A stretch of DNA of 64,000 nucleotides from contig NC_017030.1 of NCBI RefSeq assembly GCF_000255295.1, forward strand, positions 5,456,001 to 5,520,000, written 5' to 3'. This stretch comes from Corallococcus coralloides DSM 2259. Its GTDB lineage: Bacteria > Myxococcota > Myxococcia > Myxococcales > Myxococcaceae. Position numbers and translations under genes: made by a program. A model generated the notes under the pieces. That model was not told the origin of the DNA, made no database searches, and saw only the letters and a program-made list of their open reading frames with translations. Positions 1 to 64,000 of the stretch are shown piece after piece; position 1 is the first letter of the stretch, and each line of letters starts with the position of its first letter.

Positions 1-600
1 ATCCCATCAGGCATGCGGGTGTCGGTCTGGGCGCCTCTCCGAGCGCGACGGGCGGTGGGAGAAGGACACAGCAGCGCGTGTACGTAGCCACCTGAAACGT
101 GTGACTGAGCGACACCACCAGCGACCCGCTGCGCGGCGCCAGCTACCCGTGGGACGGGAGCAGCGGCTCACGCGAGCTGTCCGCCCGGGGCCTGCGCAAC
201 GCGGAAGGGCTTGGGTGGGAGCCGGGCACCGATACGCGCTGGGTGGCGGTCGACTACCGCGACGACGCGCCCTACCCGTTCGACGACGGTATCGGGCAGC
301 ACGACAAGACGGACCAGGGCATGCTGGCGCACTCGGCGCCCCTGGGCCTGACGTTCATCGACAATGGGGGGAGCTCAACCCTGCGTGGAAGCGCGGCGCG
401 CGGGTCACCTCCCTCGGCTCGTGGAGCCGCACGGGAGCGGACCGGCGACAAGGTCAGCGTCGTCCCGTGGGACCTGGCCACGCACCGGGGCGGTGGGCCT
501 CGCCACGGGCTTCAAGACCCCGGACCTGCGCGTGTGGAGTCGGCCGGTGGACGCGGCACGGCCTCTACCGCATCGCTCCTGCCGCCCAGCCGCAGCCGGG
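1..600 (+). pseudogene. Decayed PQQ-type sugar (sorbosone) dehydrogenase-like gene
   Basis: Segments of one protein family can be read in all three forward frames, in the right order. Frame 1 near base 7 gives PSGMRVSVWA. Frame 3 from about 123 to 365 gives ARGLRNAEGLGWEPGTDTRW and then HSAPLGLTFID. Frame 2 near 395 gives ARVTSLGSWSR. Frame 3 near 445 gives GDKVSVVPWD. Frame 1 near 500 gives LATGFKTPDLRVWSRPVDAA. Frame 2 near 560 gives LYRIAP. These match, block by block, the conserved propeller motifs of secreted sorbosone/glucose dehydrogenase-like proteins (GLRNxEGLxW, HSAPLGLxF, GSWNR, GRPVDxAxGPDGALY). At least four frame changes and in-frame stops make a functional product implausible. 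The 5' end lies outside the window. Family assignment is from remembered motifs, not a search. Confidence 0.72.
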
Positions 601-611
601 CGGCGAGCGGC

Positions 612-1139
612 TCAGCGCGACTCGCCGCGAGCCAGCTTCTCCACGTAGTCCGCGGGCAGCCCGGCGCTCTTCGCGCCGCGCACCAGCGCCTCCACGAAGC
701 GCGGGCTCACCGGCCCGTCCGACGACGCGCGGCGCGGGTTGGTCACGAACGCGGTGGCCTCCACCTCCTGGCCATCCACGCGCACGCGCACCGTGCGCTC
801 CACGCACATGCTGGTGACGAAGCCCTCCTTGTGCTGGACGATGGGCCAGTCCTTGCCGGGGATCTCGAAGAGCCGGCCGTACACCCGCGCGCCCGGCACA
901 TCCGTCAGCCCCGCCACCCGGCCGCCCCACCAGCGCGACGGGAAGTCGTAGACGAGGTCCACATCCAGCGCCTCGGCAAGCCGGCCTTCCGGCAGCTCGA
1001 AGAAGCCGTAGCTGTGCTGGTGCTTCCACTCGTCGAAGGCGGCCCGGTCCAGGATGGTCGAGTACGCAAAGTAGCGCCGGGGCGCGTTCGCGTCCGCCTG
1101 CTCGCGCGCCTTCATCACCTGGTCGTAGTGCGAATCCAT
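612..1139 (-). CDS. Gamma-glutamylcyclotransferase-family (AIG2/GGCT-like) protein
   Basis: The 175-residue product starts at an ATG (MDSHYDQVMKAREQ). It contains YFAYSTILDRAAFDEWKHQH, then GRLFEIPGKDWPIVQHKEG and a conserved acidic region. This is the layout of GGCT/AIG2-like folds (YFAYGSxL near the N-terminus, a GxLYxI strand in the middle). Such enzymes cyclise gamma-glutamyl peptides to 5-oxoproline, but the exact substrate cannot be read from the sequence. It is the last gene of a three-gene minus-strand operon (polyprenyl synthetase, GbsR-type regulator, this gene), 17 bases after the regulator. A much longer upstream start exists in the same frame, but it would run through the regulator gene and has GC-shadow composition. 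Confidence 0.75.
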   Translation of the reverse strand: MDSHYDQVMKAREQADANAPRRYFAYSTILDRAAFDEWKHQHSYGFFELPEGRLAEALDVDLVYDFPSRWWGGRVAGLTDVPGARVYGRLFEIPGKDWPIVQHKEGFVTSMCVERTVRVRVDGQEVEATAFVTNPRRASSDGPVSPRFVEALVRGAKSAGLPADYVEKLARGESR

Positions 1140-1156
1140 TGTGTGTCCTCCCGCCG

Positions 1157-1756
1157 CTACCTCTCGCCTTTGCTGCGCGACAGGGCGCCGTCGCGGAACG
1201 CGCCCAGCACCCCACCCACGTCCAGGCGGGACGTCTTGATGAACAGCCGCAGCGCGCGCTCCACGTGGTCGGCCAGCACGGCCATGCGCTCCAGCCGCCG
1301 CAGCTTCTCCACCTGCACGCCGCCAGCGCCCTCCGCCAGCCGGCGCGCTTCCGACAGGTCCGCGCGGATGCGGGTGACGAAGGCCGCCTCGCGCTCCTCC
1401 ACCACGTGCGTCACCATCCGCACCAGGTCCGTCTCCGCCGCGTAGCGCCACACCGTGTCCCGCGGCACGCGCACCCGCTGGATGACGCCCCAGTGCTCCA
1501 GGTCGCGCAGCAGCATGGATACGCCGCCCTTGGACAGGTCGAGCTCGCGCTCAATCTCACCGGCCGTCAGCGGCTCGCCTCGCAGGTAGAGCAGGCCCCA
1601 CACGCGGCCCTGGTTGCGCTTGAAGCCCCAGAACTCAATGACGTTGCCCACCGCCTCCACGGCGATGGCTTCCCATGGCGCCAGCCGGCCATTCATCGGC
1701 GGCGCGACGGTCTTCTGGCTCCCGGGATCCCCCCCTGTCCACAGGTAGCCCTTCAT
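1157..1756 (-). CDS. GbsR/MarR-family transcriptional regulator
   Basis: The 199-residue protein carries a winged-helix domain. Residues about 40-110 read WGLLYLRGEPLTAGEIEREL, then DLSKGGVSMLLRDLEHWGVI and RVRVPRDTVWRYAAET, the pattern of the GbsR group (ELxLSKGxVSxxLRxLxxWG, then a wing). The C-terminal half is a long helical region rich in Arg/Glu, probably for dimerisation. Its start codon overlaps the stop of the upstream polyprenyl synthetase gene by four bases (ATGA), so the two are translationally coupled. GbsR proteins of firmicutes sense choline. In myxobacteria the family is common and its ligand is usually unknown. Pairing with an isoprenoid enzyme suggests a lipid or membrane cue, which is inference. 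Confidence 0.85.
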   Translation of the reverse strand: MKGYLWTGGDPGSQKTVAPPMNGRLAPWEAIAVEAVGNVIEFWGFKRNQGRVWGLLYLRGEPLTAGEIERELDLSKGGVSMLLRDLEHWGVIQRVRVPRDTVWRYAAETDLVRMVTHVVEEREAAFVTRIRADLSEARRLAEGAGGVQVEKLRRLERMAVLADHVERALRLFIKTSRLDVGGVLGAFRDGALSRSKGER

Positions 1757-2751
1757 GCAGCGCGCCCCTTCACCTGCTCCGCGATGCCCTCCGACAGCCG
1801 GTGCGCCCAGCTCATCAGCTCCGCGCCAGCGGCGTCGTTCGCGAAAGGCCCCAGCTTGTCGAGCGCCGCTTCGATTTCGACGTTCATCTTCTCCATGGAC
1901 GCCTCCACCGCGCCGGTGGCCTCGATGGCGGCGCCAATCTCCCGGGTGCGCTCCGGGGTGATGACGGAGAACGCCCACGCGTCCTTGAGCTTGCGGCGCA
2001 GGGACTCGTCCCGCGACACCGCCAGCAGGATGGGCAGGGACGGCGTGCGCGAGTGCACGTCCGCGTACCGGGGCTTGCCCACGTCCGTGCCCAGGATGTC
2101 GCGGATGTCGTCGGCGATCTGGAACGCCACGCCCAGGTGCCGGCCGAAGGCGTCGAAGCGCGCCTGCGCCTCCGGCTGGTCCGCCAGCGTCGCCGCGGCC
2201 TTGCCGCACCAGCCGAACAGCGACCCCGTCTTGCCCTCGGCGATGTAGCGCAGCCGCGTGAGCGGCAGGTTCATGTCGCCTCTCGCCTCCACCTCCGCGA
2301 TGGCCGCGCGGGTCATCTCCGTGACGATGGCCAGGCCGCTCTGCACCAGGCGCGCGTCCAGGAGGGACAGCCGCGACAGCGCCGTGGACAGGATGAGGTC
2401 GCCGCTCATCACCGCGACGATGTTGCCCCAGCGCGCGTTCACCGTCGGGCGGCCCCGGCGGAACATGCCCGCGTCCACCACGTCGTCATGCAGCAGGCTG
2501 GCCGAGTGGATCATCTCCGCCGCCACACCCACATCCACCAGCCGGGCGGCCGGCACTCCCACCACGCCACCAAACAGGCGGACGAGCATGGGGCGGGCCC
2601 GCTTGCCGCCGGCCCCCAGACACAGGTGGCGCGCCGCATCCATCAGCGTGTCGCCCTTCACGTCCGGCCCGACGTCGCCATCCGCGAGCAATTCGGTCAG
2701 ACGCTGCTCCACCTGCCCCAGAAACTCCGTCAGCTCGTGAGCGACATCCAT
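1753..2751 (-). CDS. Polyprenyl synthetase (trans-isoprenyl diphosphate synthase)
   Basis: The 332-residue class I trans-prenyltransferase elongates allylic diphosphates with isopentenyl diphosphate. Both magnesium-binding aspartate motifs are visible. The first is DDVVD in MIHSASLLHDDVVDAG (about residue 85), followed by RRGRPTVNARWG. The second is DDIRD in FQIADDIRDILG (about residue 215). GGKRARPMLV near residue 50 is the family's substrate-binding block. Length is normal for octaprenyl/geranylgeranyl synthases; product chain length cannot be read with confidence. It heads the minus-strand operon with the GbsR-type regulator and the GGCT-like gene. Divergent to it, 165 bases away, is the MFS gene at 2917. 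Confidence 0.93.
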   Translation of the reverse strand: MDVAHELTEFLGQVEQRLTELLADGDVGPDVKGDTLMDAARHLCLGAGGKRARPMLVRLFGGVVGVPAARLVDVGVAAEMIHSASLLHDDVVDAGMFRRGRPTVNARWGNIVAVMSGDLILSTALSRLSLLDARLVQSGLAIVTEMTRAAIAEVEARGDMNLPLTRLRYIAEGKTGSLFGWCGKAAATLADQPEAQARFDAFGRHLGVAFQIADDIRDILGTDVGKPRYADVHSRTPSLPILLAVSRDESLRRKLKDAWAFSVITPERTREIGAAIEATGAVEASMEKMNVEIEAALDKLGPFANDAAGAELMSWAHRLSEGIAEQVKGRAA

Positions 2752-2916
2752 GTGCGCGGTCTCCTTCCGGGCCGTTCATATAGTTCAAGACCGCGTGAAC
2801 TGCACCTGAATCCCTCCTGCCCACCAAGCGGGCGGACAGTCAGTGGAAAGCGACGAATAAGCCCGGTTGGTGTCCGGCCAGGCCCGGCGGGTCCTTGGAG
2901 GTCCGATTGAGGGGGA

Positions 2917-4449
2917 ATGCGAGGCCATGGGAAACGAAACCCAGTGTCCGCCGCCCTCCGTCGTCGCCTCGTCCAGAGCTTCGCTTCCCTCGCCACCGGC
3001 GTCCCCCTCTTCCGCCCTGGCGCCTCGCTGCCCGGCTCGTCCGCGCCCCTCCTGGGGGCCCCTCCGCCCCCGGACGGCCACCGGGGCCCGCCCCCGCACC
3101 GGCGCCTGAGGGCGTCGCTGAAGGTGTCCATCGTGGAGGGGATGTTCGCGGAGGTATTCACCGCGTGCGCGGGTCCCACCGTGCTCACCGCGTGGGCCAT
3201 CGCGCTGAAGCTGGGGCCCTTCCTGGTGGGCGTGATGACGGCGCTGCCGTTCTTCGCGCAGTTCGTGCAGTTCCCCGCCGCGTGGCTCACCCTCTGCTTC
3301 GGGCACCGGCGGGTGGCGCTGACGGCGGTGTGCCTGTCCCGGCTGGCCCTCTTGCCCATGGCGCTGTTGCCGTGGCTGGGCCTGTCCCTGGAGGGGCAGC
3401 AACACCTGCTGCTCGCCGTGGCCGGGGCGTCCGCGCTGCTGGCGGTGGTGGGCAACAACGCGTGGGTGGCGTGGATGGGGGAGCTCGTCCCGGGCGCCGT
3501 GCGAGGCCGCTTCTTCGGCAAGCGCACCGCGCTCACCACGCTGATGGGCACCGGCGCGTCACTCACCGCGGGCCTGCTGATGGACCGGCTGAAGGGGCTG
3601 GACGGGGTGGGCATGGCGCTGCCCCTGCTGGCGCTCGCCGCGTGCGTCATGGGCGTCGTCACCACGCTGATGATGGCCGCGCAGCATGACCCCGCGCCCC
3701 CGGGCACTTCTCCGAAGCTGGAGCTCAAGGCGGCGCTCCTGCCCTGGAAGGATGACGGGGCCCGGCGGGTGCTCCTGTACCAGGTGGCGTGGAACGCGGC
3801 GGTGGGCGTGTCCGCGCCCTTCTTCGCGCTGCACAGCCTGCAGAACCTCAAGATGACCTTCGTCATCATGGCCCTGCACGCGGCGGCGGTGGCGGGCGTG
3901 CGCGTGCTGACGGCGCCCCTGTGGGGCCGCGCCATCGACAGGCTGGGCGCGCAGCCGGTGCTGATGCTCTGCTCGCTGGGCATCAGCGCCATCCCCATGC
4001 TGTGGCTCCTGCCCTCCGCGGGGACGCTCTGGCCGCTCCTGTTCGACGTGCTCCTGGCGGGCGCGCTGTGGAGCGGCCACGGCCTGGCCATCTTCGCGCT
4101 GCCCCTCACGGTGGCGCCGCGCCACGGCCGGCCCTTCTACCTGGCGGCGTTCGCCACCGCGGGCGGGCTGGCCTACGCGGCGGCGGCGGCCCTGGGTGGG
4201 GCGCTGGCGGCGCGCGTGCCCCAGCAGTTCATGCTGGGCGGACACCTCTGGGTGAACCTGCACGTGCTCTTCGTCGTGTCGTCGGTGGCCCGGCTGGGGG
4301 CCGCCTTCCTCGCGGCCCGGGTGAACGAACCCGGCGCCGCCACCACGCGCACCGTGGCCCAGGTGGTGGAGCGCTTCCTCCCCCGCCTCCGCCCGGTTAC
4401 AGCCGGTAGTCGCGCACCATCGCCGCCACGCGCTCCGACAGGAGCTTGA
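2917..4449 (+). CDS. MFS-type membrane transporter
   Basis: The 510-residue open frame has about twelve hydrophobic segments from residue 70 onward (KVSIVEGMFAEVFTACAGPT, FLVGVMTALPFFAQFVQFPA, LLLAVAGASALLAVVGNNAW and so on). A short motif resembling the MFS loop 2-3 signature sits at PGAVRGRFFGKRTALTT (about residue 190). The first 65 residues are Pro/Arg-rich and probably not translated. A start nearer the first membrane segment (around 3100) is likely, but no clear ribosome site decides it. The substrate is unknown. The 3' end overlaps the convergent chemoreceptor gene by 53 bases, so the last 17 codons are read from both strands. Confidence 0.78.
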   Translation: MRGHGKRNPVSAALRRRLVQSFASLATGVPLFRPGASLPGSSAPLLGAPPPPDGHRGPPPHRRLRASLKVSIVEGMFAEVFTACAGPTVLTAWAIALKLGPFLVGVMTALPFFAQFVQFPAAWLTLCFGHRRVALTAVCLSRLALLPMALLPWLGLSLEGQQHLLLAVAGASALLAVVGNNAWVAWMGELVPGAVRGRFFGKRTALTTLMGTGASLTAGLLMDRLKGLDGVGMALPLLALAACVMGVVTTLMMAAQHDPAPPGTSPKLELKAALLPWKDDGARRVLLYQVAWNAAVGVSAPFFALHSLQNLKMTFVIMALHAAAVAGVRVLTAPLWGRAIDRLGAQPVLMLCSLGISAIPMLWLLPSAGTLWPLLFDVLLAGALWSGHGLAIFALPLTVAPRHGRPFYLAAFATAGGLAYAAAAALGGALAARVPQQFMLGGHLWVNLHVLFVVSSVARLGAAFLAARVNEPGAATTRTVAQVVERFLPRLRPVTAGSRAPSPPRAPTGA

Positions 4450-5929
4450 GCGACACGGCGGACTCGCTGGTGGTGGCGATGCGCTTCACCGTGTCGCCCA
4501 TCACCGTGTTGAGCTCGTTCACGGCGGTGAAGATCTGCTCGATGCCGGTGGCCTGCTGGTTCACCGTCTGCGAAATCTGACGGGCGGACACCACGCTGTC
4601 CCGGACGATGGAGGACAGCTGGCGCAGCGTGTCCCCGGACGTGCGCACCTGGGCCAGGCCCGTCTCCATGCGCTGCGTGCCCGCGGCCGTGATCTCCACC
4701 GTGGCGAAGATGGCGGTGCTGATGTCCGCCAGGATGCCGCGCACCTGGTTCGTCGCGCGGATGGACTGGTCCGCCAGGCCGCGGATCTCCCGCGCCACCA
4801 CCGCGAAGCCCTTGCCGTGCTCCCCGGAGCGCGCCGCCTCGATGGCCGCGTTCACCGCGAGCAGGTGGGACTGGTCCGCCAGGTCCTTCACCGTCTCCGT
4901 GATGCCGGAGATCTGCTCGGTGCGCTCGCCCAGGGCCATGATGCGCTCGGCGATCTGCTCCACCTGCGCGCGCAGGGCCACCATGCCCTCGATGCTCTCG
5001 GTGATGGCGATCTCGCCCGTCTTGCCCAGCACCTCCGCGCGCTCCGCCACGTCGATGACCGTCTCCGCCGCGCGCGACGCCACCACGGACGTCTGGCGGA
5101 TCTCCTGCGCCGTCACCTGCGTCTCCTGCAGCGCGGCGGCGTGGCGGGACACCATCTCGTTCTGCCGGCCCGCGGAGTCGTTCAGGTGGTCCACCGAGCC
5201 GCGCAGCAGGTCCGACGAACCCTGCAGCTGCTGCAAGAGGTCCTTCACCTTGGACACCATCATGGAGAAGGCCTTCGACAGCTGGGCCACCTCGTCCGAG
5301 CCCTCCACGCGCACCGTCTCGCGCAGGTCTCCGTGCTCCGCGATGCGCTGGGCGACCTCCGTCAGCTGCACCAGCGGCGCCGCCACCCGGCGCGCCAGCA
5401 CGATGCCCACGACGACGAAGAGCGCGAGCGCCAGCACCATCACCACGCTCACCCCGGTGGTGATGGCCCGCACCTGCGCGCGCGCCGCCGTGCGGTTGAA
5501 GCCCACGTGCACGGTGCCCGCCCCGTTCGCGAAGCGCGAGCTCACGTCCAAAAGCTCCGAGTCCCGCACGTAGAACGTCGCTTCACCCTGCGCGCGGCCC
5601 AGCCGGTCGCGCAGTTCCCGCATCGCCGTGGCGTACTCGCCCGCCACCGCGCGCAGCTGACCGGTCCCGTCGAAGACGGCGATGTAGGCCACCTGGTGGT
5701 GGCGAACCGCCTGCTCCAGCACCGACTGGAGCGCCTCCGTCTGGCCCCCGGGCATCGCCGCGGGCAGCGTGGCCGCCAGCGCCGCGGGCAGCGCGCCTCC
5801 CACGTCCCGGCCCTGCGCCTCGAAGGCGGAGCTGACGCGCGGGATGAGGTACCCGAAGAAGAGGACGGTGAAGAACAGCGCCACCAACAGCGGCGCCAGC
5901 GTGAGCTTCTGGGAAAGGGAGAGTCGCAT
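4397..5929 (-). CDS. Methyl-accepting chemotaxis protein
   Basis: The 510-residue transmembrane chemoreceptor has a first membrane helix at about 8-30 (KLTLAPLLVALFFTVLFFGY), a periplasmic sensor of roughly 120 residues, and a second helix near 155-178 (GVSVVMVLALALFVVVGIVL). A HAMP linker follows (RVAAPLVQLTEVAQRIAEHG), then a long cytoplasmic coiled-coil signalling domain. The kinase-contact hairpin tip is clear: EHGKGFAVVAREIRGLADQS. It would signal to a CheA/CheW complex; no che genes are nearby, so it is an orphan receptor. The small, undistinguished sensor region gives no ligand clue. Confidence 0.93.
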   Translation of the reverse strand: MRLSLSQKLTLAPLLVALFFTVLFFGYLIPRVSSAFEAQGRDVGGALPAALAATLPAAMPGGQTEALQSVLEQAVRHHQVAYIAVFDGTGQLRAVAGEYATAMRELRDRLGRAQGEATFYVRDSELLDVSSRFANGAGTVHVGFNRTAARAQVRAITTGVSVVMVLALALFVVVGIVLARRVAAPLVQLTEVAQRIAEHGDLRETVRVEGSDEVAQLSKAFSMMVSKVKDLLQQLQGSSDLLRGSVDHLNDSAGRQNEMVSRHAAALQETQVTAQEIRQTSVVASRAAETVIDVAERAEVLGKTGEIAITESIEGMVALRAQVEQIAERIMALGERTEQISGITETVKDLADQSHLLAVNAAIEAARSGEHGKGFAVVAREIRGLADQSIRATNQVRGILADISTAIFATVEITAAGTQRMETGLAQVRTSGDTLRQLSSIVRDSVVSARQISQTVNQQATGIEQIFTAVNELNTVMGDTVKRIATTSESAVSLKLLSERVAAMVRDYRL

Positions 5930-6066
5930 CCGGGAGCGGCGCCAAATCCAGAGGAAGTCTGGGAAACGAAGCCCCCCTGGACCATCCAGTGAGGTGGCTC
6001 ATTGTGGACATTCCAGAGGAGCCGGCGCAATGGCTCCGCGCATCCCAGCCCGTGAAAGTCAGACAC

Positions 6067-6098
6067 CGCGCCCTGGGTAACGACGAACCCGGGGCGCG
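6067..6098 (-). terminator. Hairpin downstream of the dienelactone hydrolase gene
   Basis: CGCGCCCTGGGT (6067-6078) and ACCCGGGGCGCG (6087-6098) pair over 12 bases with one G.T wobble and an 8-base loop. The hairpin lies 16 bases past the stop of the minus-strand gene ending at 6114. There is no clear T-run, as is common in such GC-rich genomes. Confidence 0.6.
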
Positions 6099-6113
6099 GG
6101 CGTCACCCCGGCG

Positions 6114-7298
6114 TCAGCCGGCCTTGCGGCTGTCCTGCGAGCTCTCGTCCCACTTCTCCATCAGGGTGTTGGACGGGAGGGTCTCATCCAGCAGCTTGCG
6201 CGCGGCCTCGACGCCGGTGACGGGCAGGCCCTTGGGGTCCAGCAGGCCCAGCTGCACCAGCACCGACGCCTGATCCCAGTAGATGTGCTCGTGATAGAGC
6301 TTGTCGCCGCGGAAGTTCACCACCGCGACGAAGGCCGCCTCCACGAACTTCCCGGTGGGCGGGATGCCCGGGAGCATCCAGTCCATCTCGATGTCGTGGG
6401 TGAAGCTGAGGATGAACTCGTCCACCACGCGGTCCGCACCCACGGTGCGAGACAGCAGGGACATCTTCGTGTCCTTGGGATTCGAGTGCACGAAGTGGTG
6501 CTCGTAGAAGCGGTGCAGGTACTCCGCGCCCACGCCGCCCGTCATCACCGGGACGCTGTTGACGTACGGGTGCGCCACCATGGTCTTCATGGTCGCGGCG
6601 GCGTCCCGGACGGCGAACTCCAGCTCCGTGTGCTTGTCCCACAGCGCGGCCAGGTCGTAGCGCGGCCCCATCACGCGCTTGAGCAGCGCGAGGGTGCGCG
6701 TGTGCGCCGTCATCATCGAGGGCCGGTGCCAGGCCGGTGACCCCTCGCGGAAGAACCCGTGGCGCACGCCCTGGTACACGTACAGCTCCACGTCCACGCT
6801 CACGTGTTGCTTCACCCGAGCCACCGCGGCCGGAGGCACGAAGCCGTCCCACTCCGCGTAGTGGAGCACCATGGGGGCCGCGCTCTCACCCGCCTGCGCG
6901 AGCACGTCCTCCATGCCGGGCGCGCAGTAGGCCACCGCGCAGTCCACGTGCGCGTGCGCCGCCAGCTGCGCGGCCAGCGTCCCGCCCAGCCCGTAGCCCA
7001 GCGCGCCGACCTGCTTCTTGCCCCGGAGCCCCACCACCTCTGGCAGTGAGCGCGCCCAGGCCACCACGGGCTTCAGGTCCACCTCTTCCGGTTCCCCTCG
7101 CGAGGCGAGGTCGGGCACCACCACCACGTAGCCCTCTTCACTGAAGCGCTCGGCCATCAGCTTCAGGTGGGCGTTTCCCTCGAACGCCTCCACCATCAGC
7201 AGCAGCAGGGCCGGACCCGTTCCAGAGGCGGGGCGTCGCACCCACGCACGTACCGGGTCGCTTCCATCCACGGGAATCCACGTCGAGTTGTCGTTCAT
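6114..7298 (-). CDS. Dienelactone hydrolase-like protein fused to a SnoaL/NTF2-like domain
   Basis: The protein has 394 residues from the ATG at 7298 (MNDNSTWIPVDG). The first ~230 residues form an alpha/beta hydrolase of the dienelactone hydrolase type: LLLLMVEAFEGNAHLKLMAE, then KKQVGALGYGLGGTLAAQLA, then a histidine in YQGVRHGFFREGSPAWHRPS. The usual nucleophile position (GYCxGG in classical enzymes) reads GYGLGG, so the canonical Cys/Ser is replaced by Gly. Residues ~240-390 form a SnoaL-like/NTF2 cone fold (HRFYEHHFVHSNP, FTHDIEMDWMLPGIPPTGK, ALYHEHIYWDQ-type region). The longer frame starting at 7397 adds a low-quality leader. The 200 bases upstream (7299-7499) are unusually AT-rich and presumably carry the promoter; I see no other gene there. 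Confidence 0.85.
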   Translation of the reverse strand: MNDNSTWIPVDGSDPVRAWVRRPASGTGPALLLLMVEAFEGNAHLKLMAERFSEEGYVVVVPDLASRGEPEEVDLKPVVAWARSLPEVVGLRGKKQVGALGYGLGGTLAAQLAAHAHVDCAVAYCAPGMEDVLAQAGESAAPMVLHYAEWDGFVPPAAVARVKQHVSVDVELYVYQGVRHGFFREGSPAWHRPSMMTAHTRTLALLKRVMGPRYDLAALWDKHTELEFAVRDAAATMKTMVAHPYVNSVPVMTGGVGAEYLHRFYEHHFVHSNPKDTKMSLLSRTVGADRVVDEFILSFTHDIEMDWMLPGIPPTGKFVEAAFVAVVNFRGDKLYHEHIYWDQASVLVQLGLLDPKGLPVTGVEAARKLLDETLPSNTLMEKWDESSQDSRKAG

Positions 7299-7499
7299 TT
7301 GTCGCGCACCCTCCCCAAAGCGGACACTATTCGCGCCCGGACGGACTGCCTCCCGGACGTCTGGCATTGTAGCAAACCCTCCACATCCTTGCCTCAACTT
7401 ATGAGAGGTTTTGATGTGGATGGATTGTTGTATGGCTTTTACATGGAGTAATCAGCCACCACTGCAATGCACTGTCCGTGACGCGAACGGCCTTGTGTT

Positions 7500-8849
7500 T
7501 CAAGCCGTCATCGGCTCGGAGACGCCCGCGCACGCCGAGTGCGCGCGCGTCTCAACCAAAGCCTGACGCGGAAGACAGAGAGAGAAGATCGTCCCGACGT
7601 CCGGGGTGGATTCTACCCGGAGGGTTCCGCCGTGAGCCTCCACGATGCTGCGCGCGATGTAGAGCCCCAGACCCAGGCTCTCGCGCTGGTCCGCGCCGTC
7701 GCCGCGGCGGAAGGGCTGGAAGAGCGTGGGCAACAGGTGCGCGGGGATGGGGGCCCCGGCGTTCTGGACCTCCAGGTAGACGGTGTCCGCGCCCTGCTCA
7801 TAGGTGCGCAGGCGCACGGGGGTGTCTCGCGGGCTGTACTTGAGCGCGTTGTCCAGCAGGTTGGCCACCACCTGCGCCAGCCGGTCCAGGTCCCACACGC
7901 CCGGGAGGCTGTCGCGGGCGAAGTCGCACAGGATGGAGCGCTCCGGTTTCGCCGCGCGCAGCTCGTCCACCAGCTTGCGGCACAGCTCGTTGAGGTCGCC
8001 CGCGCCCGGCACCACCGGGATGCCGCCGCCCACGCGCGCGCGGGTGAAGTCCAGGAGCTGGTCCACGATGCGCTGGATGCGCTCACCGCCCCGGGCCACG
8101 CGCTCGAAGGCCTTGCGCTGGGCGTCCGGCAGCAGCTCGCGCGACAGCTGGGCGTTGGCCGTGGTGAGGATGGCCGCGAGCGGCGTGCGGATGTCGTGCC
8201 CGACGATTCCCACCAGCTGCTGCTCGAGCTCCGTCGCGCGCTGCAGCTCCTCCTCCACGCGGCGGCGCTCCGCCAGCTCCAGCGCCTGCTGCCGCAGCTT
8301 CTCGCCGCGCAGGTACAGCTCCACGAACACGGACACCTTGGCGCGCAGGATGTCCGGGTCCACGGGCTTGAGCAGGTAGTCCACCGCGCCGTATTCGTAG
8401 CCCCGGGTGACGTAGGCCGCCTCGCGGCTGAGCGCGGTGACGAAGAGGATGGGCAGGTGCTTCGTGCGCTCGCGGGTGCGCACCAGGCGCGCCGTCTCCA
8501 GGCCATCCAGCCCCGGCATCTGCACGTCCATCAGCACGCACGCGTACTCGTCCAAGAGCAGCGCCTTCAGCGCCTCGTCGCCGGAGCGCACCGACACCAC
8601 CTGCTGGCCGAGCGGCTCCAGGATGGCCTCCAGGGCGAGCAGGTTCGACGGCGTGTCGTCCACCAGGAGGATGCGCGCGCGGGGCGCATCGGACGCTTCA
8701 TGGATGCGGCGGGGGGACAGGTCGGAGACGGCGGTGAGTACGGGCGTCCTGGGAACGGAGGGCTTCAAGGAGGCGTTCACTCGGGCGTTGGGGGTGGAGC
8801 GGCTGTAGCGGAGTGCGTCCGCTGGATGTCGAGCGCCCGCTTCCAACAT
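7500..8849 (-). CDS. Response regulator-histidine kinase (REC-HisKA-HATPase)
   Basis: The protein has 449 residues from the ATG at 8849. An N-terminal receiver domain (about 55-175) has ILLVDDTPSNLLALEAIL, the phospho-acceptor Asp in VLMDVQMPGLDGLE (about 107) and the conserved Lys in YLLKPVDP. A helical linker (ALELAERRRVEEELQRATEL) leads to the kinase H-box HDIRTPLAAI (His about 218). ATP-binding boxes follow: NLLDNALKYSP, then GLGLYIARSIVEAHGG. There are no membrane segments, so it is cytoplasmic. REC-first kinases of this type relay signals within phosphorelays and are abundant in myxobacteria. The partner is unknown. It diverges from the cyclodeaminase-family gene across 114 bases holding a perfect inverted repeat. 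Confidence 0.92.
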   Translation of the reverse strand: MLEAGARHPADALRYSRSTPNARVNASLKPSVPRTPVLTAVSDLSPRRIHEASDAPRARILLVDDTPSNLLALEAILEPLGQQVVSVRSGDEALKALLLDEYACVLMDVQMPGLDGLETARLVRTRERTKHLPILFVTALSREAAYVTRGYEYGAVDYLLKPVDPDILRAKVSVFVELYLRGEKLRQQALELAERRRVEEELQRATELEQQLVGIVGHDIRTPLAAILTTANAQLSRELLPDAQRKAFERVARGGERIQRIVDQLLDFTRARVGGGIPVVPGAGDLNELCRKLVDELRAAKPERSILCDFARDSLPGVWDLDRLAQVVANLLDNALKYSPRDTPVRLRTYEQGADTVYLEVQNAGAPIPAHLLPTLFQPFRRGDGADQRESLGLGLYIARSIVEAHGGTLRVESTPDVGTIFSLCLPRQALVETRAHSACAGVSEPMTA

Positions 8850-8899
8850 GGCCCCCTCACCACCTTGTTCCCTGCACCTGTATTCAAAAGCCACAGCAA

Positions 8900-8942
8900 G
8901 ACAGGAATTTGAAATCAAAACTGACCCGTTGCAATTCCTGTC
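8900..8942. promoter_or_regulatory. Perfect 10-bp inverted repeat in a divergent promoter region
   Basis: GACAGGAATT (8900-8909) and AATTCCTGTC (8933-8942) are exact reverse complements separated by 23 bases, about 33 bases centre to centre (near three helical turns). They lie in the AT-rich gap between the divergent kinase (start 8849) and cyclodeaminase-family gene (start 8964). The right arm ends 21 bases before that ATG. This is the geometry expected of a dimeric or looping regulator binding two half-operators. Confidence 0.55.
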
Positions 8943-8963
8943 AGGGGCGTAGACTCCGCGCAC

Positions 8964-10067
8964 ATGACGCTCCCGGTTCCTCGCACCCTTCTGCTCGGTC
9001 CCACTGACTTGCGCGCGCTCGTGGAAGGCGTGGGGCTGGACGTCCTGATGGACGAGCTCATCCACGCACTCACCGTGGCATTGAGGGAGTTCGACGAGTC
9101 CGTCCTGCAGGTCCCCAAGCGGGAGGGCTTCCAGGTGGCGAGCGACGCGCGGCCCTCCGGGACGATGGGCTGGATGCCCGCCCTGCGGCGCGGGGACAGC
9201 CTGACCGTGAGGGTGTCCGCCTCCCTCCCCGGCAACCGGGGGGACTCGGGGCTGCCCACGCTGGTCGCGTCCCACAGCGTCTACGACGTGAAGACGGGCC
9301 ACCTGGTGGCGGTGATGGACGGCGTGTTCGCCACGGCGCTGCGCACGGGCGCGGCGTCGGCGGTGGCCAGCCGCTACCTGGCGTCACCGGACAGCCGGGT
9401 GCTGGGGCTGGTGGGCTGCGGCGCGCAGGCCGTGTCCCAGTTGCATGCGCTCAGCCGCCTGTTCCGGTTGGAGCAGGTGCTGGTGCACGACATCGATCCG
9501 GACGCGGCGCGCTCCTTCGTACGGCGCGTGGCGTTCCTGGGACTGGATGTGCGGCCCACGCTGCTGCCGGACCTGGAGATGCGCTCGGACATCCTCTGCA
9601 CCGCGACCACCGTTGCCCCGGGCGCCGGGGCCGTCATCTCCGGCCACGCGCTCCGGCCGCACGCGCACATCAACGCGGTGGGCTCGGACCAGCCGGGCAA
9701 GGCGGAGCTGCCCCTGGCGCTCCTGCGGCGCAGCCTCGTCGTGCCGGACTTTCCCGCGCAGGCGCGCCTGGAGGGCGAGTGTCAGCAGCTCCACCCGGAC
9801 CAGATTGGTCCGGACCTGGCCACGGTGGTGCAGCAGCCGGAGGAGTTCGAGGGCTGGCGCGAGCGCAACACGGTGTTCGACTCCACCGGCCACGCGCTGG
9901 AGGACCACGTGGTGACGCGCCTGCTGTTGGACCACGCGCGGCGCCTGGGCCTGGGCACCCTGGTGGCGCTGGAGGCGCTGGGTGGGGATCCGTTGGATCC
10001 GTACTCGCAGGTGCGGGGTGAAGCGGCCGGACGCGCCGAATCGCCGCGCCGCGCCACCGGCAGCTGA
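8964..10067 (+). CDS. Ornithine cyclodeaminase / mu-crystallin family protein
   Basis: The 367-residue NAD(P)-binding protein follows the OCD/mu-crystallin layout. GTMGWMPALRRGD is the N-terminal substrate block, followed by AVMDGVFATALRTGAASAVA (about 120), the signature of the family. The Rossmann fold carries VLGLVGCGAQAVSQLHALSR, and the next strand ends in Asp (VLVHDIDPDAA), favouring NAD(H). HINAVGSDQPGKAELPLALL follows. Family members include ornithine cyclodeaminase, alanine dehydrogenase and opine-forming enzymes; substrate cannot be fixed here. Nothing nearby is amino-acid catabolism. Divergent from the REC-kinase gene and downstream of the 8900-8942 inverted repeat. Confidence 0.88.
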   Translation: MTLPVPRTLLLGPTDLRALVEGVGLDVLMDELIHALTVALREFDESVLQVPKREGFQVASDARPSGTMGWMPALRRGDSLTVRVSASLPGNRGDSGLPTLVASHSVYDVKTGHLVAVMDGVFATALRTGAASAVASRYLASPDSRVLGLVGCGAQAVSQLHALSRLFRLEQVLVHDIDPDAARSFVRRVAFLGLDVRPTLLPDLEMRSDILCTATTVAPGAGAVISGHALRPHAHINAVGSDQPGKAELPLALLRRSLVVPDFPAQARLEGECQQLHPDQIGPDLATVVQQPEEFEGWRERNTVFDSTGHALEDHVVTRLLLDHARRLGLGTLVALEALGGDPLDPYSQVRGEAAGRAESPRRATGS

Positions 10068-10139
10068 CGTTCTCCAGAGGACGACCCACCCGTCCGGACG
10101 ACAGCCATTTCCAAGGGGGGCGCGTAGTGCCGCGAATGC

Positions 10140-11363
10140 ATGCACGCGCTCATCCCCAAGCAGCGGTTCCGGCGGCTCGCGCTGGGACTGACCCTGACGG
10201 TGTCACCGCTCCTGGCCGGCTGTGGCCAGACGCCCTCGGCGGAGCGCGTACCCTTCACGCCGGCTGCTGACAGCACGGTGCTGGAGCACGTGCCGGCGAC
10301 GGCGACGGATGCGAAGGCCCGGGAGCGCGCCGCGCTGCGAAGAGCCCTGGCCGCGCGCGCGGATCAACTGGACCTGGCGCTGCGTTTGGCGCGGCTGGAC
10401 ATCGAAGAGGGCCGCGCGTCTGGCGACCCTCGCTATCTGGGCCGAGCGCAGGCCGCGCTCGGGCCCTGGTGGGATTCCGAGCCGCCGCCTCCGGGTGTGC
10501 GACTGCTGCGCGCCACCATCCTCCAGGGGCGCCATGAGTTCCCCGCCGCCCTCGCGGACCTGGATGCCCTGGTGCGCGAGACGCCCGATGACGCGCAGGC
10601 GTGGCTCACGCGCGCGGTCGTCCTGGGCGTGAGGGGTGCGCACGCGGAGGCCCAGCGGAGCTGCGCGGTGCTGGCGCCGCTCGTGGGCGCGGTGGCTGGC
10701 GCTGTGTGTCAGGCACAGGTGATGAGCCTCGCGGGGCGTTCCAAGGATGCGTACGCGCTGCTCTCCGCCGCGCTGGCCCGGGGCACCCATGGGACGGGGG
10801 AACAGGCCTGGGCGCTGTCCACGCTCGCCGAAGCCGCCGCGCGCGCCGGAGACACCGAGCGCGCCACGAAGCTCTTCGCCCGCGTGCTCGCGATGGATCC
10901 GTCGGATGCCTATTCGCGCGCTGCCTACGCGGACCTGCTGCTGGACCTGGGCCGTCCGCGCGACGTCATCGCGCTGACGAAGGACCACGGGCAGGACGAC
11001 AATCAACTCCTGCGCCGCGTGCTCGCGGAGACAGCCATGGGTACGCCGGAGGCTCCCGCGCTCGCAGCCGAGCTGGCTTCGCGCCACGAGGCCAGCCACC
11101 TGCGCGGCGATGCACTGCACGCGCGTGAGGAGGCCCGCTTCGCGCTCCACGTCCAGAAGGACGCCGCGAAGGCGCTGAAGCTGGCGCTAGCCAACTGGGA
11201 GGTTCAGCACGAGCCGTGGGACGCGCGCATCCTCTTGGAGGCCGCGCTCGCGAATGGCACGCCCGCCGACGCCGCCCCCGTCCTGCGCTTTCTGGAAGCC
11301 AGTGGCGCGGAAGACCCGGGCCCCCTGGCGCTCGCGGAACTCGTGCGAAAGGCCCTCCCATGA
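10140..11363 (+). CDS. TPR-repeat lipoprotein
   Basis: The 407-residue protein begins with a lipoprotein signal (RRLALGLTLTVSPLLAGCGQ, lipobox LAGC with Cys near residue 28). The rest is alpha-helical and repetitive, with tetratricopeptide-like units (ALADLDALVRETPDDAQAWL, then AWALSTLAEAAARAGDTERA, then LFARVLAMDPSDAYSRAAYA). TPR proteins scaffold other proteins. It sits at the head of a unit with HupE/UreJ-like and DUF4331 genes; its TGA overlaps the HupE-like ATG by four bases (ATGA). This trio recurs in several bacteria (my recollection), but its job is not established. Confidence 0.87.
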   Translation: MHALIPKQRFRRLALGLTLTVSPLLAGCGQTPSAERVPFTPAADSTVLEHVPATATDAKARERAALRRALAARADQLDLALRLARLDIEEGRASGDPRYLGRAQAALGPWWDSEPPPPGVRLLRATILQGRHEFPAALADLDALVRETPDDAQAWLTRAVVLGVRGAHAEAQRSCAVLAPLVGAVAGAVCQAQVMSLAGRSKDAYALLSAALARGTHGTGEQAWALSTLAEAAARAGDTERATKLFARVLAMDPSDAYSRAAYADLLLDLGRPRDVIALTKDHGQDDNQLLRRVLAETAMGTPEAPALAAELASRHEASHLRGDALHAREEARFALHVQKDAAKALKLALANWEVQHEPWDARILLEAALANGTPADAAPVLRFLEASGAEDPGPLALAELVRKALP

Positions 11364-12487
11364 AGGCCCTGATCCTGGCGGTGGTGTTGCTCCCCTTCGC
11401 GGCGCTGGCCCACAAGCCGAGCGACAGCTACCTGCACCTGGACCGCGCGGGTGATGGCTTCACCGGCCGGTGGGACGTGGCCCTGCGCGACCTGGAGGAG
11501 GTGCTCGTCCTGGACGCGGACGGCGACGGCGCCATCACCTGGAGCGAGCTGCGCGGGCGCCAGACGGACGTCGCGGGCTACGCGCTCACCCGGCTGAAGC
11601 TGTCCGCGGAGGGCGCTGCGTGTCCGCTGACCCCGGCTTCCACGATGCGCGTGGTGCGTCACTCGGACGGGGCCTACGCCGTGGTGGATTTCACCGCCGT
11701 ATGCTCGACCGCGCCCCGGGTGCTGGACGTGGACTACGCGCTGCTCTTCGACCGCGACCCGCAGCACCGGGGCATCGTGCGTGTGGGCAGCGATGGCGCC
11801 GGTGAGCCGCTGGTCCTCTCCGCCACGCGCCACACAGCCCAGGTGTCCCTGGAGGGGCTGTCGCCATGGCGGCCCTTCGGACAGATGGTGCACTCCGGCG
11901 TGGAGCACATCTGGGCGGGCGTGGATCACCTGCTCTTCCTGCTCGCGCTGCTGCTGCCGTCCGTCCTGCGGCGCGACCCGGCCACGGGCCGCTGGGTGCC
12001 GGTGGGCGACTTCGGCTCCGCGATGAAGGACGTGGTGAAGGTGGTATCCGCGTTCACGCTCGCGCACTCCCTGACGTTGAGCGCCGCGTCGTTGGGCTGG
12101 GTGGCCCTGCCCTCGCGGCTGGTGGAGTCCGCCATCGCGGCGAGCGTCATCGTCGCCGCGCTCAACAACGTCTTCCCGCTGATGGACCGCACGCGGTGGC
12201 TGGCGGCCTTCGCGCTGGGGCTCCTGCACGGCTTCGGCTTCGCGTCCGTGCTGGCGGACCTGGAGCTTCCCGCGGGCAGCCTCGCGGTGACGTTGTTCGG
12301 GTTCAACGTCGGCGTGGAACTGGGACAGCTCGCGTGCGTCGCCGTGTTCCTGCCCGTGGCGTTCCTCTTGCGAGACACGCGCGTGTATCGCCGTGCGTTG
12401 CTCGTGGGCGGCTCCGCGGTGATTGCCCTGGTGGCGTGTGCGTGGCTCTGGGAGCGGGCATTCGGCGTGGGGCTGTCCTTCACCTGA
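11360..12487 (+). CDS. HupE/UreJ-type membrane protein with extracytoplasmic N-terminal domain
   Basis: The protein has 375 residues. A signal peptide (MKALILAVVLLPFAALA) precedes HKPSDSYLHL. The ~170-residue exported domain includes an EF-hand-like loop, DADGDGAITWSEL (about 53-65), implying calcium binding. A C-terminal HupE/UreJ-type membrane domain of about six helices follows, with the hallmark histidines HIWAGVDHLLFLLALL, then AHSLTLSAASLG and LLHGFGFASVL. HupE/UreJ proteins are linked to nickel/cobalt uptake, and the His-rich helices fit metal handling. The start overlaps the upstream TPR lipoprotein stop, so the two are coupled. Confidence 0.88.
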   Translation: MKALILAVVLLPFAALAHKPSDSYLHLDRAGDGFTGRWDVALRDLEEVLVLDADGDGAITWSELRGRQTDVAGYALTRLKLSAEGAACPLTPASTMRVVRHSDGAYAVVDFTAVCSTAPRVLDVDYALLFDRDPQHRGIVRVGSDGAGEPLVLSATRHTAQVSLEGLSPWRPFGQMVHSGVEHIWAGVDHLLFLLALLLPSVLRRDPATGRWVPVGDFGSAMKDVVKVVSAFTLAHSLTLSAASLGWVALPSRLVESAIAASVIVAALNNVFPLMDRTRWLAAFALGLLHGFGFASVLADLELPAGSLAVTLFGFNVGVELGQLACVAVFLPVAFLLRDTRVYRRALLVGGSAVIALVACAWLWERAFGVGLSFT

Positions 12488-12631
12488 CGCACCTGTACCT
12501 TGGGGCAGGGGTTCGTCCGCTCCGTGAATCCACGCGATTCGACGAGGCGTGCGGGCTGCGTCCGGACGTATGTCGTGTGGAGGCACGACACCCGGGCACG
12601 CCCCACCCCATCGCAATCCGAGGAGCCTCAT

Positions 12632-14152
12632 ATGAGAGCGAGGAAGCTCGCGGCGGTCGTCACCGTCGCGGCCACGCTGGGCGCTACCGGTGCCCTGGCG
12701 TCGAGTCACCGGGAAGCCCCCTTCATCACCCAGTCACCCAAGGTCGACGGGACCGACCTCTACATGTTCCGCAGCTATGAGCCGGGACGCGCGAACTTCG
12801 TGACGCTGATCGCCGACTACATCCCCTTCCAGGAGCGGTACGGCGGCCCGAACTTCTTCACGATGGATCCGCAAGCGCTGTACGAGATCCACATCGACAA
12901 CGACGGCGACGCACAGGAGGACATCACCTTCCAGTTCCGCTTCACCAACAACCTGGCCAACTCCAACAACGGCCTGGCGCTGACTATCGGCACCGGGAAC
13001 CAGGCGAAGACGGTCGCGGTTCCGCTCTTCAACATCGGGGCCATCACCACGGCGAACCAGGCCAACCTGAACGTGCGGGAGTCCTTCACGCTCAAGGTCA
13101 TCCGGGGCAACCGCCGCACCGGCACCGTCAAGGACGTGACCAACGCGGCGGACGGCTCAACCACGTTCCGCAAGCCCACGGACTTCATCGGCACCAAGTC
13201 GCTGGGCAGCCCGGCCACGTACGAAGCCTACGCGCGCGAGCACGTGTACTCGGTGAAGATTCCGGGCTGCGCCACGCAGGGCAAGGTGTTCGTCGGCCAG
13301 CGCACGGAGCCCTTCGCGGTCAACCTGGGACCCGTGTTCGACCTGATCAACGCCCCCGCGGCCATCATCACGGACCCCACCAAGCGCAACGCGGTGCCCA
13401 ACCCACTGGCGGACAACAACATCACCACCCTGGCCCTGGAGGTCCCCATCGCCTGCCTCCAGGCCGGCACCCAGACCGTCATTGGCGGATGGACCACCGC
13501 GAGCGTGCGCCAGGCGCGCGCCCTCAACCCCAAGCCCACCTTCCTGAAGCCTTCGCGCGAGGGCGGCGCGTGGCAGCAGATCAGCCGGCTGGGCATGCCG
13601 TTGGCGAACGAGGTCGTCATCGGTTTGCCGGACAAGGACCGGTTCAACGCGAGCCAGCCCAAGGACGACGTCCAGTTCGCCACCTACGTGACGAACCCCA
13701 CCCTGCCCGCGCTGATCGAGACCCTCTTCGGCACGAAGGCCCCCACCGTCTTCCCGCGCACGGACCTGGTGCAGGTGTTCCTCACCGGCGTGCCCAACGT
13801 CAACGCCAACGGCTCCACGGCGGAGATGCAGCGGCTGAACATGGCGCTGCCGGCCACGCCCAAGGCGTCCCAGAACAACCTGGGGGCCCTGGGCTGCTTC
13901 CTGAACGGTCAGCTGGACACGACACTCCCCAGCTGTGATCCGGCGGGCTTCCCCAACGGCCGCCGTCCCGGTGACGACATCGTGGACATCGAGCTGCGCG
14001 TGCTCATGGGCTACCTCTTCGCGAATGACACCCAGGCGCCCTCGCGCAACATCCCGTTCCACGACGCCGTGCTGCAGGACGCCTCGCAGTTCGACGCCGT
14101 GTTCCCCTATCTGAGGACGCCCAACGCGGGCGCCAACGGCGACGGGACGTGA
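12632..14152 (+). CDS. DUF4331 family secreted protein
   Basis: The 506-residue protein starts at the ATG after a GAGGAG ribosome site. A signal peptide (LAAVVTVAATLGATGALA) ends before SSHREAPFITQSPKVDGTDL, the diagnostic N-terminus of DUF4331 proteins, followed by YMFRSYEPGRANFVTLIADY and YEIHIDNDGDAQEDITFQFR. The fold is predicted to be mostly beta. Function of the family is unknown. It recurs next to HupE/UreJ and TPR genes, as here. The C-terminal ~90 residues (RRPGDDIVDIELRVLMGYLF, AVLQDASQFDAVFPYL) match the family end, so the gene is complete. Confidence 0.9.
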   Translation: MRARKLAAVVTVAATLGATGALASSHREAPFITQSPKVDGTDLYMFRSYEPGRANFVTLIADYIPFQERYGGPNFFTMDPQALYEIHIDNDGDAQEDITFQFRFTNNLANSNNGLALTIGTGNQAKTVAVPLFNIGAITTANQANLNVRESFTLKVIRGNRRTGTVKDVTNAADGSTTFRKPTDFIGTKSLGSPATYEAYAREHVYSVKIPGCATQGKVFVGQRTEPFAVNLGPVFDLINAPAAIITDPTKRNAVPNPLADNNITTLALEVPIACLQAGTQTVIGGWTTASVRQARALNPKPTFLKPSREGGAWQQISRLGMPLANEVVIGLPDKDRFNASQPKDDVQFATYVTNPTLPALIETLFGTKAPTVFPRTDLVQVFLTGVPNVNANGSTAEMQRLNMALPATPKASQNNLGALGCFLNGQLDTTLPSCDPAGFPNGRRPGDDIVDIELRVLMGYLFANDTQAPSRNIPFHDAVLQDASQFDAVFPYLRTPNAGANGDGT

Positions 14153-14156
14153 TGCC

Positions 14157-14534
14157 ATGCGCGACCTGAGAGCACTGGCCTGTGTCCTCGCGCTCGGTGC
14201 CGCCGTGGGCCTCACCGGGTGCGACGACGATGATCCGAAGCCTGACGGCGGATCCCCACTGGACGGGGGCACTCGCGACGCCGGCTCCCCGGACTCCGGC
14301 TCCCCGGACTCCGGCTCCCCCGACTCGGGCACTCCGGACTCGGGCACCCCGGACGCCGGCACCCACGACGCCGGCACCCCGGACGCCGGCCCCACGGCCA
14401 CGGAGTTCACCGCGTTCGTGAAGGACCTCATCGAGAACCAGACCACCGAAACGGGCTCGCCCGTGACGCTGGATGACAAGAACTTCGTCGACTCCGAGCC
14501 CACGGACGCGTTCCCGCCCGAGTTCTTCGAGTAG
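14157..14534 (+). CDS. Small lipoprotein with Asp-Ser-Gly-Ser-Pro repeats
   Basis: The 125-residue protein starts four bases after the DUF4331 stop and is almost certainly co-transcribed with it. The signal ends in a lipobox (VGLTGC), then CDDDDPKPDGG. A low-complexity linker of eight DxGxP units covers about residues 41-80. A compact 45-residue acidic C-terminal part follows (TEFTAFVKDLIENQTTETGS). Asp/Pro/Gly-rich spacers after the lipid anchor are common in myxobacterial lipoproteins and probably span the surface layer. The terminal part has no recognised domain. Confidence 0.82.
   Translation: MRDLRALACVLALGAAVGLTGCDDDDPKPDGGSPLDGGTRDAGSPDSGSPDSGSPDSGTPDSGTPDAGTHDAGTPDAGPTATEFTAFVKDLIENQTTETGSPVTLDDKNFVDSEPTDAFPPEFFE
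14277..14396 (+). repeat. Eight 15-bp tandem units coding D-x-G-x-P
   Basis: The units read DAGSP, DSGSP, DSGSP, DSGTP, DSGTP, DAGTH, DAGTP, DAGPT in frame. The DNA period is 15 bp (GACTCCGGCTCCCCG variants). A period divisible by three lets units be gained or lost without a frameshift. Confidence 0.85.
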
Positions 14535-14547
14535 CCCCGGAACGAAG

Positions 14548-14592
14548 TCGCCGCCCCGATGCCCGGCCCTCACGCCGGACGCCGGGGCGGTG
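14548..14592 (+). terminator. Hairpin after the repeat lipoprotein
   Basis: CCGCCCCG (14551-14558) pairs exactly with CGGGGCGG (14583-14590). An inner CCGGC/GCCGG helix tightens the loop. It lies 17 bases after the lipoprotein stop and closes the 10.1-14.5 kb transcription unit. Confidence 0.6.
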
Positions 14593-14680
14593 TCGCTTCA
14601 CTCCCGGCACACAACTTCCCGCACACGACGCCGATAATCGCGAAAGCAGCAGCTATCCACTATTCCTGGAATCGTACACC

Positions 14681-15546
14681 ATGACCGTCCGCGCCACGCC
14701 CCCCGCGCCACCGCCCACACGCCCGCGAGCACCGCCGCCACGGCCCCCCGCACCGCCGCTCCCGCGCGCGCGGCGGCCGCGTCCACGGCCCTCACGGCGC
14801 CGCCGGCCGGCCTGGGCAAGGGCGACTCCGGGGCGAAGGTGAAGCAGCTGCAGCAGGGGCTGGTGAAGCTGGGCTACATGACCCAGGCGCAGATGAACAC
14901 GGGCACCGGCTCCTTCGGGCCGGCGACCGAGTCGGCGGTGAAGAAGTTCCAGGCGGACAACAAGATCTCCGCCACCGGCTACTACGGGACGCAGACGGCG
15001 GCGGCGCTGGCGAAGGCGCTCAAGACGACGACGCCTCCGCCCACGGAGCCGGGGAAGTTCACCAAGCCCGCGGTCATCAGCGCGCCCTCGCCCAACAGCG
15101 ACTCGCGCAACGGCGCGGACATCGACACCATCGTGCTGCACCACACCGGCACCAACAACGGCTCCGGGGATCTGGCGTGGATGCGCAACAAGGACAGCAA
15201 GGTGTCCGCGCACTACATGCTGGACCGAGATGGGAAGATCTACCAGCTCGTCGGCGACGACAAGCGCGCTTGGCACGCGGGCAAGGGGGAGCTGCACGGC
15301 GAGCCCACGGACGTGAACGCGCGCTCCATCGGCATCGAGATCGTCAACGACGGCAGCGGCAAGACGGCCTTCACCGACGCGCAGTACAAGGCGCTGACGC
15401 AGCTGGTGGGCTACCTGAAGCAGGAGCACGACGTGCCGGCGAAGAACATCGTCGGGCACAAGGACGTGGCCGTGCCCAAGGGCCGCAAGGACGACCCGGC
15501 GGCCAACTTCGACTGGGCCCGGCTGCGCAAGGGCATTGGCGGCTGA
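14681..15546 (+). CDS. Peptidoglycan-binding N-acetylmuramoyl-L-alanine amidase, probable one-base frameshift
   Basis: The downstream frame (from 14839) encodes a PG_binding_1 domain (QLQQGLVKLGYMTQAQMNTG, then SFGPATESAVKKFQADNKIS) and an amidase_2/PGRP zinc amidase domain. That domain has the zinc histidine in DTIVLHHTGTN, SAHYMLDRDGKIYQLVGDD, NARSIGIEIVND and the second histidine in VGHKDVAVPKGRKDDP. It cleaves the amide between muramic acid and the stem peptide. The only in-frame start, GTG 14839, would cut off the first residues of the PG-binding domain (GKGDSGAKV). ATG 14681 lies in another frame. Adding one C to the six-C run at 14699-14704 joins them into a clean 288-residue frame (MTVRATPPRATAHTPAS and on). 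So the gene carries a homopolymer deletion, natural or a sequencing error. Confidence 0.8.
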
Positions 15547-15622
15547 GCAGCGCTCCTCGCGCCGCCCGCCCTACCCGCACGACGTGTGCACTTGCACCGG
15601 AGCGTGCTAGAAGACCGATCCA

Positions 15623-15940
15623 GTGCTCCGACTCTGGCTCTTCATCTGCCTGATGCTGCTCGCTCCCATCGGGGGCGGGCTCGCGCATGCCTTCGGGCCG
15701 GCGCAGCAGGCGGAGGCGTGCCTCGCGGGCTGCGCGGATGACGACGCGCAGGGCCAGTGCGCTCCCACCTGCGTGGACTGCGCCTGCTGCACGCACGCGA
15801 AGCCCCTGGCCGTCGCCGTGCCGTTGCCGGGCCTCAGGGTCTCCCTGTTCCGGGAGCCCCCCATCACGCCCGAAGCCCTGGAGCCGTCCTCCGCCGACGC
15901 GGATGACATCCTCCATCCCCCGATAGTCCCTCTCGTTTAA
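15623..15940 (+). CDS. Small cysteine-rich exported protein heading the metal-efflux operon
   Basis: The 105-residue protein starts at GTG. A strong signal peptide (LRLWLFICLMLLAPIGGGLA) is followed by a cysteine cluster, ACLAGCADDDAQGQCAP then TCVDCACC (seven to eight Cys within ~30 residues), and a non-Cys C-terminal tail. The position, 70-100 bases before the TolC-family gene of an RND heavy-metal pump, and the clustered Cys suggest a periplasmic metal-binding or metal-sensing accessory. A short palindrome GTGCACTTGCAC (15586-15597) sits 26 bases upstream and could be an operator. No family is recognised, so the function is inferred from context only. Confidence 0.7.
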   Translation: MLRLWLFICLMLLAPIGGGLAHAFGPAQQAEACLAGCADDDAQGQCAPTCVDCACCTHAKPLAVAVPLPGLRVSLFREPPITPEALEPSSADADDILHPPIVPLV

Positions 15941-16045
15941 GGCCCGCGTCCGCCGTCGTTCGCACGCGCCCCGCCACCGGTGTGCCCGGCCTCATGCCCG
16001 GGTGCATAGATGCGCGCGGCCCGCCTTCCGAAGAGGTCTTCTTCC

Positions 16046-17275
16046 GTGTCCATCCGTTCCGCGACGGCCGCCCTCGGGCTGGCCGCTGCACTGCTCTGGC
16101 CGCGCCCCGGTGGCGCGGAGCCATCCCGCATCACCCTCCAGGACGTCTTCGCCCTGGCGCGCGAGCACGCCCCGGCGCTGGTCGAGGCCCGGGCCCGCGT
16201 GCGCGCCGCGCAGGGGCCCCTGGCGAGCGCCGCGCCGCTCCTGCGCGAGAACCCCCAGCTCGACGTCCAGGTAGGTCCGCGCCGGCTCCCCAATGGGGTC
16301 TACGGCCTGGATCTCGCGTTGGGCCTGTCGCAGCCCCTGGAGTTGGGCGGCAAGCAGGGCCTGCGGCGCGAGGCGGCGCGCGCGGGCCTATCCATGGAGG
16401 AGGCCCGCTTGCGCGACGCGGAGCGGCTCCTGCTGGGGGACGTGGCCGCCGCCTACCTGCGCCTCCTGCTGGCCGGTGAGCGGAAGAAGCTGGTGGAGGC
16501 CGCGGCGGAAGCGGCGGCGCGCACCGTCCAGGCCACGGAGCGGCGCTACGCGGCCGGTGACGTTCCCGCCGTGGACGTGAACGTGGCGAAGGTGGCGCAC
16601 GCCCGGGCCCGCGCGGAGCTCCAGGTCGCGGCCGGTGAGATCCAAGCGCTGCGGGAGGAGCTGGAGGTGCGCGTGGGCTACCGCGCGCGGCCCATGGTCA
16701 CCTACGACGATGATCTACGGTCAATCGCGCGGGCGCCCGTCCGCGAGGTGCCGGACGGCGCGGGAGCGCGCGCGGATCTGGTGGCCCTGGAGCAGGAGCA
16801 GGTCCAGGCGAAGGCCGCCGCGACGCTGGGCCGGCGCCAGGTGCTGCCGGACGTGACGGTGGGCGCGCGCTACCAGAAGGAAGCGGACGAGACGGTGTTC
16901 CTGGGAACACTCAGCGTGCCCCTGCCCCTCTTCGCCCGAGGCCAGGAAGCGCGCCTCGTGGGGGAAGCGGATGCAACCCGCGCCGAGCAGGAGCTCGCCG
17001 CCGCGCGCACCGTCGTGCCCGCCCAGGTCCAGGCCGCGAGATACCGCTACCGCGCGAGCCTTGGTGCCATTGGCGCCCTGGAGCAGGTGCTGCCGCTCCT
17101 GGATGACAACGAGGCGCTGGCGCAGCGCTCCTATGACGCCGGGGAGATGGACCTCGCGGCCTTCCTCCTCGTCCGTCGCGACACGCTGGAGGCGCGGGCC
17201 GCGTGGCTCGAAGGCCTGCTGCGATTGGCCCTTGCCCGGGTACAGCTCGAAGTGGAAACCGGAGTCCTGCCATGA
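16046..17275 (+). CDS. TolC-family outer membrane factor of an RND metal pump (CzcC/CusC-like)
   Basis: The protein has about 409 residues from GTG 16046, which is preceded by AAGAGG at good spacing; an ATG at 16010 is the alternative. After a signal peptide (TAALGLAAALLW ending near GGAEP) the protein shows the OEP pattern: ITLQDVFALAREHAPALVEA, long coiled-coil segments, PNGVYGLDLALGLSQPLELG, then a second repeat with VPLPLFARGQEARLVGEADA. It forms the outer membrane channel of the tripartite pump completed by the next two genes. Its stop overlaps the adaptor start by four bases (ATGA). Confidence 0.88.
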   Translation: MSIRSATAALGLAAALLWPRPGGAEPSRITLQDVFALAREHAPALVEARARVRAAQGPLASAAPLLRENPQLDVQVGPRRLPNGVYGLDLALGLSQPLELGGKQGLRREAARAGLSMEEARLRDAERLLLGDVAAAYLRLLLAGERKKLVEAAAEAAARTVQATERRYAAGDVPAVDVNVAKVAHARARAELQVAAGEIQALREELEVRVGYRARPMVTYDDDLRSIARAPVREVPDGAGARADLVALEQEQVQAKAAATLGRRQVLPDVTVGARYQKEADETVFLGTLSVPLPLFARGQEARLVGEADATRAEQELAAARTVVPAQVQAARYRYRASLGAIGALEQVLPLLDDNEALAQRSYDAGEMDLAAFLLVRRDTLEARAAWLEGLLRLALARVQLEVETGVLP

Positions 17276-18459
17276 AGCCCACGCTGCTGCTGCTGTCCGT
17301 CCTCGTGGGCCTCACCGCCTGCAAGTCCTCCAAGGCGGAACACGACGACGCGCACGAACACGGCCACGACGAGGCCGCCGAGGAGAAGCTCCACGTCGAA
17401 TCCGGAGACGTCATCCACGTGCACGTCCCCCAGGAGATGCTCCGCGACCTGCGCGTCACCACCGCGAAGGTGGAGGCCCGCCCGGGCGGAGAGAGCGTCA
17501 CCGCGCTGGGCGAGCTGACCTTCAGTGAAGATGCCTACGCGGAGGTGTCCTCGCCGGTCTCCGCGCGCGTGGCCTCCGTGGCCGTGACGACGGGCCAGGC
17601 CGTGAAGCAGGGCCAGCGGCTGGCGGAGCTCCAGAGTCCGGAGCTGGGCCGGGCCCGCGCGGACCTCCAGGCCACCCAGGCCCGCGCCACCGCCGCCCGT
17701 CAGGCCGCGGACCGCAAGCGCACGCTGGCCGAGGAGCGCATCGTCGCGCGCAAGGACGCGCAAGCCGCTGAAGCGGACGCCGCCGCCGCGGAGGCGGAGG
17801 TCGCCGCCGCGAAGGCCGCGCTCTCCGCACTGGGCGCGGGCAACGGAGGTGACGGCACGTCTGGCTTCGTGCTCAAGGCGCCCATCGACGGCACCGTCGT
17901 GGAGCGCACCGCGCGGCTGGGGCAGATGGCGGATCCCTCGCAGGCGCTCTTCCGCGTGGGCGACCTGTCATCGCTGTGGCTCATCGTCCACGCGTTCGAA
18001 CGGGACGCCGTGCGCCTGATGCCCGGCGCGGACGCGCGCGTCACCTTCGCCGCGTTCCCGGGCCAGGAGTTCGCCGCGAAGGTGGGCCACGTGGGGCAGC
18101 GGGTGGATCCCCACAGCCGCACCATCCCCGTGCGCCTGGAGCTGGACAACGGCAAGGGGCTCCTCAGGCCGGGCATGTCCGCGTCGGCGTCCATCCCGCT
18201 GGGGGATCCGGGCGCCACGCTCACCGCCGTGCCCGCGGCGGCGCTCCAGCGGCTGGAGAATGGCTGGGTGGTGTTCCTGCCCACGCCGGAGGCCGGCGTC
18301 TTCGAGCAGCGCGAGGTGGGCCGCGGCCGCAGCCTGGGCACGCAGGTGGAGGTCCTGAAGGGCCTCACCGTGGGCGACGAGGTGGTGGTGGAGGGAGCGT
18401 TCCTGCTCAAGGCGGAGGTGGAGAAGTCCCAGGGTGGAGGTGACGAGCATGGGCACTGA
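17272..18459 (+). CDS. RND efflux periplasmic adaptor (CzcB/CusB-like) lipoprotein
   Basis: The 395-residue protein has a lipoprotein signal (LLLLSVLVGLTAC, Cys near residue 16). A His/Asp/Glu-rich metal-binding leader follows (HDDAHEHGHDEAAEEKLHV). The membrane-fusion core has a barrel-sandwich half-motif (SSPVSARVASVAVTTGQAVK), an alpha hairpin rich in Ala/Glu, the second lipoyl half (LKAPIDGTVVERTARLGQMA) and a beta-barrel (VGDLSSLWLIVHAFERDAVR). It ends in another metal-binding tail, GGGDEHGH. His-rich ends are typical of Zn/Co/Cd/Cu adaptors, which hand periplasmic metal to the pump. The 3' end overlaps the next gene by 11 bases. Confidence 0.92.
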   Translation: MKPTLLLLSVLVGLTACKSSKAEHDDAHEHGHDEAAEEKLHVESGDVIHVHVPQEMLRDLRVTTAKVEARPGGESVTALGELTFSEDAYAEVSSPVSARVASVAVTTGQAVKQGQRLAELQSPELGRARADLQATQARATAARQAADRKRTLAEERIVARKDAQAAEADAAAAEAEVAAAKAALSALGAGNGGDGTSGFVLKAPIDGTVVERTARLGQMADPSQALFRVGDLSSLWLIVHAFERDAVRLMPGADARVTFAAFPGQEFAAKVGHVGQRVDPHSRTIPVRLELDNGKGLLRPGMSASASIPLGDPGATLTAVPAAALQRLENGWVVFLPTPEAGVFEQREVGRGRSLGTQVEVLKGLTVGDEVVVEGAFLLKAEVEKSQGGGDEHGH

Positions 18460-21400
18460 TCCGCGCACGACGTTGCCGGGGCGCATCCTCCGCGCGTCCT
18501 TCTCCCGGCCCGGGCTGACGGTGCTCGTCGTCCTGGCGCTGGCGGCCTTCGGCGCGGTGGCGCTCCGCAACCTGCGCCAGGACGTGTTCCCGGACCTGTC
18601 CGCGCCCATCTTCAACGTCATCGTGCAGAACGCGGCCATGGGCGCCGAGGAGCTGGAGACGGCGGTGGCCATCCCCATGGAGGTGGCGCTCGCGGGCCTG
18701 CCCGAGGTGCGCCGCATCCGCTCCACCTCGCAGCTGGGCGTCACGCAGGTGACGGTGGAGTTCGAACCGGACGCGGACTATTTCCGCAGCCGCCAGTACG
18801 TGGCGGAGCGGGTGGCGCAGGCCGAGGGCGAGCTGCCCCCCGGCACCGACGCGCCGCTCGTGTCCAGCCTCACCGGCCGGCTCAACGAGGTCTTCGAGTT
18901 CACGCTGGAGGCGGAGCCCGGCAGCGCGGACCTGATGGCGCTGCGCGACCTGGCGGAGTTCGACATCAAGAACCGGCTGCTCGCGGTGCCCGGCGTCGCG
19001 GGCGTGGAGCGGCTGGGCGGCTACCTGCGCCAGTTCCAGGTGCTGCTGGATCCGGATCAACTGGTGGCGCGAGGCATCACCCTGGACGAGGTCCAGCACG
19101 GACTGGAGGGCGCCAGCGTCAACGCCTCCGGAGGCTTCATCACGCAAGGCCCCATGGAGTGGGCCGTGCGCGCCGTGGGCCGGGCGGAGTCGGTGGAGGA
19201 CCTGAACAACACCGTGGTCGCGCTGCGGGACGGGACGCCCGTGCTGCTGGGCGACGTGGCGGACGTGCGCGAAGCCCCCGCGCCGCGCCGGGGCATGGCG
19301 CACCGGCTGGAGGGCGAGGTGGTGAGCTGCCGCGTGAGCAAGCAGTTCGGCGCGGACACCGTGAAGGTGGCCGAAGGCGTGCGCGCGGCCATCGACGAGC
19401 TGCGACGCTCGCTGCCGCCGGGAGTGCAGCTGCGCGTCGTCTATGACCAATCAGAGCTGGTGGGCTCCGCGCTGGGAGGCGTGGGCCGGGCCATCCTGCT
19501 GGGCGCGTTCCTGGTGGTGGGCGTGCTCTTCCTCTTGCTGGGAGATTGGCGCGCGGCGCTCATCGTCACGCTCACCCTGCCCCTGTCGCTGGCGCTGGCG
19601 GGACTGCTGCTCAAGGCGGCGGGCATCGGGTTGAACACGATGACGCTGGGCGGGCTGGCCATCGCGGTGGGCCTGCTGGTGGACGCGGCCATCATCGTCG
19701 TGGAGAACGTCATCCACGACCTGCGCGAGGGCAAGGGCCGCCGCTCGGTGCGCGACGAGGCGCTGGCGGCGGCGATGGAGGTGGGCCGTCCCATCGCCTT
19801 CGCCACGCTCATCGTCGTCGCGGTGTTCATCCCGCTCTTCGCGATGTCGGGCATCGAGGGCCGCATGTACCAGCCGCTCGCGGCGGCGGTGGTGGCGTGC
19901 CTGGCCGCGTCGCTCGCGCTGGCGCTCACGCTGGTGCCGGTGGTGTCGGGCCTCCTCTTGCGCGCGCCACGCGAGGACGCGCCAGAGGACGTGTGGATCA
20001 TCCGCAAGGTGAAGGCCGCGTACGCGCCGCTGCTGGACAGGTGCATGCGCCACGCGGGCCTGGTGCGCGTGGTGGCGCTGGCCATCACCGTGCCCGCGCT
20101 GGGCCTGGCCTTCATGGTGGGCAGCGACTTCATGCCCCGGCTGGACGAGGGCGCGTTCCTGCTCCAGACGGTGCTGCCGGCGGAGGCATCACTGGATGAA
20201 GTGGATCGCCTCAACCACCGCGTGGAGGACGTGCTGCGCGAGTTCCCGGAGGTGGAGGACGTGGTGCGCCGCACCGGCCGCGCCGAGCGCACCGAGGACC
20301 CGATGCCCCACACCCTGTCCGACGTGCTGGTGGTCCTCAAGAAGGACACCCTCGGTGGACGCGAGGGGCTGGAGTCGCGGATGCGCGAGGCGGTGGAGAA
20401 GGTGCCCGGCGTGTCGGTGCTCTTCACCACGCCGCTGGGGATGCGCATCGACGAGGGGCTGGGAGGCAGCCCCGCGGACCTCTCCGTGCGCGTCTTCGGG
20501 CCGGACCTGGACACGCTGTCGGAGCTCGCGGAGCGCACACGCGCGTTGATGTCCAGGGTGGACGGCGTGGAGGACCTGCGGGTGGAGCGGCTGAGCGGCC
20601 TGCCGCAGCTGCGCATCGCGGTGAACCGCGCGGCGGTGGCGCGCGTGGGGCTGACGCCCGGGGACGTCATCCGGGCCGTCCGCGTGGGACTCGTGGGCGA
20701 GGAGGCCTCGCAGATCTGGCGGGGCCAGCGGCGCTATGACCTGGTGCTCCGGCTGGCGGACCACCGCCGGGGCGACGTGAACGCCATCCGCAACCTGCTG
20801 GTGGACGGGCACGACGGCACGCGCATCCCGCTGAGCCAGCTGGCCACCATCGAGGAGACGTCCGGAGCAGGAAGCGTGCGCCGCGAGGCCGGCAGCCGGC
20901 GCATCGCGGTGGAGGCAGGCGTGTCCGGCCGCGACCTGGGCAGCACGGCGGCGGAGGTGCGGGAGGTGCTGGCCACGCAGCTGAAGCTGCCCACGGGCTA
21001 CTTCGTGGACGTGGGCGGCAAGGTGGAGAGCCAGGAGCGCGCGGCGCAGGCGCTGACGGTGGCCATCGCGTTGGCACTCCTCGCGGTGTTCGTCCTGCTG
21101 TACCTCGCGCTGGACTCCATCGCGGAGGCGCTGGTCATCCTGGCCACGCTGCCGGACGCGTTCGTGGGCGGCATCCTCGCGCTGCTGCTCGCGGGCGAGA
21201 CCTGGAACGTGTCCAGCCTGGTGGGCCTCATCGGCCTGTTCGGCATCGCGGTGCAGAACGGCCTGGTGCTCGTGGCGCAGACGAAGGACCTGATGGGCCG
21301 GGGCAAGCCCTTCGCGGAGGCCGTGCGCGAGGCGAGCCTTGGCCGTGTGCGGCCCAAGCTGATGACCGCGGGCACGGCGATCCTCGGGCTCTTGCCGCTG

Positions 21401-21577
21401 CTGGTGTTGCCGCTGCACGGGACGGAGATCGAACGCCCGCTGGCGGTGGTGATGGTGGGCGGGCTCGTCACGTCCACCCTCTTCACGCTGCTGGCCCTGC
21501 CCACGTTCTACGCGCTGGTGCATGGCTTCCAGGAGCGCCTCGCGGCACGCAGGGCTGCCAGGAAGCTTGCGGCATGA
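18449..21577 (+). CDS. Heavy-metal RND transporter permease (CzcA/CusA family)
   Basis: The protein has 1042 residues from ATG 18449, which sits 7-8 bases after GGAGGTG inside the adaptor gene. It is the inner-membrane proton-driven pump. The first helix (PGLTVLVVLALAAFGAVALR) leads into LRQDVFPDLSAPIFNVIVQN. The helix-4 proton relay reads GLLVDAAIIVVENV with the expected Asp and Glu. Repeated halves show TLPLSLALAGLLLKAAGIGL and, at the C-terminus, GRVRPKLMTAGTAILGLLPL. The DAAI version of the relay resembles copper/silver CusA more than the classical CzcA DGAV, but metal specificity should not be called from this alone. Its stop overlaps the sigma-factor start (ATGA). Confidence 0.94.
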   Translation: MGTDPRTTLPGRILRASFSRPGLTVLVVLALAAFGAVALRNLRQDVFPDLSAPIFNVIVQNAAMGAEELETAVAIPMEVALAGLPEVRRIRSTSQLGVTQVTVEFEPDADYFRSRQYVAERVAQAEGELPPGTDAPLVSSLTGRLNEVFEFTLEAEPGSADLMALRDLAEFDIKNRLLAVPGVAGVERLGGYLRQFQVLLDPDQLVARGITLDEVQHGLEGASVNASGGFITQGPMEWAVRAVGRAESVEDLNNTVVALRDGTPVLLGDVADVREAPAPRRGMAHRLEGEVVSCRVSKQFGADTVKVAEGVRAAIDELRRSLPPGVQLRVVYDQSELVGSALGGVGRAILLGAFLVVGVLFLLLGDWRAALIVTLTLPLSLALAGLLLKAAGIGLNTMTLGGLAIAVGLLVDAAIIVVENVIHDLREGKGRRSVRDEALAAAMEVGRPIAFATLIVVAVFIPLFAMSGIEGRMYQPLAAAVVACLAASLALALTLVPVVSGLLLRAPREDAPEDVWIIRKVKAAYAPLLDRCMRHAGLVRVVALAITVPALGLAFMVGSDFMPRLDEGAFLLQTVLPAEASLDEVDRLNHRVEDVLREFPEVEDVVRRTGRAERTEDPMPHTLSDVLVVLKKDTLGGREGLESRMREAVEKVPGVSVLFTTPLGMRIDEGLGGSPADLSVRVFGPDLDTLSELAERTRALMSRVDGVEDLRVERLSGLPQLRIAVNRAAVARVGLTPGDVIRAVRVGLVGEEASQIWRGQRRYDLVLRLADHRRGDVNAIRNLLVDGHDGTRIPLSQLATIEETSGAGSVRREAGSRRIAVEAGVSGRDLGSTAAEVREVLATQLKLPTGYFVDVGGKVESQERAAQALTVAIALALLAVFVLLYLALDSIAEALVILATLPDAFVGGILALLLAGETWNVSSLVGLIGLFGIAVQNGLVLVAQTKDLMGRGKPFAEAVREASLGRVRPKLMTAGTAILGLLPLLVLPLHGTEIERPLAVVMVGGLVTSTLFTLLALPTFYALVHGFQERLAARRAARKLAA

Positions 21578-22119
21578 GCCTGTCACCGGAAGCGATGGAC
21601 GCGCTGCTGCGCCATCACCATGCGTTCCTCGCGTTCCTCACGCCGCGCCTGGGGAGCCAGGAGGCCGCGCGCGAAGTGCTGCAGGCCGCGTTCGTGAAGG
21701 GCATGGAGCAGGGAGGCTCCCTGCGCGAGGAGCAGAGCGCGGTGGCCTGGTTCTACCGGCTCCTGCGCAACGCGCTGGTGGACCGTCACCGGAGGGGCCA
21801 GCGGGAGGTCTCCACGCTGGAGTCCCTGGCGCACGAGCAGCCCCTTTCCACGGAGGATGCCAACGGCCTGGAGGCGACGGTGTGCGGCTGCGTGGCGGGG
21901 CTCGCGGGGACGCTCAAGCCCGAGTACGCGGAGGCCGTACGCCGGGTGGACCTGGAGGGACTCAGCGTGGCCACGTACGCACAGGAGGCGGGCATCTCCG
22001 CCAACAACGCCGCCGTGCGCCTGCACCGCGCCCGCAAGGCCCTGGGCGAGCAGCTGGTGGAGCTGTGCGGCCATTGCTGCGCGCAGGGCTGCGTGGACTG
22101 CGACTGCGCGCCCACGTGA
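21574..22119 (+). CDS. CorE-like metal-sensing ECF sigma factor with Cys-rich C-terminus
   Basis: The 181-residue ECF sigma factor has region 2 (LLRHHHAFLAFLTPRLGSQE, WFYRLLRNALVDRHRRG) and region 4 (LKPEYAEAVRRVDLEGLSVA, GISANNAAVRLHRARKALG). Between them lies CGC (ATVCGCVAGL), and the protein ends in CGHCCAQGCVDCDC. This is the exact architecture of Myxococcus xanthus CorE/CorE2, in which the CXC linker and the C-terminal Cys-rich domain bind metal directly and switch the sigma factor on without an anti-sigma. CorE responds to copper and CorE2 to cadmium/zinc; which one this resembles cannot be told by eye. It is coupled by ATGA overlap to the RND pump gene, so pump and regulator are made together. 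Likely targets are the neighbouring operons. Confidence 0.9.
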   Translation: MSLSPEAMDALLRHHHAFLAFLTPRLGSQEAAREVLQAAFVKGMEQGGSLREEQSAVAWFYRLLRNALVDRHRRGQREVSTLESLAHEQPLSTEDANGLEATVCGCVAGLAGTLKPEYAEAVRRVDLEGLSVATYAQEAGISANNAAVRLHRARKALGEQLVELCGHCCAQGCVDCDCAPT

Positions 22120-22185
22120 AAAATCAGGTGTAAGAGCGCGCGGGGCCGGGCGTCAGCAGGGGTGAACGCAGCTGGAGGTCACCCC

Positions 22186-22839
22186 ATGGACGTCGCCACC
22201 TTCACCCGGCCGGCCCTGCCCGCCGCCACCCTCGCCTTCCTCCTCTTCGCCATGGTGTTGCCGTCGGTGCGCCTGCGCCGCCGCACGGGCCGCCCGGCGC
22301 TGGTGCTGCACCGCTCCGGCCCGCCGCTCCAGCGGGTCATCGGCGTGGGCATGGCGCTGTTCATGGGAGCCATCGTGCTCTGGAGCGCCGCGCACCTGGC
22401 CTTCGGTGAGCAGACATTGGGCGTGTGGCACGTGCCGGACGCGCTCCGCTGGAGTGGCTGGGCCCTGGTGGCCGTGGGGTTCGTCTTCACCGTGCGGGCC
22501 CAGGTGGAGATGGGCGCGTCGTGGCGCATCGGCATCGACTCGGATCGGACGGAGCTGGTGACGGGAGGCCTCTTCGGCGTCGTCCGCAACCCCATCTTCA
22601 GCGGGATGCTCGTCGTGGTGACGGGCATGGCGCTCGCGACCCCGAGCGCGTGGACCGTGATGGGCTGGCTCGACTACGTGCTGCTGGTGTCGCTCCAGGT
22701 GCGGCTGGAGGAGGACCACCTGCTCCGCCTGCACGGCGCCACCTATCAGCGCTACGCGGCGCGCGTGGGCCGCTTCATCCCCGGTGTGGGGCGGCTCGAA
22801 GCGCCCGGCCTGGACGCCGCGCCGCGCATCACAGTGTGA
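22186..22839 (+). CDS. Isoprenylcysteine carboxyl methyltransferase (ICMT)-family membrane protein
   Basis: The 217-residue protein starts at an ATG after GGAGGT. It has about five hydrophobic helices (TLAFLLFAMVLPSV, VIGVGMALFMGAIVLWSAAH and others). The C-terminal ICMT/PEMT signature is present: GLFGVVRNPIFSGMLVVVTG, later RLEEDHLLRLHGATYQRYAA, the SAM-binding RNPxY/F and ExE/H pattern. Prokaryotic members of this membrane methyltransferase family are often found in metal-resistance loci without proven substrates. Here it stands between the CorE-like sigma gene and a second TolC-family lipoprotein, 66 bases after the sigma gene. Confidence 0.85.
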   Translation: MDVATFTRPALPAATLAFLLFAMVLPSVRLRRRTGRPALVLHRSGPPLQRVIGVGMALFMGAIVLWSAAHLAFGEQTLGVWHVPDALRWSGWALVAVGFVFTVRAQVEMGASWRIGIDSDRTELVTGGLFGVVRNPIFSGMLVVVTGMALATPSAWTVMGWLDYVLLVSLQVRLEEDHLLRLHGATYQRYAARVGRFIPGVGRLEAPGLDAAPRITV

Positions 22840-22854
22840 CGTTGGCGGTCACAC
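22834..22854. repeat. Perfect 7-bp inverted repeat at the 3' end of the ICMT-like gene
   Basis: GTGTGAC (22834-22840) and GTCACAC (22848-22854) flank a 7-base spacer, and the left arm overlaps the stop codon. It could be a small terminator hairpin or an operator for the following TolC-multicopper oxidase unit. Confidence 0.4.
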
Positions 22855-22999
22855 CTCGCACGAAGCGCCAGGGCGAGCGTGTTCCTCCTGACGCCGTCAT
22901 TCCGTGGGGTTGCGATACCTGACGCCGTGGCCCGGCCCTTGCTCGACAGGCGCCGGTGTCCTGGCTGCCGTACGGGCACATTCATTCTCGAGGTCTCGT

Positions 23000-24430
23000 G
23001 TGCATTGGAAATCCCCCTGGCTCCTCGCGGTTCTGCTGCTCGGTGGCTGCGCGTCCATCCAGAAGGAGCGCGGCCACATGGAAGTGGCGGCGCTCGTGGA
23101 GGAGCGGACAGGGTTGAAGACGCGTTGGAACCAGGGGACGCCAGAGGACGCGCAGGTGCAGCAGCACCTGGATGCCCTGCTGGCCGGCGACCTCACGTCG
23201 GACCGCGCGGTGGAGGTGGCGCTGCTCAACAACCCCGCGCTCCAGGCGACGTACGAGGAGCTGGGCGTGTCCCAGGCGGACATGGTGCAGGCCGGGCTGC
23301 TCACCAACCCGTCCTTCGACGGGAGCATCGGTTTCCCGCTGTCCTCGGACGGCAACACCGAGACGGAGTTCTCCATCGTCCAGAGCTTCGTGGACCTCTT
23401 CACGCTGCCCCTGCGCAAGCGCGTGGCGAAGGAGCAGTTCCAGGCGGACACGCTGCGCGTCGCGCACGAGGCGCTGGCCACCACGGCGGAGGTCCGCCAG
23501 GCGTTCACGGAGGTGCAGGCCCGGCAGCAGCTGGTCGCGCTGCGCCGCGAGGTGCTCCAGGCCGCGGACGCGGCGGCGGACCTGTCCCACCGGCAGCGCG
23601 CCGCGGGCAACATCACGGTGCTGGCCCTGGCCACCGAGCAGGCCGCCATGGAGCAGGCGCGCCTGGAGCTGGCCCAGGATGAGCTGGCGCTGGTCGAAGC
23701 GCGCGAACACCTCACCCGCCTGATGGGTCTGTACGGCGCGAGGGTCCAGTGGACGCTGGCGCAGAAGCTGCCGGAGGTCCCCGCCACCGAGACCTCGCTG
23801 GAGCGCCTGGAGACGCTGGCCATCGAGCAGCGGCTGGACATCGACGCGGCCCGCAAGCAGACGTCGCTGTTGTGGAACGCGCTGGAGCTGGCGCGCAGCA
23901 CGCGCTTCTTCGGCCGCGTGGAGGTGGGCGTGCACACGCACCGCGACGCGAACGGGCCGCGCCTGCTGGGCCCCACGCTGTCGCTGGAGCTGCCCATCTT
24001 CGATCAACGTCAGGCGCTCATCGCGAAGCTGGAGGCGCAGCACCGCCAGGGTGAGAACCGGCTGATGGAGCTGGCCGTCAACGCCCGCTCGGAGGTGCGC
24101 GCGGCGAGGGCGAAGCTGGTGACGCTGCGGAACATGGCGGAGCGCTACCAGAAGGTCGTGCTCCCGCTGCGCACCACCATCGTCGAGGAGTCACAACGCC
24201 AGTACAACGCCATGCAGATTGGCCTTCCCGCCCTCCTCATCGCGCGACGCGAGCAGGTGGAGGCCTGGAGGGCATACCTGGAGACCGTCCGCGACTACTG
24301 GATGGCGCGGGCCGACCTGGAGCGGCTCGTGGGCGGACGTCTGCCCGCCGTCGCGGAGCCCGCCCCCACTCCCACTCCCACTCCCACTCCTTCTCCCGAG
24401 CCCACCCATGAGCACCATGAAGCCCACTGA
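23000..24430 (+). CDS. TolC-family outer membrane lipoprotein
   Basis: The protein has 476 residues from GTG 23000, preceded by GAGG. This start places a classic lipoprotein signal at the N-terminus (HWKSPWLLAVLLLGGCAS, lipobox LGGC). An ATG at 22904 would add 32 unlikely residues. Two OEP repeats follow: ALLNNPALQATYEELGVSQA and the second around RLDIDAARKQTSLLWNALEL, with PTLSLELPIFDQRQALIAKL. The end is a (PT)n low-complexity tail from CCCACT microsatellite repeats (24361-24390), then HEHHEAH, a possible metal-binding patch. It overlaps the multicopper oxidase gene by 23 bases, so the two are co-expressed. No RND partner is adjacent; it may serve the oxidase's metal traffic or the pump 5 kb upstream. 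Confidence 0.86.
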   Translation: MHWKSPWLLAVLLLGGCASIQKERGHMEVAALVEERTGLKTRWNQGTPEDAQVQQHLDALLAGDLTSDRAVEVALLNNPALQATYEELGVSQADMVQAGLLTNPSFDGSIGFPLSSDGNTETEFSIVQSFVDLFTLPLRKRVAKEQFQADTLRVAHEALATTAEVRQAFTEVQARQQLVALRREVLQAADAAADLSHRQRAAGNITVLALATEQAAMEQARLELAQDELALVEAREHLTRLMGLYGARVQWTLAQKLPEVPATETSLERLETLAIEQRLDIDAARKQTSLLWNALELARSTRFFGRVEVGVHTHRDANGPRLLGPTLSLELPIFDQRQALIAKLEAQHRQGENRLMELAVNARSEVRAARAKLVTLRNMAERYQKVVLPLRTTIVEESQRQYNAMQIGLPALLIARREQVEAWRAYLETVRDYWMARADLERLVGGRLPAVAEPAPTPTPTPTPSPEPTHEHHEAH

Positions 24431-25829
24431 CGAACCCCAGGGCCCCTCCCAGGAAACGCAAGCCGAAGCTCCCTCGCTCACGCGCCGCGGTCTGCTCGCG
24501 CGCACGGGCGCGACGCTGGCGACGGGCGCCCTGCTGATGCACGGCCGCGCCGCCCAGGCGCAATCCAGCGTGCCCGGCGCGAAGGCCCCGCGTGAAGGGT
24601 CCGCGGCGGACACGGGAGGCAAGGTCACCCGGCAATCGCATCTGCCTCCTGGGAAGGAGGGCCGCGACTACCGGCCTGTCGTCGTGCCCAACGGCGCGAA
24701 GCTGCCGTGGAAGGACGTGGGCGGCGTGAAGGTGTTCCACCTGGTGGCCCAGGAGGTGGAGCACGAGTTCGCGCCCGGCCTCAAGGCCACGTGCTGGGGT
24801 TACAACGGCCACGTGCACGGGCCCACCATCGAGGTGGTGGAGGGCGACCGCGTGCGCTTCTACGTCACGAACCGGCTGCCTGCGTCCACCACGGTGCACT
24901 GGCACGGCGTCCTTCTCCCCAGCGGCATGGACGGCGTGGGCGGGCTGAGCCAGAAGGCCATCGCCCCGGGAGAGACCTACCGCTACGAGTTCACGGTGCG
25001 TCAGTCGGGGACGTGCATGTATCACTCGCACCACGACGAGATGACGCAGATGGCGCTGGGCATGGTGGGCCTGTTCATCATCCACCCGCGCAGGCCGGTG
25101 GGTCCGCGCATCGACCGGGACTTCGCCATCATGCTGCACGAGTGGCGCATCGACCCGGGGACGATGCGTCCGGACCCCAACGAGATGACGGACTTCAACA
25201 TCCTGACGATGAACGCGAAGGCGTTCCCGGGCACGGAGCCGCTGGTGGTGCGCAAGGGCGAGCGGGTGCGGATCCGCTTCGGCAACCTGAGCGCAATGGA
25301 CCACCACCCCATCCACCTGCACGGCTTCCAGTTCCGCATCACGGAGACGGACGGAGGCCGCATCCAGGAGAGCGCGCAGTTGCCGGAGACGACGGTGCTG
25401 GTGCCTACCGGGAGCACGCGCACCATCGAGTTCGTGGCGGACGAACCCGGTGACTGGGCCATGCACTGCCACATGACCCACCACGTGATGAACCAGATGG
25501 GCCACGACATTCCGAACATGATCGGCGTGAAGCCCGGAGGTCTGGACGCGAAGGTGCGGCCCCTGCTGCCCGGCTACATGACCATGGGGCAGATGGGCAT
25601 GGGAGACATGGCGGGCATGAGCCACATGCCCATGCCCGCGAACTCCATCCCCATGGTGGGCGGCAAGGGCCCCTACGACGAGATCACCATGGGAGGCATG
25701 TTCACGATCCTCAAGGTGAGAGATCGCCTGGAGGGATACGCCGATCCCGGCTGGTACACGCCGCCGCAGGGGACGCTGGCCCGGCTCGCCCAGTTGGATG
25801 AGCTGCGCCGGGACGGCATCGACGTCTAG
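24408..25829 (+). CDS. Tat-exported multicopper oxidase
   Basis: The protein has 473 residues. A twin-arginine signal (SLTRRGLLARTGATLATGAL) ends near GRAAQA. All copper-site motifs are in place: HWHG (TTVHWHGVLLPSGMDG), HSHHDE (TCMYHSHHDEMTQMALGMVG), HHPIHLHGFQFR and the type 1/trinuclear motif MHCHMTHHVMNQMG. Near the C-terminus is a Met-rich segment (MTMGQMGMGDMAGMSHMPMP), like the copper-binding loops of CueO and CopA-type oxidases. Such enzymes oxidise Cu(I) to the less toxic Cu(II) in the periplasm, and this gene lies in the metal island downstream of a CorE-like regulator. That makes copper the best guess for part of the locus. Confidence 0.94.
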   Translation: MSTMKPTDEPQGPSQETQAEAPSLTRRGLLARTGATLATGALLMHGRAAQAQSSVPGAKAPREGSAADTGGKVTRQSHLPPGKEGRDYRPVVVPNGAKLPWKDVGGVKVFHLVAQEVEHEFAPGLKATCWGYNGHVHGPTIEVVEGDRVRFYVTNRLPASTTVHWHGVLLPSGMDGVGGLSQKAIAPGETYRYEFTVRQSGTCMYHSHHDEMTQMALGMVGLFIIHPRRPVGPRIDRDFAIMLHEWRIDPGTMRPDPNEMTDFNILTMNAKAFPGTEPLVVRKGERVRIRFGNLSAMDHHPIHLHGFQFRITETDGGRIQESAQLPETTVLVPTGSTRTIEFVADEPGDWAMHCHMTHHVMNQMGHDIPNMIGVKPGGLDAKVRPLLPGYMTMGQMGMGDMAGMSHMPMPANSIPMVGGKGPYDEITMGGMFTILKVRDRLEGYADPGWYTPPQGTLARLAQLDELRRDGIDV

Positions 25830-25948
25830 GCGGCCAGGCCACCCTCACGATTGTCTGCTGCCTTGGCGGAACCACGCCTCCCCGCTCGGTCTTTCCGTTG
25901 CATCAGGGGCCCGCGACGGTCACCTTGTCATGTGACAGGGGAAGGACC

Positions 25949-27640
25949 ATGGAGAGCATCGCGGAGGCCATCCGGAGCCATCACTCGGAAATCATCCAAT
26001 GTTGGATGAACGAGGCGACCCGGGCCGCGTCGGCCCGGGGCCTGGACCAGCCCGAGTTCAGGAACATCATGCCCAGCTATCTCGCTTCCCTCGCGGAAGC
26101 GCGGGCATCGGGCGGTGATGGCCACAACCAGCAGCGGCAGCACGTTGAAAGCCATGTGTCCGCACGGCTCCGCCAGGGCTTCCATGTGGCGGAGGTCGTC
26201 GAGGAGTTCGCCATCCTGGGGCGGTGCATCACCCAGACCTGGGCCACCACGCATCCTGACGAGCAGCCTGCCGGACATGACGTCGAGCGGCTCTACACCG
26301 AGCTGCACGTCGCCATGGAGACCGTGGCGGAGCTCTTCGGCAAGCACCTGCTGGAGGAGGAACAGACGGAGAAGCGCTACCTGCGACTCCTCCAGAAAGT
26401 GGCCAGTGAGGCCCTCGGGCTGGACGAACCGGGCAACCGGAACCAGTTGAAGGAGCTGCTGGAGATCATCCTGGAGGCCATGGGCGCCCGGAGCGGTGCC
26501 TTGTTGCTGTACGAGCCAGGGGACGCGCGCCTGGTCACCGCGGCCTCCGCGGGGGCTGGCAACGAGCAACTGGAGCGCTACGCGACCTCCCTGGAGCCGA
26601 AGACCTTTCCCGGGAGCATCGTGGCGGCGGGCGAGGAGACCTGCTCCCTCCGAGACGCCATGACCACGACGCTCAAGGTGAGCGAGTCGCTCCGTCAGGG
26701 AGGCATCCACGCCCTGCTCGGGGTCCGGCTGCCCGCCCACCGGGCCCTGATGGGCGTGCTCTATGTCGGGCTCACCGAGGCCCGTGAGTTCACCGCCCGG
26801 GAGAAGCAGCGGCTCCAGACGCTGGGCCAGCACCTGAGCGTCCACCTGGAGAACGCCCGGCTGTACACGAACCTCCAGGAGAAGGTCGAAGCGCTCGAGA
26901 CCGAGCGCGGCCTCCGCGAGCAGTTCGTCACCATCCTGGCCCACGATCTCCGCGGCCCCTTGTCGACGGCGAAGATGGGGGCGCACGCGCTCCTCCGGGC
27001 TCCAGAAAAGCTGGAGGCGCGGCGCGACCTGGCGCAGCGGATCAACCGGAACATCGAACGGGCGGACCAGATGGTACGGGACCTGCTCGACGCCAACCGC
27101 ATCCATGCGGGCCAACGGCTGCCGCTCCGGCTCGACACGTGCGACCTGGGAAGAATCGCCCACGACGTGGTCGAGGAGCTGACGATGCTCCATGGAGAGC
27201 GCTTCGTGCTCGAGGCGGAGGAGCACGTCCAGGGCATCTGGAGCGCCGAGGAGCTGCGCCGCGCCCTGTGGAACCTGGGCACCAACGCCCTCAAGTACGG
27301 AGCGGCTGACAGCCCCATTACCTTCACCGTCACGGAGACCGGCGCGCAAGCCCAAGCCTCCGTGCACAACCAGGGACCGGCGATCGCGCGCGCCGACCAG
27401 GAGGCCATCTTCAAGCCCTTCATCCGGACCCGCGCCGCGAAGACGGGACCGTCGAAGGGCTGGGGGCTGGGACTGACCCTGGTGTGGGGGTGCGCCCAGG
27501 CGCACGGTGGAAGGGTCGAGCTGACAAGCGACGCGGACACCGGAACGACCTTCCGCCTGGTGCTGCCCTGGGACGCCCGCCCGTTCCAGGCCGACCCGAA
27601 CGTGCCGGAGCGCGTTGGACAGGATTCGGGCCATCCCTGA
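25949..27640 (+). CDS. Sensor histidine kinase with RsbRD-type and GAF domains
   Basis: The protein has 563 residues from ATG 25949, after GGGGAAGGA. The N-terminus (about 10-150) resembles the RsbRD/stressosome-type helical sensor (IRSHHSEIIQCWMNEATRAA). A GAF domain follows near 175-325 (LLEIILEAMGARSGALLLYE, GVRLPAHRALMGVLYVGLTE). The kinase core has the H-box LAHDLRGPLSTAKMGAHALL (about residue 332) and ATPase boxes NLGTNALKYGAADSP and GWGLGLTLVWGCAQAHGG. No membrane helices, so it is cytoplasmic. No response regulator is adjacent. It is followed 33 bases later by a desaturase gene, suggesting but not proving a link between stress sensing and membrane lipids. Confidence 0.9.
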   Translation: MESIAEAIRSHHSEIIQCWMNEATRAASARGLDQPEFRNIMPSYLASLAEARASGGDGHNQQRQHVESHVSARLRQGFHVAEVVEEFAILGRCITQTWATTHPDEQPAGHDVERLYTELHVAMETVAELFGKHLLEEEQTEKRYLRLLQKVASEALGLDEPGNRNQLKELLEIILEAMGARSGALLLYEPGDARLVTAASAGAGNEQLERYATSLEPKTFPGSIVAAGEETCSLRDAMTTTLKVSESLRQGGIHALLGVRLPAHRALMGVLYVGLTEAREFTAREKQRLQTLGQHLSVHLENARLYTNLQEKVEALETERGLREQFVTILAHDLRGPLSTAKMGAHALLRAPEKLEARRDLAQRINRNIERADQMVRDLLDANRIHAGQRLPLRLDTCDLGRIAHDVVEELTMLHGERFVLEAEEHVQGIWSAEELRRALWNLGTNALKYGAADSPITFTVTETGAQAQASVHNQGPAIARADQEAIFKPFIRTRAAKTGPSKGWGLGLTLVWGCAQAHGGRVELTSDADTGTTFRLVLPWDARPFQADPNVPERVGQDSGHP

Positions 27641-27673
27641 CAGGAGGCTGACACGAAGGGGAGTTCTTGCTTC

Positions 27674-28480
27674 ATGGTCCCCTTCTTCTTCGCATCCCAT
27701 TGGTCCCTGAGCGTCCTCTTCCAGAGCCTCTTCCAGCACCGTTACGCCGCGCACCGCATGTTCACGATGGGGCCTCGCACCGAGCGGGCGCTGCACCTGT
27801 CGGCCGCGCTGGTGCAGGGTTCGAGCTATCTCGACCCGCGCGCCTACGCCATCCTCCATCGCGAGCACCACGCCTACGCGGACACCGAGCGGGATCCCCA
27901 CTCGCCCACGCACCAGAAGAACCCGTTGCGGATGATGCTCCACACGGCGCGCCGCTACGCGGGCCTGCTCACACGGCGCATCTCCGCCGAGCCGCGCTTC
28001 CTCGGGGGCTACCCCGAGTGGCCCGCGGTGGATCGTCTCTTCAGCCGCTGGCCCACGCGCATCGCCTTCGGCGCGCTCTATGCGCTGTTCTACCGGCGGT
28101 TCGCGACGCGCCGGTGGCACTGGGCGCTGTTGCCCATGCACTTCGTGATGGGGCCGGTGCACGGCGCCATCGTCAACTGGTGCGGGCACCGGTACGGCTA
28201 CCGCAACTTCGAGAGCCGAGATGCGTCACGCAACACGTTGCCGGTGGACGTGCTGTGCATGGGCGAGCTGTTCCAGAACAACCACCACACCCGGCCAGCG
28301 AGCCCCGACTTCGCCGCCAGGCGCTTCGAGATGGATCCCACGTGGCAGGTGATGCGGCTGCTCGCACGGCTGAAGCTCATCCGGCTCACGCCTGCTTCGC
28401 TGGGCAGGCATGCGGAGCCCCATCCGTCCCCCGTGCGGAGGGATGACGGCACTTCGCTCTGGGCATCCCCATCCTTGTGA
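27674..28480 (+). CDS. Fatty acid (acyl-lipid) desaturase
   Basis: The 268-residue protein carries the three histidine boxes of membrane di-iron desaturases: HRYAAH (in FQHRYAAHRM), HREHHAYAD, and NNHHTRPASPDF near the C-terminus. This spacing suits a delta-9-type acyl desaturase that inserts a cis double bond. Length is at the short end of the family, with a brief first membrane segment (MVPFFFASHWSLSVLF). A GAAGGGGAG ribosome site precedes ATG 27674. The kinase gene upstream ends 33 bases before, so an operon is likely. Confidence 0.85.
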   Translation: MVPFFFASHWSLSVLFQSLFQHRYAAHRMFTMGPRTERALHLSAALVQGSSYLDPRAYAILHREHHAYADTERDPHSPTHQKNPLRMMLHTARRYAGLLTRRISAEPRFLGGYPEWPAVDRLFSRWPTRIAFGALYALFYRRFATRRWHWALLPMHFVMGPVHGAIVNWCGHRYGYRNFESRDASRNTLPVDVLCMGELFQNNHHTRPASPDFAARRFEMDPTWQVMRLLARLKLIRLTPASLGRHAEPHPSPVRRDDGTSLWASPSL

Positions 28481-28501
28481 GCGAACGGAGGAACAAACCC
28501 C

Positions 28502-28801
28502 ATGCTATTCGCGGAAAGCGTCGCCCAGGGCCGCATGGTCGTCGCAGCCGGAGGTCAGGCGCTCGGAAACGTGGAGACCCTGTCCATTGACAGCGAGACC
28601 TGGAAGATCGACTCCATCCAGGTGAAGTTGACGTCGGAGGCTTCCGAGCAGTTCGGCGTCTACTGGAACTACTTCCACGCGGGGCGCATCTACGTGCCGA
28701 CGCGCCTGGTGCATTCGGTGAGCGACACCGTGCTCCTCTCCGTCACCGTCGATGAGCTCCGTGAGGTGCTCTCGCAGGACTCCGCCAGCGCCCCCATCTG
28801 A
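28502..28801 (+). CDS. Small PRC-barrel-like protein
   Basis: The 99-residue protein starts at an ATG after GGAGGAAC. Its pattern suits a PRC-barrel-like small beta barrel: GGQALGNVETLSIDSETWKI, then IDSIQVKLTSEAS, then GRIYVPTRLVHSVSDTVLLS. PRC barrels occur in RNA-processing, photosynthetic and stress proteins, so function is open. It is 21 bases after the desaturase stop, in the same direction. No signal or membrane segment. Confidence 0.6.
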   Translation: MLFAESVAQGRMVVAAGGQALGNVETLSIDSETWKIDSIQVKLTSEASEQFGVYWNYFHAGRIYVPTRLVHSVSDTVLLSVTVDELREVLSQDSASAPI

Positions 28802-28863
28802 GCACGGCAACCTGAAAGAACATGAAGCCCTGTTCAGCTTCACAGGCTTGATGGAGTAGATTC

Positions 28864-28882
28864 GAGCCTCCCCCGGAGGCTC
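28864..28882 (+). promoter_or_regulatory. Hairpin that hides the ribosome site of the PH-domain gene
   Basis: GAGCCTCC (28864-28871) pairs perfectly with GGAGGCTC (28875-28882) around a 3-base loop. The right arm contains the only Shine-Dalgarno (GGAGG, 28875-28879) of the gene starting at 28886. The 8-bp all-but-GC stem would block ribosome access unless melted. It could also act as a terminator of the preceding gene. Confidence 0.5.
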
Positions 28883-28885
28883 TCC

Positions 28886-29371
28886 ATGACCGCCCCTCTG
28901 CCGACGCTGGAACGCCTTCCTCGCGGAGCGCTCACGCTGTTCCGCATCCGGGCGCTCCTGCGCATGGGCATCTACGGTGGAGTCGCGTTCGCCGTGGCGC
29001 TGGGGTTGAGCTTCGCCGGCAACGACCACTGGCCGTTCCTGTTGCCGTGCGCGGTGGTGCTGGGATTGAGCGTGTTGACGGCGTGGTATCCGCAACGCGC
29101 GCACGAGCGCTGGGGCTGGGCGCTGCGCGAGCACGACCTGGTCATCTCCCACGGCGTGCTCCTGCATGAAGTGGTCTCCATCCCGGCGGGACGCATCCAG
29201 CACGTGGACGTGCACCAGGGGCCCATCGAGCGTTCGCTGGGGCTCGCGCGCCTGCAGATCTACACGGCCGCGGGCAGTGGCGCGGACGGAGAGATTCCCG
29301 GCCTGACGAGGGAGACTGCGGACTCCCTGCGCGAGCGGTTGGTGCGGCGCGAGGCCGACGATGTCGTCTGA
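28886..29371 (+). CDS. Bacterial PH-domain membrane protein (YdbS-like)
   Basis: The 161-residue protein has two N-terminal membrane helices (MGIYGGVAFAVALGLSFAG, WPFLLPCAVVLGLSVLTAWY). A bPH_2 domain follows (WALREHDLVISHGVLLHEVV, IPAGRIQHVDVHQGPIERSL, GLARLQIYTAAGSG). This matches YdbS of Bacillus, which with the larger YdbT forms a two-protein membrane module, implicated in resistance to some bacteriocins. The next gene is a YdbT-like protein overlapping by 11 bases, the standard gene order. Translation may be damped by the hairpin at 28864-28882. Confidence 0.85.
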   Translation: MTAPLPTLERLPRGALTLFRIRALLRMGIYGGVAFAVALGLSFAGNDHWPFLLPCAVVLGLSVLTAWYPQRAHERWGWALREHDLVISHGVLLHEVVSIPAGRIQHVDVHQGPIERSLGLARLQIYTAAGSGADGEIPGLTRETADSLRERLVRREADDVV

Positions 29372-30873
29372 GCCGGTGGCGCTGGCCGTCCCGGAGGAGG
29401 TGCCCTGGAAGCGGCTGAGCGCGAAGGCGCCGCTCGCGGCGCTGGTGCCCCTGTCGGCGACGATTGGCCGCATGCTCCTGGGCGCGCTGCTGCCCACGTA
29501 CTTCGCGGGTGAGCGCGGCCTGCCGGTGGTCCTCTGGGGGATCGTGCTCAGCATCGCGGTCCTGCTGCTCGCCGCCGGCCTCTATGAAGTGGCCACGACG
29601 AGCTACCGCGTGGTGGGCGCCCAGCTGGAGATCCGCTCGGGCATCTTCACGCGCACCTCCCGTTTCATCGAAGCCGCGCGGGTGCAGAACACGGAGGTCC
29701 TGCAGCCCTTCGTGTCGAAGCTGCTCGGGCTGGTGGAGGTGAAGGTGGAGACGGCCTCCGGAGGCAAGGCGGACGGCCATCTGAGAGGCCTGACGCCAGA
29801 GGAAGCCCAGGCGTTGATCCACGCGCTCCAGGCCGTGCGAGGCGAAGGCACGGCGGCGGTGCTCCTGCCTGGCGAAGCCGCGCCAGAGGAGCGCGTGCTC
29901 TCCGAGGCCCACCTGGGAGGCCTGCTGCTCTATGGCGCGACCGCGCTGGGGTTGGGCGTCATCGCGGTGGTGATGGGCGCGCTGCATGAAATCACCGAGA
30001 CCTTCCACAAGCTGCTGCTGCCATGGATGGAGGCCCACTGGGACGCGCTGGCGGCGCCGGGCATGGGCTGGCTGGCCGCGACGGTGGCGGCGCTCGCGGG
30101 GTTGTTCGGCCTGTGGCTGGTGAGTGGCGTGCGAGCGGTGTTGCAGTTCCATGGCTTCCGGCTGGTGGACACGGGCACGCACCTGCGAGCGGTTGGCGGG
30201 CTGATCACCCGCCGGCAGGTGACGGTGCGGCGGGCGCGCATCCAGCAGGTGGTGCTGGATGAGCCCTTTCTGCGCCGCACGCTGGGCTTTGGTTCCGTGG
30301 AGGTGGAGACGGCGGGCGTCCGCACGGGCAAGGAGTCCGCGGACCGCGCGGAGTTGCTGGTGCCGGTGGTGCCCACGGCGCGCATGCCGGAGTTGCTGCG
30401 GGAGTTCGTGCCGGAGCTGCCCGACGACATGCCCTTCCAGCGGGCGCATCCCAAGGCACTCCTGCGGGCACGGATCCGCGCGGTGGGGCCTGAGCGTGCT
30501 GGTGGCGGCGCCAGCGACCTGGTTCTGGGGAGCATGGGGCGCGGTGGCATGGCTGCTGCTGCCCGCGCAGTTGCTGGGCGCCTGGTTCGACTGGCGCTTC
30601 CAGGGGTGGCTCGTCACGGAAGCCCTGGTGGTGGTGCGCCAGGGCTTCTGGCGCAGGCGCACGACAGTGGTGCAGCGCTCCCGCATCCAGTCCGTCCGCG
30701 CGAGACAGGGACCGCTGGAGCGCGGCTACGGCATCGGGCACGTGCGCATCGACGTGGCGGGGTCGTACGTCATCCTGCCCAGCGTGGGCTGGGAGGAAGC
30801 CCAGTCGCTCATCGACGTGCTCCCCGCCCGGCGTCCCACGCGTCGCAGCTTGCCTGCACGGCTTCCCGGATAG
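29361..30873 (+). CDS. Bacterial PH-domain membrane protein (YdbT-like), one-base frameshift
   Basis: YdbT-like proteins carry three bPH_2 units on membrane helices. Unit 1 is SYRVVGAQLEIRSGIFTRTS; unit 2 is HGFRLVDTGTHLRAVGGLIT; unit 3 is LVTEALVVVRQGFWRRRTTV then RIQSVRARQGPLERGYGIGH. Units 1-2 lie in one frame up to about 30484. The third helical pair and unit 3 lie in the +1 frame (LSVLVAAPATWFWGAWGAVA onward to 30873). Removing one G from the GGGG run at 30485-30488 yields a continuous 503-residue protein (RIRAVGLSVLVAAP across the joint). As written, the first frame runs on into meaningless GC-shadow sequence to 31190. Either a recent inactivating insertion or a homopolymer sequencing error. 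Confidence 0.82.
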
Positions 30874-30875
30874 GC

Positions 30876-31199
30876 CTACGCCCCCCGTTGCTTCACCCGC
30901 AGGATGGAGTCATTGGCCTCCAGGACTTCCAACGTCTGGGCTGGATGGGCGTCTCCGTCGAAGAGGATCCGCAGGCGACCATTCCCTTCGTCCGTCCAGC
31001 GGCCCCGGAGCGGCTGCGCGGCGTCACCCCGGCCGATGGCCCACTCGATGAATGCTCCATCGGGCCTGAACTCGATGCCGCCGCGGCCACGTGCCCGCGG
31101 AAACGCGTAGTCCGCCGGCCTGTACACCGCCGCCCCGGGGGCATCCTCCTCGAAGGAGTGCCCCCAGCGGCGGAAGAGAGATGTGGGTAGCGAGCTCAT
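30876..31199 (-). CDS. Small protein of unknown function coupled to the metalloprotease
   Basis: The 107-residue soluble protein has a pattern of short beta strands ([51 protein letters not shown]), suggesting a small lipocalin-like barrel. Its N-terminal block is [20 protein letters not shown] then [15 protein letters not shown]. No named family is recognised. Its ATG overlaps the metalloprotease stop by four bases (ATGA), so it is made together with the protease. A chaperone or inhibitor role is possible but only inferred. It is convergent with the YdbT-like gene, two bases apart. Confidence 0.72.
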
Positions 31200-33325
31200 G
31201 CGCGCCCGTGAAAGCCCGCGCTCGTGGGCCGGATGTCACGCGCCGCCTGCGGCAACGACAGTGGCGCCGCCATGACGGCTTCGCGCAAGGTCGAGAGGGT
31301 GCCGCCCAGCGACTCCCAGTCGGTGAGTGACGGCCACCAGGCCGTCCCGTCCCAGGCCTTGTGGTACAGCGCCGAGTCTGTTCCCTGCACGAAGACGTCC
31401 AGCCGATCCGGGCCCCAGGAGACTGCCTTTGGAGGGCTCGCGCACAGGCCGCCCAGCGATTCCCAGTCGGTGAGCGACGGCCACCAGGCATGACCATCCC
31501 AGGCCTTGTGATACACCGCCGAATCCGTTCCCAGCACGAAGACATCCAGCCGGTCCGGGCCCCAGGAGACCGCCGTCGGAGGGCTCGCGCACAGGCCGCC
31601 CAGCGACTCCCAGTCGGTGGGCGACGGCCTCCAGGCCGCCCCATCCCAGGCCTTGTGGTACAGCGCCGAGTCCATTCCCAGCACGAAGACGTCGATCCGA
31701 TCCGGGCCCCAGGAGACCACCGCCGGAGGACTCCCGCACAGGCCCCCCAGCCCCTCCCAGTCGGTGGGCGATGGCCTCCAGGCCGTCCCATCCCAGGCCT
31801 TGTGGTACAGCGCCGAGTCCGTTCCCAGCACGAAGACGTCCAGCCGGTCCGGCCCCCAGGAGCATGCCCTCGGAGGGCTCGCGCACAGGCCGCCCAATCC
31901 CTCCCAGTCCGTGGGAGATGGCCTCCAGGCCGTCCCGTCCCAGGCCTTGTGATACAGCGCCGAGTCCATTCCCAGCACGAAGACGTCCAGCCGGCCCGGG
32001 CCCCACGATGCGACCTCCGCAGGGCTCTTGCATCTGCCGCCCATGGGCTCGTAATCCGTCACGGAGGGGCGCCAGGCAGTGCCGTCCCAGGCCTTGTGAT
32101 ACAGCGCCGAATCCATTCCCAGCACGAAGATGTCGAGTCGATCCGCGCCCCACGACACGATGGGCCCGGCGGGAGTGATCCGCGGGACCGACTCGGTGAC
32201 GAACGACTGTCGCGGACCATCGAGGCAGGCGTCCACCCGGTCTACCTGCCCTTGCGAGAACATAACCATGCTGAGATCGTCGACATAGTCCATGTAGTTC
32301 ATGAACATGTCACCGTGCGGTCCGTTGTTGCAGCTGATGTGCGGGTAGCTCGGGACGCCTGTATTTGGCCCCGCCTGATTCGGAGTGTCGGGGACCTCAT
32401 CCGACCCGGTGCAGCCGGTCCCGTCATCTCCCCAGATATGATACAGATTGAACCAGTGACCAATCTCATGCGTCGCCGTGCGCCCGAGATTGAAGGGAGC
32501 CGTCGCCGTCCCTGTCGTACCGAAGGCGGTGTAGGTGATGACCACGCCGTCGGTGGCCTCGGGCCCTCCAGGAAACTGGGCATATCCCAGGAGGCCGCCC
32601 GCGAGTTTGCAGACCCAGAGGTTGAGGTACCTGTCGGCAGGCCATGGGTCGGCCCCGCCGGTTGCCTGTGACTTGACGCGGTCGTCACTCTGGAAGGACG
32701 CGGTGTTCGTCTGGGTCCGCGTGATTCCATTGGTGGGGCTCCCATCCGGTGCGCGCGAGGCCAGGAAGAACTCCACCTCCGCGTCAGCGACCAGGCCCTG
32801 AAATGCCGCGGGAACCTGAGAGACGTCTGGGTTTTTCTCTCGGAAGTCCAGGTTGAGCACGTCGATCTGACTCTGGATCTGCGCGTCAGAGATGTTCTGC
32901 TGCGCGGTATTCCAGACGACATGGACCACGACAGGAATCTGGACGACGCCCTGGCGCTCCCTTTTTCGTTGTCCGCGCTGAAAGGCCAGCGCCAGGTTTT
33001 CGATGCGCTCTCGTGCCCGGATGTACTCGGGATGCGTGCTGAGGAGGCGGCGATGAACATCCATGGTGCCGCACTTGCGCAGGGGCCGCGGTGGGCCACC
33101 CTGGGGACCTCCGCGGCCCATGCCACCCTGCCCGCCCTTGCCAGCGCCATTCATGGCACCGGTCGAGCTTCCGCCCATCGCGCCTGGCATCCGGCTCCCC
33201 TGGCTGGAGGCACCCTGGCCACCCATGGCTTGGGTCCCTGCATCCCCCATTCCTCGAGACATCCCCCCTTGCTGGGGAGTGCGTGGTGTGGGGCTCTTCA
33301 TTCCATCCTTGCGTGAGTCTTTCAT
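31196..33325 (-). CDS. Metzincin metalloprotease (pappalysin/M43-like) with six-repeat PLL-type propeller
   Basis: The protein has 709 residues. A Gly/Met-rich N-terminus (about 1-85) carries no recognisable signal peptide. A zinc protease domain (about 95-375) follows: [20 protein letters not shown], the metzincin site [15 protein letters not shown] (HExxHxxxxxH) near 275, disulphide-type Cys, and the Met-turn MNYMDYVDD. This is the layout of M43 pappalysin-like enzymes. Six 49-residue repeats follow, each of the form [20 protein letters not shown] then KAWDGTAW, as in PLL/DUF346 lectin-like propellers that bind sugars. So it is probably a secreted or surface protease with a sugar-targeting module, exported by an unknown route. 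Slightly lower GC here than in neighbours. Confidence 0.88.
31274..32155 (-). repeat. Six tandem 147-bp units in the metalloprotease gene
   Basis: Six units of exactly 147 bp (49 codons, 882 bp total) without any length variation. Landmarks such as CCCAGGCCTTGTGGTACAGC recur near 31348, 31495, 31642, 31789, 31936 and 32083 on the plus strand. High DNA identity implies recent duplication or gene conversion. Units 2-5 also carry a conserved LC(A/G)SP linker with a Cys. Confidence 0.9.
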
Positions 33326-33410
33326 CCACCCTCCAGACCTGGCGTCCTCCAGCTAACGTGGTGGGGCTGCCAATGCGTCGCAAGGGTTTGCGCCGCTTGG
33401 GGAGGAGTTC

Positions 33411-34832
33411 ATGCGCGAAGGGGCCTTGGCGCTGTGCGCGGTCTGGATTGTCTCAGGATGCGCGGGCTTGGAGGCGCCTGAGCGCCGTAGCGGTTCGCGA
33501 GTGCTTCGCCAGAGGGCGGCCTTCGCACCCGATGACTCGAAGGAGCGTCGGCGAGACCCTGACACGCGGCCCCGAAGAGGCGGGCAATCGTCCGCTCCCC
33601 TCACCCATCAGGCTGTCATCGAAGTCCTTGGGGAGGTGAAGGAGACGGTGGATGGCGTCGCCCGGACGCTCCCAAGGCTCGCGGCGAACACGAAGGGCCT
33701 GGGTGGTTCCGACGGCGTCTTCACCCGGTACACCGACTACGGCTCCATCCAGGTGCCCTGGCTGCGAGGCGCGACCGCGAGAGTCACTTCGCTCGCGGAC
33801 GCATCGGAGACGGTGGAGGACGCGGACATGCGAGCGGGCATCCTCCGCCTGACAGGTCCGCGTCTCGAGGCCGTGATGTCCGGCGCGATGCTTCTGGCCA
33901 CATGGCTCGACTTCCTGCGGCTCGCGGAGGTCATCCAGCAGGAGTGTCCTTTCTACGGAGTCGAGCGCCTGTTCGTGGACCTGGACCGTGTGCAGAAGCG
34001 AATCGAGCCCGCCATGACGGCGCTCGCGTCAATGGACCCGGACAAGGTACGCGCCACAGCGACCGCGATGCCCGGACTGATGGGGCAACTCACCCGGGAG
34101 TTTCAGTCCATCCAGGAAGGTGCACGCGGAGCGATGGAGCGCGGTGGGCGGGTCGTCGCGGCGGCCCAGTTCCTCGAAATGGTCACGCTGGTCTCAGCCC
34201 TGAAGGCGACACTGCCAAGGCCACCACCCGCCGCGCCCGTCACGCTCGGAGTGGGGCTCATGATGGGCTCCGGGGGCGTGATGATGGGCTCGCGCGTCGT
34301 CGTCACCGCCGAGTGGGTCGAGCGGATGCGCAATCTGGTGCAGACGGGCGTCATCTCCGCGCCCGTCGTCAGCGCGGCGGTCCGCATCCACGCGGGTCAG
34401 GTGTGGATGTCACAGGCGAAGCAGGACCTGCCCAGGGGTGTGCGCGAAGCACTGGGAGACAGCCCCGAGGTTCGCGCCATGCATGAGACCGGCAGGGCCG
34501 GAGCGGGGATGTCCAGCGCCCCGAGGCACCACGTCCTGCCGCAAGAGCATCGCAAGTGGTTCGAGAAACGCGGGTTCACAGGCGAGATGGACATCGACCA
34601 GTTCTGCGTCCGCCTGGAGCAGTCACATCACGAGGCAATTCACGGCGGAGGCGACTGGCGACTGGGACGACTGTGGCCCAAGGAGTGGAATCAGCACATC
34701 ATGCGCCTCTTGAGAGAAAGCGAGACCACTACACGCCGCATGTTGACGCGTGATGAGATCCTGAAGATCGTCGCGGCAGAAATGCGGCGCTTCGACATTC
34801 CGATGACCTTCACTCCCGGAAGAAGGCGATGA
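33411..34832 (+). CDS. SitA-like polymorphic toxin lipoprotein (DUF2380/TIGR02269 type)
   Basis: The protein has 473 residues from ATG 33411 after GGAGGAG. A lipoprotein signal ends at WIVSGCAG (Cys about 17). A long helical body follows, with Gly-rich hydrophobic stretches (LGVGLMMGSGGVMMGSRVVV) near 280-300. The C-terminal ~110 residues form a His-rich nuclease-like module: APRHHVLPQEHRKWFEKRG, then MDIDQFCVRLEQSHHEAIHG, then LWPKEWNQHIMRLL. This matches the myxobacterial paralogous lipoprotein family that includes SitA swarm-inhibition toxins. Those toxins pass between kin by TraA/B-dependent outer membrane exchange and kill cells lacking the cognate immunity protein. The immunity-like gene overlaps the stop by four bases. 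No SitB-like gene precedes it. Confidence 0.78.
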   Translation: MREGALALCAVWIVSGCAGLEAPERRSGSRVLRQRAAFAPDDSKERRRDPDTRPRRGGQSSAPLTHQAVIEVLGEVKETVDGVARTLPRLAANTKGLGGSDGVFTRYTDYGSIQVPWLRGATARVTSLADASETVEDADMRAGILRLTGPRLEAVMSGAMLLATWLDFLRLAEVIQQECPFYGVERLFVDLDRVQKRIEPAMTALASMDPDKVRATATAMPGLMGQLTREFQSIQEGARGAMERGGRVVAAAQFLEMVTLVSALKATLPRPPPAAPVTLGVGLMMGSGGVMMGSRVVVTAEWVERMRNLVQTGVISAPVVSAAVRIHAGQVWMSQAKQDLPRGVREALGDSPEVRAMHETGRAGAGMSSAPRHHVLPQEHRKWFEKRGFTGEMDIDQFCVRLEQSHHEAIHGGGDWRLGRLWPKEWNQHIMRLLRESETTTRRMLTRDEILKIVAAEMRRFDIPMTFTPGRRR

Positions 34833-35299
34833 CGGACGGGCGTTCGTGGCAGGGAAACTGGAAGACTCGCCTGTATGAGCGCGTCCGTGAGCGCGGCTAC
34901 GAATCGCTCACCGCTTTCGCGGAGGCGCGTCCCACAGCCTCGCTGGTGCAACTGGCCGAGGAACTAGGCAAGGACGACATTGCCGGGGTCCAAGTCTTCA
35001 GCAGTCTGGTTGCGGAGGCCGAGCGAAACCATCGACTCACCAGATTGGTCCGCAGCCAGTTTGTGCGAGAACTGTTCGAGGACTTCCCTGATGGTTGGCC
35101 GCCGATAGTGGACGACAACAACCGCTTCACTCTCGCCCATGCACTCGCACGTTGGTGCAGTTACACGCCGGAGACGCATGAGGCGCGGGTCAAGAGGGTT
35201 CGAAATGCGCTACTCGAAGCACCTCCACCTCCTGGCTGGTGCCCGCTTGGTCCAGACGACGCGTTGCTCCTCACGCTCTTGCCGGACGATGAAGCCTGA
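34829..35299 (+). CDS. SitI-like immunity protein, copy 1
   Basis: The 156-residue soluble protein's ATG overlaps the toxin stop (ATGA), the usual toxin-immunity arrangement. The sequence begins MTDGRSWQGNWKTRLYERVR and ends PLGPDDALLLTLLPDDEA. No enzyme motif is seen; it is largely helical with an acidic C-terminus. It is about 63% identical by eye to the next gene with no gaps. Function as immunity is inferred from position and from known SitA/SitI operons. Codon use here is less GC3-extreme than in the housekeeping genes around it, consistent with an accessory locus. Confidence 0.72.
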   Translation: MTDGRSWQGNWKTRLYERVRERGYESLTAFAEARPTASLVQLAEELGKDDIAGVQVFSSLVAEAERNHRLTRLVRSQFVRELFEDFPDGWPPIVDDNNRFTLAHALARWCSYTPETHEARVKRVRNALLEAPPPPGWCPLGPDDALLLTLLPDDEA

Positions 35300-35322
35300 C
35301 TGCTCCGTTGCTCGTGACGACG

Positions 35323-35793
35323 ATGACCGACGGACGCTCGTGGCAGGGAAACTGGAAGGTTCGAATTTATGAACGGGTCCGCGAACGCGGCCACACTTCG
35401 CTCACGGACTTCGCCAAAGCGCGTCCCACCGTTTCCCTTCTTGGACTCGCACAGGAGCTTGGCGAGGACGATGTTGCCGCGATTCAGGTCTTCCACGGAC
35501 TGCTTTCCGAGGCAGCGCAGCGTCAGCAAGTGACTCGCCTGCTGCGCGATGTCATCGCGCGCGAGGTGGCAGGAGATTTCCCCGAGGGCTGGCCAGTCAT
35601 CACGGATGAGGCGACCCGATTCCAGTTGATCAGGCTGCTTGCCCGATTGGGCGCCTTCACGCCAGAAACCCATGAGGCGCTTGTGAGCCGCGCGGGAGAC
35701 TCTCTTCTCGCGTCACCGCCTCCGCCCGGCTGGCGCCCGCTTGGCCCGGACGACGAACTCCTCCTCACGCTCCTGCCCGACAACGAAGCCTGA
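35323..35793 (+). CDS. SitI-like immunity protein, copy 2
   Basis: This is a 156-residue paralogue of the preceding gene: same length, same first twelve residues (MTDGRSWQGNWK), same C-terminal block (PLGPDDELLLTLLPDNEA). It differs mostly in the middle (residues ~55-135). ATG 35323 is chosen because it aligns with copy 1; a TTG at 35308 is possible. The gap to copy 1 is 23 bases. A second, diverged immunity gene may protect against an allelic toxin carried by other strains. It is convergent with the dihydroxyacetone kinase gene, 6 bases apart. Confidence 0.72.
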   Translation: MTDGRSWQGNWKVRIYERVRERGHTSLTDFAKARPTVSLLGLAQELGEDDVAAIQVFHGLLSEAAQRQQVTRLLRDVIAREVAGDFPEGWPVITDEATRFQLIRLLARLGAFTPETHEALVSRAGDSLLASPPPPGWRPLGPDDELLLTLLPDNEA

Positions 35794-35799
35794 TCCGCG

Positions 35800-37500
35800 T
35801 CACCCCGCGCGCCCACCCAGCGCCTTCATCCAGATCACGACCGCCACGGCCCCCGCGTCCGGAACCCCCTTCGCGCGCTCCCCCAGGTAGCTGGCCCGAC
35901 CCAGTCGCGGTGACATGCTCGCGGTCGCCTCCGCGCCCTGTTCCGCCGCGCGCGTCGCCTCCACCCACGCCTCCCCCAGCGTCTTCCCCTCCCGGACCGC
36001 GCGCACCAGCGTCGCCGCAGCCGGGTGCAGCGCATCCACCATCGTCCGGTCCCCCGGCTTCGCCCCGCCCAGCTCCGACACCGCCTCCACTCCCACTTCG
36101 AACGCCTTCGCCCAGGCCGCCGCGTCCGCCGGCTTGTTCGCCAGGAAGCGCGCCGCCCGCAGCAACGCCGTCGCGTAGAACGGCCCGGAGCTGCCACCGA
36201 TGCTCCGGCGCAAAGCCTGTCCCAGCTCCGTCAACGCACCCGACGGCGTGGCCCACGCCCCTTCTGGCAACGCGCGGATCGCCGCCGCGCCACGCGCCAG
36301 ACTCAAGCCCAGGTCTCCATCCCCCGCCTTGCTGTCCAGCTCCGTCAGCCGAGCCTCGGCCGCGTCCCAGGCGTCCGCCACCGCCAGCGCCGCCGCGCGC
36401 ACCTGCGCCATCACCGGCTGCGGCTTCGGATGCCCCTTCACCGTCGGCAGCGCGGCGCGCGTCGGCACCACCTGCCTGCGCGTCACCACCTGCCCCCGAC
36501 CCGGCCACGCCGGCGCCTCCGTCGGCGCGTCCAGCCGCGCGAGCCGCGCGTCATCCACCTTCAGCAATGTCAGCGAACACCCCGGCATCTCCAACGCGGA
36601 CAGGAATGTGCCCTGCCACGCGCGCTCCACCGTCACGCCCCGCTCCGCCAGGAACGCCAGCGCCCTGCGCGTCACGATGGCCAGCTCCATGGGCGGCGTG
36701 CCTCCCAACCCATTCACCATCAACGCCACCCGGTCCCCCCGGCCCACCTTCCGGTCCTCCACGATGGTGGACAGCAACGTGTCCGCCAGCACGTCCGCGG
36801 GCTGCAATGCCACACGGCGCACCCCTTGCTCGCCGTGGATGCCCAGCCCCAGCTCCACCTCTCCCTCCCCCAACGTGAAGCCCGGCCGGCCCGCCGCGGG
36901 CACCGTGCACGGCCCCAACGCCACGCCCATGCTGCCCAGCGCCGCCGCTGCTTCGGAGGCCTCACGCGCCACCTCCGCGAGCGACGCTCCCGCCGCGGCC
37001 GCGGCCCCCGCCACCTTGTGCACCAGCACCACGCCGGCAATGCCCCGGCGCCGCTCGGGCTCCACCGTGTCCCGCAGCGCCACATCGTCCGCCACCACCA
37101 CCACTTCCGTGGGAATCCCCTCCGCCCTCGCCAGCTCCGCCGCGAGCCCGAAGTTGAGCCGGTCCCCCGTGTAGTTCTTCACGATGAGCAGCGCCCCCGC
37201 CGTCCCCGCCACCGCGCGGATCGCCGCCAGCACCGCGTCCGTGCTGGGTGACGTGAACACGTCGCCCGCCACCGCCGCGTGCAGCATCCCCGTCCCCACG
37301 TAGCCCGCGTGCGCCGGCTCGTGGCCGCTGCCTCCACCCGACAACACCGCCACCTTCCTCGCCCCCAGCGCCGCCGGCACGTCCGCGCGCACCACCACCG
37401 TCTCCCCCTCCAGCAACGCCTGGCCCGGCGCCAGCGCCACGAATCCCTCCAACATCTCCTGGACCACCGCGCGCGGCGCATTGACGAGCTTCTTCACCAT
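35800..37500 (-). CDS. Dihydroxyacetone kinase (DhaK-DhaL fusion)
   Basis: The protein has 566 residues from ATG 37500 (MVKKLVNAPRAVVQEMLEGF). The N-terminal DAK1 domain has AVLSGGGSGHEPAHAGYVG and GTAGALLIVKNYTGDRLNFG. It also has the histidine that covalently holds dihydroxyacetone, in LGLGIHGEQGVRR (about 220). The C-terminal DAK2 (DhaL) domain has the Asp cluster that binds Mg-ATP, LDSKAGDGDLGLSLARGA (about 390), and SSGPFYATALLRAARFLA. This is the ATP-dependent single-chain form, which phosphorylates dihydroxyacetone or similar ketoses/triokinase substrates. It is a stand-alone gene; the upstream in-frame extension to 37563 lacks family homology. Confidence 0.95.
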   Translation of the reverse strand: MVKKLVNAPRAVVQEMLEGFVALAPGQALLEGETVVVRADVPAALGARKVAVLSGGGSGHEPAHAGYVGTGMLHAAVAGDVFTSPSTDAVLAAIRAVAGTAGALLIVKNYTGDRLNFGLAAELARAEGIPTEVVVVADDVALRDTVEPERRRGIAGVVLVHKVAGAAAAAGASLAEVAREASEAAAALGSMGVALGPCTVPAAGRPGFTLGEGEVELGLGIHGEQGVRRVALQPADVLADTLLSTIVEDRKVGRGDRVALMVNGLGGTPPMELAIVTRRALAFLAERGVTVERAWQGTFLSALEMPGCSLTLLKVDDARLARLDAPTEAPAWPGRGQVVTRRQVVPTRAALPTVKGHPKPQPVMAQVRAAALAVADAWDAAEARLTELDSKAGDGDLGLSLARGAAAIRALPEGAWATPSGALTELGQALRRSIGGSSGPFYATALLRAARFLANKPADAAAWAKAFEVGVEAVSELGGAKPGDRTMVDALHPAAATLVRAVREGKTLGEAWVEATRAAEQGAEATASMSPRLGRASYLGERAKGVPDAGAVAVVIWMKALGGRAG

Positions 37501-37654
37501 CGGACTCCTGGGTCGGAACGAACGGGGACGGACTGCGCTCCACACCCACCCTTCCGCCCCCATTGCAGACCGTCAAGCCGGACGTACGCCGCAAGGCCTT
37601 GGAGAGACGTCTGCGTCACAGAACCCGCTTTCCCATTGACTCCGGAAGACTTGT

Positions 37655-37673
37655 GATGTTGATTCTCATTATC
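37655..37673 (+). promoter_or_regulatory. Fur box upstream of the siderophore exporter gene
   Basis: GATGTTGATTCTCATTATC matches the 19-bp Fur consensus GATAATGATAATCATTATC at 15 positions. It lies 114 bases before the exporter start, with TTGACT (37636-37641) as a plausible -35 upstream. The 37501-37786 gap contains nothing else recognisable. It is strikingly AT-rich compared with its surroundings. Confidence 0.78.
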
Positions 37674-37786
37674 ATTCGCTAAGCTGCAACAAAACACGGC
37701 GGTCCGGCGCGAAGTGCGCCCGGGCCTGGCCGAGCCCTGCCTGGCATTGCCGGGACAGGCCATGGCCGACGTGTGTCTGGATTCAG

Positions 37787-39013
37787 GTGATTGTCTTGAG
37801 TGCTCCATTCCCCGCCCCGCGTGAGCGCACGCTGCTGTGGCTCCTCGCGGCGGTGCAGTTCACCCACGTCGTCGACTTCATGATGCTGATGCCGCTGGGC
37901 CCGTTGCTGATGCAGCGGCTCTCGCTGTCGGCGACGCGGTTCGGAGCGCTGGTGTCCGCGTACACGCTCGCGTCCGCGGCCATGGGCGTGCTGGGCGTGT
38001 TCTGGCTGGATCGCCTGGAGCGCAAGCGCACGCTGCTGATGCTCTACGCGGGCTTCATCACCGCCACGCTCCTGTGCGGCGCGGCCACCGGGGCCACGGG
38101 CCTGCTCATCGCCCGCACCGTCGCCGGAGGCTGCGCGGGGCTGATGGGCGCCGTGGTCATCGCCATCGTCAGCGACACCGTCCCCGCCGAGCGCCGGGGC
38201 CAGGCCATCGGCACCGTGATGACGGCCTACGCGCTGTCCGCCGTCGCGGGCGTGCCGCTGGGCCTGGGCCTCGCGAACCTTGGAGGCTGGCGCGCTCCGT
38301 TCGTCGTCCTCGCGGCACTCGCGGGCTTCGTGTGGCTGCTCCTCCTCCGCTTCCTGCCTCGCGTGGACGGGCACCTGTCCCAGGCGTCCGGCGCCACCTC
38401 CGCCACCGCGGGCTTCACGCCCCGGCTCGCGCTGGGCTGGGGCCTCACCTTCACGGTGGTGTTCGCCAGCTTCCTGCTCATCCCCTTCCTGGGCGCCTTC
38501 ATGGTGGGCAACGTGGGCCTGGCCCTCACGGACCTGCCCTGGGTGTACCTGGCGGGCGGCGCGGCCACCTTCGTGAGCTCGCGCTGGATTGGCCGGATGG
38601 CGGATCGCCTGGGCCCCGCTCGCGCGCTGGCGCTGCTGCTCGTCGCCACCATGGCGCCACACCTGCTCTTCACCCACCTGCCTCCGTCTCCGCTGCCGGT
38701 GGTGGCCGTCGTCTTCGTGCTCTTCATGACGCTCACCTCCGGCCGCGCCATCCCCACCATGGCGCTGGTCGCGTCGCAGGTGCCGCCGTCAATCCGGGGC
38801 CGCTACCTCGCGGTCAACATCGCCGCCAGCGACGGGGCCTCCGGGCTCGCCGCGTGGATGGGCGGCCTGCTGCTCACCAGCGCGCCGGACGGCACGCTCA
38901 TCGGCTTCGCGCAGCTGGGCTGGCTGGCCGTGGTCATCTCCGCGCTCGCGCTCGGGCTGTTGTGGACCTTCGTGGGCCGCGCCGTGCGGCTGGACGCGAC
39001 GCCCGCGCCCTGA
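37787..39013 (+). CDS. mxcK: MFS transporter, probable myxochelin exporter
   Basis: The protein has 408 residues from GTG 37787, with twelve predicted helices. The first is LWLLAAVQFTHVVDFMMLMP; GVFWLDRLERKRTLLMLYAG contains the MFS loop 2-3 pattern (DRxxRK). GRAIPTMALVASQVPPSIRG lies in the second half. The first helix with HVVDFMMLMPLGPL is typical of the arabinose-efflux-like MFS group found beside siderophore genes. It is the first gene after the Fur box at 37655, 31 bases ahead of mxcL, so iron-repressed export of myxochelin is the natural reading. The symbol follows the Stigmatella/Myxococcus locus naming from memory and is less certain than the function. Confidence 0.75.
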   Translation: MIVLSAPFPAPRERTLLWLLAAVQFTHVVDFMMLMPLGPLLMQRLSLSATRFGALVSAYTLASAAMGVLGVFWLDRLERKRTLLMLYAGFITATLLCGAATGATGLLIARTVAGGCAGLMGAVVIAIVSDTVPAERRGQAIGTVMTAYALSAVAGVPLGLGLANLGGWRAPFVVLAALAGFVWLLLLRFLPRVDGHLSQASGATSATAGFTPRLALGWGLTFTVVFASFLLIPFLGAFMVGNVGLALTDLPWVYLAGGAATFVSSRWIGRMADRLGPARALALLLVATMAPHLLFTHLPPSPLPVVAVVFVLFMTLTSGRAIPTMALVASQVPPSIRGRYLAVNIAASDGASGLAAWMGGLLLTSAPDGTLIGFAQLGWLAVVISALALGLLWTFVGRAVRLDATPAP

Positions 39014-39044
39014 ATCCCTCTCCACCCCTCACCAGGACCCTTCC

Positions 39045-40328
39045 ATGTCCCAGACAGCACCCCGTCACCCGTCACTGCCACGCCCCATCGTGGGTGAGCT
39101 CAAGCTGGAGCGCTCCAACCAGCTGCTCGCCGAGGCCCGCAAGTGGGTCCCCGGCGTCACCCAGACGATGATGAAGAAGCCGGACCACTTCGCCCCCGGC
39201 GCCTTCCCCGTGTTCCTCGCCAGGGGCAACGGCGCCCTGGTGGAGGACGCGGACGGCCAGGAGTACATCGACTTCATCCAGGCGCTGGGCGCCAACATGC
39301 TCGGCCACAACCACCCGGCCGTCGCGGAGACCATCCGCAAGCACCTGGCGGAAGGCATCATCCACTCGCTGCCCACGCCGGTGGAGGTCTCCTCCGTGAA
39401 GGCGCTGGTGGAGGTGATCCCGGGCGCGGAGATGGCCCGCTTCTTCAAGACGGGCGCGGACGCCACCTCCGCCGCCGTGCGCCTGTCGCGCCACCTCACC
39501 GGCCGCGAGCACATCGTCACCGTGGGCTACAACGGCTGGCACGACCACTTCATGTATGACACGCCGGGAGTGCCCCCGACGGTCGCGAAGCTCACCACGC
39601 GCCTGCCCCTCTTCACGCCCCCGGACGAGCCCGCGCTCATCGAGCACATCGAGAAGCACGGCGCCCAGCTGGCCTGCGTGCTGCTGGCCATCCCGTACAA
39701 CCGCACCGTCACCCGCGAGTTCCTCCTCCAGGTGAAGGAGACCTGCGCGAAGCACGGCGTGCTGTTCGTCCTGGACGAGGTCGTCACCGGCTTCCGCCTG
39801 GCCCTGGGAGGCGCGCAGCAGTACTTCAACATCCAGGCGGACTTCGTCACGCTGTCCAAGGGCATCGCCGCGGGCATGCCCCTGTCCGCCATCGCCGGCC
39901 CGGAGAAGTACCTCTCCCGCCTGAGCGAGCTCCAGGTGTCCACCACCTTCGGCGGTGAGATGCTGTCGCTGGCCGTGTGCGAGGCCGTCATCCAGGAGTA
40001 CCGCAGCACGAACTACGTCGAGCACATCGCCAGCATGGGCCGCCGCCTGCGCGACGGCGTCAACGCCCACGCGCGCGAGACGGGCTCCACCCTGGAGGTC
40101 ATCGGCTACGACGCCGTGCCCTTCTTCCGCTTCAGCAAGGTCATCCCCGAGCACATCGAGAAGATGATCCCCTTCCAGGCCGGCATGGCCCGCCGGGGCG
40201 TCATCCTCCGCCGCGACCTGAACTTCATCAGCGCCGTGCACACCGTGGAGCAGATCGACCACACCATCGCCGCCGCGGGCGAGGTGCTCCGCGAGACGGC
40301 CGCCGCCGCCAAGGCCAGCGCGGCCTGA
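39045..40328 (+). CDS. mxcL: PLP-dependent aminotransferase MxcL (myxochelin aldehyde to amine)
   Basis: The 427-residue class III, glutamate-1-semialdehyde-type aminotransferase shows AFPVFLARGNGALVEDADGQ, FKTGADATSAAVRLSRHLTG, the PLP-Asp in LFVLDEVVTGFRLALGGAQQ, and the PLP-binding Lys in FVTLSKGIAAGMPLSAIAGP. In the myxochelin pathway the NRPS releases an aldehyde. MxcL transaminates it to the amine of myxochelin B, competing with a second reduction to the alcohol myxochelin A. Position within the mxc locus and the family match make this assignment strong. It sits in the exporter transcription unit under the 37655 Fur box, separate from the biosynthetic operon starting at 40484. Confidence 0.88.
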   Translation: MSQTAPRHPSLPRPIVGELKLERSNQLLAEARKWVPGVTQTMMKKPDHFAPGAFPVFLARGNGALVEDADGQEYIDFIQALGANMLGHNHPAVAETIRKHLAEGIIHSLPTPVEVSSVKALVEVIPGAEMARFFKTGADATSAAVRLSRHLTGREHIVTVGYNGWHDHFMYDTPGVPPTVAKLTTRLPLFTPPDEPALIEHIEKHGAQLACVLLAIPYNRTVTREFLLQVKETCAKHGVLFVLDEVVTGFRLALGGAQQYFNIQADFVTLSKGIAAGMPLSAIAGPEKYLSRLSELQVSTTFGGEMLSLAVCEAVIQEYRSTNYVEHIASMGRRLRDGVNAHARETGSTLEVIGYDAVPFFRFSKVIPEHIEKMIPFQAGMARRGVILRRDLNFISAVHTVEQIDHTIAAAGEVLRETAAAAKASAA

Positions 40329-40438
40329 GCCTGAAACAATCGCTCAACCACCGTCCGTGAAGCCAGACGTCGGACGGCTCCCTGCATCAGTCACCTTGAC
40401 AGGAATTCAGGGCCATGGCACTTCCCGGCCCCAAAATT

Positions 40439-40457
40439 GAGAATGGTTCTCATTTTC
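40439..40457 (+). promoter_or_regulatory. Fur box upstream of mxcC
   Basis: GAGAATGGTTCTCATTTTC matches the 19-bp Fur consensus at 14 positions. It ends 26 bases before the mxcC ATG. TTGACA (40396-40401) lies further upstream as a possible -35, though no good -10 follows. Repression here would shut off the mxcC-D-E-F-G-aroA operon in high iron. Confidence 0.78.
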
Positions 40458-40483
40458 ATTCAAACAATCCAGGAGGGCGGCGG

Positions 40484-41257
40484 ATGTCTTCGACGGCGGG
40501 ACACGCGGTGGTGACGGGCGCGGCGCAAGGCATTGGCGCGGCGGTGGCGCGCAAGCTGGCGCGCACGATGCCCGTCGCGGTGTTCGACCAGAACGCCGCG
40601 GGACTGGAGCTGCTGGTGGCGGAGCTGCGCCAGCAGGGCCTGAAGGCCACCGCGTTCCCGGTGGACGTGCGCGACAAGGACGGCATCGAGGACGCCATCG
40701 CGTACATCGACGGCAAGCTGGGCCCCATCCAGGTGCTGGCCAACGTGGCGGGCATCCTGCGCATGGGCTCGGTGCTCACGCAGAGCGACGCGGACTGGAT
40801 GTCCACGTTCGCGGTCAACACCCACGGCGTGTTTCATGTCTCGCGCGCGGTGGCCCGGCACATGGTGCCCCGCCGCTCCGGCGCCATCGTGACGGTGGGC
40901 TCCAACGCGGCCGGCGTGCCGCGCATGCAGATGGCGGCCTACGCGGCCTCCAAGGCCGCCTCCACCATGTTCACCAAGTGTCTGGGATTGGAGCTGGCCG
41001 AGCACGGCATCCGTTGCAACATCGTGTCTCCCGGCTCCACCGACACCGCCATGCAGCGGGGCATGTGGACGGACGAGTCCGGCCCCGTGCGTGTCATCCA
41101 GGGCTCGCTGGACACCTTCCGCACGGGCATCCCGCTGCGCCGCATCGCCACGCCGGACGACATCGCGGACGCCGTGGTGTTCCTCGCGTCCGACCAGGCC
41201 CGGCACATCACGATGCATGATTTGTGTATCGACGGTGGAGCCACACTGGGCGTGTAA
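40484..41257 (+). CDS. mxcC: 2,3-dihydro-2,3-dihydroxybenzoate dehydrogenase (EntA-like)
   Basis: The 257-residue short-chain dehydrogenase starts at the ATG after AGGAGG. Its NAD motif is [29 protein letters not shown] gives the NAD-selective Asp. Further blocks are NVAGILRMG, the Ser-Tyr-Lys catalytic set in [20 protein letters not shown] and KAA, and [13 protein letters not shown], a hallmark of EntA-type enzymes. It oxidises dihydro-DHB to 2,3-dihydroxybenzoate, the catechol of myxochelin. It is the first gene of the Fur-controlled biosynthetic operon. A longer start at 40415 would overlap the Fur box and is rejected. Confidence 0.93.
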
Positions 41258-41318
41258 CGCGCCCGCGGCGTTCGCCTTCTCTCCCCTGACCTCCCCCACA
41301 AGTCGCCCCGAGTTGAGA

Positions 41319-42604
41319 ATGATTCCTGATACCAAAATCGTTGAACGGCAGCCGGACGCGCGGACGGTGGACGGCGTGGTGGGCGCGCCGGCCGTGGCGC
41401 GGGAGCCGGAACAGGAGGCCCTGTCGTCGCGGCTCTTGCGCGACTACGACGCGGGCGCGTTCTTCTTCGCGTCCCCCAAGCGCACCATGCTGGCGCGCGG
41501 CGTGTTCGCCACGGTGCCGGACGCGGGCGGGGCGAACTCGCTGGACGGCCTGCCGGAGCGCGTGGCCGCGGTGCTCAACGCCTCGCGGGACGCGGCGCAT
41601 GACATCCCGGTGGCGGTGGGCGCGGTGCCCTTCGACGGCAAGGTGCCCGCGCACCTGGTGGTGCCCATGACCATCCAGCGCGCGGGGCCCATGGTGTTCG
41701 ACGGGGCCGCTGCCGCGCGGTCGCCCCTGGCCGGTCAGTACACGCTGCGGCCCGTGCCGGAGCCCTCCGCGTACAAGGACGGCGTGGCGGCGGCGCTGAA
41801 GCTCATGCAGGAGGGCCCGCTGCGTAAGGTGGTGCTGTCGCGCTCCCTGCACGTGGACACGGCGGCGCCCGTGGACCTGCGGCAGCTGCTGCACAACCTG
41901 GCCCGGCGCAACCCGCATGGGTACACCTTCGCCGTGGACCTGCCGCAGCACGCGGACGCGGCCCCCGGCGCGGGACGGCGCACGCTCATCGGCGCGAGCC
42001 CGGAGTTGCTGGTGGCGCGCTCCGGCCTCCAGGTCATGGCCAATCCGCTGGCGGGCTCCGCCGCGCGCAGCGCGGATCCGGTGGAGGACCAGGCGCGGGC
42101 CACGCGGCTGATGGCGTCCCCCAAGGACCTGCACGAGCACGCGGTCGTCATCGACGCGGTGGCGGAGGCGCTGCGGCCCTTCTGCAAGACGCTGGACGTG
42201 CCCAAGGGCCCGTCGCTCGTGAGCACCCAGACGATGTGGCACCTGTCCACCCGCATCACGGGTGAGCTGAAGGATCCGTCCATCACGTCGCTGACGCTGG
42301 CGCTGGCCATGCACCCCACCCCGGCGGTGTGCGGCCACCCGACGGCGCTGGCGCACGAGGCCATCGGGAACATCGAGCCGTTCCACCGCGGCTACTTCAC
42401 GGGCACCGTGGGCTGGTGCGACGCGAACGGCGACGGTCAGTGGGCCGTCACCATCCGCTGCGCGGAGGCCGATGATCGCACCCTGCGGCTCTTCGCGGGC
42501 GCGGGCATCGTGGTGGGCTCCACGCCGGAGGCGGAGCTCGCGGAGACCGAGGCCAAGTTCCGCACCATGCTCCAGGCCATGGGCCTGGGCCTCGAGGTGC
42601 AGCC

Positions 42605-42608
<4 letters not shown>
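41319..42608 (+). CDS. mxcD: Isochorismate synthase (EntC-like)
   Basis: The 429-residue chorismate-utilising enzyme converts chorismate to isochorismate. Visible blocks: [57 protein letters not shown], the active-site [19 protein letters not shown], and [19 protein letters not shown]. The C-terminal blocks are [20 protein letters not shown] and [20 protein letters not shown]. The start at ATG 41319 is uncertain. It lies 61 bases after mxcC, and a partial Fur-like sequence (41315-41333) overlaps it. The stop overlaps the mxcE GTG by four bases. Confidence 0.93.
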
Positions 42609-44248
<1,640 letters not shown>

Positions 44249-44262
44249 AACAGGAGCCCTCC

Positions 44263-45168
44263 ATGGCACTGCCTGCCATTGCCCCCTATTCCATGCCCGG
44301 CGCGGCGGACCTGCCCCGGAACAAGCTCGCCTGGACGCCGGAGCCCAAGCGCTGCGTCCTGCTCATCCACGACATGCAGCGCTACTTCGTGGACGCCTTC
44401 ACTCAAGGGCAGTCCCCGGTGACGGAGCTGGTGGCCAACATCCAGCGCCTGCGCGAGCACGCAGTGAAGCTGGGCATCCCCGTCGTCTACTCGGCGCAGC
44501 CGGGTGACCAGACGCCGGAGCAGCGCGGCCTCCAGCTGGAGTTCTGGGGCCCCGGCGTCCGCGCCGGCCCGAAGCAGCAGATCATCGATGAGCTCACCCC
44601 GGCACAGGGCGACACCGTCCTCACCAAGTGGCGCTACAGCGCGTTCCGCAACACGCGCCTGATGGACCTGATGCGCGAGCAGGGCCGCGACCAGCTCATC
44701 ATCTGCGGCATCTACGCGCACATCGGCTGCCTCCAGACGGCCAGCGACGGCTCCATGAGTGAGATCCGTCCCTTCCTCGTCGCGGACGCGGTGGCGGACT
44801 TCTCGCTGGAGAAGCACCAGATGGCGCTGGAGTACGCCTCGAAGCTCGTGGCGTTCGTCACCACCACGCAGCAGCTCATGGACGCGATGCCGGTGCCGGC
44901 CGGCGCTGTCGCGGTGGACCGCGAGCAGCTTCGCGCGGACGTGGCGGAGCTGCTGATGGAGTCCGCGTCCGCGATTGGCGAGGACGACAACCTGCTCGAG
45001 CGCGGCATGGACTCCATCCGCCTGATGAGCCTGGTGGAGCGCTGGCGGCAGGGCGGCACGGAGGTGTCCTTCGTGGAGCTCGCGGAGAAGCCCACGCTCA
45101 CCGACTGGTACGCGCTGCTCGCCGCGAAGCAGCCTGTCGCGATGGCCCCCGGCGCTCGCGCCTCATAA
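44263..45168 (+). CDS. mxcF: Isochorismatase-aryl carrier protein (EntB-like)
   Basis: The 301-residue bifunctional protein starts at ATG 44263 after CAGGAG. Residues ~30-210 form isochorismatase, which hydrolyses isochorismate to dihydro-DHB and pyruvate. The catalytic Asp is in LLIHDMQRYFVDAF (37), Lys is in TVLTKWRYSAFRNT, and IICGIYAHIGCLQTASDG carries the active-site loop. Residues ~220-290 form an aryl carrier domain whose phosphopantetheine Ser is in LLERGMDSIRLM (about 250). DHB is tethered here for condensation by MxcG. The open frame extends far upstream to 43282, but that part is a shadow of mxcE. Confidence 0.95.
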   Translation: MALPAIAPYSMPGAADLPRNKLAWTPEPKRCVLLIHDMQRYFVDAFTQGQSPVTELVANIQRLREHAVKLGIPVVYSAQPGDQTPEQRGLQLEFWGPGVRAGPKQQIIDELTPAQGDTVLTKWRYSAFRNTRLMDLMREQGRDQLIICGIYAHIGCLQTASDGSMSEIRPFLVADAVADFSLEKHQMALEYASKLVAFVTTTQQLMDAMPVPAGAVAVDREQLRADVAELLMESASAIGEDDNLLERGMDSIRLMSLVERWRQGGTEVSFVELAEKPTLTDWYALLAAKQPVAMAPGARAS

Positions 45169-45211
45169 CCCGCCCTCGGGGCGGCCCCCTTCCCCCTCGG
45201 AGTTCCCCGTC

Positions 45212-49590
<4,379 letters not shown>

Positions 49591-49594
<4 letters not shown>

Positions 49595-50871
49595 CGAATA
49601 CCTCCTGGTCCCCCTCCTCCTGGCGGGCGAAGCCGGTCCGCTACATCCCGGACGACTACCCCGACCTGTCCGCCCTCGCGCGCGTGGAGGCGGAGCTGGC
49701 GCGCCTGCCGCCGCTGGTGCACGCCGAAGAGACCCGCCGTCTGCGGGAAGCCCTGGGCCAGGTGGCCGAGGGCAAGGCCTTCCTGCTCCAGGGCGGCGAC
49801 TGCGCGGAGAGCTTCAAGGAGTTCTCCGCGGAGAACGTGCGCGGCACCTTCCAGCTGCTGCTCCAGATGGCGGGCGTGCTCACGTTCGCGGGCGGCTGCC
49901 CGGTGGTGAAGGTGGGCCGCATCGCGGGCCAGTTCGCCAAGCCGCGCTCCAATGCCACGGAGACCGTCAACGGCGTCACGCTGCCCAGCTACCGCGGCGA
50001 CATCATCAACGGCATGGACTTCGACGCGCGCGAGCGCACGCCGGATCCCCAGCGCCTGCTGCGCGCGTATCACCAGTCCGCGGAGACGATGCAGCTGGTG
50101 CGGGCCTTCGCGCGCGAGGGCTACACGGACCTGACCCGGCTGTTGGGCCACCGGCCGGAGTCCGAAGGCGCCGTGCGCCCGGTGGACTTCTTCACCAGCC
50201 ACGAAGCCCTGCTCCTCAACGTCGAGCAGGCCATGACGCGCGTCGATGAGGCCACGGGCGGCTGGTACGACGCGTCCGCGCACATGCTCTGGATTGGTGA
50301 GCGCACCCGCCAGTTGGACGGCGGCCACGTGGAGTTCATGCGCGGCATCCAGAACCCCATCGGGCTCAAGTGCGGCCCCACGCTGGAGCCGGACGACCTG
50401 GTCCGCCTCATCGACACGCTCAACCCCCAGGGCATCCCCGGCAAGCTCACGCTCATCGGGCGCTTCGGTTCGGATCAGGTCGCCGCGCGCCTGCCCCGGT
50501 TGATGGCCGCCACCCGGCGCCACGGCAGCCCCGTGGTGTGGTCCATCGACCCGATGCACGGCAACACGCACAAGGCCAGCAACGGCTACAAGACGCGCTC
50601 GCTGGAGCGGATCCTCGCGGAGGTGATGGGCTTCCTCCAGGTCGCCGCCGCCGAGGGCGTGCACCCCGGAGGCCTCCACCTGGAGATGACCGGCCAGGAC
50701 GTCACCGAGTGCCTGGGCGGCCCGCTCGACGTGTCCGAGGACGACCTCTCCGACCGCTACCACACGCACTGCGATCCGCGCCTCAACGCGGACCAGTCGC
50801 TCCAGCTCGCGTTCCGCGTCGCGGACGGCCTCCACACCACCGTGCGCACCCCTCAAGACCGCGCTGCCTGA
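49591..50871 (+). CDS. aroA5: Class II 3-deoxy-D-arabino-heptulosonate 7-phosphate synthase
   Basis: The 426-residue plant-type DAHP synthase starts at a GTG overlapping the mxcG stop. Conserved blocks: [152 protein letters not shown]. It catalyses the first shikimate step. Its presence inside a siderophore operon lets the cell raise chorismate supply when myxochelin is needed. The symbol follows the Stigmatella locus (aroAA5) by analogy. Confidence 0.93.
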
Positions 50872-50885
50872 TTTGCCATGGAGCC

Positions 50886-50944
50886 TTGACAGCTCAGACT
50901 TCGTGCGGCTAAACGTCGCGCCGTTGAAAATGATAACCATTTTC
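50886..50944 (+). promoter_or_regulatory. Promoter with overlapping Fur box for mxcH
   Basis: TTGACA (50886-50891) is followed 18 bases later by TAAACG (50910-50915). The Fur box GAAAATGATAACCATTTTC (50926-50944) matches the consensus at 16 of 19 positions, the best in the window. It would cover the transcription start. The box lies 15-60 bases past the aroA5 stop, marking mxcH as a separate iron-repressed unit. Confidence 0.8.
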
Positions 50945-53521
50945 ATAATCGCGATCGAGGCGAAGCGCAGGTGGCGGTCCCAGGTGGGCGTGGCCCTGCT
51001 GTCCTCCATCTGTTTCGGTGGCCTGGCTCACGCGGGCACGCCGCAGGCGGAGGCTCCGGCGGCCACGCCACCCACGGCCCCCGAATCAGCTGCCGCGGCC
51101 GCTCCGGCGGAGCCCGTCATCGAGCTGCCGAAGCTGCTCCACACCGTGGAGGCTCCCTACCCTGAAGAGGCGGAGCGCGCCCGGCTGGAGGCGAACGTCC
51201 GCCTGCGCCTGCGCGTGGACACGCAGGGCGTGGTGACGCAGGCAGAGGTGATGGAGCCCGTGGGCCACGGCTTCGATGAAGCCGCGCGCACCGCCGCGCT
51301 CCAGTTCCGCTTCACGCCCGCGAAGCGCAACGGCGTCCCCGCCCCGGCGCGCGTCACGTACACCTATGTCTTCCAGCTGCCCGGCCGCTCCAAGGCCGTG
51401 GCGGCCACGCCGCCGCCCGCACTGTCCAGCGCGCCCAAGGCCGCGGCGTCCCCGGACGAGGCCCCGACCGAGTACCGGGAGGACGTCGAGGTCACCGCCG
51501 TGGGCGAGACGCGCGCCGAGCGCCGCCGCAAGTCCGCGGAGGCCGTGCACGTCATCGAGCTGGAGCAGGCCAGCATGGAGTCCGCCGACCTGGGCACCGC
51601 GCTGGCGCGCACGGAGGGCGTGGACGTGCGCCGCACGGGCGGCCTGGGCAGCAGCGCGCGCATCTCCATCGCGGGCCTGTCGGATGATCAGGTGCGCTTC
51701 TTCATCGACGGCGTTCCGCTGGAGTTCGCGGGCTACGGCCCGGGCCTGGCGAACGTGCCGGTGAACCTGGTGCAGCAGATGGAGGTCTACACGGGCGTGG
51801 TGCCCATCCGCTTCGGCGCGGACGTGCTGGGCGGCGCGGTGGAGCTCGTCACCGACCAGGACGTGCGCGGCTCGGCCGTGGCGGGCTCCTACGAGCTGGC
51901 CTCCTTCAACACCCACCGCGTCACCGCGAGCGGCCGCCACTACCAGGAGTCCACCGGCCTGATGGTGCGCGCGCACGGCTTCTACGACGACGCGCGCAAC
52001 GACTACCCCGTCAACGTGGAGGTGCCCAACGATCTGGGCAAGCCCGTGCCCGTGAAGGTGCCGCGCTTCCACGACGGCTACCGCGCGGGCGGGGCCAGCG
52101 TGGAGGCGGGCTTCGTGGACAAGCCCTGGGCGCGGCGCCTGCTGGTGCGCGGCTTCTTCAACGCCGCCGGCCGCGACATCCAGAACGACGTCAACATGGA
52201 GTCCGCCTACGGCGAGGTGACCACCGCCGACGGTTCCGCGGGCGGCACGCTGCGCTACTCGCAGAACTACGATCCGGGCGTGAGCGTGGACGCGGTGGGC
52301 GGGTACACGTTCCGCCGCAACCGGTTCCTGGACATCGGTTCGTGCGCCTATGACTGGTATGGCCGCTGCTTCCTCACCCTGCCCCAGCCCGGGGAGATCA
52401 CCGAAGGCGGCACGGAGCGCTACGTCAACCAGCACACCGCGTTCGCGCGGCTCAACGCCGCCTGGACGCCCGTGCCCGGCGGCGCGCACACGCTGCGGCT
52501 CGCGGTGTCGCCCACCTTCGTGGCGCGGACGGGCGAGGACCGCCGGCTCCAGGCGAACAACCAGCCGGATCCGCTCTCCGCGCCCCGCGGCGTGACATCA
52601 CTGGTGACGGGCCTGGAGTACCAGCTCGACGCCATCGACGGGCGGCTCCAGAACATCGCCTTCGTGAAGGACTACCTCCAGGACGTGCGGGCGCAGAAGC
52701 TGCTGGCCAGCGCGGAGTTCCTGGACCAGGGCCGCACCGCGCACGAGCTGGGCGTGGGTGACAGCCTGCGCTTCCGCATCACCCCCGAGCTCAGCGCCAA
52801 GGCCTCCTATGAGTGGGCCACGCGGCTGCCGCGCCCGGATGAGCTCTTCGGTGACGGCAACCTCATCGACGCCAACCTGGAGCTCCAGCCGGAGACCAGC
52901 CACAACTTCAACCTGGGGCTGGGCTACGCGGGCACGGAAGGCCGCGCCGGCAGCTTCCGCGCCAACGTGGGCGGCTTCGCCCGGCTGACGGATCAGCTCA
53001 TCATCCTGATTGGCCAGGGGAGCTCCTTCACGTACCAGAACGTCTACGGATCCCGCTCGCTGGGCGCGCTGGGCTCCGTGGGGTGGACGTCGCCGGGCCG
53101 GTACCTGAGTCTGGATGGCAACGCCACGTATCAGGATCTGCGCAACACCTCTGGCGAGGGCAACTACGCCGAGTTCAAGGACCAGCGCATCCCCAACCGT
53201 CCCTACCTGACCGCCAACGGCAGCGCGCAGGTCCGGGTGTCCGGCCTGCTCAAGTTCCAGGACGAGCTGCTCGTCACCTGGCGCACGCGCTACGTGGACG
53301 ACTTCCTCCTCTCCTGGGAGGCGCTGGGCAACGACGAGAAGCTGGGCATCGATTCACAGCTCACGCACGGGCTGGCGCTCACCTACGTCATCCGCGACAT
53401 GACGACCCGGCTGAGCTGGACGTTGGACTTCCAGAACATCACCAACGCCCAGACCTACGACTTCTACGGGGTCCAGCGCCCCGGGCGGCTCATCGCCGCC
53501 AAGTTCACGCTGGAGCGCTGA
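50930..53521 (+). CDS. mxcH: TonB-dependent ferric-siderophore receptor with N-terminal TonB-like domain
   Basis: The protein has about 863 residues. After a signal (VGVALLSSICFGGLAHA) and a Pro/Ala linker comes a domain like the C-terminal domain of TonB/energy transducers (about 60-145: HTVEAPYPEEAERARLEANV, FDEAARTAALQFRFTPAKRN). Then follow a TonB-box-like REDVEVTAVGET, the plug (LARTEGVDVRRTGGLGSSAR, ISIAGLSDDQVRFFIDGVPL, PIRFGADVLGGAVELV) and a beta-barrel ending in LIAAKFTLER. It imports ferric myxochelin across the outer membrane. ATG 50930 overlaps the Fur box; GTG 50984 is a possible later start, since the usual n-region charges (AKRRWR) sit between them. Confidence 0.9.
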   Translation: MITIFIIAIEAKRRWRSQVGVALLSSICFGGLAHAGTPQAEAPAATPPTAPESAAAAAPAEPVIELPKLLHTVEAPYPEEAERARLEANVRLRLRVDTQGVVTQAEVMEPVGHGFDEAARTAALQFRFTPAKRNGVPAPARVTYTYVFQLPGRSKAVAATPPPALSSAPKAAASPDEAPTEYREDVEVTAVGETRAERRRKSAEAVHVIELEQASMESADLGTALARTEGVDVRRTGGLGSSARISIAGLSDDQVRFFIDGVPLEFAGYGPGLANVPVNLVQQMEVYTGVVPIRFGADVLGGAVELVTDQDVRGSAVAGSYELASFNTHRVTASGRHYQESTGLMVRAHGFYDDARNDYPVNVEVPNDLGKPVPVKVPRFHDGYRAGGASVEAGFVDKPWARRLLVRGFFNAAGRDIQNDVNMESAYGEVTTADGSAGGTLRYSQNYDPGVSVDAVGGYTFRRNRFLDIGSCAYDWYGRCFLTLPQPGEITEGGTERYVNQHTAFARLNAAWTPVPGGAHTLRLAVSPTFVARTGEDRRLQANNQPDPLSAPRGVTSLVTGLEYQLDAIDGRLQNIAFVKDYLQDVRAQKLLASAEFLDQGRTAHELGVGDSLRFRITPELSAKASYEWATRLPRPDELFGDGNLIDANLELQPETSHNFNLGLGYAGTEGRAGSFRANVGGFARLTDQLIILIGQGSSFTYQNVYGSRSLGALGSVGWTSPGRYLSLDGNATYQDLRNTSGEGNYAEFKDQRIPNRPYLTANGSAQVRVSGLLKFQDELLVTWRTRYVDDFLLSWEALGNDEKLGIDSQLTHGLALTYVIRDMTTRLSWTLDFQNITNAQTYDFYGVQRPGRLIAAKFTLER

Positions 53522-53574
53522 ACATCGCCTTCCTGTCTTTCGCCGCACCCCACCCCACTTGAAAGGGAAGTCCT

Positions 53575-54825
53575 TTGAAGCCTTCACCCTTCCTCCGCAC
53601 CTCCGCGCGTCTGCTCCTGACGCTCTCCCTCGCCTTCACCGCGGCGGCCTGCAGCGACGACGGCGACAGCACGCCGGACGCGGGCACGGACACCGACGGT
53701 GGCACGACGACGCCGATGTACGCGTTCGTCGCGCAGGTCAGCGTCGAGGGCAACTCCACGAGCTACATCGTCCTGACGGAGACGCTGGATCCGGCCACGC
53801 CGCTGTCCACGACCAACGCCACGCAGATCAACGGCCGCGCGCTGGGCTCCGGTATCGCGAAGACGGGCTCCATCTTCGTCTCCAGCAGCGCGGGCGCCAC
53901 CGTCACCCGCTACAACCTGACGGCCAGCAACACGCTGGAGAAGGCCGGTGAGGTCACCTTCGCGGGCAAGGGCGTCACCTCCATTGGCGAGTACCAGAAC
54001 CAGTTCCAGTTCGTCTCCGAGACCAAGGCCTACTACTTCGACGGCCGCAACTCGCAGGTCATCATCTGGAACCCGAAGGACATGACTCTGACGAACAGCA
54101 TCTCGCTGCCGGAGATGACCATCGCCGGGAGCTCGACGACCTTCGCCTCCAACCCGATCCACGTGGCCAACAAGGTGCTGATGCCGCTGGGCTGGCGCGC
54201 GGGCGCCGCTGTCACCAAGCAGGCGGGCATCATCGTGGTGGACACCACGAACGACACCGCGATGGTGGTGAAGGATGATCGCTGCGGCTACGTGCGAGAC
54301 GGCATCGTGGGCACGGATGGCAAGGTCTACCTGGCGACGGAGGCGTACGGCGCCGCGGAGAAGCGCGTGTCCGGCAGCAACCCCAGCGTGCCCACCCCCT
54401 GCCTCCTGAAGTTCGACCCGGTGACGAACACCTACGACAAGGACTTCTTCAAGGAGCTGGGCACGCTGACGAACGGCGGCGCCACCGGTTCGCTGCTCGC
54501 GGGCCCCAACGGCACGGGCTACCTGCGCGTGCTGGATGAGACCGTCTACCCGGTCGCGCCGGACACGGTCGCGCGCACCCTGGCGAGCGCCGTGGCCTGG
54601 AAGTGGTGGAAGATCGACCCGGCCGCCGGCACCAACGCGACGCTGGTGGACACGCTGCCGGCCAGCACGGGCAGCTCCTTCCTGTACGAGCTGAACGGCC
54701 GCACGGTGTTCAGCGAGTTCACCAACAACAGCGGCACCACGAACTACCGCGAGCTGACGGACCTGAGCGGCAACCTGGTGGCGACGCACCAGGGCCTGTC
54801 GTTCTCCTTCCTGCAGCTGCGCTAG
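53575..54825 (+). CDS. Propeller-like lipoprotein co-transcribed with mxcH
   Basis: The protein has 416 residues from TTG 53575, which follows GAAAGGGA at normal spacing and directly precedes KPSPFLRTSARLLLTLSLAF. The lipobox is TAAACSDDGD (Cys about 26), with a short DAGTDTDGG linker. The body is beta-strand-rich with repeating propeller-like motifs (YYFDGRNSQVIIWNPKDMTL, IVGTDGKVYLATEAYGAAEK, LLKFDPVTNTYDKDFF, GSLLAGPNGTGYLRVLDET). It resembles the DUF4374-type surface lipoproteins found beside TonB-dependent siderophore receptors. It may help capture ferric myxochelin at the surface; this is inferred from position. Confidence 0.8.
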   Translation: MKPSPFLRTSARLLLTLSLAFTAAACSDDGDSTPDAGTDTDGGTTTPMYAFVAQVSVEGNSTSYIVLTETLDPATPLSTTNATQINGRALGSGIAKTGSIFVSSSAGATVTRYNLTASNTLEKAGEVTFAGKGVTSIGEYQNQFQFVSETKAYYFDGRNSQVIIWNPKDMTLTNSISLPEMTIAGSSTTFASNPIHVANKVLMPLGWRAGAAVTKQAGIIVVDTTNDTAMVVKDDRCGYVRDGIVGTDGKVYLATEAYGAAEKRVSGSNPSVPTPCLLKFDPVTNTYDKDFFKELGTLTNGGATGSLLAGPNGTGYLRVLDETVYPVAPDTVARTLASAVAWKWWKIDPAAGTNATLVDTLPASTGSSFLYELNGRTVFSEFTNNSGTTNYRELTDLSGNLVATHQGLSFSFLQLR

Positions 54826-54842
54826 TCCCCGCTTCGCGGGCT

Positions 54843-54872
54843 CGGGCCCCCGTGCGTTCGCGCGGGGGCCCG
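54843..54872. terminator. Bidirectional terminator hairpin
   Basis: CGGGCCCCCG (54843-54852) pairs exactly with CGGGGGCCCG (54863-54872), with an inner GCG/CGC in the loop. It sits between the convergent stops at 54825 (+) and 54877 (-), so it can end both transcripts, including the mxcH unit. Confidence 0.72.
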
Positions 54873-54876
54873 GTCC

Positions 54877-56286
54877 TCAGCGTCTGGGCTGGAGGACGAA
54901 GACGTCATCCCCCTTGCCCACGGTGTCCAGCGTCGCGAAGCCGAAGTCCGTCGCGCCGCCGAAGTTCCCGATGATGCCGGCCCGGCCGTCCTCCGTCACC
55001 GACAGGTCCACGGGGGTCACCGGTCCCGTGGCCACCATCCGCGCCTGCTCGAGCTGCCCATGGGAGCGCTCGATGCGCGCCAGGTAGCCTCCGTCCTGCG
55101 TGACGCCCGGCAGCGGTCCCCGCCCGAACCCGAAGGGCATCCCCGCGGTGTACCGGCCGGTGGCGAAGACGTGGTTCTGATGGTCGATGTCCACGTACGC
55201 CGTCCCACTCCCTATCGCCCCCGCCCAGCGCTCCTCACCCGCGCGCGTGTAGGCCGCCACGAAGCCCTGGGTGCCGAACACGACGACAGGCCTTCCCGCG
55301 AAGCTGAAGCTGTTGCTGACGTCACCACTGGTGATGACGCGGTTGCCATTGACGCGGGCCCGCGCGCCGAAGGAATTGACCCCCGGAATCGTCCGGAGCC
55401 ACACCCGGTAGCCCTCCGAGGAGATGCGCTGGAACCGGGCCATGGCGGTGAATGGCACCAGGGGATCCGGTCCCTGTCCCGCGAGGTAGAAGTCGCCCTC
55501 GGCGTCCGCGGAGACGTCGTTCAGCAAGCCACGTGTGACTTCAAGGTAGACCCACCGGAGATCCAGCCCGGGCGTGTAGCTGACGAGGATATCGGCGTCC
55601 AGGTTGGGAGGGGGAACCGTGACGGGGCCGTTCCCGTAGTCGACCGCGCCTTGCTGGTAGGCCGCCATGGCCACGTTGCCAGCGCGGTCCGTCGTGATCG
55701 CTCTCGGAACGATGATGCCGACGAAGCTCTTCACCCACTGCAGGTTCCCCAGGCGATTGAACTGCGCCAGGAAGGCTCCCTCGGGAAGCGGACCGCTGCC
55801 CAGATCCAGCCCGCCGGTGTGCCCTCCCCCCACGAGGATGTTGCCGGCCCGGTCGACGTGGAGGGCAGAGACGTTCACCCCCCCGAAGCCGCCTCCAGGG
55901 GGAGGCGGCGCGGCGAGCACCTTCGCCCAGGCAAGCGCCCCGTCAGGCCTGTACTTCGCGATCGCCCCGACGAGCCCCGAGGCCGGCCCGATGGGCCCCG
56001 TCCCGAAGTCGACGGGGGCGAAGGAATACCCGGCGGTGATGACGTTGCCTTCGCGGTCGTGCTCGATGCCCGTCGGAAAGTCGTCATCCGCTCCGCGGAT
56101 CGGCCGCACCCAATAGGGCCGGCTCCTCGGGTCATGCCCCGGAGCGCCGGCCGCGACGGCGTCCGTCTCCTGGACCTCCAGCGCCTCCACCAGCGTGGGT
56201 GCCAGGTCATTCTCTTCCGGCGGCGCGCCACAACCGGCGAGCCACACTGCCAAGACCGCGCCCCACAGCCACGTGCGTCCTGCCAT
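54877..56286 (-). CDS. Secreted repeat (propeller-like) lipoprotein of unknown function
   Basis: The protein has 469 residues from ATG 56286 after AGGAGG. The lipoprotein signal is TWLWGAVLAVWLAGCGAP. The body has recurring ~50-residue beta units of the SBBP/YVTN-like kind: GIEHDREGNVITAGYSFAPV, ALHVDRAGNILVGGGHTGGL, AITTDRAGNVAMAAYQQGAV, DVSADAEGDFYLAGQGPDPL, VDIDHQNHVFATGRYTAGMP. Each pairs a D(R/A)xGN turn with a DFGxGPLP-like segment. These repeats are very frequent in myxobacterial surface lipoproteins. No enzymatic motif is seen. The gap to the upstream M19-like gene is 175 bases, so co-transcription is possible but not shown. Confidence 0.8.
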   Translation of the reverse strand: MAGRTWLWGAVLAVWLAGCGAPPEENDLAPTLVEALEVQETDAVAAGAPGHDPRSRPYWVRPIRGADDDFPTGIEHDREGNVITAGYSFAPVDFGTGPIGPASGLVGAIAKYRPDGALAWAKVLAAPPPPGGGFGGVNVSALHVDRAGNILVGGGHTGGLDLGSGPLPEGAFLAQFNRLGNLQWVKSFVGIIVPRAITTDRAGNVAMAAYQQGAVDYGNGPVTVPPPNLDADILVSYTPGLDLRWVYLEVTRGLLNDVSADAEGDFYLAGQGPDPLVPFTAMARFQRISSEGYRVWLRTIPGVNSFGARARVNGNRVITSGDVSNSFSFAGRPVVVFGTQGFVAAYTRAGEERWAGAIGSGTAYVDIDHQNHVFATGRYTAGMPFGFGRGPLPGVTQDGGYLARIERSHGQLEQARMVATGPVTPVDLSVTEDGRAGIIGNFGGATDFGFATLDTVGKGDDVFVLQPRR

Positions 56287-56461
56287 GCTCCGCCTCCTGG
56301 GAGCCCGGGACCCCGGCTCACCGACGGCCGAAGGTGGAGATCCTGCTCGCGGATGGCATGAGGTCCGGAGGGGAACCGCGCGCGTCGGACGGCGCCCATA
56401 CGACAAGCGCCCGGGGATGAACCCGGCGGAAACCCTTCCCGCCGGGCCCTCATTCTTCAGC

Positions 56462-58495
56462 TCACGTGCACATCAGCCACGAGCACTTGCCGGACTGGCA
56501 CTCGCGGCCGGAGGAACACAGCGAGCCCTTGGCGCGCTTGTTCACACACTTGCCGTCGTTGGTGCCCCAGCCGCAGAACTGGTTCGAGGCACAGTGCGAG
56601 TCCGCGGAGCAGGTGCAGACGCCCGGCACGTCGCCGCAGTCGTCCCACGCGCTGCACAGGTTGGACTTGCACTCCTGGTCGAAGCGGCACGTCTCCGACA
56701 CCAGCTTGGTGCTGGGGGCGTAGGCCTTGCCGCAGATCTTCGGATACGACGCCTCACGGGTGGCCTTGGCGACGTAGGGGTCGACGCCGCCGGTGTCGAT
56801 GTCGTTGGCCGCGTCCGCCATGCCGGTGCGGGTGCCGCTGGCGCGCTCCCACATCCGGATGAAGTTCTCCGAGGAGCCCTCCAGGCCCGTGGTGTTGACG
56901 CCCAGCTGCTTCAGGTCCCTCACCACGTCCGGCAGCAGGCCCACGTGGGCCAGGCCGTACACGTCGAAGTCGGTGCCCAGCGGCGGCGGGCCGGAGACGC
57001 GCTGCTGCTCTTCCTGAGCGTCGGCCTCCGCGCGGAAGCCCGCGGAGCACGCGCCGAAGTCACCGAAGCGCGGACGCGTCTGCTGGATGAAGCCGTTCAG
57101 GTCCGCGCCGAAGCCCATGTTGACCTTGAGGCCCTGGCGGCCGAACTCGTACGCCTGCGCGAGCGAGCGCGTGGAGCCCTGGCAGTTGTTGGCCACCGGC
57201 GTGCGGTTGTAGTTGCGCGTCTCGTCGTGCGCGGTGCGCAGGCCGAACATGCCGCCCGTCTGGCGCACGTAGCGGATGACCCACGACGGCGTCGTCTTCT
57301 CGTTGGCGGCCAGGTCCGGGTTCATCACCTCGCGGAAGTGGCCGTGGGAGATGTAGAGCGGGTAGTACGTCCGCGCCTGGGACAGGGCATAGGCGTCCTG
57401 GACGCTCTTCTCGGACATGTGGGCCATGTCGATGAGCATCCCCTTGTTCATCATCTCCTGGACCAGCGCCTTGCCGTCCGCGGTGAGGCCCTTGGTGTTC
57501 TTGCAGTTGGCGTCCACGTCGAAGCCCAATGTGAAGCCGTTGCCGGTGAGACCGCAGTCCGTGTCGATGTGACAGTTCTCCAGGAACTGGGCCACCTGGA
57601 AGATGGCGTTGTGCGGGGCCGCGCCGCCAAAGCGGTTGTCCAGCTGGTGCACCGGCTGCAGCGAGCGCACACCCAGCGAATGGACGCGGTTGAGCTCCGC
57701 GCGCCAGTCCTTGGTGCCGAAGAGCTTGCTGGACTCGATGGAGAGCACCATGGCGAGCTTGCCCTGCGAGATGATCTGCCGGGCGTGCGCGGGCGACAGG
57801 GCGATCTCCGCCCAGTCCGTGCGCGCGTCGAAGTCGCGGGCCATCTGGAGCTGGACGTCCACGTCCATCATCTCGTCACAGGGCCGCTTGAGGTTCTGGT
57901 ACGGCAGCGCCTTGCAGAGGAACTCGTTGCTGACGAGCGACACCATGACCAGGGACATGCCGCCCTGGCGGGCCTTGTTCAGCCAGCCCTCCCACGCCTG
58001 CTGGTGCGCGATGGTGTCCCAGCGCGGCCACTGGGTGGGCGTCTCCATGCGGCCCAGGTGCAGGCCGGTGTCACCCTCGGTGCCCTCCACCTGGCCGATG
58101 ACCTCCGACGCCACCGCGCCGCCCACGCCGAACACGTCGGACAGGATGGGAATGCCGCCCAGGTTCACGCTGCCGGAGTTGGGACAGAGGTTGAGCATGT
58201 CGCGCAGGTCCATGCGGACGCGCGCGTGGTCGCTCTCCGGCATGCCGCCGTCACAGCTCGCCAGGGTGCCGGTGTGGCCGCCGTGGAACCACCCGCCGCC
58301 GAAGGCTTCTTCCGCGAACATGTGATGGTGCATCTCCGCGAAGCCGCTCACCGCGAGCGGCTGGGCCACCTCCGCGGGCGCTTCCACGGGCGCGGGCGGC
58401 TCGTCGGAGACAGGCCCGCAGGCCAGCGCGAGCGACGTGGCCGCGAGCAGCGGTGAAGACAGAAATCTTGAGACAATTCGGGAGCGACGCGACAT
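56462..58495 (-). CDS. Secreted M19 dipeptidase-like (membrane dipeptidase) protein with Cys-rich tail
   Basis: The protein has 677 residues from ATG 58495 (AAAGG nine bases upstream); a GTG at 58504 is the alternative. The N-terminal lipoprotein-type signal ends near SLALACGPVSDE. The core follows the M19 renal-dipeptidase pattern: GFAEMHHHMF as first metal site, AMVLSIESSKLF with the bridging Glu, LGVRSLQPVHQLDNRFGG, LIDMAHMSEKSVQDAYAL, YPLYISHGHFREVMNPDLAA, YVRQTGGMFGL and VNMGFGADLNGF. It is about twice the usual size, with inserts. The last ~75 residues have ~14 Cys in Dickkopf/EGF-like spacing (CRFDQECKSNLCSAWDDCGD, CQSGKCSWLMCT), a common myxobacterial secreted tail. Substrate unknown. 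Confidence 0.85.
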   Translation of the reverse strand: MSRRSRIVSRFLSSPLLAATSLALACGPVSDEPPAPVEAPAEVAQPLAVSGFAEMHHHMFAEEAFGGGWFHGGHTGTLASCDGGMPESDHARVRMDLRDMLNLCPNSGSVNLGGIPILSDVFGVGGAVASEVIGQVEGTEGDTGLHLGRMETPTQWPRWDTIAHQQAWEGWLNKARQGGMSLVMVSLVSNEFLCKALPYQNLKRPCDEMMDVDVQLQMARDFDARTDWAEIALSPAHARQIISQGKLAMVLSIESSKLFGTKDWRAELNRVHSLGVRSLQPVHQLDNRFGGAAPHNAIFQVAQFLENCHIDTDCGLTGNGFTLGFDVDANCKNTKGLTADGKALVQEMMNKGMLIDMAHMSEKSVQDAYALSQARTYYPLYISHGHFREVMNPDLAANEKTTPSWVIRYVRQTGGMFGLRTAHDETRNYNRTPVANNCQGSTRSLAQAYEFGRQGLKVNMGFGADLNGFIQQTRPRFGDFGACSAGFRAEADAQEEQQRVSGPPPLGTDFDVYGLAHVGLLPDVVRDLKQLGVNTTGLEGSSENFIRMWERASGTRTGMADAANDIDTGGVDPYVAKATREASYPKICGKAYAPSTKLVSETCRFDQECKSNLCSAWDDCGDVPGVCTCSADSHCASNQFCGWGTNDGKCVNKRAKGSLCSSGRECQSGKCSWLMCT

Positions 58496-58648
58496 GCGGT
58501 GCACCTTTCCGGGTGGAGGGGCACCGGGCGTATCAGCACCTGTTCCAGCTAATCAAATCTCACGGCCTAAGCGCGGTGACGCATGACATTGACGCGCTGC
58601 GCGGCATGGCGGGTTGTCACCTGCTCGCGCCGTGGTCATGTGTGCTTC

Positions 58649-59794
58649 ATGGCGGCCACCGACACGCTTCCAGACCTTCCCATGCCGGAGCTGCTGAAGC
58701 GCGTGGGCTTCCGGCGGCGGCGGCGGGGGTTTGGCTCGGCCACCCAGCTGCTCTGGAACAGGGTGGAGAGCAACGCCTCGCTCCTCGCGCTGTGCCGGCA
58801 CCGCAAGAACCTCACCGACGAGGACGAGACCATCCTGGCGCAATGCCAGGAGAAGCTGGATGCCGCCCGGTGGTGCCTGGACAAGCCCCTGGGGCGCTGG
58901 TCCTTCTCCTACTGGGAGCTCATCCATGAGGTGGACGGGCTGCTCCTGCTGGTGATGCCCGCGTCCACGCTGGTGCCCCGGGCGCTGGAGATCCAACAGC
59001 AGTTCGAGCGCCGGGTGTCGGACTCGCGAGCCCATCTCTGGCTGGGTGCGGACAGGGTGAGCGGTCCTTTGCCCCGGTGCGTGCGCGGGATCACCCGCAT
59101 GGACGCGCCAGGGAGCGGAGCCGCCGATCCCCCGCCCCTCGGTACCGAACAGGATCGCTACTGCCGCAGCGTGCTTCGCGGGGCGCTCGATACAGTCAAC
59201 CAGCAGGTGGACAAGACGTTCTGGCAGCTCTCCATCAATGTCACACTGCAGATCTTCAGCACGCTGCTGCTCCTGGCGGTCTTCGCCATCTCCTTCCTGC
59301 TGCTCTCGCGGGAGCTGATCCAGACCTGGCCGAGTGAATTGATTCCCCGGGGCCTGCTGCTGGTGGGCTTCGCGGGGGCGTCCGGGGCCATCATCTCCAA
59401 CATGCTGTCCAAGGAGCGCTTCGTCGTCGCCACGGGAGCGACGAGCCGCTTCTTCGCCTACCACCTGATGGTGAAGCCCGTCATCGGCGCGTTCGCGGCG
59501 CTGATGCTCCTGTTCCTGGAGCAGTCCCGCATGCTGCTGTCCGTGGACACGCGCACGGGGAGCACCGGAGTGGATCCCAGCCCCGCCCTCTTCCACATCG
59601 TCGTGAGCGACGAACAGGCCGTGTTCTTCACGCTGATGGCGCTGGCGGTCGTCGCGGGCTGGTCCGCGGACAAGCTCCTGGGCTCCATCATGGACAAGGT
59701 GCTGGGCCGGCTCCTCGGCCAGTCGGAGAAGGTGCTGCCTCCGTCCAGCCCCGTTGGGACGCCGCCTCGCCCGCAGGCGCCGACGACGCGGTGA
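58649..59794 (+). CDS. Multi-pass membrane protein, convergent to the deaminase-like operon
   Basis: The protein has 381 residues from ATG 58649 (MAATDTLPDLPMPELLKRVG); the longer frame from 58583 has no support. A soluble N-terminal ~200 residues (ELLKRVGFRRRRRGFGSATQ, LTDEDETILAQCQEKLDAAR, AEIQQQFERRVSDSRAHLWL-like helices) precedes four hydrophobic helices. These are TLQIFSTLLLLAVFAISFLL, GLLLVGFAGASGAIISNML, PVIGAFAALMLLFLEQSRML and AVFFTLMALAVVAGWSADKL. No family is recognised. Its stop is only three bases from the stop of the minus-strand adenosine-deaminase-like gene. RADAR defence loci often carry a small membrane accessory, but this one is on the opposite strand, so the link is conjecture. 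Confidence 0.75.
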   Translation: MAATDTLPDLPMPELLKRVGFRRRRRGFGSATQLLWNRVESNASLLALCRHRKNLTDEDETILAQCQEKLDAARWCLDKPLGRWSFSYWELIHEVDGLLLLVMPASTLVPRALEIQQQFERRVSDSRAHLWLGADRVSGPLPRCVRGITRMDAPGSGAADPPPLGTEQDRYCRSVLRGALDTVNQQVDKTFWQLSINVTLQIFSTLLLLAVFAISFLLLSRELIQTWPSELIPRGLLLVGFAGASGAIISNMLSKERFVVATGATSRFFAYHLMVKPVIGAFAALMLLFLEQSRMLLSVDTRTGSTGVDPSPALFHIVVSDEQAVFFTLMALAVVAGWSADKLLGSIMDKVLGRLLGQSEKVLPPSSPVGTPPRPQAPTTR

Positions 59795-59797
59795 CGC

Positions 59798-62584
59798 TCA
59801 AGCGGACGAGGGGCCATCGTGGCGGGGCACGAGCCTTCGGGCGAAGCGGGCCAGCGCGTCCAGCAGCTCGTCCGCCATGTGCAGGGCGCTGGGGCGCCAG
59901 GGGGCGGTGAAGCGCGCGTCCATGCTCGTCTGGCGGATGGTGGACAGCCACTCGTGCACCACCCGTTCGGAATAGCCCGCGCTGCGCGCCGCCTCGTGCA
60001 GCAGGGAGTATTCGCGCAGGAGGAAGGTGGAGAACGTGACGGGGTCGTCCGCGCCCACCGCGATGGGCACCGGCGGCGGTACGCCGTCCTCCGCGAGCGG
60101 TGGATTGAGCCGCAGGATGGGATGGTTGCGCAGGTCCAGCAGGTTGCCGATGAGCAGGTTGCTGGACGGGTTCACCTCCACGACGGTTCCCCGCGCGCCC
60201 ACGTGCCGGCGCATCGCGTCCTGCACCGACCGGAGCGCGTCCACCTCCGACGCGTCCAGTGGGATGTCCACCAGCTGCTGTCCCCGCCGGAACACGCCCT
60301 CGTCCTCCCGGTAGGCAATGAGCACGTTCCTGACCTGCTCCGCGTTGAGCACCCGGGTCCAGTTCAGCCGGCGGAAGGTGCGGCTGAAGGCATCCAACCC
60401 CACGCCGCCCTCCTCGCGCGCCAGCGGCGGGCACCAGAGGTTGTGCAGCACGTGGTGCGCTTCGGCCAGCACGTGCGGCGCGATGCAGTCCCCGAAGACG
60501 GACTCGGACAGCTCGCGCAGCATGTTCTCCACCCGCTGCGGCCGTCCGGGAGGCGCCTCCGCGGCCAGCGCCGGTGGCAGCCGGTAGTCGCTGTAGAGGC
60601 GCCACTCGAAGACCAGGTCCCACAGCCGGTCCTCGGCCGGCATCATCACCGCGCCCACGGACTCCGCCCACATCCTGGGCTCCACGCCCAGCGCCGTGGC
60701 GTGGCCCAGCCGGCCTCCCGTGCGGTCCAACAGGTAGTGCAGGCTTTCGTAGATGCGGCGCAGGCCTTCCATGAGGTGCCGATAGTCCTCCCCCACGTGC
60801 GACGTCAGCCGGAGCGGTGGAGCCCCCCGGGCCTCCCGCTTCGTCGCGGCACGCGCTGCGCCCCACCGCACGTAGCGGTACAGCGGCGCCAGCACCCACG
60901 TGGGCACGCTCAGCTCGTCCGACGCCACGTCCAGGCCCCGCACCAGCCAGAGCGACAGCGGCACCGCCTTCATCAGGTCCACCAGCGCCTCCACCTGCAC
61001 CGACTGCGCGGCGAAGTAGTCGGAGAACCGTCCACCCAGCCGCACCCGCCCCTCCGGCACCGGCTCCGCGTACGTGCCCATCCCGTGCGCGGGCGGCTGG
61101 CCTTGCGTCCAGTGCCGGCTCGGATCGCGAGCCTTGATGAGGTGCATCACCACGCCGAACTCCGGCGGGCGCCCACCGACGGCGCGCTCTCCCGTTCGGC
61201 CCAGCACGCCCCGCCATGATTGCGTGAGGGAGGCCAGCTCCTCGGCGATGCGGATGGGATCGTTCGCGAGGCTCGTGCGGACCTCCAGCGCGGCGATGGG
61301 TTGTTCCCCTCCGGCCACCGCGTAGGACACCTCCGCGCGCACGGCGCGCAGCGGGCGCTTCATCACGCCCGGACGGCCATAGAAGCGGATGAACCACTGG
61401 AGGCCCGCGGTCAGCGGCCGCTGCACGTAGGCGCGGTAGCTGATGCACCGCACGCGCTGGACCTGCCAGAAGAGGCGGTCGAAGTGCACGTCGTGCATGC
61501 CCGCGTGCTCCAGGCTCGCCAGGTGCTTCAGGCCCGCGCGCACCAGCCAGCGCTCCCCTCCGTTGGGGCTGCTCAGGCGCAACCGCAAGGCGATGGGATC
61601 GCACCGCCGCCACACCTCGTCGAGCGTGGCGGGCGGGTCGACCACGTTTCGGGCCGCCAGCGGATGGAGGTCCTCGTAGAGGCCGCGCAGCTCATCCAGC
61701 GAAGGGAGGAGCTCCCGACGGCCGCGCGAGAGTGCCTCCAGCGCCCGCGCGAGCACGCGCCGCCGCTGCGGCAGCCAGGCCTGCGACTCAGAGAGGCCGC
61801 GCACGAACTCCAGGAGCGGAGGCGTTTCACTGCGCAGCAGGACCTCCGCGAGGACGCAGCGGGTCACCGCGGCCACGATCAACCAGCGCAGCATCACCTC
61901 CGCGTCATCGAAGGGCAGCCCTGGCCCCGCCAGCAGGCGCGGATCCAGCAACGGGTCTCCCACGGCGGAAAGCAGCGAGGCCCACAGCAGTGGGAAGTCC
62001 ATGCCCGCGCCGACGTGGTGGTGGACCTCCGCCACGCCGCGATCCAGCAGGTGGCGCACCAGCAGCGGCGGTTCGATGTCCACACGCGTGGGAGGCGGCT
62101 CCACCGGAACGGCCGCCAGCAGCAGGTCCTCCGGCATCGCGAAGGTGAGCCAGCGGTAATGCGTCAGGGCCTCCACCGCCTCCGCGCCCGTGCCCTGGAA
62201 GATGACGGTGACGCCAGGGCGGCGCTCCAGGTGGGTGTCCGCCAGGTGCCGCAGGTAGTGGAGCATCGACACGGCCTGGCGGGGGGCCTTCCGGTGACTC
62301 GCGTGCCCCCGCGAGGGAAACCAGAATGAGTCGCGCACGGCGATGATCCGGTCCAAAGACCAGCCGCTGGCGTGCTCCGACAGGCTCTTCTCGCACTCGC
62401 GCCAGAGTTCCCGCGTGGGCCCGCCGGCTCCCGCGTCCAGCGACGGCACCAACTCCGTCACCGCCGAACGGAAGGCCCCAAGGCTCGTCAGCGGGAAGCA
62501 GGCCACCTCCGCGCGGACGTAGGCCTCCGGGACGCGGCGCGGGGCCAGGCTGCCCGGGAGTGGGCGCGGGCCCTCGCGGCTCAC
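59798..62584 (-). CDS. Large adenosine deaminase-superfamily protein, RdrB-like candidate
   Basis: The protein has 928 residues from GTG 62584, which overlaps the stop of the upstream gene (GTGA). All adenosine deaminase motifs occur in order. The metal-binding HxH is in AEVHHHVGAGMDFPLLWASL (about 185); the HAGE-like SHVGEDYRHLMEGLRR is near 595; the RIGHG-like GGRLGHATALG is near 626. EVNPSSNLLIGNLLDL (about 800) corresponds to CPxSNxxTG, and GADDPVTFSTFLLREY (about 846) to TDDPxxF. The first and second motifs are ~410 residues apart instead of ~200, and the protein is almost three times a housekeeping deaminase. Such a divergent, enlarged deaminase downstream of another large gene is how RdrB of RADAR anti-phage systems looks. 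Assignment to RADAR is inference. Confidence 0.75.
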   Translation of the reverse strand: MSREGPRPLPGSLAPRRVPEAYVRAEVACFPLTSLGAFRSAVTELVPSLDAGAGGPTRELWRECEKSLSEHASGWSLDRIIAVRDSFWFPSRGHASHRKAPRQAVSMLHYLRHLADTHLERRPGVTVIFQGTGAEAVEALTHYRWLTFAMPEDLLLAAVPVEPPPTRVDIEPPLLVRHLLDRGVAEVHHHVGAGMDFPLLWASLLSAVGDPLLDPRLLAGPGLPFDDAEVMLRWLIVAAVTRCVLAEVLLRSETPPLLEFVRGLSESQAWLPQRRRVLARALEALSRGRRELLPSLDELRGLYEDLHPLAARNVVDPPATLDEVWRRCDPIALRLRLSSPNGGERWLVRAGLKHLASLEHAGMHDVHFDRLFWQVQRVRCISYRAYVQRPLTAGLQWFIRFYGRPGVMKRPLRAVRAEVSYAVAGGEQPIAALEVRTSLANDPIRIAEELASLTQSWRGVLGRTGERAVGGRPPEFGVVMHLIKARDPSRHWTQGQPPAHGMGTYAEPVPEGRVRLGGRFSDYFAAQSVQVEALVDLMKAVPLSLWLVRGLDVASDELSVPTWVLAPLYRYVRWGAARAATKREARGAPPLRLTSHVGEDYRHLMEGLRRIYESLHYLLDRTGGRLGHATALGVEPRMWAESVGAVMMPAEDRLWDLVFEWRLYSDYRLPPALAAEAPPGRPQRVENMLRELSESVFGDCIAPHVLAEAHHVLHNLWCPPLAREEGGVGLDAFSRTFRRLNWTRVLNAEQVRNVLIAYREDEGVFRRGQQLVDIPLDASEVDALRSVQDAMRRHVGARGTVVEVNPSSNLLIGNLLDLRNHPILRLNPPLAEDGVPPPVPIAVGADDPVTFSTFLLREYSLLHEAARSAGYSERVVHEWLSTIRQTSMDARFTAPWRPSALHMADELLDALARFARRLVPRHDGPSSA

Positions 62585-64000
62585 GGGTGATCGTCCGTGG
62601 CCCTGGGGGCCAGGTAGGGCGACATGCCCAGCACCACCTCCGCCAGCGGGTCCCCGTGGTGGTCCACGACCGTGAACCAGGCGTCCACCATGGTGTCGAG
62701 CCAGCTGTAGTAGGTCTCCGACGCGCGCCCGCGTCCCGTGCCAAGCATCCGGCGGAGTGACTCGGCCGCGCTGGAGCGATTCACCGCGTCGCGCACCCGT
62801 TGCTGCCGGAAGGCCGACAGCCGGGGCGCCTGGTTGCCCCAGTCCTTCACCAGGCTTACCCAGCCACCGTCCGCGCTGGGGGCTCCAGGCGGCTGGCGCA
62901 GCAGGCTCCGCCCGTCGGCGGTGAGCGCGTGCTCCGGCAGCACCTGGAGCGGCAGCTCGTCGCGAAGCCAGACCTGCGCCGTCCAAAGGCGATCGTATCC
63001 GGCGCTGTGCTTGTGGATCTGGCTGACGAGCCCCGCCACCGTATCGCGCACCCGCTGTTCATAGCGCTCCAGCGCCGTGGCCAGCTGCGGAGCCCGCAGC
63101 ACGGACACGACGCCGTGGCGTTCATTTCCCCAGTCCCATCTGCCCAGCTCCAGTCCGGCCACGGAGCAGACGTTCTCCACCCACGCGGCCTGGATGAAGC
63201 GGGCGCGCAGGGCAGTGTCCTGCCCGTCCCCCGCGGAGAGGAATCCCCGGGACAGCCGTGCGAGGAATGCGCGCCATTGGGCGGTGAGGATGGCGAACTC
63301 GATGAAGGTGGTCCACGCGGGGGGCGTCCACCAGAACGCAGCCTGGACGAACGGCTCTCCGAGCGCGCGGCCCGCCCAGAGCTCGTGCACGGTGCCCATC
63401 ATCTTCGGGCTCAGCTCGAGGGCCATCAACTCCGCGCTCAGCACACGGGGCCGCTCGAAGAGCATCAGCACGTCATGCAGGATCATGAACCAGCCGGCGA
63501 CGTTCGCGGGCAGCGTGGTTTCGCGACCGGGGTCCTCTGGATCCGCCAGCACCAGCAGCACTTCGTGGAAGCGGCGCAGGTGCACCTCCGTGCTCAGCAC
63601 CCGGGCGTGCGCGCCCGTCCCGTTTCCGCTGGGATCGCTCGGCGGCCCCTGCAGGACGCCGTGGAGGCTGGTGCGCGTGGAGCGGCGGATGGGCTTGCCC
63701 GTCAGGTCCAGACAGACGCGGCCCTGGTCGTCCTGCCGGAGGATGCGGTGGTGGAGCAGCTCGCTGGCCCAGGCCGGCAAGTCGCTCTCGTCGATGGCGT
63801 TGCGGAGCATCTCCGCGGCCACCCGGACCGAGGACTCGCCCTGCTCCTGCGCGCCATTCAAGCCGGTCCCCGCGGCGGACGTTCCGGAGATCAGGACCTC
63901 GCGCCGGACGGAGTGCCAGAGGTCCTGGAGGGTCCGCGCGGGGAGCGTGAGCGCGAGCCTTCCCACGTGGTGGAGGAGCGGCTCGTCCGGGCGCGTTCCG
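62581..64000 (-). CDS. C-terminal part of a large protein upstream of the deaminase-like gene (5' end outside window)
   Basis: The open frame runs from the window edge to a stop at 62581; at least 472 residues are visible. The GTG at 63966 is not the real start, because the frame stays open to the edge (TRPDEPLLHHVGRLALTLPA). The visible part is helical and Trp-rich, with no signal, membrane segment or Walker motif: LQDLWHSVRREVLISG, VAGWFMILHDVLMLFERPRV, AFWWTPPAWTTFIEFAILTA, RLWTAQVWLRDELPLQVLPE, SYSWLDTMVDAWFTVVDHHG-like end. The stop overlaps the deaminase-like start by four bases, so the two work together. If this is RADAR, this gene should be RdrA, whose ATPase part would lie beyond the window. 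The family could not be recognised from the visible part. Confidence 0.7.
   Translation of the reverse strand, partial: GTRPDEPLLHHVGRLALTLPARTLQDLWHSVRREVLISGTSAAGTGLNGAQEQGESSVRVAAEMLRNAIDESDLPAWASELLHHRILRQDDQGRVCLDLTGKPIRRSTRTSLHGVLQGPPSDPSGNGTGAHARVLSTEVHLRRFHEVLLVLADPEDPGRETTLPANVAGWFMILHDVLMLFERPRVLSAELMALELSPKMMGTVHELWAGRALGEPFVQAAFWWTPPAWTTFIEFAILTAQWRAFLARLSRGFLSAGDGQDTALRARFIQAAWVENVCSVAGLELGRWDWGNERHGVVSVLRAPQLATALERYEQRVRDTVAGLVSQIHKHSAGYDRLWTAQVWLRDELPLQVLPEHALTADGRSLLRQPPGAPSADGGWVSLVKDWGNQAPRLSAFRQQRVRDAVNRSSAAESLRRMLGTGRGRASETYYSWLDTMVDAWFTVVDHHGDPLAEVVLGMSPYLAPRATDDHP

What the first reader, a model, noticed from the sequence alone, without database searches (positions are those of the whole stretch)
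59798..64000. RADAR-like two-gene system with a giant, insertion-rich adenosine deaminase
Seen: a 928-residue protein with all five adenosine deaminase motif blocks (HxH, HxGE, RxGH, NPSSN, ADDP) but about 410 residues between the first two. It is translationally coupled by a GTGA overlap to another large gene that runs out of the window. Known: RADAR anti-phage systems pair an ATPase (RdrA) with a large divergent adenosine deaminase (RdrB) in this order. Inference: this is RADAR or a related, possibly undescribed, deaminase-effector system in a myxobacterium.
Basis: partly seen in the sequence, partly recalled or inferred. Interest (0 to 1): 0.8.

Follow-up and report, generated by a model that had tools for sequence, protein, structure and literature searches.

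The report
Divergent myxobacterial RADAR anti-phage cassette
This is a distant, mobile version of the known RADAR anti-phage system in a Corallococcus bacterium: an ATP-binding sensor protein plus a large ATP-deaminating enzyme, with an unusual change at the sensor's ATP-burning site and a possible new membrane partner.

Summary
The 928-aa gene (59798-62584, minus) has every adenosine-deaminase catalytic residue and matches RADAR RdrB (NCBIfam 8e-47, PADLOC 6e-38, PDB 8FNW 4e-26). The 408 residues between HxH and HxGE are ordinary RdrB 'insertion 2' (344 in E. coli). Past the window edge the coupled gene (885 aa) is RdrA: intact Walker A, weak family hits, but every Foldseek PDB hit below E=1e-3 is an RdrA chain. 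It belongs to a clade ('clade I') in 14 of 16 Corallococcus genomes and six other genera sampled. Three features make it a variant. (1) All 21 full-length clade I RdrA proteins have Asn at the second Walker B acid and His/Gln/Arg at sensor 1; 0 of 19 other RdrA proteins have the Asn, so ATP hydrolysis may be slowed or lost. (2) In Corallococcus a convergent membrane-protein gene travels with rdrAB as a sharp-edged ~6.7-kb cassette at different chromosomal sites. (3) The C-terminal part of RdrA has dN/dS two to three times that of its ATPase part, as expected of a phage sensor. NCBIfam cut-offs miss this clade. No activity has been tested.

The parts
59798..62584 (-). rdrB-like gene, 928 aa, GTG start, large adenosine deaminase
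62015..62023 (-). HHH (HxH, H188/H190), zinc ligands, equivalent to EcRdrB H152/H154
60800..62014 (-). residues 191-595, corresponds to RdrB insertion 2 plus part of the barrel (405 residues)
   Evidence: E. coli spacing 344 residues from PMC9994260
60788..60799 (-). HVGE (H596, E599), equivalent to EcRdrB H498/E501
60701..60712 (-). RLGH (H628), equivalent to EcRdrB H530
60158..60172 (-). NPSSN block
60041..60052 (-). ADDP block (D846, D847 invariant)
62581..64000 (-). 3' part of rdrA-like gene (whole gene 885 aa, to window-equivalent 65238; Walker A, Walker B Asn252 and sensor-1 His283 lie outside the window)
62581..62584 (-). GTGA overlap: rdrB start / rdrA stop, translational coupling
58649..59794 (+). 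convergent membrane protein gene, 381 aa from the conserved MAATDTLP start (403 aa from the first ATG at 58583); proposed third gene of the cassette
   Evidence: start supported by alignment and by the stub left in G013
56462..58504 (-). flanking dipeptidase-like gene, marks the cassette's edge, not part of the system

Best explanation
A divergent RADAR anti-phage system. Shown by sequence: an RdrA-type AAA+ protein and an RdrB-type deaminase, translationally coupled, in the canonical order, with all RdrB catalytic residues, as part of a cassette found at different chromosomal sites. Inferred from E. coli RADAR: RdrB forms a shell, RdrA rings dock on it, RdrA's fast-evolving C-terminal lobe senses infection, and RdrB then deaminates ATP/dATP to ITP/dITP, which limits phage replication. 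Inferred and specific to this clade: because the second Walker B acid is Asn and sensor 1 is His/Gln/Arg, RdrA may bind ATP but hydrolyse it slowly or not at all, so switching would depend on ATP binding or a phage ligand rather than ATP turnover. The convergent membrane protein is probably an accessory, by analogy with the SLATT/Csx27 membrane partners of other RADAR subtypes.
For: RdrB: PADLOC 5.7e-38, NCBIfam RdrB 7.6e-47; phmmer to 8FNW/8HR7 4.4e-26, ordinary adenosine deaminases far behind; H188/H190/H596/E599/H628/D846/D847 invariant in 18 proteins; H628-to-E803 spacing 175 against about 174 in EcRdrB (counted). RdrA: PADLOC/NCBIfam RdrA hits at 1e-4/1e-5 over the Walker B-sensor 1 region; profile comparison to a Salmonella/E. 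coli RdrA E=9.6e-7; all 11 Foldseek hits with E<0.001 are RdrA chains (8HRA, 8HR8, 8FNU). Other RdrB loci examined also have a large P-loop gene directly upstream. Walker B Asn in 21/21 clade I, 0/19 others, Walker A kept; correspondence to EcRdrA D222/D253 via a Rhizobium bridge and an identical 31-residue spacing. Cassette with sharp edges in non-homologous flanks; deletion stub in the cassette-less closed genome G013. dN/dS RdrA C-terminus 0.47-0.78, ATPase part 0.16-0.41, RdrB 0.15-0.37, flanking dipeptidase 0.12-0.19.
Against: RdrA family scores are far below the curated cut-off (24 bits against 600) and the AlphaFold model is poor (pLDDT 49), so RdrA membership rests on a weak ATPase match, on Foldseek with a low-confidence model, and on position. 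The RdrB score (160 bits) is also below the NCBIfam cut-off of 800, although other RdrAB-like pairs on plasmids score much the same (162-181). The E595-E597 trimer-interface triplet of EcRdrB is not visible in the alignment. Near-fixation in Corallococcus is unusual for a defence system. There are no phage or biochemical data.
Confidence: 0.88

Rival explanations
1. A RADAR-derived pair that has been domesticated in Corallococcus for nucleotide metabolism or development rather than phage defence.
For: Clade I is present in 14 of 16 Corallococcus genomes against <1% of genomes overall for RADAR (PMC9994260) and 21 of 5426 E. coli genomes for the one subtype searched.
Against: The cassette sits in different places in different Corallococcus, is deleted in G013 leaving a stub, some genomes carry several diverged copies (G010, G029, G103, G120, G139), and its RdrA C-terminus and membrane protein evolve much faster than the neighbouring gene.
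Confidence: 0.08
2. An adenosine deaminase of another family coupled to an unrelated STAND/AAA regulator that converged on the RADAR layout.
For: RdrA-level sequence similarity is very weak; a STAND-type Pfam match (nSTAND_NTPase5) scores about as well.
Against: RdrB homology is strong and extends over the insertions; Foldseek ranks RdrA chains first; Walker B-sensor 1 spacing is identical to EcRdrA.
Confidence: 0.03
3. About the third gene only: the membrane protein is a passenger or part of another system, so the system is a plain two-gene RADAR.
For: It is on the opposite strand; six clade I loci lack a detectable homologue; homologues in G125/G135/G140 follow an Omp85/POTRA gene some 3 kb from a clade II RADAR; one homologue is found without rdrAB in a fragmented assembly, G018.
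Against: It moves with rdrAB as one unit among non-homologous Corallococcus sites and lies next to rdrAB in three different orientations: convergent in Corallococcus, co-directional in G036 and G090, divergent upstream of the second G010 copy.
Confidence: 0.4

Closest known systems
RADAR (RdrA-RdrB), E. [quoted passage not shown]
   Same: Gene order, AAA+ ATPase then large deaminase; all RdrB catalytic residues; insertions 2 and 3 present, insertion 3 of similar length; RdrA found first by structure search.
   Different: RdrB only 19-25% identical to the four plasmid reference RdrB proteins aligned; RdrA Walker B D-D to D-N and sensor 1 D to H/Q/R; no sequence match in the RdrA C-terminal lobe.
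Csx27- and SLATT-associated RADAR subtypes (Gao et al. 2020 as summarised in PMC7699616)
   Same: RADAR pair with an extra membrane protein; an example on an Aureibacter plasmid has RdrA-like, RdrB-like and SLATT genes in a row.
   Different: The Corallococcus membrane protein does not match that SLATT protein nor any PADLOC model; it has an N-terminal soluble helical half and only weak DUF4257/YLATT similarity.
Clade II myxobacterial RADAR-like loci (about 31-36% RdrB identity)
   Same: Large upstream P-loop gene and RdrB-type deaminase in the same phylum, sometimes in the same genome.
   Different: Canonical D-D Walker B; RdrA-position protein up to 1224 aa; separate branch in the quick tree.

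Membership tests
RADAR | RdrA and RdrB encoded in tandem, RdrA first | tested here: met
   GTGA overlap
RADAR (RdrB) | Zn-binding His tetrad and catalytic Glu of adenosine deaminase (EcRdrB H152, H154, H498, H530, E501) | tested here: met
   H188, H190, H596, H628, E599 aligned and invariant
RADAR (RdrB) | Insertion 2 splitting the catalytic core and insertion 3 after the last catalytic His | tested here: met
   408 residues H188-H596; 175 residues H628-E803 against about 174 in 8FNW
RADAR (RdrB) | Dodecameric shell (e.g. Glu595-597 interface) | tested here: inconclusive
   Glu triplet not conserved in the alignment; assembly itself not testable here
RADAR (RdrB) | (d)ATP to (d)ITP deamination | not testable with these tools
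   needs enzymology
RADAR (RdrA) | AAA+ domain with Walker A | tested here: met
   GARGSGKTT, K78/T79
RADAR (RdrA) | Walker B D-D and sensor 1 Asp (EcRdrA D221, D222, D253) | tested here: not met
   D251 kept; N252 and H283 at the other two positions; Asn in 21/21 of the clade. A fixed lineage change; I file the locus as a variant of RADAR, not as a canonical member. Sensor 1 also varies (H/Q) in clade II
RADAR (RdrA) | RdrA fold, two-layer heptamer | tested here: inconclusive
   poor model (pLDDT 49) but all 11 Foldseek hits with E<0.001 are RdrA chains
RADAR (NCBIfam equivalog) | score above curated cut-off (RdrB 800, RdrA 600 bits) | tested here: not met
   160 and 24 bits; Rhizobium, Cetobacterium and Aureibacter RdrB-like proteins also fail (162-181 bits), so the models are narrow
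SLATT-associated RADAR | SLATT-domain membrane protein beside rdrAB | tested here: not met
   third gene shows no SLATT match
RADAR | protection against phage | not testable with these tools
   needs plaque assays

The most novel reading that the evidence does not exclude
A RADAR subtype in which RdrA has given up ATP hydrolysis (fixed Walker B Asn, sensor 1 His/Gln/Arg) and works as an ATP-loaded docking or sensing ring, in Corallococcus together with a new membrane partner outside the SLATT and Csx27 families.
Probability: 0.3. Interest if true: 0.65.

Novelty: new variant of a known kind. Interest (0 to 1): 0.48.

Why it matters
How RdrA switches RdrB on is unresolved: in E. coli an RdrA Walker A mutant (K82A) makes no ITP (PMC9994260), which does not separate ATP binding from ATP hydrolysis. 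A whole clade that keeps Walker A but has replaced the second Walker B acid is a natural experiment on exactly that question. RdrB homologues occur in 30 of 195 sampled Myxococcota genomes, while RADAR was called in under 1% of genomes; narrow model cut-offs may therefore hide part of RADAR diversity. The fast-evolving membrane protein may be a new RADAR accessory.

Tried and rejected
Structure prediction of RdrA (C. interemptor orthologue, 9 sequences) gave pLDDT 49 and of the membrane protein pLDDT 58; the latter has no PDB match below E=0.001, so no fold is claimed for it. PDB sequence search with the RdrA profile found no RdrA. Calling the site a defence island was rejected: the matching interval in G013 holds an NRPS/PKS-like biosynthetic cluster (judged from the large ORFs), so it is a variable site in general. 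No RdrB homologue in 50,697 phage records; only 7 of 72,556 plasmid records have one. The careful phylogeny did not finish; the tree used is the quick one, with long reference branches.

Full report
OBSERVATION. The ORF at 59798-62584 on the minus strand encodes 928 residues from a GTG start. The five deaminase blocks are present: HHH at 188-190, HVGE at 596-599, RLGH at 625-628, NPSSN at 805-809, ADDP at 845-848. The start overlaps the upstream stop by GTGA. The window is G000:C1:5456001-5520000 of a 10.08-Mb single-contig genome; fetching the sequence beyond the edge gives the whole upstream gene, 885 aa, window-equivalent 62581-65238. The closest named relatives, at 76-92% identity, are Corallococcus species, so the myxobacterium guess is right.

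THE DEAMINASE IS RdrB-TYPE. It matches the PADLOC RdrB model at 5.7e-38, NCBIfam RdrB at 7.6e-47 and E. coli RdrB in the PDB (8FNW/8HR7) at 4.4e-26, whereas the best AMP/adenosine deaminase of another kind reaches only 0.003. In an 18-sequence alignment, which includes RdrB-like proteins from Aliivibrio, Salmonella, Rhizobium and Cetobacterium plasmids, the His tetrad, catalytic Glu and the DD pair are invariant. The His tetrad and Glu correspond to E. coli H152, H154, H498, H530 and E501 (PMC9994260). Insertion 3, after the last His, has almost the same length as in E. coli (175 against about 174; counted).

THE PARTNER IS RdrA-TYPE, BUT CHANGED AT ITS ACTIVE SITE. Direct family hits are weak (PADLOC 1.4e-4, NCBIfam 1.3e-5, both over residues 245-343). 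Profile comparison with the RdrA shared by a Salmonella plasmid and E. coli gives E=9.6e-7 over the same region. A predicted structure of the C. interemptor orthologue has low confidence (pLDDT 49), yet all 11 Foldseek matches below E=0.001 are RdrA chains. Walker A (GARGSGKTT) is intact. Walker B reads PIDNVD where other RdrA proteins read DD; sensor 1 reads AAGH where E. coli has TGD253. The correspondence was checked through Rhizobium RdrA, which aligns to E. coli RdrA by phmmer and to this family by profile; the spacing between the two positions is 31 residues in both. In a 40-protein comparison all 21 full-length clade I RdrA proteins carry the Asn and none of 19 others does. Sensor 1 is less telling, because it also varies (H, Q, D) in the second myxobacterial clade. 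In AAA+ proteins an amide at this acid position commonly allows ATP binding while blocking hydrolysis (general knowledge); whether that holds here is untested.

A CASSETTE OF THREE GENES. Downstream of rdrB, tail to tail with 3 bases between the genes, lies a membrane protein gene. Alignment shows the conserved start at MAATDTLP, so it probably begins at 58649 (381 aa) rather than 58583. Among Corallococcus relatives whose flanks are not homologous, homology begins and ends sharply around rdrA-rdrB-membrane gene, about 6.7 kb. In the window genome the cassette lies between a dipeptidase-like gene and a membrane-fusion/ABC transporter operon. The closed sister genome G013 lacks it; there the two flanks lie 44.7 kb apart with a biosynthetic cluster between them, and the first codons of the membrane gene survive as a stub, which points to loss. 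Homologues of the membrane gene also neighbour clade I rdrAB in other arrangements: co-directional downstream in G036 and G090, divergent upstream at the second G010 copy, where a contig break separates two parts of the locus. Against a dedicated role, six clade I loci have no detectable homologue, and three clade II neighbourhoods have one next to an Omp85 gene. It is not SLATT by direct comparison and has only sub-threshold DUF4257/YLATT similarity. I therefore treat it as a probable, not a proven, accessory.

DISTRIBUTION. Of 16 Corallococcus genomes (the window's own included) 15 have an RdrB homologue and 14 have clade I; in a phylum sample 30 of 195 genomes have a homologue, and clade I occurs in six genera besides Corallococcus. 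RADAR was called in 270 of about 38,000 genomes (PMC9994260), and the E. coli subtype searched here is in 21 of 5,426 complete E. coli genomes. Several genomes carry two or three diverged RADAR-like loci. Clade I is a strongly supported branch in a quick tree, with the G007 protein beside it and clade II as the next branch.

EVOLUTION. Pairwise dN/dS in Corallococcus pairs is 0.47-0.78 for the C-terminal part of RdrA, 0.16-0.41 for its ATPase part, 0.15-0.37 for RdrB, 0.28-0.68 for the membrane protein and 0.12-0.19 for the flanking dipeptidase. This fits the proposal in PMC9994260 that the RdrA C-terminal domain senses phage, and argues against a housekeeping role. None of the values exceeds 1, so positive selection is not shown.

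MECHANISM. By analogy with E. coli RADAR (PMC9994260), RdrB would deaminate ATP and dATP once RdrA detects infection. That step is inferred; the catalytic residues for it are shown. What may differ is the switch: if the Asn stops hydrolysis, ATP loading or ligand binding alone must set RdrA's state.

NOVELTY. RADAR is known; this is a divergent variant. I found no paper in the searched library on RADAR in myxobacteria, but supplementary lists of RADAR genomes could not be read and may include some of these loci.

Noticed in passing
L045, L046 (G029); L123 (G120); L124 (G139); L125, L127, L128 (G125, G135, G140); L044, L047, L126, L129: A second, more distant myxobacterial RADAR-like clade (about 31-36% RdrB identity) with RdrA-position proteins of 792-1224 aa and canonical Walker B; several genomes carry it besides clade I.
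   Followed up: partly
L120:1893-2648 (+), L121:9349-9945 (-): Other clade I loci have different multi-helix membrane proteins upstream of rdrA in the same direction; they match no Pfam or PADLOC family, suggesting that RADAR membrane partners are more varied than SLATT and Csx27.
   Followed up: partly
L128:10751-13496, L127:11381-14055, L125:1432-4189: A homologue of the membrane protein follows an Omp85/POTRA gene about 3 kb from a clade II RADAR; the pairing is unexplained.
   Followed up: no
L096:7747-8178: A VanZ-family membrane protein gene sits directly downstream of an RdrB-like gene on a Cetobacterium plasmid.
   Followed up: no
L043 (G007:C627): The one Corallococcus genome with only a distant RADAR-like locus: RdrB 36% identical, upstream 806-aa ATPase with Walker B VVDDLY; sister to clade I in the quick tree.
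   Followed up: partly
L095:8040-9641: An adenylosuccinate synthetase gene lies downstream of the RADAR pair on a Rhizobium plasmid, another purine-nucleotide enzyme next to an ATP deaminase.
   Followed up: no
window 56462-58504 and L003:8232-12684: The site between the dipeptidase-like gene and the MFP/ABC operon differs in content among Corallococcus genomes: a biosynthetic cluster in G013, and 1.8-8.3 kb of additional sequence beside the RADAR cassette in G001, G006 and G011.
   Followed up: partly
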